Source of the DNA: a virus
DNA: 43,884 nt
IMG/VR virus record: IMGVR_UViG_3300033153_003362
Location: 1 to 43,884 of that record
Reading direction: 5' to 3' (one strand)
This document shows positions 1 to 43,884 of the stretch, piece by piece. Each line of letters begins with the position of its first letter. The first letter of the stretch is position 1. A program made the position numbers and the translations under genes. The notes under the pieces were generated by a model. That model ran no database searches, had not been told where the DNA came from, and saw nothing but the letters and a program-made list of their open reading frames with translations.

Positions 1-114
1 GCCGAGCTTCAAGCCGTTGCAGAACAGTTTGAGGAGGTGCTCAGTGCCTAAAGCACCCTTGGAACACTCAATCCTCGGTGCTTCAAGCTGTGAGCGGTGG
101 TGGAATTGCCCCGG
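1..114. repeat. Terminal redundancy, left copy (circular assembly join)
   Basis: Bases 1-114 are identical to 43771-43884. The left copy contains the last 51 bases of the SNF2 helicase gene, including its stop, and the start of the DUF2800 gene. Genes read continuously across the join, so this is the overlap of a circular assembly. The real particle DNA could be circularly permuted, or could carry a terminal repeat that the assembler collapsed; the sequence alone does not decide. Confidence 0.95.
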
Positions 115-1225
115 AAGTGTTGAGGCAGTTAAGAAGTACAAGAACGAGGAATCGAAGTACGCGGCGGAAGGTACAGTCGCTCACGGCATTATCGCTAATG
201 AGTTAGAAATGATATACCCCCGTAAGCAAATAAGCGGTGTCCTCGGAAAAGCGTTAAGCCCTAAAGTTAGGGAATCTCTTGATAAGAAAATAGGAGACAC
301 TGTTATGCAAGGTGATTTTGAAATTGAGATCACCGAGGAAATGGTTGACGCTGTAATGGAATTCCTTCAACTTGTTGCGGAGGAAGCCGACCCCGGGTGC
401 GTCATTAAAATCGAGGAGCGTGTTGACTTATCCAAGGAAAACAAGCACCTATTCGGTACTTCTGACGTTGTTATCATAAAGCCGTTTGAGTGGATTAAGG
501 TCATGGACTTCAAGTATGGCGCGGGTATTAAGGTAAACGCTTGGGAGAACAAGCAAGGGCTTTTCTACCTAACGTGTGCTTGGGAAGGTGAGGACGTGGA
601 GCATGGTGAGGTCATCATCTGCCAACCACGAAAAGAGAATGGTACTTCCCGATACGCTGTGACCCACGAGCAGTACCAGAAGTTTAAGTACGAGCTTATC
701 GTGAGTGCTGATGAAGCATTGAAGAAGAAAGCGGTGCGCGTTGCCGGTGCGTGGTGTAAGAAGTCTTTTTGCCCCGCATTTGCCGATTGCCCTGCTGCCG
801 ATAATATGGCTCACGAGATTGTTGCTCGTGACTTCGATAGTCCGATCGCGCCGGATAAGTTGTCTATCAGCAAGATTCAAATGGTGTTGGAGAAGGCTGA
901 GTTTATTACAGCGTGGATGAACGCTGTGAATGCCCGAGCCAAAGAGCTGATGCTCGCGGGCGAGGACATCCCCGGTTTTAAGTTGGTACAAGGGTATGGT
1001 CATCGCAAGTGGCAATCAGAAGCATCCGTCGAGGAGGATTTTGCTGACCTCGGGGATAAGTTGTTCGAGAAGCCGAAGTTGAAATCACCGGCGAAGTTGG
1101 AGAAACTAATAGGGAAGGATAAGATAGCTGATTATGCTTATAAGCCAGAGACGGCAGTTAAATTAGTCCCTGATTCAGCTAAAGGCGACCCTTTACAAAT
1201 AAACGTAAAAGCAGACTATGATTAG
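44..1225 (+). CDS. DUF2800 family phage protein, PD-(D/E)XK nuclease-like
   Basis: 393 residues. It matches the DUF2800 family, which sits beside the ssDNA-binding protein and family A polymerase in many phages and has a PD-(D/E)XK nuclease-like core. The core is visible: Asp141 in a GTSDVV strand, then Asp155-x-Lys157 in VMDFKYG. A CERWWNCPGS motif lies near the N-terminus and a Cys cluster (CKKSFCPAFADC) lies before the C-terminal third, as in Fe-S or zinc-bearing AddB/Cas4-like nucleases. The start is the GTG at 44: SD GAGGAGG lies at 31-37 with 6-base spacing, and the start overlaps the upstream SNF2 stop by 8 bases. An upstream in-frame TTG at 17 has no SD. The role is inferred as DNA end processing in replication or recombination. 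The cut substrate is unknown. Confidence 0.9.
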   Translation: MPKAPLEHSILGASSCERWWNCPGSVEAVKKYKNEESKYAAEGTVAHGIIANELEMIYPRKQISGVLGKALSPKVRESLDKKIGDTVMQGDFEIEITEEMVDAVMEFLQLVAEEADPGCVIKIEERVDLSKENKHLFGTSDVVIIKPFEWIKVMDFKYGAGIKVNAWENKQGLFYLTCAWEGEDVEHGEVIICQPRKENGTSRYAVTHEQYQKFKYELIVSADEALKKKAVRVAGAWCKKSFCPAFADCPAADNMAHEIVARDFDSPIAPDKLSISKIQMVLEKAEFITAWMNAVNARAKELMLAGEDIPGFKLVQGYGHRKWQSEASVEEDFADLGDKLFEKPKLKSPAKLEKLIGKDKIADYAYKPETAVKLVPDSAKGDPLQINVKADYD

Positions 1226-1237
1226 ACAAGGAGAAAA

Positions 1238-1564
1238 ATGAAAAAAGCGATGCTGAGTCAGCCAATGAAAGGGTTGACAGACGAACAAATCGTCGCGGCA
1301 AGAGATAAGGCGGTTAAATACCTAGAGGATAAAGGGTATGAGGTCGTCAACACTCTCTTTACCGACGAGTGGTACAAGAAAGAAAACATGAAGGAACGTG
1401 GTGTCTTACAGATACCAATATGCTTTTTAGCTAAATCGCTAGAGAGCATGAGCAAGTGTACCTCTGTGTTATTTGTGCCGGGATGGGAAGAAGCAAGAGG
1501 TTGTTTGATCGAACACGAAGTAGCTTCAAAGTACGGAATTGAAATTCTGTATCAAGAAGCATAA
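1238..1564 (+). CDS. DUF4406 protein, nucleoside 2-deoxyribosyltransferase-like fold
   Basis: 108 residues. The N-terminal LSQPMKGLT block and the C-terminal GWEEARGCLIEHEVA block match the DUF4406 family. That family shares the fold of nucleoside 2-deoxyribosyltransferases, which swap bases between deoxynucleosides; the Glu in IEHEVA is at the usual catalytic position. The gene starts 12 bases after DUF2800 behind an AAGGAG site. Its place inside the replication operon suggests a nucleotide-salvage or nucleotide-sensing role, but enzymatic activity of DUF4406 phage proteins is not established. Confidence 0.85.
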   Translation: MKKAMLSQPMKGLTDEQIVAARDKAVKYLEDKGYEVVNTLFTDEWYKKENMKERGVLQIPICFLAKSLESMSKCTSVLFVPGWEEARGCLIEHEVASKYGIEILYQEA

Positions 1565-1601
1565 ACCAATCAAAACCAATCAAAGACAGGAGAACAGGAA
1601 A

Positions 1602-2135
1602 ATGAACAAATTCACAATCAAAGAAGATGGAGCGATGTTAACCCCGGAATTTAGGGTGTCCTTCCCGAACGTATTCGAGAAGTCACAACTTTCCGGAAAG
1701 TACGGATGCGGTTTCATGTTCCCGAAGGCTTCGACGGACATGAAAGTTTTAGAAGCACAAATCCAAACGGTTATCCTTGAGAAATGGGGTAAGAAAATAC
1801 CTAAGAACCTCGCTTTACCAATTCTCGACGGGGATGAGTCTGATCGTGCAGAGCGAGAAGGGTGCTGGTATCTTAACGCGAAGGCCGGTAAGTACCAGCC
1901 GCCGTTAATTGATCGCCAGAAGGAAACCATCGAAGACCCGGAAGAATTTTACGCCGGTTGTTGGGCGCGTGCCGTTATCACTTTTTACACGTATGATCGT
2001 AAAGACATCGGCAAAGCGGGTGTTTCTGTAGGGATTCGCTCAATACAGAAACTCAGGGACGACGAACCTCTTGTATCAAGAGTAGTCGCCGAAAACGAGT
2101 TCGATGACTTACCAAGTGAAATTGAGGATCTATAA
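1602..2135 (+). CDS. Single-stranded DNA-binding protein, Enc34 type (DUF2815)
   Basis: 177 residues. It matches DUF2815, whose member from Enterobacter phage Enc34 was shown to be an OB-fold ssDNA-binding protein. Family-typical features are the N-terminal TPEFRVSFPNVFE segment, the WYLNAKAG block, an FYAGCWARAVITFYTYD block and an acidic C-terminal tail (FDDLPSEIEDL) of the kind that recruits replication partners. The ATG at 1602 follows an AGGAGAACAGG site; an in-frame ATG at 1539 lies inside the upstream gene without an SD. The last base overlaps the polymerase ATG, so the two are translationally coupled. Confidence 0.9.
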   Translation: MNKFTIKEDGAMLTPEFRVSFPNVFEKSQLSGKYGCGFMFPKASTDMKVLEAQIQTVILEKWGKKIPKNLALPILDGDESDRAEREGCWYLNAKAGKYQPPLIDRQKETIEDPEEFYAGCWARAVITFYTYDRKDIGKAGVSVGIRSIQKLRDDEPLVSRVVAENEFDDLPSEIEDL

Positions 2136-4012
2136 TGTATGTTTTCGTAGACTTAGAAACACGGTCACAGATTGACATTAAGAAGTGCGGCTCAGGTGCA
2201 TATTGCCGAGACCAGTCTACGGAAATCCTATGTTATTGCTATGCTATCGAAGACGGTCCCATCGTGCGCGTCGCGCAAAGTGACGTGACTCCCCTTTTAG
2301 AGTTAAAACACGGTGGGGCCATCTTCGTGGCTCACAATGCTGCTTTCGAGTCTGCTATCTTTAACGAGGTAGGACTCGCCGGGGCGAAGTTCATTTGTAC
2401 TATGGCATTAGCCCAAAGTCATGGACTCCCCGGAAGTCTCGATAGAGCATCAAAAGCTTTGCAGTTGGATTACCAAAAAGACCCTATGGGAATGCGCTTG
2501 ATTAACCGTTTTTGTTCCCCTAATCGTGACGGAGAGTATCACGAAATGGATGAGCAAGAAATGAAGGAAATGCTTGACTATTGCGCGACTGACGTTGAGG
2601 TTGAGAGGGCTATCTTTAATCGCCTTCCTAAACTCAGTGAGTATGAGCAGGGAGTATTTGAATTGACCCAAAAGATTAACGAGCGTGGGATCAAAATTGA
2701 TCTCGACTTAGCCAAGAGTGCAGCGTATATTTCCGGTGAGTTAACTCACCAAGCAAATCAGCGCCTTAAAGAAATTACGGGGGGAAAGTTTTATTCACTT
2801 AAACAAACAGTCCGATTGAAGAATTATCTCAACCACGAGTATGGTCTTGATCTTGAGACTATTTCTAGCCCGGAGTTGCTTGAGAAGCTTCCCTTTATAC
2901 AGGATGAGGAAGCCCAAGAGATTGTGCAGTTGAGATTAAACTTCGGGAAATCATCAGCAGCTAAATTCGATAAAGCCCGTCATGCCGTCAATGATGACCA
3001 AAGGGTGAGGAATTATCTCATCTATCACGGGGCGGGTACAGGGCGGTGGACGAGCCACACGATTCAGCTACAGAATCTTCCGAGAGGGATTGCCGTTGAC
3101 CCTGATGTGTGCATTCAGCTTATCAAACAGAAAGATGCTTCCTTCTATGGTGCGTTTTATGATGACCCGATAGGAGCATTATCGACGTGTATCCGAGGGT
3201 TGTTTGTCGCAGAGGAAGGCAATCTTCTCTACGTTGTGGATTATGCTTCTATCGAAGCCCGCGTTCTCGCGTGGTTAGCCGGGGAGAAGAAAGCGCTTAG
3301 GCTCTTTGAAGAAGGCGCTGATGCTTACGTGGAAATGGCAAAGGAAATATATCACGATCCCAACTTGACAAAGAAGGACAAACCTGAGAGACAATTAGGG
3401 AAGACAGCGGTGTTGGCTTGTGGGTATGGTATGGGCCCGGACAGATTCTTTGCGACGTGTTCTTCTTTCGGCATCGAAGTCACTCCTGAATTGGCAGAGA
3501 AAGCGGTCAGAACCTACCGGCAGAGCAACAAGCAGATCGTGTCTTTCTGGTACGATTTGGAGAGGGCGGCGATGGCTACGTTGAGGACAGGGAAGAATCA
3601 TAAATGCGGTCCGGTGCGTTTTATGCGAGGTCGGGAATTTTTGTACTGTGAGCTCCCTTCTAAGCGACGTTTGGCTTACTACAAACCGAGAATTGAGGAG
3701 AATCAGATAGTTTATTTCACACAAAACTCTCAGACCCATTCCTTCGGCAAGACCCACACCTACGGGGGTAAATTGTGCGAGAACATAACTCAAGCAGTAG
3801 CGCGTGACATCATGGCCGATGCTATGTTAAGATTAGAAGAAGCGGACTTCCCTGTTGTACTTAGCGTTCACGATGAGGTTGTCGTGGAAAAAGAGAAGGG
3901 CGCGCGGTTTGAGTTGCAAGACATAATAACAATAATGACAACCCTTCCTGAGTGGGCTAAAGGATGCCCGATTGATGCGGAAGGATTCGCGACAGAAAGG
4001 TACCGAAAATAA
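2135..4012 (+). CDS. Family A DNA polymerase with 3'-5' exonuclease
   Basis: 625 residues, the replicative polymerase. The proofreading domain comes first: Exo I (FVDLETRS, Asp6 and Glu8), Exo II (VAHNAAFES) and Exo III (YCATDVEVE). The polymerase domain follows with motif A (DYASIEARVLAW, Asp369), motif B (RQLGKTAVLACGYGMG) and motif C (SVHDEVVVE, His579-Asp580-Glu581). All catalytic residues are present, and there is no 5'-3' exonuclease domain, as is usual for phage enzymes. It starts in a TAATG overlap with the ssDNA-binding gene and ends overlapping the next gene. The DUF2800, DUF2815, PolA order is a known phage replication cassette. Confidence 0.97.
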   Translation: MYVFVDLETRSQIDIKKCGSGAYCRDQSTEILCYCYAIEDGPIVRVAQSDVTPLLELKHGGAIFVAHNAAFESAIFNEVGLAGAKFICTMALAQSHGLPGSLDRASKALQLDYQKDPMGMRLINRFCSPNRDGEYHEMDEQEMKEMLDYCATDVEVERAIFNRLPKLSEYEQGVFELTQKINERGIKIDLDLAKSAAYISGELTHQANQRLKEITGGKFYSLKQTVRLKNYLNHEYGLDLETISSPELLEKLPFIQDEEAQEIVQLRLNFGKSSAAKFDKARHAVNDDQRVRNYLIYHGAGTGRWTSHTIQLQNLPRGIAVDPDVCIQLIKQKDASFYGAFYDDPIGALSTCIRGLFVAEEGNLLYVVDYASIEARVLAWLAGEKKALRLFEEGADAYVEMAKEIYHDPNLTKKDKPERQLGKTAVLACGYGMGPDRFFATCSSFGIEVTPELAEKAVRTYRQSNKQIVSFWYDLERAAMATLRTGKNHKCGPVRFMRGREFLYCELPSKRRLAYYKPRIEENQIVYFTQNSQTHSFGKTHTYGGKLCENITQAVARDIMADAMLRLEEADFPVVLSVHDEVVVEKEKGARFELQDIITIMTTLPEWAKGCPIDAEGFATERYRK

Positions 4013-4464
4013 TGGTCATCATAACTAAACATATCTACTGCCCTCTTTGCGACGGGATAATGGAGAAGAAGCCTTTTATGTATGGGAGTATGAGGACGAC
4101 AGCGTATATTTGCACACCCTGTCAAATCTTCACCTTCTCTTTTGACCCGGCATTCAATAAGTGGCGAGACGCGGATAAGTATATTCCCTGTCCTCACTGT
4201 CAGCACAAAGAGGTAAGGTGGTTCTCCCGTCATGTTGACCATTATATTAAATTCAAGTGCCCTAAGTGCGGGATCGTTGGCGAGGGCGACTGCAACTCTA
4301 TGGCTAAGGAAGATGGTACTGTTGATCTGGAATTGATGGAGGGTAGCGAGCAAGTACCGGAAGAAAATCGTGTTCAAGTGCCGATCGATAATCTCCGTAT
4401 CCCACAGGATATGAAGAACCAACTAAAAGCCAAGATGAGACGCAACAGGGAGAAAAAGAAATGA
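4012..4464 (+). CDS. Zinc-ribbon protein
   Basis: 150 residues, function not recognised. It has three Cys pairs: CPLC near residue 11, CTPC near 34, and then CPHC and CPKC about 25 residues apart, together making two zinc ribbons. The C-terminus is highly charged and ends in a basic KMRRNREKKK stretch suited to nucleic-acid binding. It is coupled by TAATG to the polymerase and by ATGA to the next gene. A role as a polymerase accessory or DNA-binding factor is inferred from position only. Confidence 0.75.
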   Translation: MVIITKHIYCPLCDGIMEKKPFMYGSMRTTAYICTPCQIFTFSFDPAFNKWRDADKYIPCPHCQHKEVRWFSRHVDHYIKFKCPKCGIVGEGDCNSMAKEDGTVDLELMEGSEQVPEENRVQVPIDNLRIPQDMKNQLKAKMRRNREKKK

Positions 4465-4691
4465 CAAAACAATCGACGTATATAAGGGCGGTAAAGGCTC
4501 TGCCTGAATACTTCATTGATGACCAGACGCGGTTAGCGACAGTGGATGATTTTATGATGGTCGTGGCTAACCCTCGCTTTGCCCCAATGTGGTACGATGC
4601 TAAGGCAAAGAAGGTAAAATGGCGCGCCTTAGATAGTAAGGATTGCCCTATTTCATTTGATAAAGAAGGCAACTTAATAGTAAAGGAATAA
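4461..4691 (+). CDS. Hypothetical protein in replication operon
   Basis: 76 residues, not recognised. It is soluble, mixed charge, with the run PRFAPMWYDAKAKKVKWRAL in its centre and no Cys pairs or membrane segment. It overlaps both neighbours (ATGA upstream, TAATG downstream), which supports real translation within the tightly packed replication operon. Confidence 0.7.
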   Translation: MTKQSTYIRAVKALPEYFIDDQTRLATVDDFMMVVANPRFAPMWYDAKAKKVKWRALDSKDCPISFDKEGNLIVKE

Positions 4692-5059
4692 TGTCCGGTC
4701 TATCCCCCACTCAAAGAACCCTAAGAGAGCTTCGCAACCGAGGAATGATCTGTGGAATTGTCGAGAGATTTAACCGATACGCAGGACCCCACGGGATCCG
4801 TCAAGACCTCTTTGGGTTCATTGACATCATAGCCCTTGACCGAAAGGAAGGTATTATAGGAGTGCAAAGCTGCGGGCAAGCCTTCTCTGAGCATTATAAG
4901 AAGATAACGATAGAACGTAGCGAAGAATGCCTTGCTTGGATCAGATGCGGGGGTAAAGTTGAACTTTACGGATGGCGTAAACTCAAAGTAAAGCGCGGGG
5001 GCGCGGCGATGCGCTGGATTCCTCGTATAAAGAAGATAACAGATGATGATTTCCTATGA
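4691..5059 (+). CDS. VRR-NUC-like nuclease (Holliday-junction resolvase-like fold)
   Basis: 122 residues. The central block GFIDIIALDRKEGIIGVQSCG has the strand-Asp-hairpin-(E/Q)xx pattern of small PD-(D/E)XK nucleases. It most resembles VRR-NUC or a related resolvase-like phage family seen beside polymerase and SNF2 genes. The usual ExK is here VQS, so the active site is either divergent or typical of a VQ-bearing subgroup. The likely role is cutting branched DNA during replication or packaging. Start and stop overlap the neighbours (TAATG and ATGA). The family name is less certain than the nuclease-like fold. Confidence 0.7.
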   Translation: MSGLSPTQRTLRELRNRGMICGIVERFNRYAGPHGIRQDLFGFIDIIALDRKEGIIGVQSCGQAFSEHYKKITIERSEECLAWIRCGGKVELYGWRKLKVKRGGAAMRWIPRIKKITDDDFL

Positions 5060-5379
5060 GAGATAAACTGGGTCGTTTTGTTAAAGGGAACCAACAACCG
5101 AAGGGGTCTGCGCATCCTCAGTGGGTGGAGAAGTGTACTTATAACACCGCGCATTGGTGGATAAACACCCACTTCAAAAGACCTAAAGAGTGCGAACACT
5201 GTGGCACAACGACAGCTAAAAAGTATGAGTGGGCTAACATAAGTAAGAAATACAAAAGGGTTAGATCAGATTGGCTCAACTTATGTTGTAGTTGCCACAG
5301 AAAATATGATAACTCCGTCGCTAAAACTTGGGCTACCAGACGCAAGATAGGGGGTAAGTGGAATGCTAAAAGGGAGTAA
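5056..5379 (+). CDS. HNH endonuclease-like protein
   Basis: 107 residues. It carries a Cys4-type HNH core: CEHCG, then YEWANIS in the place of the usual H-N strand, then LCCSCHRKYD with the final His. The basic N-terminus (DKLGRFVKGNQQPKG) resembles phage HNH proteins that bind DNA through a NUMOD-like arm. The first His of the motif appears as Trp in EWANIS, a variation seen in phage HNH proteins. It may be a free-standing homing-type nickase or part of the replication set. Start overlaps the previous stop (ATGA). Confidence 0.8.
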   Translation: MRDKLGRFVKGNQQPKGSAHPQWVEKCTYNTAHWWINTHFKRPKECEHCGTTTAKKYEWANISKKYKRVRSDWLNLCCSCHRKYDNSVAKTWATRRKIGGKWNAKRE

Positions 5380-5506
5380 TTTCTTCGGAATAGCTATAAT
5401 TGTTCTGTTCTCAGGTGGTACAATACAACAGGCCTGCCTTCATAACTGGAAGTTGGCGGGGATATACTTATGTAGCGCAATTCTTAATTGGATATTTATA
5501 TTATGA
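5363..5506 (+). CDS. Small two-span membrane protein
   Basis: 47 residues, two hydrophobic stretches (about 7-19 and 32-47) joined by a short polar loop containing Cys and HNWK. A GGGGGT site precedes the ATG. The gene overlaps the HNH 3' end by 17 bases and joins the next gene by ATGA, which argues that it is expressed. Function unknown; a holin-like or membrane-tethering role is possible but unsupported. Confidence 0.6.
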   Translation: MLKGSNFFGIAIIVLFSGGTIQQACLHNWKLAGIYLCSAILNWIFIL

Positions 5507-5700
5507 ACGAAGACATTGTAAATGATTGTAGAGAATACGCTAAAGACCCAGCGAAGTGGTACTGGCGCTATATCAAGTATTGCTCTCCTAAGTCCTTCGT
5601 GTACTTCTTCAAAAGACGCACAGAGCTGACCGACGAGGAGTTTAACGCGATAGCAAAAGCTGCCAAAGCGGGAACGCTAAAGATCAAAGTCCACGCATAA
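5503..5700 (+). CDS. Hypothetical protein, last gene of the plus-strand operon
   Basis: 65 residues, not recognised; aromatic- and Lys-rich (KWYWRYIKYCSPKSFVYFFKRR), then a helical, charged tail. The start at 5503 is chosen because of the ATGA overlap with the small membrane protein. The stop lies 5 bases before the terminator stem that ends this operon. Confidence 0.65.
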   Translation: MNEDIVNDCREYAKDPAKWYWRYIKYCSPKSFVYFFKRRTELTDEEFNAIAKAAKAGTLKIKVHA

Positions 5701-5705
5701 AAAGA

Positions 5706-5733
5706 AGCCCAGTCATATTACTACGACTGGGCT
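5706..5733. terminator. Bidirectional Rho-independent terminator between convergent operons
   Basis: A perfect 9-bp stem AGCCCAGTC (5706-5714) and GACTGGGCT (5725-5733) with a 10-base loop. On the plus strand it is followed by CTCTTTCTCTC; on the minus strand it is followed by TTCTTTTT. It sits between the stop of the last plus-strand gene and the stop of the last minus-strand gene, so it can serve both arms. Confidence 0.9.
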
Positions 5734-5758
5734 CTTTCTCTCTGGGGGAGAATAAATC

Positions 5759-6142
5759 CTACCCGAACTTAATCCTCGACAATAATCTATTTATAAGTGG
5801 TTGAACATTCACGTCTTTGTGTGCGGCAGCAAGTTGAATCTTTAGCTTTGCTACCATCTCAGACATCTCCGGGTCTTTTGAAGCAGCTTCGATCGCCTTG
5901 ATCGTAGCCCACAAACCCTTATCTGATTTCTTTTTACCCAAAAAGATAAAAGCGTTACTGACAAACAAGATCGCTGCTAACGCCCCTGAGCCGTAAGGCA
6001 CAGCATCAGCCACATCCTTCGTAATCTGAGTTGCTTCTCTGTATCCTGTTTCCGGGTTGATCGGAGCAGTCGCGTCGATCAGAGAACACCCCGCCATAAA
6101 CACACAGGCTAAAACAAGTAAAATTAAAAATTGGTTTCTCAT
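5759..6142 (-). CDS. Predicted lipoprotein with a membrane segment
   Basis: 127 residues. The N-terminus is a lipoprotein signal (LLVLACVFMAGC, lipobox FMAGC). A second hydrophobic stretch (about 53-70, GSGALAAILFVSNAFIFLG) is followed by a basic segment and a helical tail. It has a good AAGGAGAAG site. It is the last gene of the late operon, next to membrane proteins, so a lysis (spanin-like) role is inferred. A lipoprotein that also carries a transmembrane stretch would suit a unimolecular-spanin-like topology, but the usual spanin coiled coil is not obvious. Confidence 0.7.
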   Translation of the reverse strand: MRNQFLILLVLACVFMAGCSLIDATAPINPETGYREATQITKDVADAVPYGSGALAAILFVSNAFIFLGKKKSDKGLWATIKAIEAASKDPEMSEMVAKLKIQLAAAHKDVNVQPLINRLLSRIKFG

Positions 6143-6152
6143 AGTCTTCTCC

Positions 6153-6617
6153 TTAGATTGTTAGTAAGGGAATCAAAACGTAAGTCGCGCCGATCAAAGT
6201 CTCCTCTGTTCGTGCTGATGAGGTCTGATTCCAAGTGCCAGCCACTATGCTAGTCGCTGTGCATACCAGTATATGTAAAAGCAGCATAGTCCACGCACCG
6301 TATAATACAAATAATGGCGTGAAGCATACTGCTGCTGACGCTCCTGCTATAGCGCGCTTCCTAATCTTTTCGCTTGTAGTGTTTCCCCCGTATCCTATAC
6401 TCAAGGCCCCAAATAACAGCGGCACACAGAGCAAGGACCAAGCATTGAAGGTATCCGTCCATAATGTAAACCCCGCTATCGCCACGCCTAAAAGACAAGG
6501 CATAACATACCGTCGCTTCCACTTCCCATTCATACCGCCAAGTCCGTAGAGAAGCCCACAGACAGCGACGACGATTAGTTTAAGAAATGCTATCAGTTGT
6601 AGTGTTGTTTCGCTCAT
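6153..6617 (-). CDS. Polytopic membrane protein, possible holin
   Basis: 154 residues with about five or six hydrophobic segments (near 8-24, 38-53, 58-75, 88-105, 108-124 and 141-153). The early loop GGMNGKWKRRY and the later SEKIRKR are basic. I do not recognise the family. Position among small lipoproteins at the end of the late operon makes a holin or holin-accessory role plausible, although known holins usually have fewer segments. It starts in a TAATG overlap with the upstream gene. Confidence 0.65.
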   Translation of the reverse strand: MSETTLQLIAFLKLIVVAVCGLLYGLGGMNGKWKRRYVMPCLLGVAIAGFTLWTDTFNAWSLLCVPLLFGALSIGYGGNTTSEKIRKRAIAGASAAVCFTPLFVLYGAWTMLLLHILVCTATSIVAGTWNQTSSARTEETLIGATYVLIPLLTI

Positions 6618-6922
6618 TATTTAGCCTTTCCGTTCCTGTTAGCAGTTATAAAATCATCTATCCTTGTTGTTAAGTGGTTTATGTTACTGCTCATGCCATC
6701 AAATCTTGTATTTAAGTTTCTCTCGAAGCGATCTAAAGCCCCGACTGTCACATAATTTTCGTGTTTAATCCCGACTTCTAGCGCTACTGCGTCTATCGCG
6801 TGTTCGCATCTTTTAACCCTAGCACTAATACCTCTTTTGCAGTCGTTCATAAGAAGCCAAACGGCCCCAAAGATAGTAGCACTCACCGCAGCTACGATAC
6901 TAATTAGCTCCCATTCGTTCAT
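6617..6922 (-). CDS. Small membrane-anchored coiled-coil protein (spanin- or holin-like)
   Basis: 101 residues: one N-terminal transmembrane helix (about 7-25) and then a soluble, heptad-like domain to the C-terminus. This is the layout of inner-membrane spanins (Rz) and some holin-associated proteins. It is coupled by TAATG to a small lipoprotein gene immediately upstream, a pairing reminiscent of Rz/Rz1 though not nested. The exact role is inferred. Confidence 0.65.
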   Translation of the reverse strand: MNEWELISIVAAVSATIFGAVWLLMNDCKRGISARVKRCEHAIDAVALEVGIKHENYVTVGALDRFERNLNTRFDGMSSNINHLTTRIDDFITANRNGKAK

Positions 6923-7158
6923 TAGAATCTCCTAAAGGTCATGTTGGCTGTTTCGTTTACCCATTGATGCGTTATGCAGCGACTATCCATAACCTCAGTA
7001 CAGTGGAGAATCTTTCCTTCCTCTTGAAGCTGTTTATCTATCTCGGTCATACCAGATTCGTAAAGAGTGGTACATCCTGCTAAGACGAGCGCGAGCATGG
7101 AAGTATACATAACTGTTTTTAAGGTTTCGCTCTTTATTTTTTTATCTCGTCTTAGCAT
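6922..7158 (-). CDS. Small lipoprotein, possible outer-membrane spanin
   Basis: 78 residues from the ATG at 7158, which follows AAGGGA and overlaps the upstream stop (TAATG). A basic N-terminus and hydrophobic stretch end in the lipobox LVLAGC, giving a mature lipoprotein of about 50 residues. Two further Cys residues could form a disulfide in the periplasm. A small Gram-negative lipoprotein beside a single-span coiled-coil protein suggests an o-spanin. An upstream in-frame start at 7182 would bury the TAATG junction and is less likely. Confidence 0.65.
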   Translation of the reverse strand: MLRRDKKIKSETLKTVMYTSMLALVLAGCTTLYESGMTEIDKQLQEEGKILHCTEVMDSRCITHQWVNETANMTFRRF

Positions 7159-7349
7159 TATTCTTGTTCCCTTATAAGGCAAGCCCGTGTCTGGGCCCCT
7201 TCATTATAAATAGCGGCGAGCCGCCAACCTTTATTCAAGAACTCGTCGAGAGCCGCCTTTGTTTCGGGTCTTGTCATGCCGTCAATGTTAATTATCTTAC
7301 TGTACCTCTTAATTACAGAGGATGGTGTCGGGTCTAGTGTTCCGGCCAT
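7158..7349 (-). CDS. Hypothetical protein
   Basis: 63 residues from the ATG at 7349, chosen because it overlaps the upstream stop (TAATG) and has GGGGGT upstream. The protein is short and mixed alpha/beta (KIINIDGMTRPETKAALDEF, then GWRLAAIYNEG). No family recognised. It lies between the appendage-like proteins and the lysis-like cassette. Confidence 0.6.
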   Translation of the reverse strand: MAGTLDPTPSSVIKRYSKIINIDGMTRPETKAALDEFLNKGWRLAAIYNEGAQTRACLIREQE

Positions 7350-7681
7350 TATGCAGATACCCCCAGTACGTGAACCGTTACATCCCCGGAAGAAGGAGAC
7401 GAAGCACACGACGCTATCAATCTCCAATAAGGAAAATAACTTTCACAGGTTTGATAATCATTTGTGTTTGCTGGAACGTCCCACTCTGCCCCTACATCAA
7501 AGTTGTTGGAGAAGTCCGGGTGCATAGAGGCTTGGCACTGGAACGTAACGGCTTGATCCAGCTTATTCTCGATGATGATAGTCTTAACAACAAAAGAACC
7601 ATTGAATACTGTAGCGCCTGTATGGTCACTCGTATCCCTGATCTCCAACTCATCAAAGGTTTTCTCTGACAGCACGCTCAT
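7349..7681 (-). CDS. Beta-rich putative virion accessory protein
   Basis: 110 residues, no family recognised. Alternating hydrophobic and polar residues, many Ser/Thr/Asn and few charges suggest an all-beta fold (FNGSFVVKTIIIENKLDQAVTFQ... then WRLIASCASS, DVTVHVLGVSA). It follows two other beta-rich proteins in the same operon, so attachment to the tail or head is inferred. Confidence 0.6.
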   Translation of the reverse strand: MSVLSEKTFDELEIRDTSDHTGATVFNGSFVVKTIIIENKLDQAVTFQCQASMHPDFSNNFDVGAEWDVPANTNDYQTCESYFPYWRLIASCASSPSSGDVTVHVLGVSA

Positions 7682-8211
7682 TATGTTATCCTCTCTCTGA
7701 ACAAGGTAAGATGTTTTACAGTAGGCAGCGGTGTCCCAGAAGCCTTCGCTAATATACGGAAACCAGTAGTATATCCGACTGGAATGTTGGGGCTATACCG
7801 GAAGTTCTTGTTAGCGGTCTCAGCCCAGAAAGGAACATTGGTAGCGTTGGACAATCCTATTGCCGCTAATTCTGCCATTGTAATTCTAATCCGTTCTACC
7901 CCGTCAACTTCAATGGTTATCTCAAAGCTAGCATTAGAACCAGTAATAGCAACAAAGTCCAGCGTTCCCGTTCCCGTCTCACTGTGGAGAACAGTATCGG
8001 TTGTTACATTAAGCAAATCCCCAACCGCATCAAAGTCTGTTTTCATCTGATACTTTGTTGCCGATTCACTGTCGCTGACTATAACGGTACTGCCGTCTAT
8101 GTTGCAATCAAGACGTTCCTTCACCCCGTCGGTAGTGACCGTTATAGCCTTCGTACCGTCTTCATTATAGAGAGTTATATTCTCTGTTATTGTTAGATCG
8201 TCACCGGCCAT
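7681..8211 (-). CDS. Beta-rich putative virion accessory or receptor-binding protein
   Basis: 176 residues. The N-terminal 60 residues are Asp/Thr/Val-rich short beta repeats (ITLYNEDGTKAITVTTDGVKE type), and the C-terminal part resembles small phage adhesin or decoration domains (VPFWAETANKNFRYSPNIPVG). It is coupled to both neighbours by TAATG-type overlaps. Its location downstream of the tail fibre suggests an appendage protein; no homologue is claimed. Confidence 0.6.
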   Translation of the reverse strand: MAGDDLTITENITLYNEDGTKAITVTTDGVKERLDCNIDGSTVIVSDSESATKYQMKTDFDAVGDLLNVTTDTVLHSETGTGTLDFVAITGSNASFEITIEVDGVERIRITMAELAAIGLSNATNVPFWAETANKNFRYSPNIPVGYTTGFRILAKASGTPLPTVKHLTLFRERIT

Positions 8212-8450
8212 TAAATATCCTCGGCATCCTCTGTTTTCAATCGGTTAAGTAATTCTTTCTGATCGTCAGAGATTTTCTGCAACAGCTCAACTTGTACCTT
8301 AGTGTGATTCATAAGCACGTCGAGCTTGTTACACAGGAGTACAAGAAGTTGGACACCGAGTTCTTCGGCATTTCCCTTCCTGTACTCCAATTTATTTTCT
8401 TTAGGTTTAGGATTTTGGTCTTGTTTTGGTATGGTCTCTTTCTCACTCAT
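8211..8450 (-). CDS. Short charged coiled-coil protein
   Basis: 79 residues. A Lys/Pro/Gln-rich, probably disordered N-terminus (about 1-24) is followed by a helix with heptad-like Leu spacing (ELGVQLLVLLCNKLDVLMNH and onward), predicting a coiled coil. SD AGGAGAGG precedes the ATG. It may bridge or trimerise neighbouring appendage proteins; this is inference. Confidence 0.6.
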   Translation of the reverse strand: MSEKETIPKQDQNPKPKENKLEYRKGNAEELGVQLLVLLCNKLDVLMNHTKVQVELLQKISDDQKELLNRLKTEDAEDI

Positions 8451-8453
8451 GGT

Positions 8454-9410
8454 TTATATATCCTCTCCTGAGATTGTTGAATACATGAACAGCGATCCCA
8501 ATGAACGCTGCGTCCTGATTAGACGCACTGTTCCAGTACCCGTTGCCGGGACAGGAATAGCAGGGATGAACTCATGCGGCAGAGTCGCTTCCCTCTCTTT
8601 GAACAGCACATACTTACTTACAAGCGAAGCCACAGGCCCGACTTGTACTTCAACTTTCTGTCTGCCCGCGCCGGCAATCGACACTTGGCTCAACAAGAAA
8701 GTCGTGTTAGCCACGGTGTAATCGTGGTTGCTCGTTGCATCTTTGGCTGTTGCTGCTGACTTATCGTGGTCGTGTACTTCCGAACCACTTGAAGCAACCG
8801 CCGGCACTGTGTTGATCGAACCATTAGCGTTGACGAGCATTATTTCGGTGCCATCGCCAATCCTCACAGAATCACCAATCGTAACGTGATCCAATGCTCG
8901 GATGTCCAAATCAATCGCGTCAACCGTGATAGAGTTTCCGCCATCAGCGATATTCACGTCGTTAGTGATACCCGTTAAGGTAGTCACTGTTCCAACATCA
9001 ACAGTACCGTCCACTGTGATGGAGTTTCCGCCATCATCAATGCTTACATCGTTTGTGATACCCGTTAAGGTTGTCACAGTCCCGATGTCCCAAGAACCTC
9101 TCTGCTCTGCTGCGGTGATAACAATACGGTCAGCGGTCATCCTTGCAAGCGCGATAGATCCTTCCGGTGCAGAGTCAGGAGAAACCTCATCTACAAGGAA
9201 ACCCTGCGCGTTTACTTTGTCCGAACCGAGGTTCCACGCAACTTCGTCAACATACGCGGTTTCAAGGGTCACTACTGCATTTACATCCAACACACCGCCT
9301 GTTACTGATAATGGGTTTGTGCCGTCAGACAAGACATGATAAAACGGATTACTCGCAGTATTATCTGCCTCTGTTGGCGACACACCTGTTCTCAAATTGT
9401 CGTCAGCCAT
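8454..9410 (-). CDS. Beta-repeat virion accessory protein
   Basis: 318 residues. The middle carries two tandem 30-residue units beginning DIGTVTTLTGITNDV and DVGTVTTLTGITNDV, each ending GGNSITVD, followed by a degenerate third unit (RALDHVTIGDSV). Such Val/Thr/Gly repeats form beta-solenoid or beta-prism stalks in phage structural proteins. The C-terminal 120 residues look like a globular beta domain. SD GGAGG precedes the ATG. Placed downstream of the tail fibre, it is probably a tail or head appendage. Confidence 0.65.
   Translation of the reverse strand: MADDNLRTGVSPTEADNTASNPFYHVLSDGTNPLSVTGGVLDVNAVVTLETAYVDEVAWNLGSDKVNAQGFLVDEVSPDSAPEGSIALARMTADRIVITAAEQRGSWDIGTVTTLTGITNDVSIDDGGNSITVDGTVDVGTVTTLTGITNDVNIADGGNSITVDAIDLDIRALDHVTIGDSVRIGDGTEIMLVNANGSINTVPAVASSGSEVHDHDKSAATAKDATSNHDYTVANTTFLLSQVSIAGAGRQKVEVQVGPVASLVSKYVLFKEREATLPHEFIPAIPVPATGTGTVRLIRTQRSLGSLFMYSTISGEDI
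8932..9111 (-). repeat. Two tandem 90-bp units inside the beta-repeat protein
   Basis: The words GAGTTTCCGCCATCA and GTGATACCCGTTAAGGT recur exactly 90 bases apart (for example at 8932 and 9022). The copies differ at scattered, mostly third-codon positions, so the duplication is old enough to have diverged but keeps the protein unit. Confidence 0.8.
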
Positions 9411-9423
9411 TTGTTCCTCCTTG

Positions 9424-9693
9424 TTAAATTACTGTTGTTATATCGATAATTTCCTGCTCGCTGTATCTCTCAAGCGTACCTTTACGCCTTTTCAATTCAG
9501 CGATCTCCCGTTTTAGTCTTATCTTGTCTCGTTCTATCTTTTTGATCTGACCATCGATGAATCTCTTTAACTCTGCTTCAAGTCTCGATAGCTGATACTC
9601 TTTCTCAGCAAGCTGCTCGTCAAATTCTAAACGGTGTTCCTCAACCGTCGTATGTATATTCAAAGCTATTGCTGTACCCGGGCTGTCACTCAT
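9424..9693 (-). CDS. Coiled-coil protein
   Basis: 89 residues. A continuous highly charged helix (from about 17 to 78) has heptads of Leu and Ile and runs such as LEAELKRFIDGQIKKIERDK. No membrane segment or Cys. It is coupled to the upstream gene by TAATG. A structural coiled coil is clear; function is not. Confidence 0.65.
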   Translation of the reverse strand: MSDSPGTAIALNIHTTVEEHRLEFDEQLAEKEYQLSRLEAELKRFIDGQIKKIERDKIRLKREIAELKRRKGTLERYSEQEIIDITTVI

Positions 9694-10802
9694 TAAACTC
9701 CTCCATATATAGTGCCTTCAAAAGCTTCTAACTTTCCGGTATTACGATGCTCAACTTGCAATCGAACTGAATGCCCCAGACTTAAAGAAAAAGGGGCGCT
9801 CGTAAAATCAAAGAGGGCTGTCTTATTCATTATAGCCCGTCGGGTGTCTATATCAACGAAACCGCTCCCCGTGTCTACTTGTAAATAATATATCCCTGCG
9901 ATCGATCCCGATGCAGAAATCTTCATTAACGCTTCAAAAGACTCTGCAACAAAAGCTTGAGTCACTATCGTAGTGCGCGTGTTATCAGCAACGGACGTGA
10001 TCTTAGCCGTAGTGTGAAAAGTAATCTCAACCGTACTCTGAATGTCAACAGGAATGCTCGCTAATTTACTGAGCGGAACACTCCCCAAGATACTAAGAGA
10101 ACCTCCGCGAATGCGCATCTCAACGTCGGTGTCATTAGTGTCATTCGTGTTCTCAAAATACACACCTAAATTATAATTTTCAATGAGCGAGTATTCTTGG
10201 TCTATCATTACGTGAAGCGTGACCACCTCATCCAAGAAGTTGACCTGAAATATCGCCCGGTCATCCGTGTACCTTATAGAGTACGCGGCGTTCTTTGTGG
10301 TTGGTACAAAAGTCTTATCGTGATTGAAGACTGTTACCTCAACCTTACTGTCTACGCCGGCCCTGCGGGAGACTACATAAAAAGTACCCCCGGACATTTC
10401 AAAGAACAGACCATTTACTTCTGCTGCGTCCATCACTCCCCATCGACGCGTATTCCCATCGACGGGGTCGTTTCCGTAGATACCGGTGGAGAATTGAAAC
10501 GCTTCCCCAAAGGTGAAAATCCCCTGTTCTACGGTTACAATTTTCACAGCACTGGAAGCCGCCGCCCCTGTCTTTAGGGAAGCGACTCCCAGCCCTATTG
10601 TATTCGTTCCGGAACCAACAATCGTTTCTGTCCATACATCCGTATCAAGGACTACACCAGAAAAGTCTCCTTCTAATAGAGTCTCCGGTATAGCCGTTCT
10701 CAACGCGCCTGTAGGTGAAACCTGAGCTTCCGCAGAACTTCCGGGGTCATATATTCGACTACGCGCCGCCTTATGGCGCTGTGGGCGTGGATCGATAGCC
10801 AT
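9693..10802 (-). CDS. Beta-rich tail or appendage protein
   Basis: 369 residues. The N-terminus (RSRIYDPGSSAEAQVSPTG) is followed by a jelly-roll-like region with concanavalin-like spacing (FQFSTGIYGND, VNGLFFEMSGGTFYVVSR, YSIRYTDDRAIFQVNF) and a second beta domain from about 245 to the end. The pattern resembles phage proteins that bind surfaces, but no family is named. SD AAGGGGA precedes the ATG. It lies among coiled-coil and beta-rich genes downstream of the tail fibre. Confidence 0.65.
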   Translation of the reverse strand: MAIDPRPQRHKAARSRIYDPGSSAEAQVSPTGALRTAIPETLLEGDFSGVVLDTDVWTETIVGSGTNTIGLGVASLKTGAAASSAVKIVTVEQGIFTFGEAFQFSTGIYGNDPVDGNTRRWGVMDAAEVNGLFFEMSGGTFYVVSRRAGVDSKVEVTVFNHDKTFVPTTKNAAYSIRYTDDRAIFQVNFLDEVVTLHVMIDQEYSLIENYNLGVYFENTNDTNDTDVEMRIRGGSLSILGSVPLSKLASIPVDIQSTVEITFHTTAKITSVADNTRTTIVTQAFVAESFEALMKISASGSIAGIYYLQVDTGSGFVDIDTRRAIMNKTALFDFTSAPFSLSLGHSVRLQVEHRNTGKLEAFEGTIYGGV

Positions 10803-10809
10803 GTTCCCC

Positions 10810-11235
10810 TTACGTTAGCTTTAGTTGCTTACGGATTTTATCTTTATACTCCGCTTTCTCCTTCGCAAGAGCAGCGTTTTGATTCCTAATGTCCTGACGA
10901 TCGTTGTCGATACCCAACTGGTCAGAAGCTTTCTGCTTTTCCCACTTCACCTTATCCTCGGCAAAAGCTTTCTGTTGACGTTCAAGATCCTCTCTACCCT
11001 CAGAGACTTCCTTCTGTAATGAAAGAAGGTTCTCCTTGCGAGCTTCCTGCTCGTTCTTAGCCGCTTCCCCTTGCTCGACAGAAGCGACAGCAGCTTCGCG
11101 TTCTTTTACCGACGCTTCGGATTCAGCAAGCTGCTTAGCCTGTGCATCCACTTCCTCGTTTGCCTGATCGATCTTGGCTACAGAAGATTGGATATTGGCA
11201 ACTAAGTCCTTTGCCGCTTCTCTTAATTTCTCCAT
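10810..11235 (-). CDS. Long coiled-coil protein
   Basis: 141 residues from the ATG at 11235, which follows GGGGGAT (a GTG directly before it is the alternative start). Nearly the whole chain is a Glu/Lys/Gln/Ala-rich heptad helix (residues about 5-138), with one Asn/Asp-rich break near 110. It probably forms a rod. Position suggests a virion or appendage role. Confidence 0.65.
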   Translation of the reverse strand: MEKLREAAKDLVANIQSSVAKIDQANEEVDAQAKQLAESEASVKEREAAVASVEQGEAAKNEQEARKENLLSLQKEVSEGREDLERQQKAFAEDKVKWEKQKASDQLGIDNDRQDIRNQNAALAKEKAEYKDKIRKQLKLT

Positions 11236-11246
11236 CACGATCCCCC

Positions 11247-11633
11247 TTATGTTATTTCAACAGCCTTCTCTAATTTCTCCATCATCTGATCCAGAACATC
11301 AGCCACTTCATCATTGTTCGGCCAGTTCTGATTTCCTCTGATGGAATTTTTTATCATATCAATATCAGTCTTACTCCCCTGAAAGATTCCCTTCTCCTTC
11401 GCTACTTCTAACGCCTTTGTTATTTTCCTGAAACCCTTCATAGCGTCGTATCCGCATCGTGGATTCGCGCCAGTGATCGCTGCTTGTGCTGCTAAAACAA
11501 AAACCTCAGCCCCGCTTCTTTCGCGGAACCCTCTTGCATCAACTTCTTTTCCACATTGGGCCATCAAGAACCCGCCGTTTGGTGTTAACTTACTGGTGTC
11601 TAAATCTAATCCGATTTGGTATTGTTTACTCAT
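11247..11633 (-). CDS. Hypothetical protein downstream of the tail fibre
   Basis: 128 residues, no family recognised. The N-terminal third is mixed; the rest is helical (ERSGAEVFVLAAQAAITGAN, then KALEVAKEKG and DVLDQMMEKLEKAVEI). SD AAAGGAAAG lies upstream. A tail-fibre chaperone is one possibility from position, without sequence support. Confidence 0.55.
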   Translation of the reverse strand: MSKQYQIGLDLDTSKLTPNGGFLMAQCGKEVDARGFRERSGAEVFVLAAQAAITGANPRCGYDAMKGFRKITKALEVAKEKGIFQGSKTDIDMIKNSIRGNQNWPNNDEVADVLDQMMEKLEKAVEIT

Positions 11634-11654
11634 GGTCTCGTCTTTCCTTTCGTG

Positions 11655-11816
11655 TTATTCGATTACACCTCTTGCGCGAAGGTCGGCTTCAATGATTCCC
11701 ATTTGCTCATTGGTACTCAAATTCTGCCAAACTTTACCCTTGTTATCCTTCTTGTTCTTTTTCTCCGCTGCTTTTTTCTCAGCGAACTCCTGTGTTACGA
11801 CTCTGGTTACGGTCAT
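11655..11816 (-). CDS. Small basic protein following the tail fibre gene
   Basis: 53 residues, read by translating the gap between the tail fibre and the next gene. It begins MTVTRVV, has a Lys/Ala-rich helix (EKKAAEKKNKKDNKGK), and ends with a small predicted helical part (MGIIEADLRARGVIE). Its first four residues match those of the tail fibre immediately upstream. No strong SD is evident, so expression is less certain. Confidence 0.5.
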   Translation of the reverse strand: MTVTRVVTQEFAEKKAAEKKNKKDNKGKVWQNLSTNEQMGIIEADLRARGVIE

Positions 11817-11820
11817 AGTT

Positions 11821-14800
11821 TTATCCCCATATTAAGGTTGCCGCGTGGACACGCCATTGAACCTCGTTGGCTGATTCTAATTTATAAACTATCTCTGCAA
11901 GATCAACCCCCGGGTCTGGCTGACCCGAAACATCCGTTGTTGCCGTTATGATTCTCCTAGAGGCGCCGCTTGTGGCGCTCAGTGTTGCAACGGTAAAGGT
12001 TGTTCCGCCGTCCCGGGAAACTTCCAGCGTTACGTCGGTATTAAGGAGAACCGTTGGGTCTATGTCTTCGAGATCAAAGGACGAGACAATATTATCCGGA
12101 GCACCCCCGACAACTGCGTTATCGACTGATTGGAGCAACATCGCTGGTCCTGCTGCTGCTATTGGAGATGGAGCCGCTACCGGTATAGTAATAGTATCTG
12201 TTAACCCTATATTCGGCGCTCCGGCAAATACCGTATTTGATTGCGATATTCTGATGCCGTCCATCTGCCCATCAAAGAAGTCAGAACTAATTCCGGTTGC
12301 ACCTATGTAGAGATTACTACCCGGGAATCTTGCTACCGCTGCGCTTTGCCCATACCCGTATTGCGTTCCGTCTAGGTATACCCCGTAATCGGCTCCAACT
12401 GGCGATTCACTCCCTTTCTTTATTAGGGCCACATGATGCCAATTTGTATCGGTAATCTCGGCTCCCGCCGCGACTACAGAGATTATATTCACGCTTGCAA
12501 CAACAACAGAGAATTGAATGCCTACAGTATCTCGGTGTCGGAAATGCCATCTATCTGATCCGGGAGCTATATCTTGGACAATATACTCCTCATTCCCTGT
12601 ATGGTCTGTATGCTTAACCCAAAGATCCATTGTCCAGTCTTCTTTAGGATCTGCAGCAACATCCCAATCTCTCGAATCAGCAAAAGATAAGAAGCTACTT
12701 GATCCATCAAAGGAATACGAGGCCGTTCCCCATTTTGGAGTTGTGGTAGTAAGACTCGTATAGTGCATCTGATGATAGTTGGGGCCTTCATCCGCTACAT
12801 TGAAGTTGAGCAGCAATACTGAATTGGCATCTGCTACTGCTGCCACCGTCGGTACTGTGATCGTGTCCGTTAAGCCAACATTCGGCGCTGCTGTAAACAG
12901 ATTAGCTGCGTTGAAATGAATATCGTCGAGATTCCCGCTAAAGTAATCGCTACCGTGAAAACCTATATATAGTGTTCCGGTAAAAGCGTACCCCAGCCCA
13001 AGCGTAGCAAAGGCTTCTTGTACTCCATCGGTGTATAACCCAACATCAGCACCGACTTTGCACATTGTAATATAATGCCACGCTTCATCTGCAATCGCCC
13101 CTCCGGTAAGATTAAGAACTGATCCGCCACCGGAAACAATCTGGCATCTTGTTCCTACTGCGTCTTGGTGGCCAATCCACCAGTTATTGCTTGAATCTTG
13201 CCAATGATTTATGATTCCTTGCGTTCCCGCTATCTGAGCAAACTTAGCCCAAAAACCTATTGTTTGATCGCCAACTAGGCTACCGAACACATCCCAATCT
13301 GCGCTATTAGGTATTTGTAGACTCTGCGCTGTTCCATCAAATATACCGCAAGCATTTCCAAATTCACTCGTCATATATGAAGCGCTACTTGACAAGTTTA
13401 CCGCTCCGGTTGCACTTGAATCATCAAAAGTATTCTCCATGTGAAGCAACAAAGTTGTGTTGACATCGGGAGTATGCGCTGCTGTTGGTACTGTGATCTG
13501 CGGGCCTCCCATATCATAATAACCAGCAACCCCAGCATCTCTTATCTGAGCAACTTGTGATGCTGACAATACTGTATTGTTGTAGTATCGAACATCTTCA
13601 GCGCGGCCATTAAAGTGATTCCCGTCAACTCCATTTGCCGCCGTACATCCCAGCCTTCCATTATCAATAAGCGGGAGAGCGGATAACCAATCCCCAGCCG
13701 TTCCTGTTCCTAGTAATGTTGTAAACCATCCGGAAGATACCGTTACATCAACTCCATTCTTATATAACAATACTGTTGAGCCATTACAAACAGCGGCCCA
13801 ATGTTCCCATACATTCGCTGATGATGATTGTGGAGTAGCCGTAGACCAAACAGAATAATTCGCTCCGTCTTTATGAACATACAATCGTATGCCGTCGTTA
13901 GTTGCTCCGAATGAGAAGAATTGAGATGTTCCGGAATCCGCTATGCCAAATACATCATGCGATCCGCCTTGCGATGGCCGGTTGATCCAAAACATTACCG
14001 TTCCGGTTGTATCTGATGCGATCCCGGCAACGACGCTATCTATATTTACTTGGATAGGCGATCCGAATTGGAGTGACTTATTAACCTTCCCGGGTTTGTC
14101 ATAAAGATCAGTATTTGCCCAGAAGGTTCCGTCATTCCCACCAGAACCAAAATCAACAACAACATTGTTGGCTGCGCTATCATTAAGTGGGTACCAGCAA
14201 TAAGGCGCTGGGATCGGAGCTGCGCTAAAAGGATTGCCCATATAAATCCTAAACTCGTCCATATATCCTTCAAGCGGATTAGATGGCCTAGCTCCGATAA
14301 GAAGGGATCCGCCGGTGCTCGTCATATCTTGTACGGTGTTGGTCAGTAAACCAACTTGATACCCGTCAAGATAAATATAGTGATCCGTTCCCTCTCGGCC
14401 CATAGCGATATGGTGCCAATCATTATCTCTAATACATTCTCTGTAAGACCTAGTAGTTACATCAATTCCAGCGCCACCAGAATCATCTGTTGTAAATCTT
14501 AATTCACCTAAATTATTTATAAATCCGTAAATATCATCGGTCGACGATACATTATTCTTTGAGAAAAACCAATCATAATTTGAGGTATCTAAAACTCTGT
14601 CTAACTTAACCCAGAAATCGAAACATACATCAGCTGTGCCAAACGCCCAAGCTGCGTCATCTCCATAATTAAGATACCCAGAGCCTCCTACCGGGTTGTA
14701 AAAAGCATGATCCCCCCACTTAGAATGATTGGCTACTTGATAAGGAGTCGCGTTTGCTACTGAAACAATATGATCCTGTCCGCTTATATCAGCAATATCT

Positions 14801-16119
14801 TTTTGGCCGTTATATCCATCTCCGTTAATAAGTAATTTTGTGTCCGCTGCCAGTGCTGGGGGTATTGTTCGGTAGCTACCCGTTTCAAATGTTGCGTCTG
14901 CTGTGACTCCGAGATCAATTCCGGTTTGATCGTTGTATGTATCGATTATCCCATCGCTCAATCCGCCGGGACCGACACCCTCTAATACCGCAATTTTCAT
15001 AGCGTTGAGGATGATGTTGTTAAGGATGAAGGGCGCAGTTTCGATATTGCCGGTAGGATTGATGATTGTAAAGTCATCGATAGCTGTTGTCAGATTTGCT
15101 TCAAGGTCAAAAGCTCCTACGGCCGCGGCTGCCCTAGCCACCATAATCTTCCCTTCATCTGCTGGGAAGGAAGGCGTTGGGAGGTTTACCGAGGCTGCTG
15201 AGGCCGCGGCTTTGGCTGCCCAATGGAGTGCTGAATAGTCTGTTGCCCCGTCCCCACCGTCAATGACAGGGATGAGTGAATCTTCTGCATAGGTAGCCCA
15301 ATGCGTCGCTGCTACAGCCCAAGATAGCGATGAGTAATCATCTACCAAATCGCCGCCGGCTGCTGCGGATATTAAACTACCATAAGCTTTGTTAGCCCAT
15401 TCAGCTGAGTATCCAACTTCCAGAGCCGCTAGGGCTACTTCGGCTTGACATAAAACAACTTCTGCTTGACATAACGCAACTTCTGCTTGTGCGAGGACAA
15501 CTTCTGCGGCGGCATCAGAAGCGCTCGATGCGCTTGCTACTGCGCTCGCTGCTGCCGCTGCTGCACTCGCGGCTGCCTCTACTGCGCTCGCTGCTGCCGC
15601 TGCTGCATTCGCGGCACCGACGAGAGAAGGGTCTATATTTATAAGGTCGTCGGCGGCAGGATTCCAACCAAGAATCCAGTCAGCAGTAGGGTCAGGGAGA
15701 GTCACTGAATCCAGAGCGGATGTTTCAGAAAGGGTGACAGCGCGATCGAGATTATCTTTTAGCTGTTGAATCTGGATAGCCAAAATGTCATAAGCCTTCT
15801 CGACAACAGGCTCAGAGAATCCGCCGCCTTTAGGAATATCGGTCTGCTGTTCGTACTCAGCGTTGCCGATCATAAGAACTATATAATCTACCGTAGGCGG
15901 AGTAAGAAAGGAAATAGTGCCAGTCTCAGCTTCACTATCAAACGTGACGGTATAATCAGTCGTGATTGTCTGTAATACAGACACATCCAACAAATCTCTG
16001 AGATATACCTTAACTTCGGTTTCTTTGAATACCTTGAAATCGAAATCGAAGTCGGTTAGTATCCCGTCAGCGGTTAACTCAACACGTCTTGGTTTTATTG
16101 AAACTTTTGTGACTGTCAT
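11821..16119 (-). CDS. Tail fibre with T7-gp17-type N-terminus and four LamG-like lectin domains
   Basis: 1432 residues. Residues 1 to about 135 match the T7 tail fibre N-terminal domain that anchors the fibre to the tail (DGILTDFDFDFKVF, TTDYTVTF, DIPKGGGF, AYDILAIQIQQLKDNLDRAV). An Ala-rich helical stalk follows (about 163-213). Then four concanavalin/LamG-like domains lie near 430-620, 660-860, 890-1085 and 1095-1300. Each has a core strand pair such as WHHIAMGREG/YIYLDGYQ and a closing YIG-x-DGIRI-like strand; they are joined by APNVGLTDTITVP-type linkers. The C-terminal 120 residues form a separate beta domain. The lectin domains probably bind host surface glycans. SD AAGGAGAT precedes the ATG. 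Confidence 0.93.
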   Translation of the reverse strand: MTVTKVSIKPRRVELTADGILTDFDFDFKVFKETEVKVYLRDLLDVSVLQTITTDYTVTFDSEAETGTISFLTPPTVDYIVLMIGNAEYEQQTDIPKGGGFSEPVVEKAYDILAIQIQQLKDNLDRAVTLSETSALDSVTLPDPTADWILGWNPAADDLINIDPSLVGAANAAAAAASAVEAAASAAAAAASAVASASSASDAAAEVVLAQAEVALCQAEVVLCQAEVALAALEVGYSAEWANKAYGSLISAAAGGDLVDDYSSLSWAVAATHWATYAEDSLIPVIDGGDGATDYSALHWAAKAAASAASVNLPTPSFPADEGKIMVARAAAAVGAFDLEANLTTAIDDFTIINPTGNIETAPFILNNIILNAMKIAVLEGVGPGGLSDGIIDTYNDQTGIDLGVTADATFETGSYRTIPPALAADTKLLINGDGYNGQKDIADISGQDHIVSVANATPYQVANHSKWGDHAFYNPVGGSGYLNYGDDAAWAFGTADVCFDFWVKLDRVLDTSNYDWFFSKNNVSSTDDIYGFINNLGELRFTTDDSGGAGIDVTTRSYRECIRDNDWHHIAMGREGTDHYIYLDGYQVGLLTNTVQDMTSTGGSLLIGARPSNPLEGYMDEFRIYMGNPFSAAPIPAPYCWYPLNDSAANNVVVDFGSGGNDGTFWANTDLYDKPGKVNKSLQFGSPIQVNIDSVVAGIASDTTGTVMFWINRPSQGGSHDVFGIADSGTSQFFSFGATNDGIRLYVHKDGANYSVWSTATPQSSSANVWEHWAAVCNGSTVLLYKNGVDVTVSSGWFTTLLGTGTAGDWLSALPLIDNGRLGCTAANGVDGNHFNGRAEDVRYYNNTVLSASQVAQIRDAGVAGYYDMGGPQITVPTAAHTPDVNTTLLLHMENTFDDSSATGAVNLSSSASYMTSEFGNACGIFDGTAQSLQIPNSADWDVFGSLVGDQTIGFWAKFAQIAGTQGIINHWQDSSNNWWIGHQDAVGTRCQIVSGGGSVLNLTGGAIADEAWHYITMCKVGADVGLYTDGVQEAFATLGLGYAFTGTLYIGFHGSDYFSGNLDDIHFNAANLFTAAPNVGLTDTITVPTVAAVADANSVLLLNFNVADEGPNYHQMHYTSLTTTTPKWGTASYSFDGSSSFLSFADSRDWDVAADPKEDWTMDLWVKHTDHTGNEEYIVQDIAPGSDRWHFRHRDTVGIQFSVVVASVNIISVVAAGAEITDTNWHHVALIKKGSESPVGADYGVYLDGTQYGYGQSAAVARFPGSNLYIGATGISSDFFDGQMDGIRISQSNTVFAGAPNIGLTDTITIPVAAPSPIAAAGPAMLLQSVDNAVVGGAPDNIVSSFDLEDIDPTVLLNTDVTLEVSRDGGTTFTVATLSATSGASRRIITATTDVSGQPDPGVDLAEIVYKLESANEVQWRVHAATLIWG

Positions 16120-16131
16120 AAGATTATCTCC

Positions 16132-19100
16132 TTACCTTCGGAATAAGTTTCCTGTTCTATTATTACTCCCTTTGTTCTTAAATTCAAGTGATTCTACAGA
16201 TTCTCCCATAATGACTGAAAGCGCCTGTAACGGTGTTAACTCTCCTTGTGAGAATTTTATCGCTGCTTGCATCCCGTCATAGGCAATCCCGGGTATCGGC
16301 AGAGTTAAAGCGGATGCTTCTTCTCCTAGCTCAATCCACGCATTAGCGAGATCAGCTACATCATAATACCCTTCTCCCATCGCTTTAGCCATTTTCTTTT
16401 TAATTTGTTTTGTCGCATTCACGATCTTGTCAGAAGCCCCCGCTAGTGTGCTACCGGCCCCGAAAGAGTGGACATCCATAGCCACCGAAATAAGACCCTC
16501 GATTATATCAGGAATAACAAATCCGGCTGTCAGGGGCCCGATAACAATATCCTTCGCTAATTCATCCGCTTCAAAGTCCCCTCCGCGTATCAAGGCTTTA
16601 AGCATCCAACGCATCGTCGGCATCAGCACATGGAACACAATCATCGTATCCAAGAGCTTTTTAAGACCAATCCTGCCTTTCAAATAATCATCCCACGTTT
16701 TCGTATAGATCCTCACGTACTGTATAACTGCGCTCTGAAAATGGGATAGCAACCGCGCTGTCTGACCGGCTTGAAACGGGGAAAGCTGCGTACCAACCGC
16801 AGACTGCTGAGTGTCAACAAGGTGCTGGTCAAATCTACGAAACGCTTCGTTAATATCTCCTGTCTCATTATAAACTTTTCTAAAAATAACCCATCCGGAA
16901 ATTCCCGCGCCAACTCTGTTGCCGGCTCGGACAAAAGCAAAAGCTTTAGGCGTGACCCACTTACGGAACCTATCAACTTTCGTTTTATCTTTCCTCTTAA
17001 TATGCTCGATGGCGTCCCGCATTTCGATCATCAGGTCGCGATAACGAAACTTCATCATCGGCGCTTTAGCCAATATCTCTAATGTGCCGCTAGGGTCGCT
17101 CATAAATTCAGCAAAACCCGCCATCCAATCGCCCCACGTAACATCCTTCTCCGTTAGCGCCATCCACATCGAGGAAGTCTGCATAACAGCTTTGCTCGGC
17201 TCGCCGAGGTAGGCGATAGAAATGTTTGACCTCATTGTGTTGAACAACCCTAGACTAAATTCGTTCATCGATCGCCCGCGAGACATAATGAAGTCAGCCA
17301 TCTTCCTCATATTCTTATAGAAATCGCCGTCTCTTACTGTCCCTCCCGCCAACTCTACCCCGTCGGTAGTTCGGTTTATAGCTTGTCGGACTTCCTTATT
17401 GCGGATCACACTGATGAGGTCTTTCATCGGGAGAGCAAAAGCATTGAAGTGAGCCATTTCCTGAACGAAGTATTGGAAGATTTCAATATCTCCTACTTGC
17501 CTAAATGCCGCGCTCGCCCCCGGCGTTCTCAGCTTCGTTGCTCTCGGGGTTGTCTGTATCAAATCATTGAAATCATCCAACGCGGAAAATACTTCCGACT
17601 CAATGCCAACGTCCCTATGCCAAGGAATGTAATCCTCGACGCGTGGTAAATCCGTTCCCATATACATCCGGTAGACAGGGTTTATAATAGAGTAGACCGT
17701 ATTGTAGAGAGCGCGCTGAGACTGAGCAAATTCCACGTGTGCTTCATTACTCTCAAACTGCTCCATCATTTGCTGCCAATGCTCTAGCGGAATCGCGTTC
17801 CCTCTAACTTGCGAAAGATCAACGTCTTCGTCCCCGTCTTGAAAGGCCTTTTCTTCGAGGTCGTTTCTTGCGTTCTCTCCGGTAAACTGCTCAACCATTT
17901 CAGGAAGCTCGTTTCCGTTCTTATCGTGAGTGACCATCCACCAATACGAAACGTCGGCTTTGGATAAAAGAAGCCTGCCTTTCGACCCGTCATTAAATTC
18001 AATATCCTCCCCAGAATCATAGCCCTTACCTTCGGTAAACCAATCAGCTTTCCACTTAGCGTATTCCTTATTATCTTTAAGACCAAAGGCGCGTTTGGTT
18101 ATATTCTCAAGCGCGTTCATATAAAGGTAATTGAACGAAGCTTCTTTACGTGGTGCTTCATCCAAAGCCGCAATCTTCTTACCAAGAGTAGAGGTATCGA
18201 TATCCTTCGTTCCAATCAAACTTCTAAGCATACTAGACAGATTGCTCGTCGAGTAGTGAGTAAATGTCCTCAGCCACTTAGGTACAAATTTAGGTGCCTT
18301 CTTGGTCATCTGGTCAATAGTTGAAGCGCGTTCCTGTTCTCGTTGTTCCTTTAATTGCTGTTGCTTTATCTTCTGCCCCATTTTAAGGGTTTGAACTTTA
18401 TCCTGCACGTATTTAAGAGCAGTCATCAATTCTTCTTCGCTCTTAACATCAAGCCCCGCGAGGTTTTGGAGAACTTCCATTTCAAAATTCAACCGGTCTA
18501 CATCAATCTCGCCGGCAACAGCATTATCTGTCCCCACCGCATTGAAATAGTTCTTCAACAACGTCTGTTTCTGTCGGAGAAGTTGAGCCGCAGTCTGCCC
18601 GTCAATCTTGCTGACCCGTATTAGCTCATTAGCGACATCCTGCAAAGACGCGGACTTTAAGACCCCGACAGATTTTCCACCCTTTACTTTAGGGGCGACT
18701 TTCCCGAGAACCCTATTTATCTGGTTAAGCAACGCCGGTTTAACAATAGCCAATCTTTCTTGATCGACCTCAGCCAAAAATTTATCAAGAGTGTTCTGTG
18801 TGACTTTTGCCACACGGGTCACAAACTTCTTAGGTACGGCTCTGCCCTTAAATGAATCACGAACATACGCCGCTAAACGATTCCGCGCCGAACTAAGGTC
18901 GTTCTTCTCTGTCCTGAACTGCTCTTTAAGCGCCGCCCTCTCTAAGCGCGCAGCCACCACCTCAGCTAAATTCTTTAATGCCGATATTTTCTGGCCCTTG
19001 GAAGCGACAACTTTCTTCGCCAAATCTTCTCTTTGCGCGGTCGGCAATAACTCAATCTCGTCTAACAATTCTCCGGACTTCTCGCCTAGACTATCCAACT

Positions 19101-20979
19101 TTTTATTCTGCGCTTTAGTGGACTTACCCGCGTCTTTCCGTTCTTGAAGCTCTTTGAGAATAGCGGCTTTCTGTGACTCTATTAAGTCAAGCTCCTGATT
19201 GATCTGCGCTTCCCTGCCTTCGCGTAATACCTTTAATTCTTGTTTGTCGGTCTTTGATAACGCTACCTGACCTTCAAGAGTAAGACCCATTTCATCTGCG
19301 ATCTGCAACATCTTTTGCTTAACTTCCTCTTGATTCTCTGTCAGAGCCTTCCCTTCCTTGACATTCTTTAGAACAGCTTCTATCTGCTTCGTTGTGACCC
19401 CTTCCAACCCATCAGGCATACCCGGGTTAACATTCGCTACGATATTACCCTCCCCGTCTTTAATCTGTTGAGACCCTAGATCGTGGGACGCGACAAATTG
19501 AGATACCTTTTCTAAAGCTTCTATTTCTGTGACAGGCTTCTCGTCTGCTGGCTTCAATACTTGAGAAGCCTCTGCTTGCTCGTCGGGGGTAAGAGGTACC
19601 TTAGTCTGTGCGGCTAATTGCTCCGCCGCATCAATTCTTTTCTGTTCCTCGATCAACGCATCCGGGTCGCTGTCAAGGTAGGTGTCAATGCCCTTGGCTT
19701 TCTGACGCGCCGCAATTCTCTTATTCAACTCAACCAAAGCTTCACTCGCGTTAATCTCACCCGTAGAAATCTTATTTACAATATCTAAATCACTCTCAGT
19801 AGCCCCTAGCCCTTCGCGCAAAACATTCTCTAATATACTTGAGCCCTCAGAGATTGATTTCATTATAATGTGATGGCGGGATTGCTTAGGAATCTCTATC
19901 TCACGTAGAGCTTTATCCATCCGGTTATACGCAAACTGAACAGAAGTTGCACCGGCAGCGCCCCCGCCGACAAAACCTAGTGCCGCCTCAAAAGAGGCTT
20001 CCTTTAATATCTGCCCTAGCGTACGATCTTCTGCTCCGAAAGCTTGCTCAACTCCTGATTCAAAGGTACTCTGAGAAAATTCTTCGATAGCATTTGTGAT
20101 AGCAGAATCCCCGGCTAAAGCCAAACGCGAAGAATACTTCTTAAACAAAAGGCTGATAGACATTTTCTCTAGCTGAGATACCCCCACGCCTATGGTAGAA
20201 CCAAAGCCTAAAGCCGGTACAAAGTCAGCTCCCCGAGCAGTTTGCTCTAAATACTGATTCGCCCCCGCGTGACCCCCGATCGCCCACATAGCTAACTGAG
20301 GGTTAACCGAAGCCAAAAGAGCCGAGGTAGAGATACTCCCGAAAGCCCCTCCAATTTGCATCAAAAGAGGATGGTCTGCATCTGCGGATAAGCTTTGCTG
20401 AAAGCCCTTGGCATTAGCGTACCCGTAAAAACTTAACGCTCTCATCCGCTTCCCTACCCTCTCCGCGATATTAGCGTCGGGGGAAGGAAACAAATCCGCT
20501 GTATCCGCCACATCCCCCGGTCCTTTAATCGGGGGTTCTAAGCCCATAGCTTCGGCGTTTTGCTGGTACACCAAAGGATCGTCTAGGTAAAGCATCCCCG
20601 CCACCGCGGCACCTAATACAGAAGCAACGCCCTCTTTTAACTTCTCAGGGCTTGAGAAACTTTCAATGATATTCCCTAGAGTGCTCGTAACACCTAGAAC
20701 GGTCGTATTGGCGATGTCAGGAACGTAATTCAATATCCCCGCCGCCGGCTCGGCAGCCCAATCTAAAACAGGAACATCCCCCTTCACCATACCCTCTAGT
20801 GCTTTCTCGTACCATAGGTCGTAGCTCTTTCGTTCGATCTCTTGGTCGTTTCCAAATAGCTGTAGCTGGTCAAGACTCATCAAATCAGGAGACAGCCCTA
20901 GCGTTGGCTCCGCCGTACCAAACTCCTGTGGCGTTGCCTCGAAAGCTGCTTCAACTTGGTCTAACCTTAATTCAGCCAT
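16132..20979 (-). CDS. Very large internal virion protein (gp16-like position), polyvalent type
   Basis: 1615 residues, the largest gene, placed where T7 has gp16. Layout: hydrophobic, Gly/Ala-rich N-terminal quarter (about 70-350, e.g. VASVLGAAVAGMLYLDD and AALGFVGGGAAGATS); a long coiled-coil middle (about 480-880, Lys/Glu/Gln-rich); then a mixed domain with membrane-like helices near 1460-1530. I see no transglycosylase motif, unlike T7 gp16. The C-terminal region (FRRFDQHLVDTQQSAVGTQLSP, LLSHFQSAVIQYVRIYTKTW) resembles domains of large polyvalent phage proteins. The likely role is ejection with the DNA and forming a channel across the envelope. SD GGAGAGG precedes the ATG. Confidence 0.8.
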   Translation of the reverse strand: MAELRLDQVEAAFEATPQEFGTAEPTLGLSPDLMSLDQLQLFGNDQEIERKSYDLWYEKALEGMVKGDVPVLDWAAEPAAGILNYVPDIANTTVLGVTSTLGNIIESFSSPEKLKEGVASVLGAAVAGMLYLDDPLVYQQNAEAMGLEPPIKGPGDVADTADLFPSPDANIAERVGKRMRALSFYGYANAKGFQQSLSADADHPLLMQIGGAFGSISTSALLASVNPQLAMWAIGGHAGANQYLEQTARGADFVPALGFGSTIGVGVSQLEKMSISLLFKKYSSRLALAGDSAITNAIEEFSQSTFESGVEQAFGAEDRTLGQILKEASFEAALGFVGGGAAGATSVQFAYNRMDKALREIEIPKQSRHHIIMKSISEGSSILENVLREGLGATESDLDIVNKISTGEINASEALVELNKRIAARQKAKGIDTYLDSDPDALIEEQKRIDAAEQLAAQTKVPLTPDEQAEASQVLKPADEKPVTEIEALEKVSQFVASHDLGSQQIKDGEGNIVANVNPGMPDGLEGVTTKQIEAVLKNVKEGKALTENQEEVKQKMLQIADEMGLTLEGQVALSKTDKQELKVLREGREAQINQELDLIESQKAAILKELQERKDAGKSTKAQNKKLDSLGEKSGELLDEIELLPTAQREDLAKKVVASKGQKISALKNLAEVVAARLERAALKEQFRTEKNDLSSARNRLAAYVRDSFKGRAVPKKFVTRVAKVTQNTLDKFLAEVDQERLAIVKPALLNQINRVLGKVAPKVKGGKSVGVLKSASLQDVANELIRVSKIDGQTAAQLLRQKQTLLKNYFNAVGTDNAVAGEIDVDRLNFEMEVLQNLAGLDVKSEEELMTALKYVQDKVQTLKMGQKIKQQQLKEQREQERASTIDQMTKKAPKFVPKWLRTFTHYSTSNLSSMLRSLIGTKDIDTSTLGKKIAALDEAPRKEASFNYLYMNALENITKRAFGLKDNKEYAKWKADWFTEGKGYDSGEDIEFNDGSKGRLLLSKADVSYWWMVTHDKNGNELPEMVEQFTGENARNDLEEKAFQDGDEDVDLSQVRGNAIPLEHWQQMMEQFESNEAHVEFAQSQRALYNTVYSIINPVYRMYMGTDLPRVEDYIPWHRDVGIESEVFSALDDFNDLIQTTPRATKLRTPGASAAFRQVGDIEIFQYFVQEMAHFNAFALPMKDLISVIRNKEVRQAINRTTDGVELAGGTVRDGDFYKNMRKMADFIMSRGRSMNEFSLGLFNTMRSNISIAYLGEPSKAVMQTSSMWMALTEKDVTWGDWMAGFAEFMSDPSGTLEILAKAPMMKFRYRDLMIEMRDAIEHIKRKDKTKVDRFRKWVTPKAFAFVRAGNRVGAGISGWVIFRKVYNETGDINEAFRRFDQHLVDTQQSAVGTQLSPFQAGQTARLLSHFQSAVIQYVRIYTKTWDDYLKGRIGLKKLLDTMIVFHVLMPTMRWMLKALIRGGDFEADELAKDIVIGPLTAGFVIPDIIEGLISVAMDVHSFGAGSTLAGASDKIVNATKQIKKKMAKAMGEGYYDVADLANAWIELGEEASALTLPIPGIAYDGMQAAIKFSQGELTPLQALSVIMGESVESLEFKNKGSNNRTGNLFRR

Positions 20980-20980
20980 C

Positions 20981-22513
20981 TTACCTCTCCATATTCATTG
21001 TTGTTACATCCACGACGGGCATACCTTCTTGGTCAAAATCCACAACCTTAAAATTTCCCGCCTTTGTTCTTACCACCTTGCTATCAATAATATCCACTGG
21101 ATAACCCATCTCACTTAAAGTGGCTACAATCTTACCCCTCTTAAACAGAACTTCAACCGCTTCGTCGCTTAGCATATCTATATTATCCGAGGGCAACGTC
21201 TCGTATACTTCCCTTAAAGCGTTCACCTTCCACTCATTTGATTTCTCTTTATGGTCTTTGTAAAAACTCTTAACTTTTCGCTTCATGGATCCGTCTGGGT
21301 CTAGCCTATTATTCTTGAACTCCGTACCTTGGAGAGCTACCTTAGACCAGAACATCCACTTATTATAATTCTTAGCGGAGACCTTACCCTCTTTGGCTCG
21401 TTTGACGACATCCCTCTGGAAAGTGAGAAAGTCGCTCAAGTACGCTGACCTATCAGCGGTGATAGCGCCGTTCTCTTTGCTTACCAAGGCTTCATACTGC
21501 GCGTGCAAACCGCTCTCGGTATTGGTATCCCCCGTAGCCCTCAATAAAATCTGCTCCATCTTAATATCACGAATATCAGCCAACACTTCCGCATACTGTG
21601 TAAGGACTTGCTTTTGAGCGGGATCGGTAGCCGAAGCCGCTTGCGCGGAAACACCTAAAACACGATCATCTAACTGAGAAGCTGTCATTTCGTCGGCGAT
21701 AACGCCTTCCTGTGCTTCAATAACATCCACACTCGCCGCACTTACGGTCTCAAAAAACCTTTTCGACTTCGCACCCTTCTGCATCTTAATGAAATTACCC
21801 TCGACTGTACGGCGGGTCTTCTCGCTAGGCTCCTCTCTACTTTGAATGAAATCCTGAGCGTCAAAGAAACGACCTTCTTCCATCAGCGTGGTCGCCCGCG
21901 CGCGGAACATCGCGTCCTGAGCAGTCCTGAAATTCTTAACCCCTTCTTCCGGTCCCCACGCTCTCTTGTAATTCTCCTCGGTAAAAGTATCATCCGAAAG
22001 CATGATCTCATATTCGTCATCCGTCGCGCCCTGCATAACCGTATCAACATTCATCTGCTGGACATCGACAAGAAATTGCTGATCCATAGCCGAAGTCCGG
22101 TTAATCTCCCACTTCTTATTAGTGACTGACTGTTGAGCCATCAGCCCATCAATATCAGCGCCTATGTCATTCCTCAATCCTCCGCCCTTGACTGTCGAGA
22201 GAACTTCATCTTTAAGCTCTTGGTTCTTTTGGGTAAGAGTGTTATACCCTTCCTCTGGATTCTCCGCGAATCCCTTCTGAATTTCTTGGGCGGCCACCGC
22301 GCTCTTATTAAGGTACTCAGCTTTCTTGCTTGCCCTCTCAGACCTATCCGTACTGGCTTTCTGCTCCTTATACACAGTAGCCGCTACTTGCTGAAACTGA
22401 CCGGCCATCTTAGCGATAGCCCTTGCTTCATCAGCACTGGACGTATCCAGAGTATTTGTCCCCAGTTTAGAGGACACTAATTTATTTCTGAAATGTCTCG
22501 GGACTCTAGCCAT
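20981..22513 (-). CDS. Internal virion protein (T7 gp15-like position)
   Basis: 510 residues, almost entirely helical and charged, with many Lys/Glu/Gln and few aromatic residues. Position between a gp14-like and a gp16-like protein matches T7 gp15, and the length is in the usual range for shorter homologues. It starts with ARVPRHFRNK, a basic N-terminus as in other internal core proteins. The start overlaps the upstream stop (TAATG) behind GGGGGTAT. Assigned mostly by synteny. Confidence 0.75.
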   Translation of the reverse strand: MARVPRHFRNKLVSSKLGTNTLDTSSADEARAIAKMAGQFQQVAATVYKEQKASTDRSERASKKAEYLNKSAVAAQEIQKGFAENPEEGYNTLTQKNQELKDEVLSTVKGGGLRNDIGADIDGLMAQQSVTNKKWEINRTSAMDQQFLVDVQQMNVDTVMQGATDDEYEIMLSDDTFTEENYKRAWGPEEGVKNFRTAQDAMFRARATTLMEEGRFFDAQDFIQSREEPSEKTRRTVEGNFIKMQKGAKSKRFFETVSAASVDVIEAQEGVIADEMTASQLDDRVLGVSAQAASATDPAQKQVLTQYAEVLADIRDIKMEQILLRATGDTNTESGLHAQYEALVSKENGAITADRSAYLSDFLTFQRDVVKRAKEGKVSAKNYNKWMFWSKVALQGTEFKNNRLDPDGSMKRKVKSFYKDHKEKSNEWKVNALREVYETLPSDNIDMLSDEAVEVLFKRGKIVATLSEMGYPVDIIDSKVVRTKAGNFKVVDFDQEGMPVVDVTTMNMER

Positions 22514-22983
22514 TATGCAAATACCCCCGCTGTTTGAGCTGCTGTGCCGGCGGCTTGCGTAAACCCGGATAATACCGCCGCTCGCCCTTTGTTTTCACTA
22601 ATGACGGCTTCCGTAAACCCGAACTTTGTCTCGGCAGTACCTCGTCGTCTTACAGCTGCGATCTCCATATTAAATTGACGCGTGGTGTCTTCCAGTACCG
22701 CTAAAACAGAACCAGCCCCCGGCGTTACACGAATACCGTTAGCGGCAAAAGCTACCCGCTGTGTGGCGAGCATCCGATCACGTTGTTCCTCTCGGCGTAC
22801 CGCTTCTTCCTCAGCTTCGACAGCTGCTAACCTAGCTTGATCGCGCTGTTGGTCGGCTTGCTTCTCCAACGCGTCTTGCTGAGCGAACCCCGCGGAAATT
22901 GACCCAAAGGCTGACATAGCCCCCATCCCGATAACAAGCATTGTCATCGGATCACGGCAAATATTTTCGTGTGGTGCTCTCAT
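22513..22983 (-). CDS. Internal virion protein (T7 gp14-like)
   Basis: 156 residues. A hydrophobic N-terminal segment (about 14-34, MTMLVIGMGAMSAFGSISAG) precedes an Ala/Glu/Arg/Gln-rich helix (QQRDQARLAAVEAEEEAVRREEQRD), then RVAFAANGIRVTPGAGSV, a signature shared by gp14-like proteins of many podoviruses. In T7 this protein is ejected into the outer membrane. The start overlaps the gp13-like stop (ATGA) behind CAGGAG; a later Met at residue 13 is possible. Confidence 0.85.
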   Translation of the reverse strand: MRAPHENICRDPMTMLVIGMGAMSAFGSISAGFAQQDALEKQADQQRDQARLAAVEAEEEAVRREEQRDRMLATQRVAFAANGIRVTPGAGSVLAVLEDTTRQFNMEIAAVRRRGTAETKFGFTEAVISENKGRAAVLSGFTQAAGTAAQTAGVFA

Positions 22984-23426
22984 TTCTCGTCTCCTGAAAT
23001 TATGGAGTACATATAAAAATCTTCTCCCTTTGTATTATAATGCCTCAAGGTTCCTTCTCTCTTAAATCCAAACAGCTCTAAGAACCGGCTATACTTTTCA
23101 TCATTTGCATTACACGTCGCCTGAATCCTGTGATGGAACATCAAGATGCGGTTAAGGTCCGTCTTAATCGCCCGGCAGACCTCGATCGTGTAATAGACCC
23201 ACCCTTTTCCCGGGAGAATAAAAACCTCCCCGATACCAATACCCACAGGAACAACGCCAATTATCATAATAGGGAAGCCGTCGGGATTGCATATCGTTTT
23301 CATATAAGGTGAATCAGCCAATCTATAAAGAGCAGATTCGGGGATACGGCCTATATCGCCGAACATAAATTTCTCGACCTCTAAATCCAAATAATGTTTC
23401 ACGTGAAACGCTTTGGTCTTTATCAT
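22980..23426 (-). CDS. GNAT-like protein at the T7 gp13 position
   Basis: 148 residues. The alternating strands (GFPIMIIGVVPVG, GEVFILPGKGWVYY), the helix after them and the C-terminal KYSRFLELFGFKREGTLRHY block follow the GNAT acetyltransferase pattern, where a neighbouring helix-loop and FGF motif close the fold. T7 gp13, also upstream of gp14, belongs to a related family. The acetyl-CoA-binding Q/RxxGxG/A loop is not clear, so enzymatic activity is doubtful; an assembly role for the tail or core is more likely. The start overlaps the tail tubular B stop. Confidence 0.75.
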   Translation of the reverse strand: MIKTKAFHVKHYLDLEVEKFMFGDIGRIPESALYRLADSPYMKTICNPDGFPIMIIGVVPVGIGIGEVFILPGKGWVYYTIEVCRAIKTDLNRILMFHHRIQATCNANDEKYSRFLELFGFKREGTLRHYNTKGEDFYMYSIISGDEK

Positions 23427-25750
23427 TCTTCCCCTATGTCTATATCCAAAACCAAAGTATTAACCTTAGAAGGCATAGGAACGTCTTGCACTAAAACAAA
23501 CTGCTTCGATTCTTCCCACTGGTCATCAAGGATGACTTCACGATAACCGGTCACTGGCTGTGACGGCCGATCAGTAAGCTGCCCTATCTCAGCCGTTAAC
23601 ACCGTGTCCAGATTATATAAATTCGGGCCATACTTCGTGTAGAAAGATTGGTAAAACAATAGGTTAGCCCGGACGATATTCTGCTTCCTCCCCGCCGAGG
23701 TTTCCCCGCTCCCATTCAATACTAAGAACAGCGAGGAGTATACTCCTTTATAAACGTACCCGAAAGTCACAACAGCTACTTGTCGGTTGAGAGTGACTTG
23801 CCCATTAGTGACAACAACATTGGGATGCGTACGCCCATCTGCTAAAAGCTGAATGGTCTCGCCTTCTAAATGATGAAGACCCCCAAAAGATTTCGTAGTG
23901 AGATACCAGCTATCAGCAGGAATGGCATCGTCATTATCAAAGTCCTCGTCAATATCACAAACAGCTATTGTTGGGGATGTCACCGAGACGATTGTGGCAC
24001 GACCCCCGCCCGCGCGATTCTCGTACTTCTTCCAAATTTCTTTTCCTATGTCGGTCGCAGTATCGGTAAAGACGGCGCCGGAGGCCGTGAATGTTATGGA
24101 TGCCCCCGTTACATCTCCGGGCGTCATTGTAGTTGTACCACCGGCTACGTCTTTACCATTACTGGTCAAGTGGCTGTCTAAATAAGTGAATAGCCTTTGT
24201 TCCTCAAATGTCTCATTTCTGAAATCTTCTTTATCGGTTGTCTCATTATTCTCATTCGTAAAATAGTCTTCTGCGATAAGACCCTCGAAAGGATCTGTGA
24301 AAAATTCATTATACCGAACAGTCACCCCATTGATCGTTCTCTCAATCCCTACCCAAACTCTATCGTACCCAGATAGTTGAGGTTCTACTGTAACGGTCAG
24401 CACCTTAGCATCCGGTCCCCCGGGTAGCAATCTGAACCAGCCAGAGGGGTCTTCTTTAACTTTGGCAACGGCTCCTAATAACCGGCCATCTTCCGTCACC
24501 GCGTAAACAACGTCATCCCGTCCTCGCTGGAAAGCCAGTTGCCTAATCCCGCTTACAGTTAAATGGTTTGTCAAAAATTGTCGGTCGGTGGATCGGTAAG
24601 AGTCTTGCAAGATTTCGTATTCAAAAGAACGTAATTTTCGCGAACCCTTCTGCATATAGAAAAGACTAGACCCGTTTGCAACAGGGGCTAAAAGCTGTGC
24701 ACCATAGGGGCTTATCGGTCTGACACGGACGGCACCGGGAGTAATGGCTTCATTTAACCCGCCGCCGTCCATGGCATTGATACCGCCAGTGGTACCAATC
24801 GCTAGGAAAGGCTCTGTACCAGCAATCCAGTTAATGTAAGCAATATCGCCGTGAGCAGATGAAATAGGGAATATAAGCGCGTCATCGTCGGCAGCGGCAC
24901 CAAGCGTATAATCCTCATAACGGCTAAGCCCTGCACCATCCGGCGCTCGGGTCAAATACATATTGTCGGGGTTATCGATCGTGCCCCCCATAGCCAACCG
25001 CCCTTCGTAAAAAGCTACCGCGCGCGGGTATTTACCCACTCCGGTGAAAGGGTCAAGTGTTCGGGCGTACGTTCCTAAAGTCCAACTGGTCGCGCTCACG
25101 CGAACAAGCTTGTACGGAGCAATATCATTATGCACGAAATACGCTACGTTGCCTTCGCCAGCCCATTGAAATTTGAAAAGCTGGTCAGCCGTGTAAGGGG
25201 AAACGACAGTAAAAACAGACTGCACAGAACCCCCTGACGAATAGGCGGTGAGCACTGTTCCGTCAACCGTGTTCCCGAACAAATCCTCTAACTCAAAATC
25301 ATTCCCTGCGGGATTGCGGACAGTAAAGAACCGGCCGTTAAGCTCTGTCATCCCAACAATACCCATAATACGAACCTCATCGCCGTCAGAGTAGGTATGA
25401 CCTACGGCCGTGATGAGGACAGGATCAGCTTGGGTAGCGGCTGAGATGACAAAGGATGTTGTGTTTAGGGTGATGTTCCCGTCTTCGTAAATCCTGAGAA
25501 GCCCGGGGGTGAACTCAAGAATGTACGTTTCCGCATCAGAAAACTGAAAAGTCTCTTGACGAACGACTTGGTTCTGGTAAGAAGGGTGGACAAATTTAAG
25601 ACCCCCTCTGTATTCAAGAGGACCCTGAGCACGTGGTAGCCAGTTAAGACACCGACGCGCACTAGCGCCATACACTTCTGAATCATTACGGCCGTAGAGG
25701 TCAGATGAAACTTCCCCACCGGCGAAATTATTTATTAGTTGCTCTGGCAT
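23423..25750 (-). CDS. Tail tubular protein B (T7 gp12-like nozzle)
   Basis: 775 residues from the ATG at 25750. The N-terminus (NNFAGGEVSSDLYGRNDSEVYGASARRCLNW) and the LPRAQGPLEYRGGLKFV block are characteristic of the nozzle protein of short-tailed phages. The rest is all-beta and propeller-like (GRLLGAVAKVKEDPSGWFRL, YDRVWVGIERTINGV). It forms the distal tail tube that holds the genome and contacts the fibres. The ATG lies 2 bases after the tail tubular A stop; a TTG 15 bases upstream is the only other candidate. Confidence 0.92.
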   Translation of the reverse strand: MPEQLINNFAGGEVSSDLYGRNDSEVYGASARRCLNWLPRAQGPLEYRGGLKFVHPSYQNQVVRQETFQFSDAETYILEFTPGLLRIYEDGNITLNTTSFVISAATQADPVLITAVGHTYSDGDEVRIMGIVGMTELNGRFFTVRNPAGNDFELEDLFGNTVDGTVLTAYSSGGSVQSVFTVVSPYTADQLFKFQWAGEGNVAYFVHNDIAPYKLVRVSATSWTLGTYARTLDPFTGVGKYPRAVAFYEGRLAMGGTIDNPDNMYLTRAPDGAGLSRYEDYTLGAAADDDALIFPISSAHGDIAYINWIAGTEPFLAIGTTGGINAMDGGGLNEAITPGAVRVRPISPYGAQLLAPVANGSSLFYMQKGSRKLRSFEYEILQDSYRSTDRQFLTNHLTVSGIRQLAFQRGRDDVVYAVTEDGRLLGAVAKVKEDPSGWFRLLPGGPDAKVLTVTVEPQLSGYDRVWVGIERTINGVTVRYNEFFTDPFEGLIAEDYFTNENNETTDKEDFRNETFEEQRLFTYLDSHLTSNGKDVAGGTTTMTPGDVTGASITFTASGAVFTDTATDIGKEIWKKYENRAGGGRATIVSVTSPTIAVCDIDEDFDNDDAIPADSWYLTTKSFGGLHHLEGETIQLLADGRTHPNVVVTNGQVTLNRQVAVVTFGYVYKGVYSSLFLVLNGSGETSAGRKQNIVRANLLFYQSFYTKYGPNLYNLDTVLTAEIGQLTDRPSQPVTGYREVILDDQWEESKQFVLVQDVPMPSKVNTLVLDIDIGEE

Positions 25751-25751
25751 A

Positions 25752-26402
25752 TTAGTTCGGATCAAACAGGAAGTTATGTGGCCCGGCTACTTGGTTTTGT
25801 GAAGCGGGGTTAATACCGACCTGTTTTATTTTGCTTAGTTCATAACGTCTTGGCGGCTGTACTTGACCATTAGCCCCGTAAGCCACACGACGAAGATCAG
25901 TTATGTATTCGCTAATAAAGGTCAGCATAGAAGGCTTCGAGGTCAATTTCATAGCGACACTCAAAGCTAATTCAGCAGCTAACAGATTAGAGAAATACCC
26001 GGGAAACGCAGTCACATCCTCAAAGTCTTGGATAAAGAAAGTATCCAGAGAAGCGGCACCAGCATTATTCATCAGGAGACTCTTACCTTCAATGCGATAA
26101 TCCCATCGTTGTAGAGGGTAATCCCAATCTTTGATTGCGGTCAATTTCAAATAGTTATTAGGGAAAACATAGTAATCTGAATAGCGTGCGATGGTGGGGG
26201 TTCCCCCACGCGGAATAGCTTCACTATGCTGGGCGAAAACCCAATTAGCAGATTCAAGCAATTTGCCCCTTGTAACGTCGTACCAACGGGCAATTAAAAT
26301 CTCAATTTTTGAAGTGGGCGCCTCTATGTTCTCGATCCCTGATGCGTTCAACAGATCAAGAGCAAGCCTACCGATAGCCACCGAGCTTGTTGGCTTTGCC
26401 AT
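25752..26402 (-). CDS. Tail tubular protein A (T7 gp11-like adaptor)
   Basis: 216 residues. The N-terminal pattern LALDLLNASGIENIEAPTS, followed by ARWYDVTRGKLLESANWVFA and DYYVFPNNYLKLTAIKDWD, is typical of the adaptor that joins portal to nozzle in short-tailed phages. It is the first gene after the head-operon terminator; its SD AAGGAGGAG follows directly on the terminator's T-run. Confidence 0.9.
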   Translation of the reverse strand: MAKPTSSVAIGRLALDLLNASGIENIEAPTSKIEILIARWYDVTRGKLLESANWVFAQHSEAIPRGGTPTIARYSDYYVFPNNYLKLTAIKDWDYPLQRWDYRIEGKSLLMNNAGAASLDTFFIQDFEDVTAFPGYFSNLLAAELALSVAMKLTSKPSMLTFISEYITDLRRVAYGANGQVQPPRRYELSKIKQVGINPASQNQVAGPHNFLFDPN

Positions 26403-26423
26403 TTTATCTCCTCCTTAAAAGAA

Positions 26424-26461
26424 AAAGAGCGCACGCAAGCATATAGCTGCGTGCGCTCTTT
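26424..26461 (-). terminator. Strong Rho-independent terminator after the head genes
   Basis: A perfect 14-bp inverted repeat AAAGAGCGCACGCA (26424-26437) and TGCGTGCGCTCTTT (26448-26461) with a 10-base loop. On the minus strand it is followed by CTTTTTCTTTT. It lies between the capsid-region genes and tail tubular A, the same position as the T7 terminator downstream of gene 10, which lets head genes be expressed more than tail genes. Confidence 0.93.
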
Positions 26462-26486
26462 ATTCGCACTTCATAAACTGCTCTTA

Positions 26487-26975
26487 TTATCGTCCGATTG
26501 TCTCTAGCTCGACGTTAATCGTGCCAGCAGCAGCCACTTCGGATACAAGAGTTAAGCACACCCAATATGAATCATCAGGGATCGCCCCAATAGCGTCGGT
26601 CACGATGTCTTGGAAAGATTTCCCTTTCACTTCATCGATACCCAACGCGGCCAGACCGTTCGCAGGAGAGCCGATAGCACTCCCAGCCGAAATGTCTAAG
26701 CCATCAGCAAGAGCATCCAAGTCCGCAGCCGTCTCGTCCATCCGATAAAGACCTACGTCAATTTCGGTGGCTCCGGCGATCGCGTCATTTAGGATTCTAC
26801 AAGCAACGGGAATTTCATGAGCGCCCACTATAAATAGAGCTTTAATGTCGCCCGCGGCGTCCGCAACTTCTGTCTCAAAAATAACAGTCCGAACAGTTGG
26901 TTTTACCCCACTGGACTTGTGAGCATCTGTCGCTTCACCGGCTAATACTTTAGGATCAATTTTATCAAATGACAT
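26487..26975 (-). CDS. Probable capsid-associated (decoration) protein
   Basis: 162 residues. A short polar N-terminus is followed by a beta-rich domain with hydrophobic strands (PTVRTVIFETEVADAAGDIKALFIV, YWVCLTLVSEVAAAGTINVELE) and an acidic, Ala/Asp-rich middle. It lies directly after the capsid gene and before the head terminator, with SD AGGAGG, so it should be made at capsid-like levels. Decoration or head-stabilising function is inferred from position and composition. Confidence 0.65.
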   Translation of the reverse strand: MSFDKIDPKVLAGEATDAHKSSGVKPTVRTVIFETEVADAAGDIKALFIVGAHEIPVACRILNDAIAGATEIDVGLYRMDETAADLDALADGLDISAGSAIGSPANGLAALGIDEVKGKSFQDIVTDAIGAIPDDSYWVCLTLVSEVAAAGTINVELETIGR

Positions 26976-27009
26976 GATTTCCTCCTATTAGTCAGTTGCC
27001 TGACTTAGA

Positions 27010-27894
27010 TTAGTCAGTAGTTTGGACTTTTTGGACAAGAACACCCTCGGTACGAACAGCACCCAAGGTCCAGTTTACCTGAACCTGAGTGGTCTGAACC
27101 AAGTCAGTACGCTCTTGAACTTTAATCTCAAATTGTTTCGGCATCGCGTAACATAGCGCGCGTGAACTCATCGCGATACAGTCACGTGTACCCCCGGTGA
27201 CGGTTAATACAGGATTCGTTGCGTTAGCAGCGAATTTAATCAAGCGTATTCCAACCGCTTCCTGAATTGAACCTTTCTCGATAGCGAACTGTCGAGTATA
27301 GTCACCCGAAACCAACTCGATTTCGCTCATCAACGCTGTATGCTCATCACCAGCGATGCAAAGAATGAAATCTTCAATCATGTCGTTTCCAACATCATTG
27401 TCGATGAAATTCTGAACGATCTCAAGGAGTTTCTCATAAGTGAACCCGGCTGTTGCGTCAACGGTCAAGCCGCCATCCGCAGCAAAGGTCACTGTGGTGT
27501 CAAAATCTTCACCCGTAACAACGTCAGCCAACGCGGCTTCGGTACCAATACGGTCATGCACACGGGCCATAGCCATAGCACACGCTTTTTGGTATTCACG
27601 TTCGGGGTTCAATAATACTTGGGAAATATCATCTTCATCGATCGGCAACGTCAGAGAAAATCGGCGTCTGCCAATTTTTCGACGTGTGATCTTTAGATCG
27701 GAAAAGTTTACGGTGTTAAACCGTCCATTAAGCTCTTGGGCTTCAATGGATCCAACACCATCATACGCATACGCTTTACCGCGTAATTGCTTAACCGGGA
27801 AAATTCCAGCTAGGCGGGCTTTCATCTGCTGTGCTTCTTGATGAACGCCGTCTGAGAACTGAATAACTCTTGCTGTCTCGATTTGAGCGGCCAT
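27010..27894 (-). CDS. Major capsid protein
   Basis: 294 residues. It follows the scaffold gene and has the composition and strand pattern of podovirus capsid proteins of this size: an early helical arm, a KITRRKIGRRRFSLTLPIDEDD segment, a spine-helix-like FTYEKLLEIVQNFIDNDV, and C-terminal strands (KQFEIKVQERTDLVQTTQVQVNWTLGAVR) typical of the HK97-fold. SD AGGAGG precedes the ATG, and the gene has its own 166-base leader. Short relative to T7 gp10 (about 345). Confidence 0.88.
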   Translation of the reverse strand: MAAQIETARVIQFSDGVHQEAQQMKARLAGIFPVKQLRGKAYAYDGVGSIEAQELNGRFNTVNFSDLKITRRKIGRRRFSLTLPIDEDDISQVLLNPEREYQKACAMAMARVHDRIGTEAALADVVTGEDFDTTVTFAADGGLTVDATAGFTYEKLLEIVQNFIDNDVGNDMIEDFILCIAGDEHTALMSEIELVSGDYTRQFAIEKGSIQEAVGIRLIKFAANATNPVLTVTGGTRDCIAMSSRALCYAMPKQFEIKVQERTDLVQTTQVQVNWTLGAVRTEGVLVQKVQTTD

Positions 27895-28060
27895 GGTTAG
27901 CCTCCTATTAAAAGGTTTACACTAGAGTTGGTACGCTCCCCGGACCACCGGACGTGTTGCCTTTATTCAGGGCGGCTAAACCCTACGGACGTGATTAACG
28001 CTCCCCGCTCTTATATCTAAAGTTAACATAACATTTCACGTTATGTCAAGTACATTCCAA
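27895..28060 (-). promoter_or_regulatory. Capsid-gene leader with putative promoter, inverted repeat and direct repeats
   Basis: This is the longest untranslated stretch inside the late arm. Reading leftward it starts with CTTGACA (-35-like, 28049-28044). A 7-bp inverted repeat ACATAAC/GTTATGT (28026-28046) overlaps it. No convincing -10 lies at the normal distance. Nearer the gene, ACGCTCCCCG occurs at 27933-27942 and 27998-28007, and CGGACGTG at 27949-27956 and 27986-27993. The SD AGGAGG sits just before the ATG. A capsid-specific promoter or structured leader is likely but not proven. Confidence 0.45.
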
Positions 28061-28969
28061 TTATTTTTTAATCGCTCCTATCTGATCGTACAAGTCTTTG
28101 ACTTGTTTGTTGATTGCATCGTGCTTAGGATGACGGAAATCTTTGTACGCGGGGTCAGCCATCAACGTGCGCGCTTCTTCCTGCAAAGCCGTCGCATCCG
28201 TCGCTGAACCTTTACCCCCGATGTTCAAGTCATCCTCTTTCATATATTTATCAAAGACGTTATTAAGGACTCCGGAGAGCAGCATAAGACTTTTATTATC
28301 TAAACTGGCTATCTGGTCTTTGAACGCATCTGGTACGTTTGCTTTCATAATATCATTAGCAATTTTTAACTTCGCATCCTTACCTTCACCGAAATGACCA
28401 TCAGCTAACTTCTCAAAATCAGCAGCTTGTACTTCGGCAGAAGTAGCCAGCTCATTAGCTTTCGCGAAAAGCGCTCCGTCATAACCTTCGGTCAACATAT
28501 TAACTTGCCACGGCTGTAGCCCCGCTTTGTGAAATAACTCTTTCATCTCGCCTTGGAAACCTTCATCTCTCCCAAACTTCTTTGAATACTCCGTTTCAGG
28601 GAACTGATACGCGTCCACAGATTCCGGTCGGACTTTTTCAGCATAAGCCTGAATTTGCTCAGGAGTAGCATCTAAGCCCGGGATTGCTAAAGGATCTTGC
28701 TGCCTTTGCCCGATCAAAGTCTGAGCGCCATCAAAATCAGCAAACAGCTTCTCAAACGAAGTCACTTCCTTCATATAGGGCTTGTCTTTGTACGCATCTG
28801 GTATGGATTTCGCGAACTCCGCCGCCGCAGGGTTTGGTGTGGGCTCTGGGGTTGGGTGGTCAATTTTGACCGAGGGGTTAGGCGTAGGCTCAGGCGTAGG
28901 CTCAGGCGTAGGGGTTGGCGTTGGAGTTGGAGTTGGTTCTGGTGTTGGTGTTGGTGTTGGTTCTGGCAT
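28061..28969 (-). CDS. Scaffold-like capsid assembly protein with Pro/Thr-repeat N-terminus
   Basis: 302 residues. The first 40 residues are (P-T/E)n repeats, a disordered arm. The rest is helical with a typical scaffold order: [30 protein letters not shown], then [18 protein letters not shown], as in capsid assembly proteins of many podoviruses. The C-terminal [18 protein letters not shown] is helical and charged, as needed to bind capsid. SD AGGAG precedes the ATG. The repeat-rich arm is unusual for a scaffold. Confidence 0.8.
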
Positions 28970-28977
28970 GGTCTCTC

Positions 28978-29244
28978 CTATAGTTTAGTATGTTCTATCT
29001 TTTTAAGCAATCCCGCCGGTATTCCACGACGGACATCAAGGTACAGCCTTCTACGTGATTCGTTAAAAATCGTCCCCATAGGGTTTATCTCCCTAGCGGT
29101 GGGGTCGGCTTCGATCGTTGAACGAGTGAAGAAACAGCTATTCATCATCCAATTAAAAAATATCTGTCCTGCTTCGGTTTCTGCTATTTCTGTTATTGCT
29201 CGTCTTATTTGGTCTTTATCTTGTTTACCCGGCTGGTCTGTCAC
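28978..29244 (-). CDS. Bbp19-like small phage protein
   Basis: 88 residues starting with GTG at 29244, overlapping the portal 3' end by 20 bases. The block [17 protein letters not shown] and [17 protein letters not shown] matches the Bbp19-like family, small proteins found near portal or terminase genes whose function is unknown. It lies between portal and scaffold. Confidence 0.75.
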
Positions 29245-30970
29245 TCATGGCTCCGATCATCATTGACTGCGCTTGTGCGCCTTTCATGCCCGCATCCGCA
29301 GCCGCCGCGATTTGCTCTTGCTGAGCAGCGGCTTTGTTGGCTTCGGCTATGCCTTCGCGAATAGCCTTCACAGTATCCATATCGTTTAGTTTGTCTTCAC
29401 CGATGTTGGTCAAGTCGGCGGCTTGTTTAATAATTTCATCAATGTTCACATTATGCAACCCTTCCGGAAAGGCCTGTCCGGCCCCGATAGCAATATCGAG
29501 GAAGGTTGTAAGACCCTGCATTTCCTCAGTCTTCATCACGCGCGCGGCTGGGGAAATGTACTCAATCTCATATATAGGAAGGTCTTTCTCGATCGCGTTC
29601 CTTACCGCATCAGGGAAATAGAGAGGTTCAAGACCTTTATCAGCAATTTCTTTCTCTATATCGCTTCCCCGGACAACGCCCATGTGACCCATATCAAATA
29701 GGTCATTGAAAGCGCCTTGCAATAGTGGAGTGAACAACTCGTTCATCTGACGCTTGTAAAGGGCTGAATTAGCATCCCCGCGAATCCGGTCACGAATCTG
29801 AGCTTCCCCCAAAGTCATGCGGGTTTCGTTATTGAAATCAAGAAGTCGGTCGATCATGAAGGCTTTGGAGATTTCTTCCTGTAAAGTCTTGGCAAGTTCG
29901 AGCAAAGGTCTCAAGTCGCCCACATCGTTGATCTGACCGATAGGCGCCTTTTCCCCTAGCCCAGAGGTCTGGAATACGTTCAGAGCGTCAGCCGAAGTAT
30001 CTACGATGCTCGGGCCGAGCGCGCCATTATCCAGAAGGTAAAGGGGCGGCGAACCAACTTTTTCGGAGTTCTTCATCAGAATCTCCATAATGAGGTTCAA
30101 GCGCAGAATAGCCGGCATCGCAAACATAGAGGGCGACCGGCCGTACACTTCCGTCATCGCTTTCGCTATGCGGGAAACGATCAAAGGCGGCTGTAGAAAT
30201 CCCGATTCTCTCAGGATTTTAGAGGTATCCCACTCGAAATGAATGGAAGAAATAGGCATGGCTTTGTTGCCGAATTGATATTTGGGGTTATCCACCATGC
30301 GCGGCTCAACCACTTGCATGACACGGATCTTATCGTGAAACATCCCTTTTAGATATTTGTCCTGATTATCTTTGGAGACGTTTTTGATACCGAAGGTTTC
30401 TACGAGTTGCCGGACCGTATAGAAGTCATCGATAAAGGTTGAGACAATACGCCCCTCTTTGTTTTCTTCAACTAAAAAATTCTTCACTGAAACAGGGAAG
30501 AATTTGAGGGGTTGCATGAAATCGGTCGTGCGTTTGCGGTGAATACCCGCAATCCCGAAGGCGCCTTGGTCAAACATATATTCCGCCAACGCCGGTACGA
30601 GATTAGCTTCCGGTTGATCGAGGAAGCCTGTAAATCGATTGGTGATCTCCTTATAAAAATCTTTGTTCTCTTTCGTGTCAGGAATATGTTTCGGGCGGGC
30701 TAAACGTACAGATCGTGCGCCGTTGGGCCATAATTGACCTATCAAAGCAGAAGCCATCGCATTGTTGGCTTGCGGGGCTACGGTCGAATATAATTGTTCG
30801 GTTAAAAATTCTCCGGGCATCGGAGTGGAAAGGAAATGCTGTTTTCTGGTGTGGACATATTCTCCACAGAACTCCCAGATATTGTGCCAGTGTTGCTTTA
30901 TTGCTTCGTTGTCTTTGACCCGCGTCTTGAGAGTCTCGACTCTACTCGGAATCTTAGCTGATTGAACCAT
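29225..30970 (-). CDS. Portal (head-to-tail connector) protein
   Basis: 581 residues, of the podovirus head-tail connector family. Visible features: an N-terminal helical region (IKQHWHNIWEFCGEYVHTRKQHF), QLYSTVAPQANNAMASALIGQLWPNG, an all-beta wing region, and a C-terminal Ala/Gln-rich helical crown (NKAAAQQEQIAAAADAGMKG). It forms the ring through which DNA is packaged and ejected. It is downstream of the terminase genes, as expected. Confidence 0.93.
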   Translation of the reverse strand: MVQSAKIPSRVETLKTRVKDNEAIKQHWHNIWEFCGEYVHTRKQHFLSTPMPGEFLTEQLYSTVAPQANNAMASALIGQLWPNGARSVRLARPKHIPDTKENKDFYKEITNRFTGFLDQPEANLVPALAEYMFDQGAFGIAGIHRKRTTDFMQPLKFFPVSVKNFLVEENKEGRIVSTFIDDFYTVRQLVETFGIKNVSKDNQDKYLKGMFHDKIRVMQVVEPRMVDNPKYQFGNKAMPISSIHFEWDTSKILRESGFLQPPLIVSRIAKAMTEVYGRSPSMFAMPAILRLNLIMEILMKNSEKVGSPPLYLLDNGALGPSIVDTSADALNVFQTSGLGEKAPIGQINDVGDLRPLLELAKTLQEEISKAFMIDRLLDFNNETRMTLGEAQIRDRIRGDANSALYKRQMNELFTPLLQGAFNDLFDMGHMGVVRGSDIEKEIADKGLEPLYFPDAVRNAIEKDLPIYEIEYISPAARVMKTEEMQGLTTFLDIAIGAGQAFPEGLHNVNIDEIIKQAADLTNIGEDKLNDMDTVKAIREGIAEANKAAAQQEQIAAAADAGMKGAQAQSMMIGAMSDRPAG

Positions 30971-30974
30971 AGTT

Positions 30975-31244
30975 TTATAACCTCAGTAAGAATGATCGGG
31001 ATAAATTCTCTTGTTGGTTGGAACCAAAACCCTTTGAAGGTGTGTTCGATGCGGCGTACTGTTTTGCGTTCTGACGTTTCTGTGTAGTCTGCGCTTCTAC
31101 CTTCGCTTCTTCCTTCGCTTTGATCCCGGCTGCCGTTGCATCCCTCGCCGCATTCTCCTCAGCCCTCTTTTTCTTCGCATCACCTATTGGGTTCAGGGAA
31201 AACGGATTGCGGATAATATCACCAAAAAATGTGCCTTTCGACAT
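30975..31244 (-). CDS. Small protein between portal and terminase
   Basis: 89 residues. A polar N-terminus (GTFFGDIIRNPFSLNPIG) leads into an Ala/Glu/Lys helix and a C-terminal segment (TPSKGFGSNQQENLSRSFLLRL) similar to that of small head-completion-like proteins often found beside portal genes. SD GGGGG precedes the ATG. Assigned weakly. Confidence 0.6.
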   Translation of the reverse strand: MSKGTFFGDIIRNPFSLNPIGDAKKKRAEENAARDATAAGIKAKEEAKVEAQTTQKRQNAKQYAASNTPSKGFGSNQQENLSRSFLLRL

Positions 31245-31254
31245 TGGCTACCCC

Positions 31255-32892
31255 CTATGTAAAATCCATATTAACTTTGGTCGTCGAGGTTTTTGGTTTT
31301 CCGCTTATTCGTTGTGCCGTTTGGTATGGGCTCGACTTCTTTGTAACGGTCCGGCTAGACCCCTTCCTCTTTAAGTTATCATATTTCACGATAAATGCAA
31401 AGGTTAAAATGAAAGAATCCCAAATGTCCGGAGACATCCCTAACTTGAGTTTTATCTCCGATTTCGGCACCATGAACTTCTTCTTCGTCGGTGACTCCTT
31501 ATAATCAGGGATCATCGCGCATTCGGTGAAGAAATCGTCCTCATCAGGGATGTTAACATTCCCGTCGTGAATCCAGTCCCGAGCGTTAATATACATCTCA
31601 GAACGCTTGTTCAAATACATATCTTTTTCAGTTGGATTCTGATTGAAATAGATACCTTGGATAATACCGCGATGACCCCATGAGTTCAGGAGATCGATCG
31701 TGCCGTAGCCTTGGGCATAATCAAAGAACACTTTGACAGGGTTCCAGCGTTTGATTAGCCGGTCAACGACGTTTGCCAATTCAACCGAAGGCTCACCAGT
31801 ATCCCCGGGCGTATTCTCCATGACTTTGTAAAAGAGAATCTGCCTTCCGCGCCTTGCCGTGATAACTGTCCGGTCATTTGAGCGGGCGCAGTCAACGCCA
31901 AAGACGATAGGGGCGTTGTTATCTACGATGTTGCATTTGCGCGCTTCCAAGAGCTTTTGCTTATCTATCAGGGATTCCCCCGAAACAACGAAGGCTTCCG
32001 CAGGGTCCATGGGGTATTCTTGCTGAAATTTCCAAACTTTGCCGAGCGTCACGATCTTATTGCGCCGCCAAAGGATCTGCTGGTCATCGAGGTTAAAGAG
32101 GTGTTTGAGGTTCTCCTCCTCCGGGGTGCAGGCGAAATTAGGGGTTGTCGGGGTGCGATATTCAAGCTGCCAGTACCAAGGGATGAAGATAAGCTGAAAT
32201 ATCCCCTTGCCGGCCAGAGCGTCCATCGCCTTGCGGTAGAACATATTGCCTATGCCGTTGGCGGTCGATTCCATGATAATCTCTGTGTTTGGGGCTTCTG
32301 CGATCGCCTGAAAGAGACCGGTCTCCAATTCATCGGTTTTCTCATAAAACGCGGCTTCGGAACAGTGAAGCTGCTTGATCGTGAACCCACGACCAATATC
32401 CTCGTTCCCTGCGGTTCCAACAGTGTATTCTGAAATCAAAGTCTTTTCGGGGTCTTTAGGGTTGGGGAAGGCAAATTTAAGCTGATTCTTGTTGGCGGTG
32501 TCGGTGTCGGGCGCGAGCGCCGCGGGCATATTGCTGTGATACCTTTTGACAATATCAAAGAGGGGGCCGGTGGTCTTCGCCTGATGTGACAGGATGAAGG
32601 TCGAAGATTCAGGGTTAAAGACTGTGTGCTGGTAAAACCGCGCGGCTGTGTAGGTGGACATCCCTTGTTGGCGCCCTTTTAAGATCAGCGCACGCACAAA
32701 ACCCATATTCCGCTTCTGTTCTTCCAGCTTTGCGTGAACGTAGAGCTGAGCCTTGTTGAAGATGAAAGGCGCGAGCTCCCCCTCCTTCGTTCTGATCTCA
32801 AGGGCGTTTTTAGCGAAGAACGGCAGATTCTCTTTAAGAAGCTTGTACGTCTTCGTTCTCTGGTGGTGTTCCTTGTTCGGTACTTGGCTCAT
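31255..32892 (-). CDS. terL: Terminase large subunit
   Basis: 545 residues, the ATPase-nuclease that packages DNA. The Walker A-type motif GRQQGMST (73-80) is preceded by RALILK. The Walker B-like segment LHCSEAAFYE and the coupling motif IIMESTANG follow near 176-212. The nuclease domain starts at FGVDCARSNDRTVI (Asp334), with a second acidic motif FFDYAQGYGTID. The chain ends with a Lys/Ser/Thr-rich tail. Its start lies inside a small overlapping zinc-ribbon gene. Confidence 0.96.
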   Translation of the reverse strand: MSQVPNKEHHQRTKTYKLLKENLPFFAKNALEIRTKEGELAPFIFNKAQLYVHAKLEEQKRNMGFVRALILKGRQQGMSTYTAARFYQHTVFNPESSTFILSHQAKTTGPLFDIVKRYHSNMPAALAPDTDTANKNQLKFAFPNPKDPEKTLISEYTVGTAGNEDIGRGFTIKQLHCSEAAFYEKTDELETGLFQAIAEAPNTEIIMESTANGIGNMFYRKAMDALAGKGIFQLIFIPWYWQLEYRTPTTPNFACTPEEENLKHLFNLDDQQILWRRNKIVTLGKVWKFQQEYPMDPAEAFVVSGESLIDKQKLLEARKCNIVDNNAPIVFGVDCARSNDRTVITARRGRQILFYKVMENTPGDTGEPSVELANVVDRLIKRWNPVKVFFDYAQGYGTIDLLNSWGHRGIIQGIYFNQNPTEKDMYLNKRSEMYINARDWIHDGNVNIPDEDDFFTECAMIPDYKESPTKKKFMVPKSEIKLKLGMSPDIWDSFILTFAFIVKYDNLKRKGSSRTVTKKSSPYQTAQRISGKPKTSTTKVNMDFT

Positions 32893-32965
32893 CCTTATCC
32901 TCGTAGTAGCAACTCATATCACAATCCTTCATTGGTTTCCCACAATTCTTACAGTAGTCTGGCAT
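32834..32965 (-). CDS. 43-residue zinc-ribbon protein overlapping terL
   Basis: Read directly from the minus strand: 43 residues beginning MPDYCKNCGKPMKDC with four Cys (CxxC then CxxxC) that could bind one zinc, followed by an acidic tail (EDKDEPSTEQGTPPENEDV). The SD AAGGAGAA is strong. It overlaps the terL start by 59 bases in another frame, so it is coupled to terL. Function unknown; a terminase accessory is inferred only from position. Confidence 0.6.
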   Translation of the reverse strand: MPDYCKNCGKPMKDCDMSCYYEDKDEPSTEQGTPPENEDVQAS

Positions 32966-33011
32966 AAGATTCTCCTTGCCCCCTCAAGTTAGCAGAACAG
33001 GGGCTTGACTG

Positions 33012-33464
33012 CTATATATCGATGACATCGGCCTCTGATGTATCGAGGGTGTCCAAAAACTCTCCTAGCGTACCTTTAACGGATACGCTCTTAATGTTCT
33101 GCTGCGGCTTACCCATAACCCTATCCATGAGTTCTTTGATGGCAGCAGCATCCCCATTTGCCGCCGCGTCCACAAATTGCGCGGCTATAGCTTCGCCCTT
33201 GGTCATCCCGAAGTATTTAGGGTCAGACCCCTCATACGGGAAGTTCAGATTAAGGACAGACAGCTCAGCAAGGAGATTAGCAGCGTTTCCTTTGTCAAAC
33301 TTCGGCTGGGGAATCACAGCGCGCGGAACCCCATCTTCCCAGATAATCTCATAATTCTTCTTCCCTGCCGCGGGATTCACTGGTGCGTTTATTGACTCCT
33401 CGGTAGGCGCGTAGGGCTTTAGCGCTTTAGAGGTCGTTGATGTCGGTGGTTTCTTCTGGGTCAT
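33012..33464 (-). CDS. Probable terminase small subunit
   Basis: 150 residues. The N-terminus is polar and Pro/Ala-rich. The middle includes GMTKGEAIAAQFVDAAANGDAAAIKELMDRVMGKPQQNIKS, whose IKELMDR(V)MGKP block is typical of small terminases and related phage proteins that read helical DNA-binding domains. It lies just upstream of terL (with the small zinc-ribbon gene between). SD GGAGAG precedes the ATG. It overlaps the upstream gene by 38 bases. Confidence 0.65.
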   Translation of the reverse strand: MTQKKPPTSTTSKALKPYAPTEESINAPVNPAAGKKNYEIIWEDGVPRAVIPQPKFDKGNAANLLAELSVLNLNFPYEGSDPKYFGMTKGEAIAAQFVDAAANGDAAAIKELMDRVMGKPQQNIKSVSVKGTLGEFLDTLDTSEADVIDI

Positions 33465-34101
33465 CCAACTCTCCTAATTCACCTTCTTTTTTCATATCCT
33501 CGCCCAAACCTTCAACTCTGTCCTCAGTCTGCTTGGCAATATGCTTCTCGCTCACATCCTTCTTGGGCGCGGCTGGCGTAGCGGGGCCGGCGGTCTTCGC
33601 CGTATTCTTGAAGATTTTGGAATCCTTTTCCTGCAAGTCGGGATTCAGCTTTGCGACCTGAACATCCAATTCCAAATCTTCCCGGTGTATCCCTAGATGC
33701 TTCGCGTACCCTTTAGGGTCGTTTGAAGCAAAGTATACCGCTTCCCGCAACTTAAACAGGGAAGGGTAAAGGTTCACCGGCACGCCCAGAGCATTTGTCC
33801 GGACTACGCGCTCAAGGTCTTGGCGACCCATGTAGCGGATATTGTTGAGGTCAGCCGAGAATCCGTCTTCGGGCGATAGCGGCGTTATTTCCAGAATATG
33901 ATACGTTCTGAATATCACGTAGTCATCATAAGCCTGTTTAAGCTTCGGAGACAGAATCTTGTTTTTAATAACGGAAAGCACTTTGTCGGTGGAAGGAACG
34001 ATACACGTGATCTCATAATTTTTAAGGATACGCTCTTTCCCCATGACCCCTGATTTGGCGATGTACTCGCCGGTAAGCTTAACTTCAAATCCTTTGCCCA
34101 T
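33427..34101 (-). CDS. First gene of the late arm, unknown function
   Basis: 224 residues, no family recognised. An N-terminal beta-rich domain (VKLTGEYIAKSGVMGKERILKNYEITCIV) is followed by a helical part (about 75-150) and an Ala/Lys/Pro-rich linker. The tail is very acidic (KKEGELGELDDPEETTDINDL), a feature common in proteins that bind DNA-binding partners. SD AAGGAGGTG is ideal. As the first late gene it might be a terminase partner or a regulator. Confidence 0.65.
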   Translation of the reverse strand: MGKGFEVKLTGEYIAKSGVMGKERILKNYEITCIVPSTDKVLSVIKNKILSPKLKQAYDDYVIFRTYHILEITPLSPEDGFSADLNNIRYMGRQDLERVVRTNALGVPVNLYPSLFKLREAVYFASNDPKGYAKHLGIHREDLELDVQVAKLNPDLQEKDSKIFKNTAKTAGPATPAAPKKDVSEKHIAKQTEDRVEGLGEDMKKEGELGELDDPEETTDINDL

Positions 34102-34138
34102 TTCACACCTCCTTGTTGGTTTTTATATCGTTAATGAA

Positions 34139-34167
34139 AGATTACCATTGTTGTATACATTTGTCAA
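34139..34167 (-). promoter_or_regulatory. Putative leftward promoter of the packaging/head arm
   Basis: On the minus strand TTGACA (34167-34162) is followed 17 bases later by TAATCT (34144-34139). The -35 is perfect and the -10 is weak. It lies about 40 bases before the start of the first late gene. Confidence 0.35.
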
Positions 34168-34200
34168 GAGTATCGTTAATTTTTTTTTTTTAATTTTTTC

Positions 34201-34265
34201 GGATTACATCCAGAGTTATCCAAGTTCCCGATCAAGAAGGCTGGATTACATCCATTTCTATCCAA
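34201..34265 (+). repeat. Pair of 23-bp direct repeats, 42 bp apart
   Basis: GGATTACATCCAGAGTTATC (plus CAA) starts at 34201 and GGATTACATCCATTTCTATC (plus CAA) at 34243, 19 of 23 bases identical. Start-to-start distance is 42 bp, about four helical turns, so bound proteins would face the same side. Each begins with a partial palindrome GGAT-TAC-ATCC. Probably a binding site for a regulator or initiator. Confidence 0.7.
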
Positions 34266-34306
34266 CAGCAGAGTGTCCGAACAAAGAAAGCAAAATAAAG
34301 TTTTTA

Positions 34307-34316
34307 TATAGGGAGA
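34307..34316 (+). promoter_or_regulatory. T7-promoter-like core, single copy
   Basis: TATAGGGAGA, identical to positions -4 to +6 of the T7 promoter, inside TTTTTATATAGGGAGAGAGA. The upstream recognition part matches poorly (9 of 17 bases). The genome has no recognisable T7-type RNA polymerase and I saw no second copy, so a function is doubtful. Confidence 0.2.
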
Positions 34317-34393
34317 GAGAGGTGGTGGACCAGATGCATCGGGGTCGGAAAATGATAGGGGGTGGGGGTCGGGATTCATTCTTGATTCATTGA

Positions 34394-34675
34394 TGCGCGG
34401 ATGCGGTGATGCATGATAGCATCAATGCATGGATGCGCGGATACAATGTTGCGCGGATGCGCGGTTGATAGCATCAAGCGTCAAGCATAATGGATGTATG
34501 CATCATCAGTAAAGCATCAAGCGTCAATCATCAATTCAGTAAAAAAAAACATAACTTTGAGTATATAAAAAGCGCAAATATACCATATATATAATACCTT
34601 TTATATTCTAGTTAAGTGATAAAAAGAATATTAGAATACGGATGCATTATTGCATAAGTGTATCAATGCGCGGAT
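34394..34675 (+). repeat. Iteron-like words TGCGCGGAT and GCATCAAGCGTCAA
   Basis: TGCGCGGAT occurs exactly at 34394, 34434, 34450 and 34667, with a near copy at 34458. TGATAGCATCAA occurs at 34414 and 34466. AGCATCAAGCGTCAA occurs at 34470 and 34513. The set lies beside AT-rich DNA, as iterons do at replication origins. Confidence 0.6.
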
Positions 34676-34700
34676 GTTATCCCTTGCGGTCATTCATCAA

Positions 34701-34709
34701 TGCTATAAT
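34701..34709 (+). promoter_or_regulatory. Extended -10 promoter candidate
   Basis: TGCTATAAT has the extended -10 form (TGn plus a perfect TATAAT). The upstream TTGCGG (34684-34689) is only 14 bases away, so this would act through the extended -10. It would read into the plus-strand arm. Confidence 0.4.
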
Positions 34710-34812
34710 GTAACATTCCGCAAGATTCAACACCTTTAGAATTGTATGTATGAAAACATATTTCATCATCCGTACTAACATGGTCATGGTGATAGTATTC
34801 ACCCGATTCCGC

Positions 34813-34840
34813 TTGACTATAATAGTGTATTTGATATAAT
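34813..34840 (+). promoter_or_regulatory. Strong host-type promoter of the rightward arm
   Basis: TTGACT (34813-34818), 16 bases, then TGA-TATAAT (34832-34840), an extended -10. Transcription would start near 34847. This excludes the ATG at 34839 as a start and leaves a leader of about 46 bases before the ATG at 34893. Confidence 0.75.
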
Positions 34841-34892
34841 GAGTACATCAAAAGTCAAGCGGTTCAATCAGTATTTAAGGAAAGGAAAATCA

Positions 34893-36182
34893 ATGCAAGT
34901 GGAAATGTTTGAAGCGGTAAAAGAAAAAGAATTTTCACAAGAACTTTTGCAATTCTTTGCGGAAAACAATTTGCAAAGTGTTTTATCCGCGCTAAAGAAT
35001 AGCAAAGGTTCAAACAATTTTTTTGCTTTATCAGTGGAAGATAAAACAAAAATATCATACTTGCGCGGTGATAGGATTCCAGAAAATCGCGGTATGCTTT
35101 ATGATTCGGAATACAGAAAAAAATATGCCTATCATACCAGAATAGGAAAAATTATCAGTGGCATGGAATATGATGCGGATGAATATAGGCGCGTATGTGA
35201 ATTGTTATTCTTGCGCGGTAAAAAGTACAATATACAATTCACAAAAAATATCCGCGCTTCATACCATGAGGAAAATTATGCGGATTCAAGCGGTGACTTG
35301 GGCAATTCATGTATGCGCCATGATTCAAGTCAAGACGCGATAGGATTCTATAATAGTCTTGGCGCGGATGTTGTATCACTTGCGGTCATTCGTGATTGTG
35401 GCGGTGCAATTTTGGCGCGTGGTCTATTTTGGAAAGCTGTACGGATCAAGACGGATGATGTATCGCGCTATGATAATCAGGCATTCAAGTACACTGAATA
35501 TCTTGATAGGGTCTATGCGGTTGATTCTAATGTTGCATCCGCGCTGTATCAATGGGCGGAAAGCAAAAACATTCCGCATTATAAAAACAATTCATTTGAA
35601 AAATTAGTCAAGATTCCATATTCCGCGCAAGATACGGATGCGCCTATGCCGTACTTTGACACTTTCCGCTATTGTGATGAAGCCTTGAAAGGTCTTTCAT
35701 CTTTTGGCGGTGATGTTTGCCTTGATAGTACGGAATATGATTCGGTTGATGAATTGACTTCTGGAAGGTATTCATGCGCGGATTGTGGCGCAAGGATGCA
35801 TGAAGATGATTCAAATTATGTTGATGATGTTGGGTCTTGTTGTGATGAATGCGCGGTATATAGTGAAGCGTATGAAAATTGTATCATGCGCGGTGATGCG
35901 GTGTATTCGGAAAATCTTAATTCATGGATAAATAAAGGTGATGATAATTATATTTATTGTGAAGGTGCGGAAGATTATTTTCATTGTGATGATTGTACTT
36001 ATGATGATTATGCGGAAGAATATATTCCGTCATGTGATGCGGTTCAATTAGAAAATGGCGATTATACGCATCAAGATAATGCGGTTGATTATGAAGGTGA
36101 AAATTATTTGATAGATGAATGTACTCAAAATGAAAATGGAACTTGGATTCCAGAAGGGATTGAAGATGAAAGCATTGTATAA
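34893..36182 (+). CDS. Phage protein with SCMR block and acidic Cys-rich C-terminus; first gene of the rightward arm
   Basis: 429 residues from the ATG at 34893, preceded by AAGGAAAGG; an ATG at 34839 overlaps the promoter -10. The N-terminal 260 residues contain GDLGNSCMRH (about 134-143), GRALLW-like ARGLFWKAV and DRVYAV blocks. I recall this pattern from uncharacterised proteins of other phages. The C-terminal part is very acidic, with Cys pairs (CADC 295-298, CCDEC 316-320, CDDC 365-368) and roughly repeated DxxNY/YxE units, suggesting zinc binding. Codon use is skewed (Ala mostly GCG, Asp GAT, Glu GAA), unlike most of the genome. It overlaps the peptidase gene by 17 bases. Function unknown; first-expressed position suggests host takeover or defence evasion. 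Confidence 0.7.
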   Translation: MQVEMFEAVKEKEFSQELLQFFAENNLQSVLSALKNSKGSNNFFALSVEDKTKISYLRGDRIPENRGMLYDSEYRKKYAYHTRIGKIISGMEYDADEYRRVCELLFLRGKKYNIQFTKNIRASYHEENYADSSGDLGNSCMRHDSSQDAIGFYNSLGADVVSLAVIRDCGGAILARGLFWKAVRIKTDDVSRYDNQAFKYTEYLDRVYAVDSNVASALYQWAESKNIPHYKNNSFEKLVKIPYSAQDTDAPMPYFDTFRYCDEALKGLSSFGGDVCLDSTEYDSVDELTSGRYSCADCGARMHEDDSNYVDDVGSCCDECAVYSEAYENCIMRGDAVYSENLNSWINKGDDNYIYCEGAEDYFHCDDCTYDDYAEEYIPSCDAVQLENGDYTHQDNAVDYEGENYLIDECTQNENGTWIPEGIEDESIV

Positions 36183-37140
36183 AGACTATGCGGATGTTTG
36201 GCATTGTCACAACAGAAGCGGTCACTTGAAAAACATCAAGCGCATTGTCAAGATGCGCCTTGATACTTTGCAAGTGGAATATCATTCGGACAATTTTGGA
36301 AATATAATTGTCGGCAATTTTGAAAAATCGAAGCCTTGCATAGTGGCGCATCTTGATTCGGTGCATAGCAAGGCATCAAAGACAATTTATTTTGATGGAA
36401 ATAGGTTGTCAAGTGACAATGGCATAGGCGCGGATGATAAATGCGGAATAATATCCGCGCTTGAATGCCTAAAAGATTGTGATGTGAATGCGGTCTTTAC
36501 CATTGATGAAGAAATAGGCTGTATCGGTGCGGATAAAATCAACAAGGATATTTTCAAAAATACTTGTTATTTTATTGAAGTTGATAGGCGCGGATGTGAT
36601 GAAGTGATAAATAACTTATGCTATCCGTCATCAACAGGCGCGGTCATGGATGAAGCCTTGAAGCCTTTCATGGATTCATTCGGATTGAAATTCGGTGACG
36701 GAACTTTCACCGACTTGTCAGAAATTATACCAGAAGTGAAAATCGGTGGCATCAATCTATGCGCTGGATATTATGAAGCGCACACATCAAAGGAATATGT
36801 TATCTTGTCGGAATTGTATAAGTCAATCTGTTTTTGCAAGGCTGTATTCAAAGGGATTCGGGATGCATTCCCGATTGAAGTTGATGAAGATTATGGATTC
36901 GGGTCTTTTGGCGGTGTATCGCAAGGCGCGTCATTCCTAGTGGATGATATACAGGAAGCGGATTCAATCGGTGACTTATTCAATGTGATGCTTGACTTGT
37001 ACGGACAAGATTCATTGATGTTTGAAGGGTTGAAAAAAGCCTATGAAATAGGCATGGATGAAGGTCAAGGCATTGATGATGCGATAAAGCCTATTGACTA
37101 TGATGCGCGGTCTTTCCGCGCTTCATTCGATAGAAAATAA
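36166..37140 (+). CDS. M20-type zinc peptidase-like protein
   Basis: 324 residues from the ATG at 36166, behind AGAAGGGA. The metal-binding set of M20 (PepT-like) peptidases is present in order: HLD (His62, Asp64), GADDKCG (Asp90), the general-base pair DEE (Glu115-Glu116), EVD (Asp140) and YEAHTSKE (His206). These five positions would coordinate two zinc ions. M20 members hydrolyse peptides or acyl-amino acids. The protein lacks an obvious dimerisation insert of usual size and has an extra C-terminal helical extension of about 90 residues. It shares the skewed codon use of its partner gene and overlaps it by 17 bases, so the two are co-translated. A signal peptide is absent, so it acts in the cytoplasm; the substrate is unknown. 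Confidence 0.85.
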   Translation: MKALYKDYADVWHCHNRSGHLKNIKRIVKMRLDTLQVEYHSDNFGNIIVGNFEKSKPCIVAHLDSVHSKASKTIYFDGNRLSSDNGIGADDKCGIISALECLKDCDVNAVFTIDEEIGCIGADKINKDIFKNTCYFIEVDRRGCDEVINNLCYPSSTGAVMDEALKPFMDSFGLKFGDGTFTDLSEIIPEVKIGGINLCAGYYEAHTSKEYVILSELYKSICFCKAVFKGIRDAFPIEVDEDYGFGSFGGVSQGASFLVDDIQEADSIGDLFNVMLDLYGQDSLMFEGLKKAYEIGMDEGQGIDDAIKPIDYDARSFRASFDRK

Positions 37141-37186
37141 GTGAAGGCAAATCGATCAAATTGAAAACAAGAAAGGAAAAATTGAA

Positions 37187-37366
37187 ATGGCATCTGTAAA
37201 CGAGAAGAATTATTTTGAGTTCAAAAAGTTGTTTGTGACCGCCCAGACCGACGGCAAACTGACCTTTGAATTTGAAGGGCAACAAATCCTGACCGCGTAT
37301 GCAAAATATGTGGTGCAATTTGTGGATAGAAAAAAAGTTGAAAAACAGAAGGCGCATCTTAACTAA
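37187..37366 (+). CDS. Small hypothetical protein
   Basis: 59 residues, found by translating the gap after the peptidase. GAAAGGAAAA lies just before the ATG. The sequence is mixed (KNYFEFKKLFVTAQTDGKL, then FEFEGQQILTAYAKYVVQFV) and ends basic. It joins the next gene by TAATG. No family recognised. Confidence 0.65.
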   Translation: MASVNEKNYFEFKKLFVTAQTDGKLTFEFEGQQILTAYAKYVVQFVDRKKVEKQKAHLN

Positions 37367-37557
37367 TGGATACATTGAAGCCAAAATTATGGTCGGATAG
37401 ATGCAAACCGCATACGGATTTTTTCACAGCGCGGAGAAATTTTATCACAAAAAAATGGCATGACCGCAAAGCGCGTCACATGGCGCAATCCAATAGGGGA
37501 TTATCGGGGGATGCTTTGCGGTTGTGCTTACCAAAGGGGGAAAAATGTTTACACTAA
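37366..37557 (+). CDS. Small basic hypothetical protein
   Basis: 63 residues, rich in Arg, Lys and His (RCKPHTDFFTARRNFITKKW, then KARHMAQSNRG). Its ATG overlaps the upstream stop (TAATG) and there is no close SD of its own, so it relies on coupling. It overlaps the next gene by 13 bases. Not recognised. Confidence 0.5.
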   Translation: MDTLKPKLWSDRCKPHTDFFTARRNFITKKWHDRKARHMAQSNRGLSGDALRLCLPKGEKCLH

Positions 37558-37745
37558 AAAAGCGGTATGACCGCATCATTTCCGCGCTTGAAAATTGGGC
37601 TGAAACATGGCAAGGCGAAGATGAAGAAAATCCTATCGGGCTGTACCGCCTAATAGAGAAGATGAAAAAATGTGAACCACTAACAAAGCATTATCAAAGG
37701 CTGTTATATTTTCACTTATGGCAAAGCCGATACGATATTGCGTGA
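37545..37745 (+). CDS. Small hypothetical protein
   Basis: 66 residues from the ATG at 37545, behind AAAGGGGGA. Helical and charged (LKKRYDRIISALENWAETWQ, then RLIEKMKKCEPLTKHYQRLL). An upstream in-frame GTG at 37524 has no better site. Not recognised. Confidence 0.6.
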   Translation: MFTLKKRYDRIISALENWAETWQGEDEENPIGLYRLIEKMKKCEPLTKHYQRLLYFHLWQSRYDIA

Positions 37746-37754
37746 AAGGAAATT

Positions 37755-38156
37755 ATGACAAATGAAAATGCAAATGTTTTAGTGAATCAAATCATGGATA
37801 ACATATTGATTGATGAGAATTTGTGCATCATCCGCGAAGCATTGACCGCGTATTTCGATAAGGAATACAAACCAAAACCGCCCATGATTGTGGGTGATGC
37901 TGTTATGGATGTGCAAGTGCAAAGGATGTACCGCTTTGAAACTGACCGACCACTAAAGGCATTCGTTGATATTATTATCAATGATGTGCTTTTGATTAAA
38001 GGTGTACGCGTCATGAGTGGCAAAAACGGATTGTTTGTGTCAATGCCACGTGAACAAAGCAAAGACCAAAAATGGTATGACACAATTAGGTGTCTTACTC
38101 AAGAAGTACGCGACCAAATCACAGAAGTTGTTTTGACTTGCTACAAGGAAGCATAA
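37755..38156 (+). CDS. Hypothetical protein
   Basis: 133 residues. Helical first part (VLVNQIMDNILIDENLCIIREALTAYFD), then beta-rich with RFETDRPLKAFVDIIINDVLL and a helical end. GAAAGGAAA precedes the ATG. No family recognised; base composition returns toward that of the replication genes from here on. Confidence 0.65.
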   Translation: MTNENANVLVNQIMDNILIDENLCIIREALTAYFDKEYKPKPPMIVGDAVMDVQVQRMYRFETDRPLKAFVDIIINDVLLIKGVRVMSGKNGLFVSMPREQSKDQKWYDTIRCLTQEVRDQITEVVLTCYKEA

Positions 38157-38181
38157 ACCAAAACCAAACAAGGAGAAGAAA

Positions 38182-38736
38182 ATGAAAAAATCAGCACCGA
38201 AGAAGGAAGTAAAAAATGCAGTTCAGTATTGTATCGACGGCATACACGTTGAGGATGTACTGCCACAATTAAAGAAGGTTGACATTATAGGTTGCCGTAT
38301 TCGATTCGGTATGCCTATCCGTAGGCAAAGAGTTGTTGTGCCGGTGAGGATGCGCAAATGTGGTGTGCAAACACTATCGGAAATCAAATCAGGACTGGAA
38401 GCGGAAATTGTTTTGGATGCGACTTCCCCTTCCTTAATACGCAAGGCGGTCAAGCAAGTGGCAAAATTCATTGATACTGACCCTGCCAAAGCGTCTTTCC
38501 GGTACTTAACTATTGGAAATGGATGCGGAAGTGCCAAGTTTGGCGCGACCACGAAGGAAATGAAGCCACAGAAGGACAATGACGCGCTTGATCTTCGCAA
38601 GAAGGCTAAAGTGCTAGGGCTAATGGAAGGGCAAGGTAAGGTAAACACCCTTTGTTCCAGAATAGGCGCGGAGAAATTCCGTTGCGATATTCAAACCATT
38701 ACGGAAAGGAAAATTGTCTTATGTCGAAAAGTGTAA
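38182..38736 (+). CDS. Hypothetical basic protein
   Basis: 184 residues. Lys-rich N-terminus, then strands with basic turns (IIGCRIRFGMPIRRQRVVVPVRMRKCG), a helical middle and a second basic end (RKKAKVLGLMEGQGKVNTL). AAGGAGAAG precedes the ATG. It overlaps the next gene by 16 bases. Nucleic-acid binding is plausible from charge alone; no family recognised. Confidence 0.65.
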   Translation: MKKSAPKKEVKNAVQYCIDGIHVEDVLPQLKKVDIIGCRIRFGMPIRRQRVVVPVRMRKCGVQTLSEIKSGLEAEIVLDATSPSLIRKAVKQVAKFIDTDPAKASFRYLTIGNGCGSAKFGATTKEMKPQKDNDALDLRKKAKVLGLMEGQGKVNTLCSRIGAEKFRCDIQTITERKIVLCRKV

Positions 38737-38936
38737 AGGTTATTGTTACGTTATCAGAACAAGACCTTTGCGATATGCAAGACGATAGGGTTTTCGAGTG
38801 GAAGTGGAAGGATGAAAATGGAAACCCTGTCGATCTTGTTATTGGCAAAGGTGTAAGTTGTATGCTGTGCGGGGAAGAATTTATCCCCGACGGCATACAA
38901 AATGAATGTACGGAATGTTTAGGAAAGGTGGTGTAA
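38721..38936 (+). CDS. Small Cys4 zinc-ribbon protein
   Basis: 71 residues from the ATG at 38721, behind GGAAAGGAAAA. N-terminal strands (VKVIVTLSEQDLCDM, FEWKWKDENGNPVDLVI) precede CMLC and CTEC pairs that frame a zinc ribbon. Overlaps the upstream gene end. Function unknown. Confidence 0.65.
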   Translation: MSKSVKVIVTLSEQDLCDMQDDRVFEWKWKDENGNPVDLVIGKGVSCMLCGEEFIPDGIQNECTECLGKVV

Positions 38937-38938
38937 AA

Positions 38939-39256
38939 ATGGAAGTGCAAGAAATCAAATGTGATTATTGTAATTACTTCAAGGCAACAACAAAGGACTA
39001 CCGCGCTGACGGCAAACATTTATCTTGCCGTTGGTGTGCCGGTCTCAATGATGTGACGATTTACCAGATTCAAAGAGACCGCCTTAATCCTATTACGTTT
39101 TATGATTCTCTTGATTTTGAGAACATGGGCGCGGATGCGCTGATAGAATTAAGGGATTATTATTTTGATATAATCTTTGGGCAAATCGAAGATGACGACC
39201 CTCTCACGAAAATTCTGGAAGTGGAGAGGGCTTTAACCTTAAAGGAGACAAGCTGA
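38939..39256 (+). CDS. Zinc-finger protein
   Basis: 105 residues from the ATG at 38939, behind AGGAAAGGTGG. The N-terminal half holds CDYC and CRWC pairs about 20 residues apart, as in treble-clef zinc ribbons; the rest is helical and acidic. It ends in a TGATG overlap with the next gene. Not recognised further. Confidence 0.65.
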   Translation: MEVQEIKCDYCNYFKATTKDYRADGKHLSCRWCAGLNDVTIYQIQRDRLNPITFYDSLDFENMGADALIELRDYYFDIIFGQIEDDDPLTKILEVERALTLKETS

Positions 39257-39417
39257 TGAAAGAAGCAATCCAGAAGGAAATCCTAGCGATACTTGATAAT
39301 GAAATCGAGGTGGAAATCAGTGCTATGGGTGAGGACTACCCAGTTGCGCTGATCGCGCGCGAGGTTTTGCTTGATGTTAGAAATGGTGTTATAGATTCTA
39401 CGCTCGACGACAAATAG
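39256..39417 (+). CDS. Small acidic helical protein
   Basis: 53 residues, all helix-forming and acidic (KEAIQKEILAILDNEIEVEI, then ALIAREVLLDVRNG). Its ATG overlaps the upstream stop (TGATG) behind AAAGGAGAC, which supports translation. Last gene before the strong internal promoter. Not recognised. Confidence 0.6.
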   Translation: MKEAIQKEILAILDNEIEVEISAMGEDYPVALIAREVLLDVRNGVIDSTLDDK

Positions 39418-39433
39418 CCTAGAAAAAATTTAT

Positions 39434-39470
39434 TTGACAAAACAAAGTATTAGCAGTATATTGCTAACAC
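39434..39470 (+). promoter_or_regulatory. Strong promoter with overlapping operator-like palindrome
   Basis: TTGACA (39434-39439), 17 bases, TATATT (39457-39462), a near-consensus sigma70 promoter. A palindrome GTATTAGCA/TGCTAACAC (39447-39470, 8 of 9 bases paired, 6-base centre) covers the -10. It would be blocked by a dimeric repressor. The gene behind it encodes a double-HTH protein, so self-regulation is likely. Confidence 0.85.
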
Positions 39471-39489
39471 TAAAAGGGGAGTTTGGAAT

Positions 39490-39888
39490 ATGATTAAATA
39501 TGAAGGTAAGACCTACCTAAACACTGAGGAAGCGTCACAATTCTTAGGCAAGAATACCGCGTCTTTCAGGCAATTCTACTACAGATCAAAATTACCAAAA
39601 CGAAAATTAGGCGGACGGCTCTATTTTGCTCAGCAAGACCTTGATGGTCTTTTTGCTAAAAAGGGCTTTGCTCATTTTGAACCTTCCGGCTTAGGGTATG
39701 ACGACGTTTATACTATTGAGCAGTTGCTTAATATATTCATGACCACAAAACAACACGTTTATCATCTTCTAGCACGAAGTAAAGTCAGACGCTACAAAGA
39801 TAACGTGAACAAGACACTATACAACAAACAAGACATAGACCTACACCTAAATAAAATGAGTTCTAACAAGGAAGTGGATGACCTCTAA
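39490..39888 (+). CDS. Protein with two excisionase/MerR-like HTH domains
   Basis: 132 residues carrying two similar helix-turn-helix units. First: YLNTEEASQFLGKNTASFRQFYY followed by KRKLGGRLYFAQQDL, a wing. Second: YTIEQLLNIFMTTKQHVYHLLAR followed by RRYKDNVNKTLYNKQDI. Both fit the small excisionase/HTH_17 pattern in which a helix pair reads DNA and the wing follows. Fused tandem copies could bind a palindrome as a monomer. AAGGGGAG precedes the ATG. It lies directly after a promoter with a palindrome, so it probably controls this downstream operon. It overlaps the next gene by 11 bases. Confidence 0.8.
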   Translation: MIKYEGKTYLNTEEASQFLGKNTASFRQFYYRSKLPKRKLGGRLYFAQQDLDGLFAKKGFAHFEPSGLGYDDVYTIEQLLNIFMTTKQHVYHLLARSKVRRYKDNVNKTLYNKQDIDLHLNKMSSNKEVDDL

Positions 39889-41962
39889 AACAACACAAGA
39901 TGCGCAAGTTTTAGCCCTCTACATCAAAGCCGGTATAATGTTGACCCCATGCATCGGGAACACAACATTACCGGCTAAGAAGGGCTTCCAGAACACACCT
40001 TACGACCCTTCTTTTAGACCCGCGACCGCGAATTATCAGGCGATACTATCCCACAGGATTATGGTAATTGATGTTGACCGCAGGGCATTCAAGCCGGGCG
40101 ATAAACCTTTAAGCCGATTGTTCAAAGACCTTCAAATCGACGGCAAAACGCTGATGAGCAATACCTTTGTTGTTGCTACACCTTCAAAGGGCTATCATAT
40201 TTATTTCTCGAAGCCTGAGAATATGAAAGTTAAGCAACACCTAAAGGACTATCCCGGGCTTGAATTTAAGGATCGATGGATAATGGCCGCAGGGTCTTAT
40301 CGTATCATGCCGAAGAAACCCGAAGGCGCGTACTCTATTCATAATGGTACGCCCGCGAACTTAGCACCGATTCCAAATGTCCTTCTTGCCCTGCTTATTA
40401 GGGAAGACCGCGTTGATATTGTTAAGGAAGGGCTGGTAAGCAACCACGCTTCAAATATCAAAGCATTCATACAGTTTTGCCAGACGACCGAACCGGCTAT
40501 CGAAAACCAAAATGGTGATTCGCGGACGTATAACGTCGCTTGTGTCGGCAAAGGCAAGGGGTTATCGCGGGATAAAACTCTCGAAATAATGCTCCAACAC
40601 TTTAATCCGCGCTGTGTTCCTCAGTGGGATGTTGTTGATATGACCCAAAAGGTTGAAAATTCCTATGCTTTTGGGCATCTACCTTTGGGCGCGGTGGGTG
40701 TTGAAGCGGATTTTGACGAACCGCCACAGAACGAACCGACCGAAAAGATCGGAAGATGGGATAAGTTTAAGAACGGCTCTTACAAGATCACGCGCAATAA
40801 TTTAAGCAACATTCTATTTAAGATACCCGCGGCACCTTGCCGGAATCTTTTTCAATTCAATGATTTTTCTCATACTATCGAGTTGACCAAGAGACCTCTT
40901 TGGCGCAAAGAAGGGGCGACGTGGGATGATTCTGATGCGATTCAATTAGCGCAGTACATATCAGATAACCACGCTTTTGAAGCGAACATAAATATGATTC
41001 ACGAAACTGTTCACGCGGAGAGCAAGCGCAAAAGCTATCACCCTGTCAAAGATTACCTCAATTCCATAACTTTTGATACGCAGAATCCTATCTTGAATAA
41101 TTGGCTATCGGTATATTGTGGCGCGCCTGACACACGCTACACGCGGTTTGTTGGTAGAAAAATGTTGATCGCGGCGGTTGCAAGGATATTTAACCCCGGC
41201 ATTAAGTTTGACCACGTGCCTGTATTAGAGGGAAAGCAAGGCATAGGTAAATCGCTATTGTGTGCCACGTTATCATCACCATGGTTCTCTGACGCGCATT
41301 TTGACGTTAGGGATAAGGATTCTATCGCGCTATTGCAAGGGCATTGGATTATTGAGTTGGCTGAAATGAGTGTCTTGACCAAATCAGCCGTTGAAAATTT
41401 GAAAGCATTCATCACGCGCCAAGTGGACAAGATGCGACCGGCATACGGCAGGACTGTTCAATCTTTTCCGCGCCAATGTATTTTTATTGGCACGATCAAT
41501 CCGGAAAATCAGGGATACCTTAGAGACCCTACGGGCAACAGAAGATTTTGGCCTGTGCCAATAGAAACTGTTGACGTGCTAAAACTCCGTGATGACCGAG
41601 ATCAACTTTGGGCGGAAGCCTACTACTATTACAAACGCGGGGAAGATATTCACGTACCTGATAGAGAAACTCAGCTGCTTATCGAGCGCGAGATTATCAA
41701 AAGGCAGCAAGAAGATCCGTGGTTTGAGGTTGTTGAGCAATTTATTGATAACAACTACTCCGATTATATCGAAGGTGATGCGTGTGTCATACTACCGAGC
41801 GAATTGTATGTAAATGCTCTCGAGGGCAAGAGTGCGAAGATTACGAGCTACGAAGCATCCAGAATTTCCAACATATTGGTGAGGTTGGGCTTCGAGAGGT
41901 TAATTGACATCAGAAACAAGAGAACGAGCAAATATACTAAACCGGTAGAGCAATTCTTATGA
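39878..41962 (+). CDS. Primase-polymerase / VapE-type helicase
   Basis: 694 residues. The N-terminal domain matches the prim-pol (archaeo-eukaryotic primase) family: VIDVDRR gives the metal-binding Asp65 and Asp67, and GYHIYFS gives His107. The C-terminal half is a VapE-type helicase (virulence-associated E family, a D5/SF3-like AAA+ class): Walker A EGKQGIGKS (451-459), Walker B-like WIIELAE, and an arginine-bearing GNRRFWPV segment. It would both prime synthesis and unwind DNA at the fork. It starts inside the HTH gene end and joins the next gene by ATGA. This gene is usual in Enc34-type replication modules, alongside the SNF2 helicase. Confidence 0.95.
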   Translation: MTSKTTQDAQVLALYIKAGIMLTPCIGNTTLPAKKGFQNTPYDPSFRPATANYQAILSHRIMVIDVDRRAFKPGDKPLSRLFKDLQIDGKTLMSNTFVVATPSKGYHIYFSKPENMKVKQHLKDYPGLEFKDRWIMAAGSYRIMPKKPEGAYSIHNGTPANLAPIPNVLLALLIREDRVDIVKEGLVSNHASNIKAFIQFCQTTEPAIENQNGDSRTYNVACVGKGKGLSRDKTLEIMLQHFNPRCVPQWDVVDMTQKVENSYAFGHLPLGAVGVEADFDEPPQNEPTEKIGRWDKFKNGSYKITRNNLSNILFKIPAAPCRNLFQFNDFSHTIELTKRPLWRKEGATWDDSDAIQLAQYISDNHAFEANINMIHETVHAESKRKSYHPVKDYLNSITFDTQNPILNNWLSVYCGAPDTRYTRFVGRKMLIAAVARIFNPGIKFDHVPVLEGKQGIGKSLLCATLSSPWFSDAHFDVRDKDSIALLQGHWIIELAEMSVLTKSAVENLKAFITRQVDKMRPAYGRTVQSFPRQCIFIGTINPENQGYLRDPTGNRRFWPVPIETVDVLKLRDDRDQLWAEAYYYYKRGEDIHVPDRETQLLIEREIIKRQQEDPWFEVVEQFIDNNYSDYIEGDACVILPSELYVNALEGKSAKITSYEASRISNILVRLGFERLIDIRNKRTSKYTKPVEQFL

Positions 41963-42114
41963 AATTGACCATTGAATTTCCAGTACACAAAGACGAAGTT
42001 AAGGACATCAATTTTGATGTGTGCAAGGCTATTGATGATATTCGCCATAAGAGAACGAGAAACACTAAAGACAAAAACCTTAGAATTATCGCGATTACAA
42101 TAGAACAAAAATAA
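41959..42114 (+). CDS. Small basic protein between the two helicases
   Basis: 51 residues, read by translation. Starts KLTIEFPVHKDEVKDIN, then a helix (CKAIDDIRHKRTR) and a hydrophobic end (NLRIIAITIEQK). ATGA overlap with the VapE stop supports expression. Not recognised. Confidence 0.6.
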   Translation: MKLTIEFPVHKDEVKDINFDVCKAIDDIRHKRTRNTKDKNLRIIAITIEQK

Positions 42115-42123
42115 GACAAGACG

Positions 42124-43821
42124 ATGCTAAAGCCAAGACAATATCAAAAAGAAGGAATCGAGTTCCTGTCAAACAAGAGGTATGCCCTGTTAGCTGATGA
42201 CCCGGGAATCGGGAAGTCTATGCAGGCCATTCTTGCCTGTGGTGAGATCAAGGCAAAGAAAATCCTTGTCATCTGCCCTGCCCAAGTTAAATACAACTGG
42301 AAAAAGGAATTTGATAAATGGACGCCAAAGAAATACTCTATTGGCATCATTGATAAATCGACTCAGCCTGTGCCAAAGACTCAGGTAGTTATTGTTAACT
42401 ACGATTTGGTCATCAGAAAGGCGCTTCACGATAAATTGTCGGCTATGGTGTTCGATGTCATCATCAATGATGAGAGCCACCGGCTTAAAAACCCACAAGC
42501 CAACAGGACAAAGAAGGTTTTGGGCAAGTTTGGTTTGATAAGAAGGTGCAGAAGGATGTGGTTCTTGACCGGAACACCAGTTACAAACCGCCCTATCGAC
42601 CTTTACCCTCTCGTTGCCCGGTGTATGAATGGAGAATTTAAGCCTTATGACAAGTATCTTACCTTCGCGTATCGCTACTGTGGGGCTTATCAGGGGCGAT
42701 TTGGCTTGGTCACAACAGGCGCGACCCACCTGAAAGAGTTAGGGGAGAAAATAGGTGACTTCTTATTGCGCCGTACAAAGGGCGAGGTGTTGAAGGAATT
42801 GCCCAAGCGCATCATCACCCATATTGAGTTTGATTGCACCCCTGCTGTGAGAAGGCTGATTGAATTAGAGGAAGAAGAAACGGTATCATTGGCTGGTGAT
42901 CGAGACCCCGAGCACTTTAAGATGGGTGAAATCTCAAGAATCAGGCGGGCAGTCGCAAAACATAAGCTGAAAGACGCGGCTGGTTTTATCGAGGATAGAC
43001 TTGAAGAAGATAAGGTCGTGGTGTTCTTCTATCACAAAGAGGTGCGCCGATACCTTCAAGACAAGTTTAAGAAGTACGACCCATTGGTAATCGATGGCTC
43101 GGTCCCAGCCAAAAAGAGAACAGAGATCGTTGAAAAGTTTATGACTGACCCTAAGCATCGGGTATTCTTAGGGCAAATGGAAGCAGCCGGTGAGGGAATC
43201 GACGGACTACAACACGCATCTTCAACTTGCATATTCGTTGAACCCTCTTGGTTGCCTAAAGACATGGATCAATGTATCAGTCGTCTTGAACGTATGGGGC
43301 AAACAAAGCCGGTTAACGCGTATATTCTGACGATTCGCGACACCATTGAATCAAAGATGATGAAGCTGTTGGAATGGAAATTGCAGAACATAAACATAAT
43401 ACTAAACGATAACAAAACACTAAAAACCACAAAACAGGAGACAGAAATGCCAAAGAAAAAGTATTTAGAGGAAAAAGTTGATGAGTTAATCGAGAAGGTC
43501 GAAGCTTTAATAGCCATCTGCGAAGAACAGATCGCTCATCCGGTGCAAACCATTGACCCCGCTGCAATCGGTGGCGATCGTACTACGGAAGCGCCTGAGC
43601 CCGAAGCTGACCCTGAGCCAGAGGAAACGGAAGCCGGCATATCTATCGGTGACGTTAGGAAATTAGCGGCAGCTATCACCAAAGCCGACGGTGTGAATGG
43701 CAAGAATGCTTGTGTCAAGATCATCGAGGGTGTTGGTGGTGCAGGAAAGAAACTCGCTGACTTAACACCAGCCGAGCTTCAAGCCGTTGCAGAACAGTTT
43801 GAGGAGGTGCTCAGTGCCTAA
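42124..43821 (+). CDS. SNF2-type (SF2) helicase with fused C-terminal domain
   Basis: 565 residues. The N-terminal helicase lobe has Walker A DDPGIGKS (25-32), Ia-like ILVICPAQV, the DESH box (116-119) and WFLTGTP. The second lobe has FLGQMEAAGEGIDGLQHA and QCISRLERMGQ, the arginine-finger segment. This is a helicase/translocase found beside VapE and DUF2800 in many phages. After about residue 430 comes an A-rich linker (NDNKTLKTTKQETE) and then a separate 125-residue part starting at an in-frame ATG (43447) with its own SD. The gene ends overlapping the DUF2800 start. Confidence 0.93.
   Translation: MLKPRQYQKEGIEFLSNKRYALLADDPGIGKSMQAILACGEIKAKKILVICPAQVKYNWKKEFDKWTPKKYSIGIIDKSTQPVPKTQVVIVNYDLVIRKALHDKLSAMVFDVIINDESHRLKNPQANRTKKVLGKFGLIRRCRRMWFLTGTPVTNRPIDLYPLVARCMNGEFKPYDKYLTFAYRYCGAYQGRFGLVTTGATHLKELGEKIGDFLLRRTKGEVLKELPKRIITHIEFDCTPAVRRLIELEEEETVSLAGDRDPEHFKMGEISRIRRAVAKHKLKDAAGFIEDRLEEDKVVVFFYHKEVRRYLQDKFKKYDPLVIDGSVPAKKRTEIVEKFMTDPKHRVFLGQMEAAGEGIDGLQHASSTCIFVEPSWLPKDMDQCISRLERMGQTKPVNAYILTIRDTIESKMMKLLEWKLQNINIILNDNKTLKTTKQETEMPKKKYLEEKVDELIEKVEALIAICEEQIAHPVQTIDPAAIGGDRTTEAPEPEADPEPEETEAGISIGDVRKLAAAITKADGVNGKNACVKIIEGVGGAGKKLADLTPAELQAVAEQFEEVLSA
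43447..43821 (+). other. Possible internal start giving a 124-residue C-terminal product
   Basis: Inside the SNF2 gene, same frame. The sequence CACAAAACAGGAGACAGAAATG looks like the gap before other genes here (compare the AGGAGAACAGGAAA leader at 1602): A-rich with a CAGGAG site 6 bases before the ATG. The encoded part has a coiled coil (EEKVDELIEKVEALIAICEE), an acidic Pro/Glu linker and a helical end (ISIGDVRKLAAAITKADGVN... LADLTPAELQAVAEQF) of a type often found at the C-terminus of phage DNA proteins. Likely a once-separate gene joined in frame, perhaps still translated alone. Confidence 0.5.
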
Positions 43822-43884
43822 AGCACCCTTGGAACACTCAATCCTCGGTGCTTCAAGCTGTGAGCGGTGGTGGAATTGCCCCGG
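43771..43884. repeat. Terminal redundancy, right copy
   Basis: Exact copy of bases 1-114. It holds the end of the SNF2 gene (stop at 43819-43821) and the first 71 bases of a second copy of the DUF2800 start (GTG at 43814). The sequence is redundant with the left end. Confidence 0.95.

Follow-up and report, generated by a model that had tools for sequence, protein, structure and literature searches.

The window analysed here, 43,884 nucleotides of viral DNA (IMG/VR record IMGVR_UViG_3300033153_003362, positions 1 to 43,884), carries on its plus strand two adjacent open reading frames (ORFs), hereafter S and P. ORF S (34893..36182, ATG at 34893) codes for an acidic SCM-family protein of 429 amino acids with 16 Cys residues, and ORF P (36166..37140, ATG at 36166) for a protein of 324 amino acids, a predicted zinc peptidase/amidohydrolase of the M20/M28/M42 group (phrog_4191). 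The two ORFs overlap by exactly 17 bases, in agreement to the base with the first-pass annotation of the window, and each is preceded by a Shine-Dalgarno-like sequence read from the same strand, AAGGAAAGG at 34877..34885 ahead of S and AGAAGGG at 36152..36158, within S, ahead of P. Upstream of both, a consensus scan placed a sigma70-type promoter-like site with an extended -10 element on the plus strand at 34813..34840 (TTGACT-16-TATAAT, TG preceding the -10), a consensus match only, which agrees at 11 of 12 positions and is the best of the region. A second promoter-like site at 39434 likewise scores 11/12, so that the claim that the genes sit behind the strongest rightward promoter is right as to the best match and a tie as to the hexamers. 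Codon use, claimed to be shared by S and P and unlike that of the neighbouring arm, gave a similarly divided result: the RSCU distance between S and P is 0.17, that to the terminase 0.32 for S and 0.24 for P, and both are AT-richer than the terminase (GC3 of 0.30, 0.41 and 0.61 in S, P and terminase, respectively), but AT-rich third positions are not special to them, other small early genes being AT-rich too.

The gene position suggests that S and P are expressed early, and other phages likewise carry the pair in their early/replication region, in keeping with the early position originally proposed. The same rightward block includes a small early gene (37755-38156) whose product contains a SpoVG domain (Pfam PF04026, E = 2.1e-19), SpoVG being a bacterial regulator family, and the region downstream of S and P (39490-43821) codes for an HTH_17 protein, a Prim-Pol/VapE-like primase-helicase and a SNF2-type helicase (Pfam). 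The leader between the two arms (34380-34700) contains iterated words, e.g. GATGCGCGGATG and GCATCAAGCGTCAA, similar words being found again within ORF S; these are possibly an origin or a regulator-binding array.

P matches phrog_4191, annotated as 'peptidase' (PHROG, E = 2.7e-33), and a profile of 14 of its phage relatives compared with the PDB recovered peptidase T (E = 1.6e-26) and, more weakly, M42, M28 and M20 enzymes. Peptidase T and its M20/M28/M42 relatives share with P the ligands of the two-zinc site (H-x-D, bridging D, EE, D and H), which is complete in P within the span from H62 to H206 (36349..36783, plus strand); the metal and catalytic residues H62, D64, D90, E115, E116, D140 and H206 are all invariant among the 242 copies compared, bearing out the full zinc-peptidase active site ascribed to P at first reading. 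The M20 type proposed alongside was right about the M20-like zinc site and went too far as a classification, since P falls below the Pfam cut-offs for M20 (16.7 vs 24.6) and M42 (19.5 vs 23.2), and also below the NCBIfam PepT-like cut-off (38.6 vs 274). Moreover, only 66 residues separate D140 from H206 in the sequence, which leaves no room for the M20 lid/dimerisation domain; P therefore apparently lacks this domain, and was filed as an M20/M28/M42-group metallopeptidase and not as M20 proper. We read P as a lid-less relative of this group that is, from its conserved residues, probably active. The signal peptide was correctly described as absent: the N-terminus of P contains no hydrophobic stretch, and neither S nor P has an export signal. 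Several relatives of P carry a zinc-ribbon-like Cys-rich tail at their C-terminus.

S, described beforehand as an acidic, Cys-rich protein with an SCMR block, indeed has a pI of 4.4 and contains the sequence GNSCMR. The acid and most of the Cys residues are concentrated in its C-terminal third, the last 149 residues (281-429) containing 41 Asp/Glu, 4 Lys/Arg and 11 Cys, whereas the protein outside this tail is near-neutral (40 acidic and 36 basic residues). AlphaFold2 (AF2) modelling, CxxC pairs and the charge count together point to a beta-hairpin tail at residues 292-420 (35766..36152, plus strand), predicted as short strands in series with a pLDDT of about 95 at residues 310-420, which probably binds zinc. 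S could also be an antirestriction protein or an acidic mimic of DNA, the annotation given in Klebsiella phage KPPK108.1, with P as a nearby helper; the strongly acidic tail would suit such a role, but the acidity is limited to the tail of an otherwise motif-rich protein, the coupling to a peptidase would be left unexplained, and our searches found no experiment behind the KPPK108.1 annotation, so that we consider this very improbable. Residues invariant in the S-family alignment (S numbering) comprise S139-C140-M141 (35307..35315, plus strand; invariant in three family alignments), Y153, R176, W180, D205-R206-x-Y208 and P253-Y254-x-D256. A papain-like Cys peptidase was dropped as a candidate for S, whose core has no invariant His.

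S belongs to no family in Pfam, PHROG, NCBIfam or PADLOC: hmmscan, phmmer and hmmsearch runs against Pfam, NCBIfam, PADLOC and PDB sequences were uninformative, and the PADLOC models gave zero matches for S, P and three neighbours. Family alignments were needed for the IMG/VR scans, in which single proteins (S or P) recovered only fragments of the same virus; relatives were not found either with the Enterococcus phage EF1 protein as lone query. Homology of the core was detected between the SCM family and Drulisvirus-type proteins (hhalign E = 5e-11, probability 97%). A further set, SCH, with S-C-H in place of S-C-M, precedes the peptidase in other phages, shows the same motif order and Cys-rich tail, and aligns with SCM with the GK and SC motifs in register (hhalign P from 1.6e-4 to 6e-3); it is a probable sister family homologous to SCM, as judged from these alignments. 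Motif scans of 84,980 prokaryote species found zero relatives of SCM and a single one of SCH, in Clostridium citroniae, where the peptidase is adjacent too.

The coupling of the two genes, proposed from the window alone, recurs in unrelated phages; the refuting outcome named beforehand, that no other phage has the two side by side, was checked and did not arise. Among the IMG/VR loci fetched with S as seed, the peptidase lies next door on the same strand in 49 of 79, in both gene orders and within 200 bases in 48 of the 49 pairs, and an S-type gene lies at most 300 bases away on the same strand in 52/80 and 65/80 loci of the peptidase-seeded fetches, although neither these pair counts nor those by cluster are abundance estimates, because the scans search by conserved motif and retain the top 80. 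When S sequences were clustered at 60% identity, 15 of the 37 clusters had an adjacent peptidase and 22 did not, 9 of 20 contigs checked without an adjacent peptidase encoding one elsewhere; peptidases clustered at 50% identity had an S-type gene (SCM or probable SCH) within 300 bases in 18/22 and 38/45 clusters, that is, 56/67. S and P constitute a genuine two-gene module, whose adjacency recurs far beyond chance, and this side-by-side recurrence in very many unrelated phages means that the two proteins almost certainly work together. A nutrient-salvage peptidase that completes the breakdown of host proteins, in an operon shared with an unrelated regulator, S, would fit the resemblance of P to peptidase T and other exopeptidases; nevertheless, a chance operon would not keep the two genes adjacent in 56 of 67 peptidase clusters, across distant phages and in either order, which makes such an explanation very unlikely.

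Using tblastn, the adjacent pair was first found in Klebsiella phage KPV811 and Cellulophaga phage phi38:1, and it also occurs in Vibrio FE11, Pectobacterium PP90, Rhizobium Pasto, Pseudomonas Ep4 and Bradyrhizobium BDU-MI-1 phages, in a faecal phage contig and in a 635-kb huge-phage genome, the named carriers including Drulisvirus KPV811, Maculvirus and Phimunavirus. Among the closest known counterparts are KP34 p10/p11 and PhiM1_09/10 (KPV811 gp38/gp37; Slopekvirinae/Corkvirinae), in which an S-family protein is encoded directly upstream of a homologous peptidase, in the early region and before the primase. Unlike S, the upstream protein of this type is longer (about 600-665 amino acids vs 429) and does not keep the D of D-R-x-Y; the pairs are annotated only as hypothetical protein and putative peptidase (PMC4411677, PMC6115819). 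Cellulophaga phi38:1 gp038/gp037 combines an adjacent SCM protein and peptidase on the same strand, like the window pair, but with the peptidase first. The SCMR block was first linked to uncharacterised phage proteins only. The pair is not restricted to unknown phages, occurring unremarked in cultured ones (KP34 p10/p11, PhiM1_09/10, phi38:1) under the annotations 'hypothetical' and 'putative peptidase'.

According to our neighbour tally, the pair is flanked in relatives by replication and recombination genes, and its neighbours in the window, the VapE-like primase-helicase and the SNF2 helicase, are alike. In Rhizobium phage Pasto it directly follows an ArdA-like antirestriction gene. These surroundings would be consistent with a role of S and P in making or maturing either a small product of peptide type or a modified base in DNA, so as to protect phage DNA, S adding an aminoacyl group and P trimming it, for which the GNAT-family Mom of phage Mu, which modifies DNA bases, offers a parallel (PMC7824862). 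We find this rather improbable, however, as the tally shows no recurrent nucleotide-modification enzymes next to the pair and library searches gave no link between S and Mom.

AlphaFold predicted both the core and the tail of S with confidence, and the core of the Cellulophaga phi38:1 homologue, the better of two models, with a pLDDT of 90 and a pTM of 0.87. The order of elements in these two divergent members (helix, strand, helices, three antiparallel strands, helix, strand) is the same as in GNATs, and GNAT-superfamily enzymes lead the Foldseek PDB lists of both models (acetyltransferases, FemX, L-PGS and N-myristoyltransferase; all 50 of the matches listed for phi38:1), on which basis a GNAT-like core was delimited at residues 80-262 of S (35130..35678, plus strand). 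FemX and L-PGS are aminoacyl transferases with a GNAT fold and an aminoacyl donor; sequence similarity between them and S is not detectable, and S has a single GNAT-like domain. The Foldseek matches are weak, the best E being 3.7e-3, with none reaching 1e-3, and TM-scores are below 0.5. The acetyl-CoA P-loop (Q/R-x-x-G-x-G/A, strand 4/helix 3) is absent from 36 of the 37 S members checked, the sole regex match sitting at a helix end, outside the loop, and no member of the S-family alignment matches the Pfam GNAT models. Given these E-values and TM-scores and the absent acetyl-CoA loop, S was not filed as a GNAT; at best, it would share the workings or the ancestry of the GNAT fold, which the models suggest for its core.

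The loss of the P-loop, the acidic Cys-rich hairpin array and the tight, often overlapping coupling of the genes would also fit a non-enzymatic S, serving P as adaptor, activator, inhibitor or zinc donor, with the tail recruiting substrates. We regard this role as unlikely on balance, because many polar core residues (S-C, R, R, Y, D) are invariant across very divergent phages, which suggests catalysis or ligand binding, and because the S paralogues of huge phages (15 places in one record) outnumber the peptidase copies seen.

Our preferred reading, to which we assign a probability of roughly 40%, is that S and P form one module acting early in infection as a phage amide-bond writer and trimmer. 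The core of S would acylate or aminoacylate an amine of its target; since the P-loop is missing, the donor is probably not conventionally bound acetyl-CoA, candidates being an aminoacyl donor as in FemX and L-PGS, or a thioester on Cys140. The acidic tail may dock S onto this target, and P, as a cytosolic zinc exopeptidase or amidohydrolase, would remove, trim or recycle the product. From the early/replication position of the pair, the likeliest target would be a host factor involved in transcription, translation or defence, by analogy with Rac of phiKMV-like phages. We infer the chemistry, donor, target and timing of action from the coupling of the genes, the active site of P, the two models of S, its conserved core, the replication/early neighbours, the near absence of chromosomal copies and the Rac precedent, all of which count in favour of a writer and trimmer; against it count the Foldseek E-values and TM-scores, the absent P-loop, the lack of any Pfam GNAT match and the 22 of 37 S clusters without an adjacent peptidase.

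GNATs occur in jumbo phages (PMC7824862), and Rac, a GNAT that disables the host RNA polymerase (RNAP), exemplifies a phage GNAT directed against the host transcription machinery (PMC7552054). S would resemble it as a GNAT-fold protein reprogramming the host, its own fold being predicted, and by analogy only, as the hallmark of the Rac type is an acetyltransferase activity leading to cleavage of RNAP alpha. Rac also keeps the acetyl-CoA pocket, whereas S lacks the P-loop, and Rac phages have no predicted protease, whereas S comes with a paired peptidase.

More tentatively still, S may represent a virus-specific GNAT-fold superfamily that dispensed with the acetyl-CoA loop in favour of another donor (aminoacyl or Cys-thioester) and became obligately associated with a lid-less zinc amidohydrolase in a reversible or processed conjugation; the module would then be among the commonest undescribed early modules in tailed phages, whether their hosts are Gram-negative, Gram-positive or Bacteroidota. 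Literature searches found no paper describing S and P as a system, the fold of S, or a function for the pair, in line with the initial statement that no described system combines the two; the genes had been seen before, without their unity being noticed. Tailed phages that infect very different hosts share the module, among them the widely sequenced phages of Klebsiella, and its S half had no family model. Treating a 'hypothetical' protein and a 'peptidase' as one unit, with S transferase-like, leads to a testable question, namely which bond the two make and break, and whether the molecule that carries it, of host or phage, can be named.

Several minor observations concern gene number and gene calls. 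Huge-phage genomes (LR756504, LR756502 and LR745206; loci L017-L020) code for many SCM paralogues, with up to 15 tblastn places per record. The peptidase has SCH-type or similar proteins nearby or on either flank, as if duplicated, in Enterococcus phage EF1 (L015:3613-6938) and in loci L228, L249 and L275. The annotated S and P of Pseudomonas phage Ep4 (L013:3076-5735) overlap by 241 bases, which means that one gene was called too long or that the long overlap is genuine. Finally, two short contigs from sample 3300033148 match the window pair at 100%, are broken inside ORF S, and are apparently pieces of the same virus.
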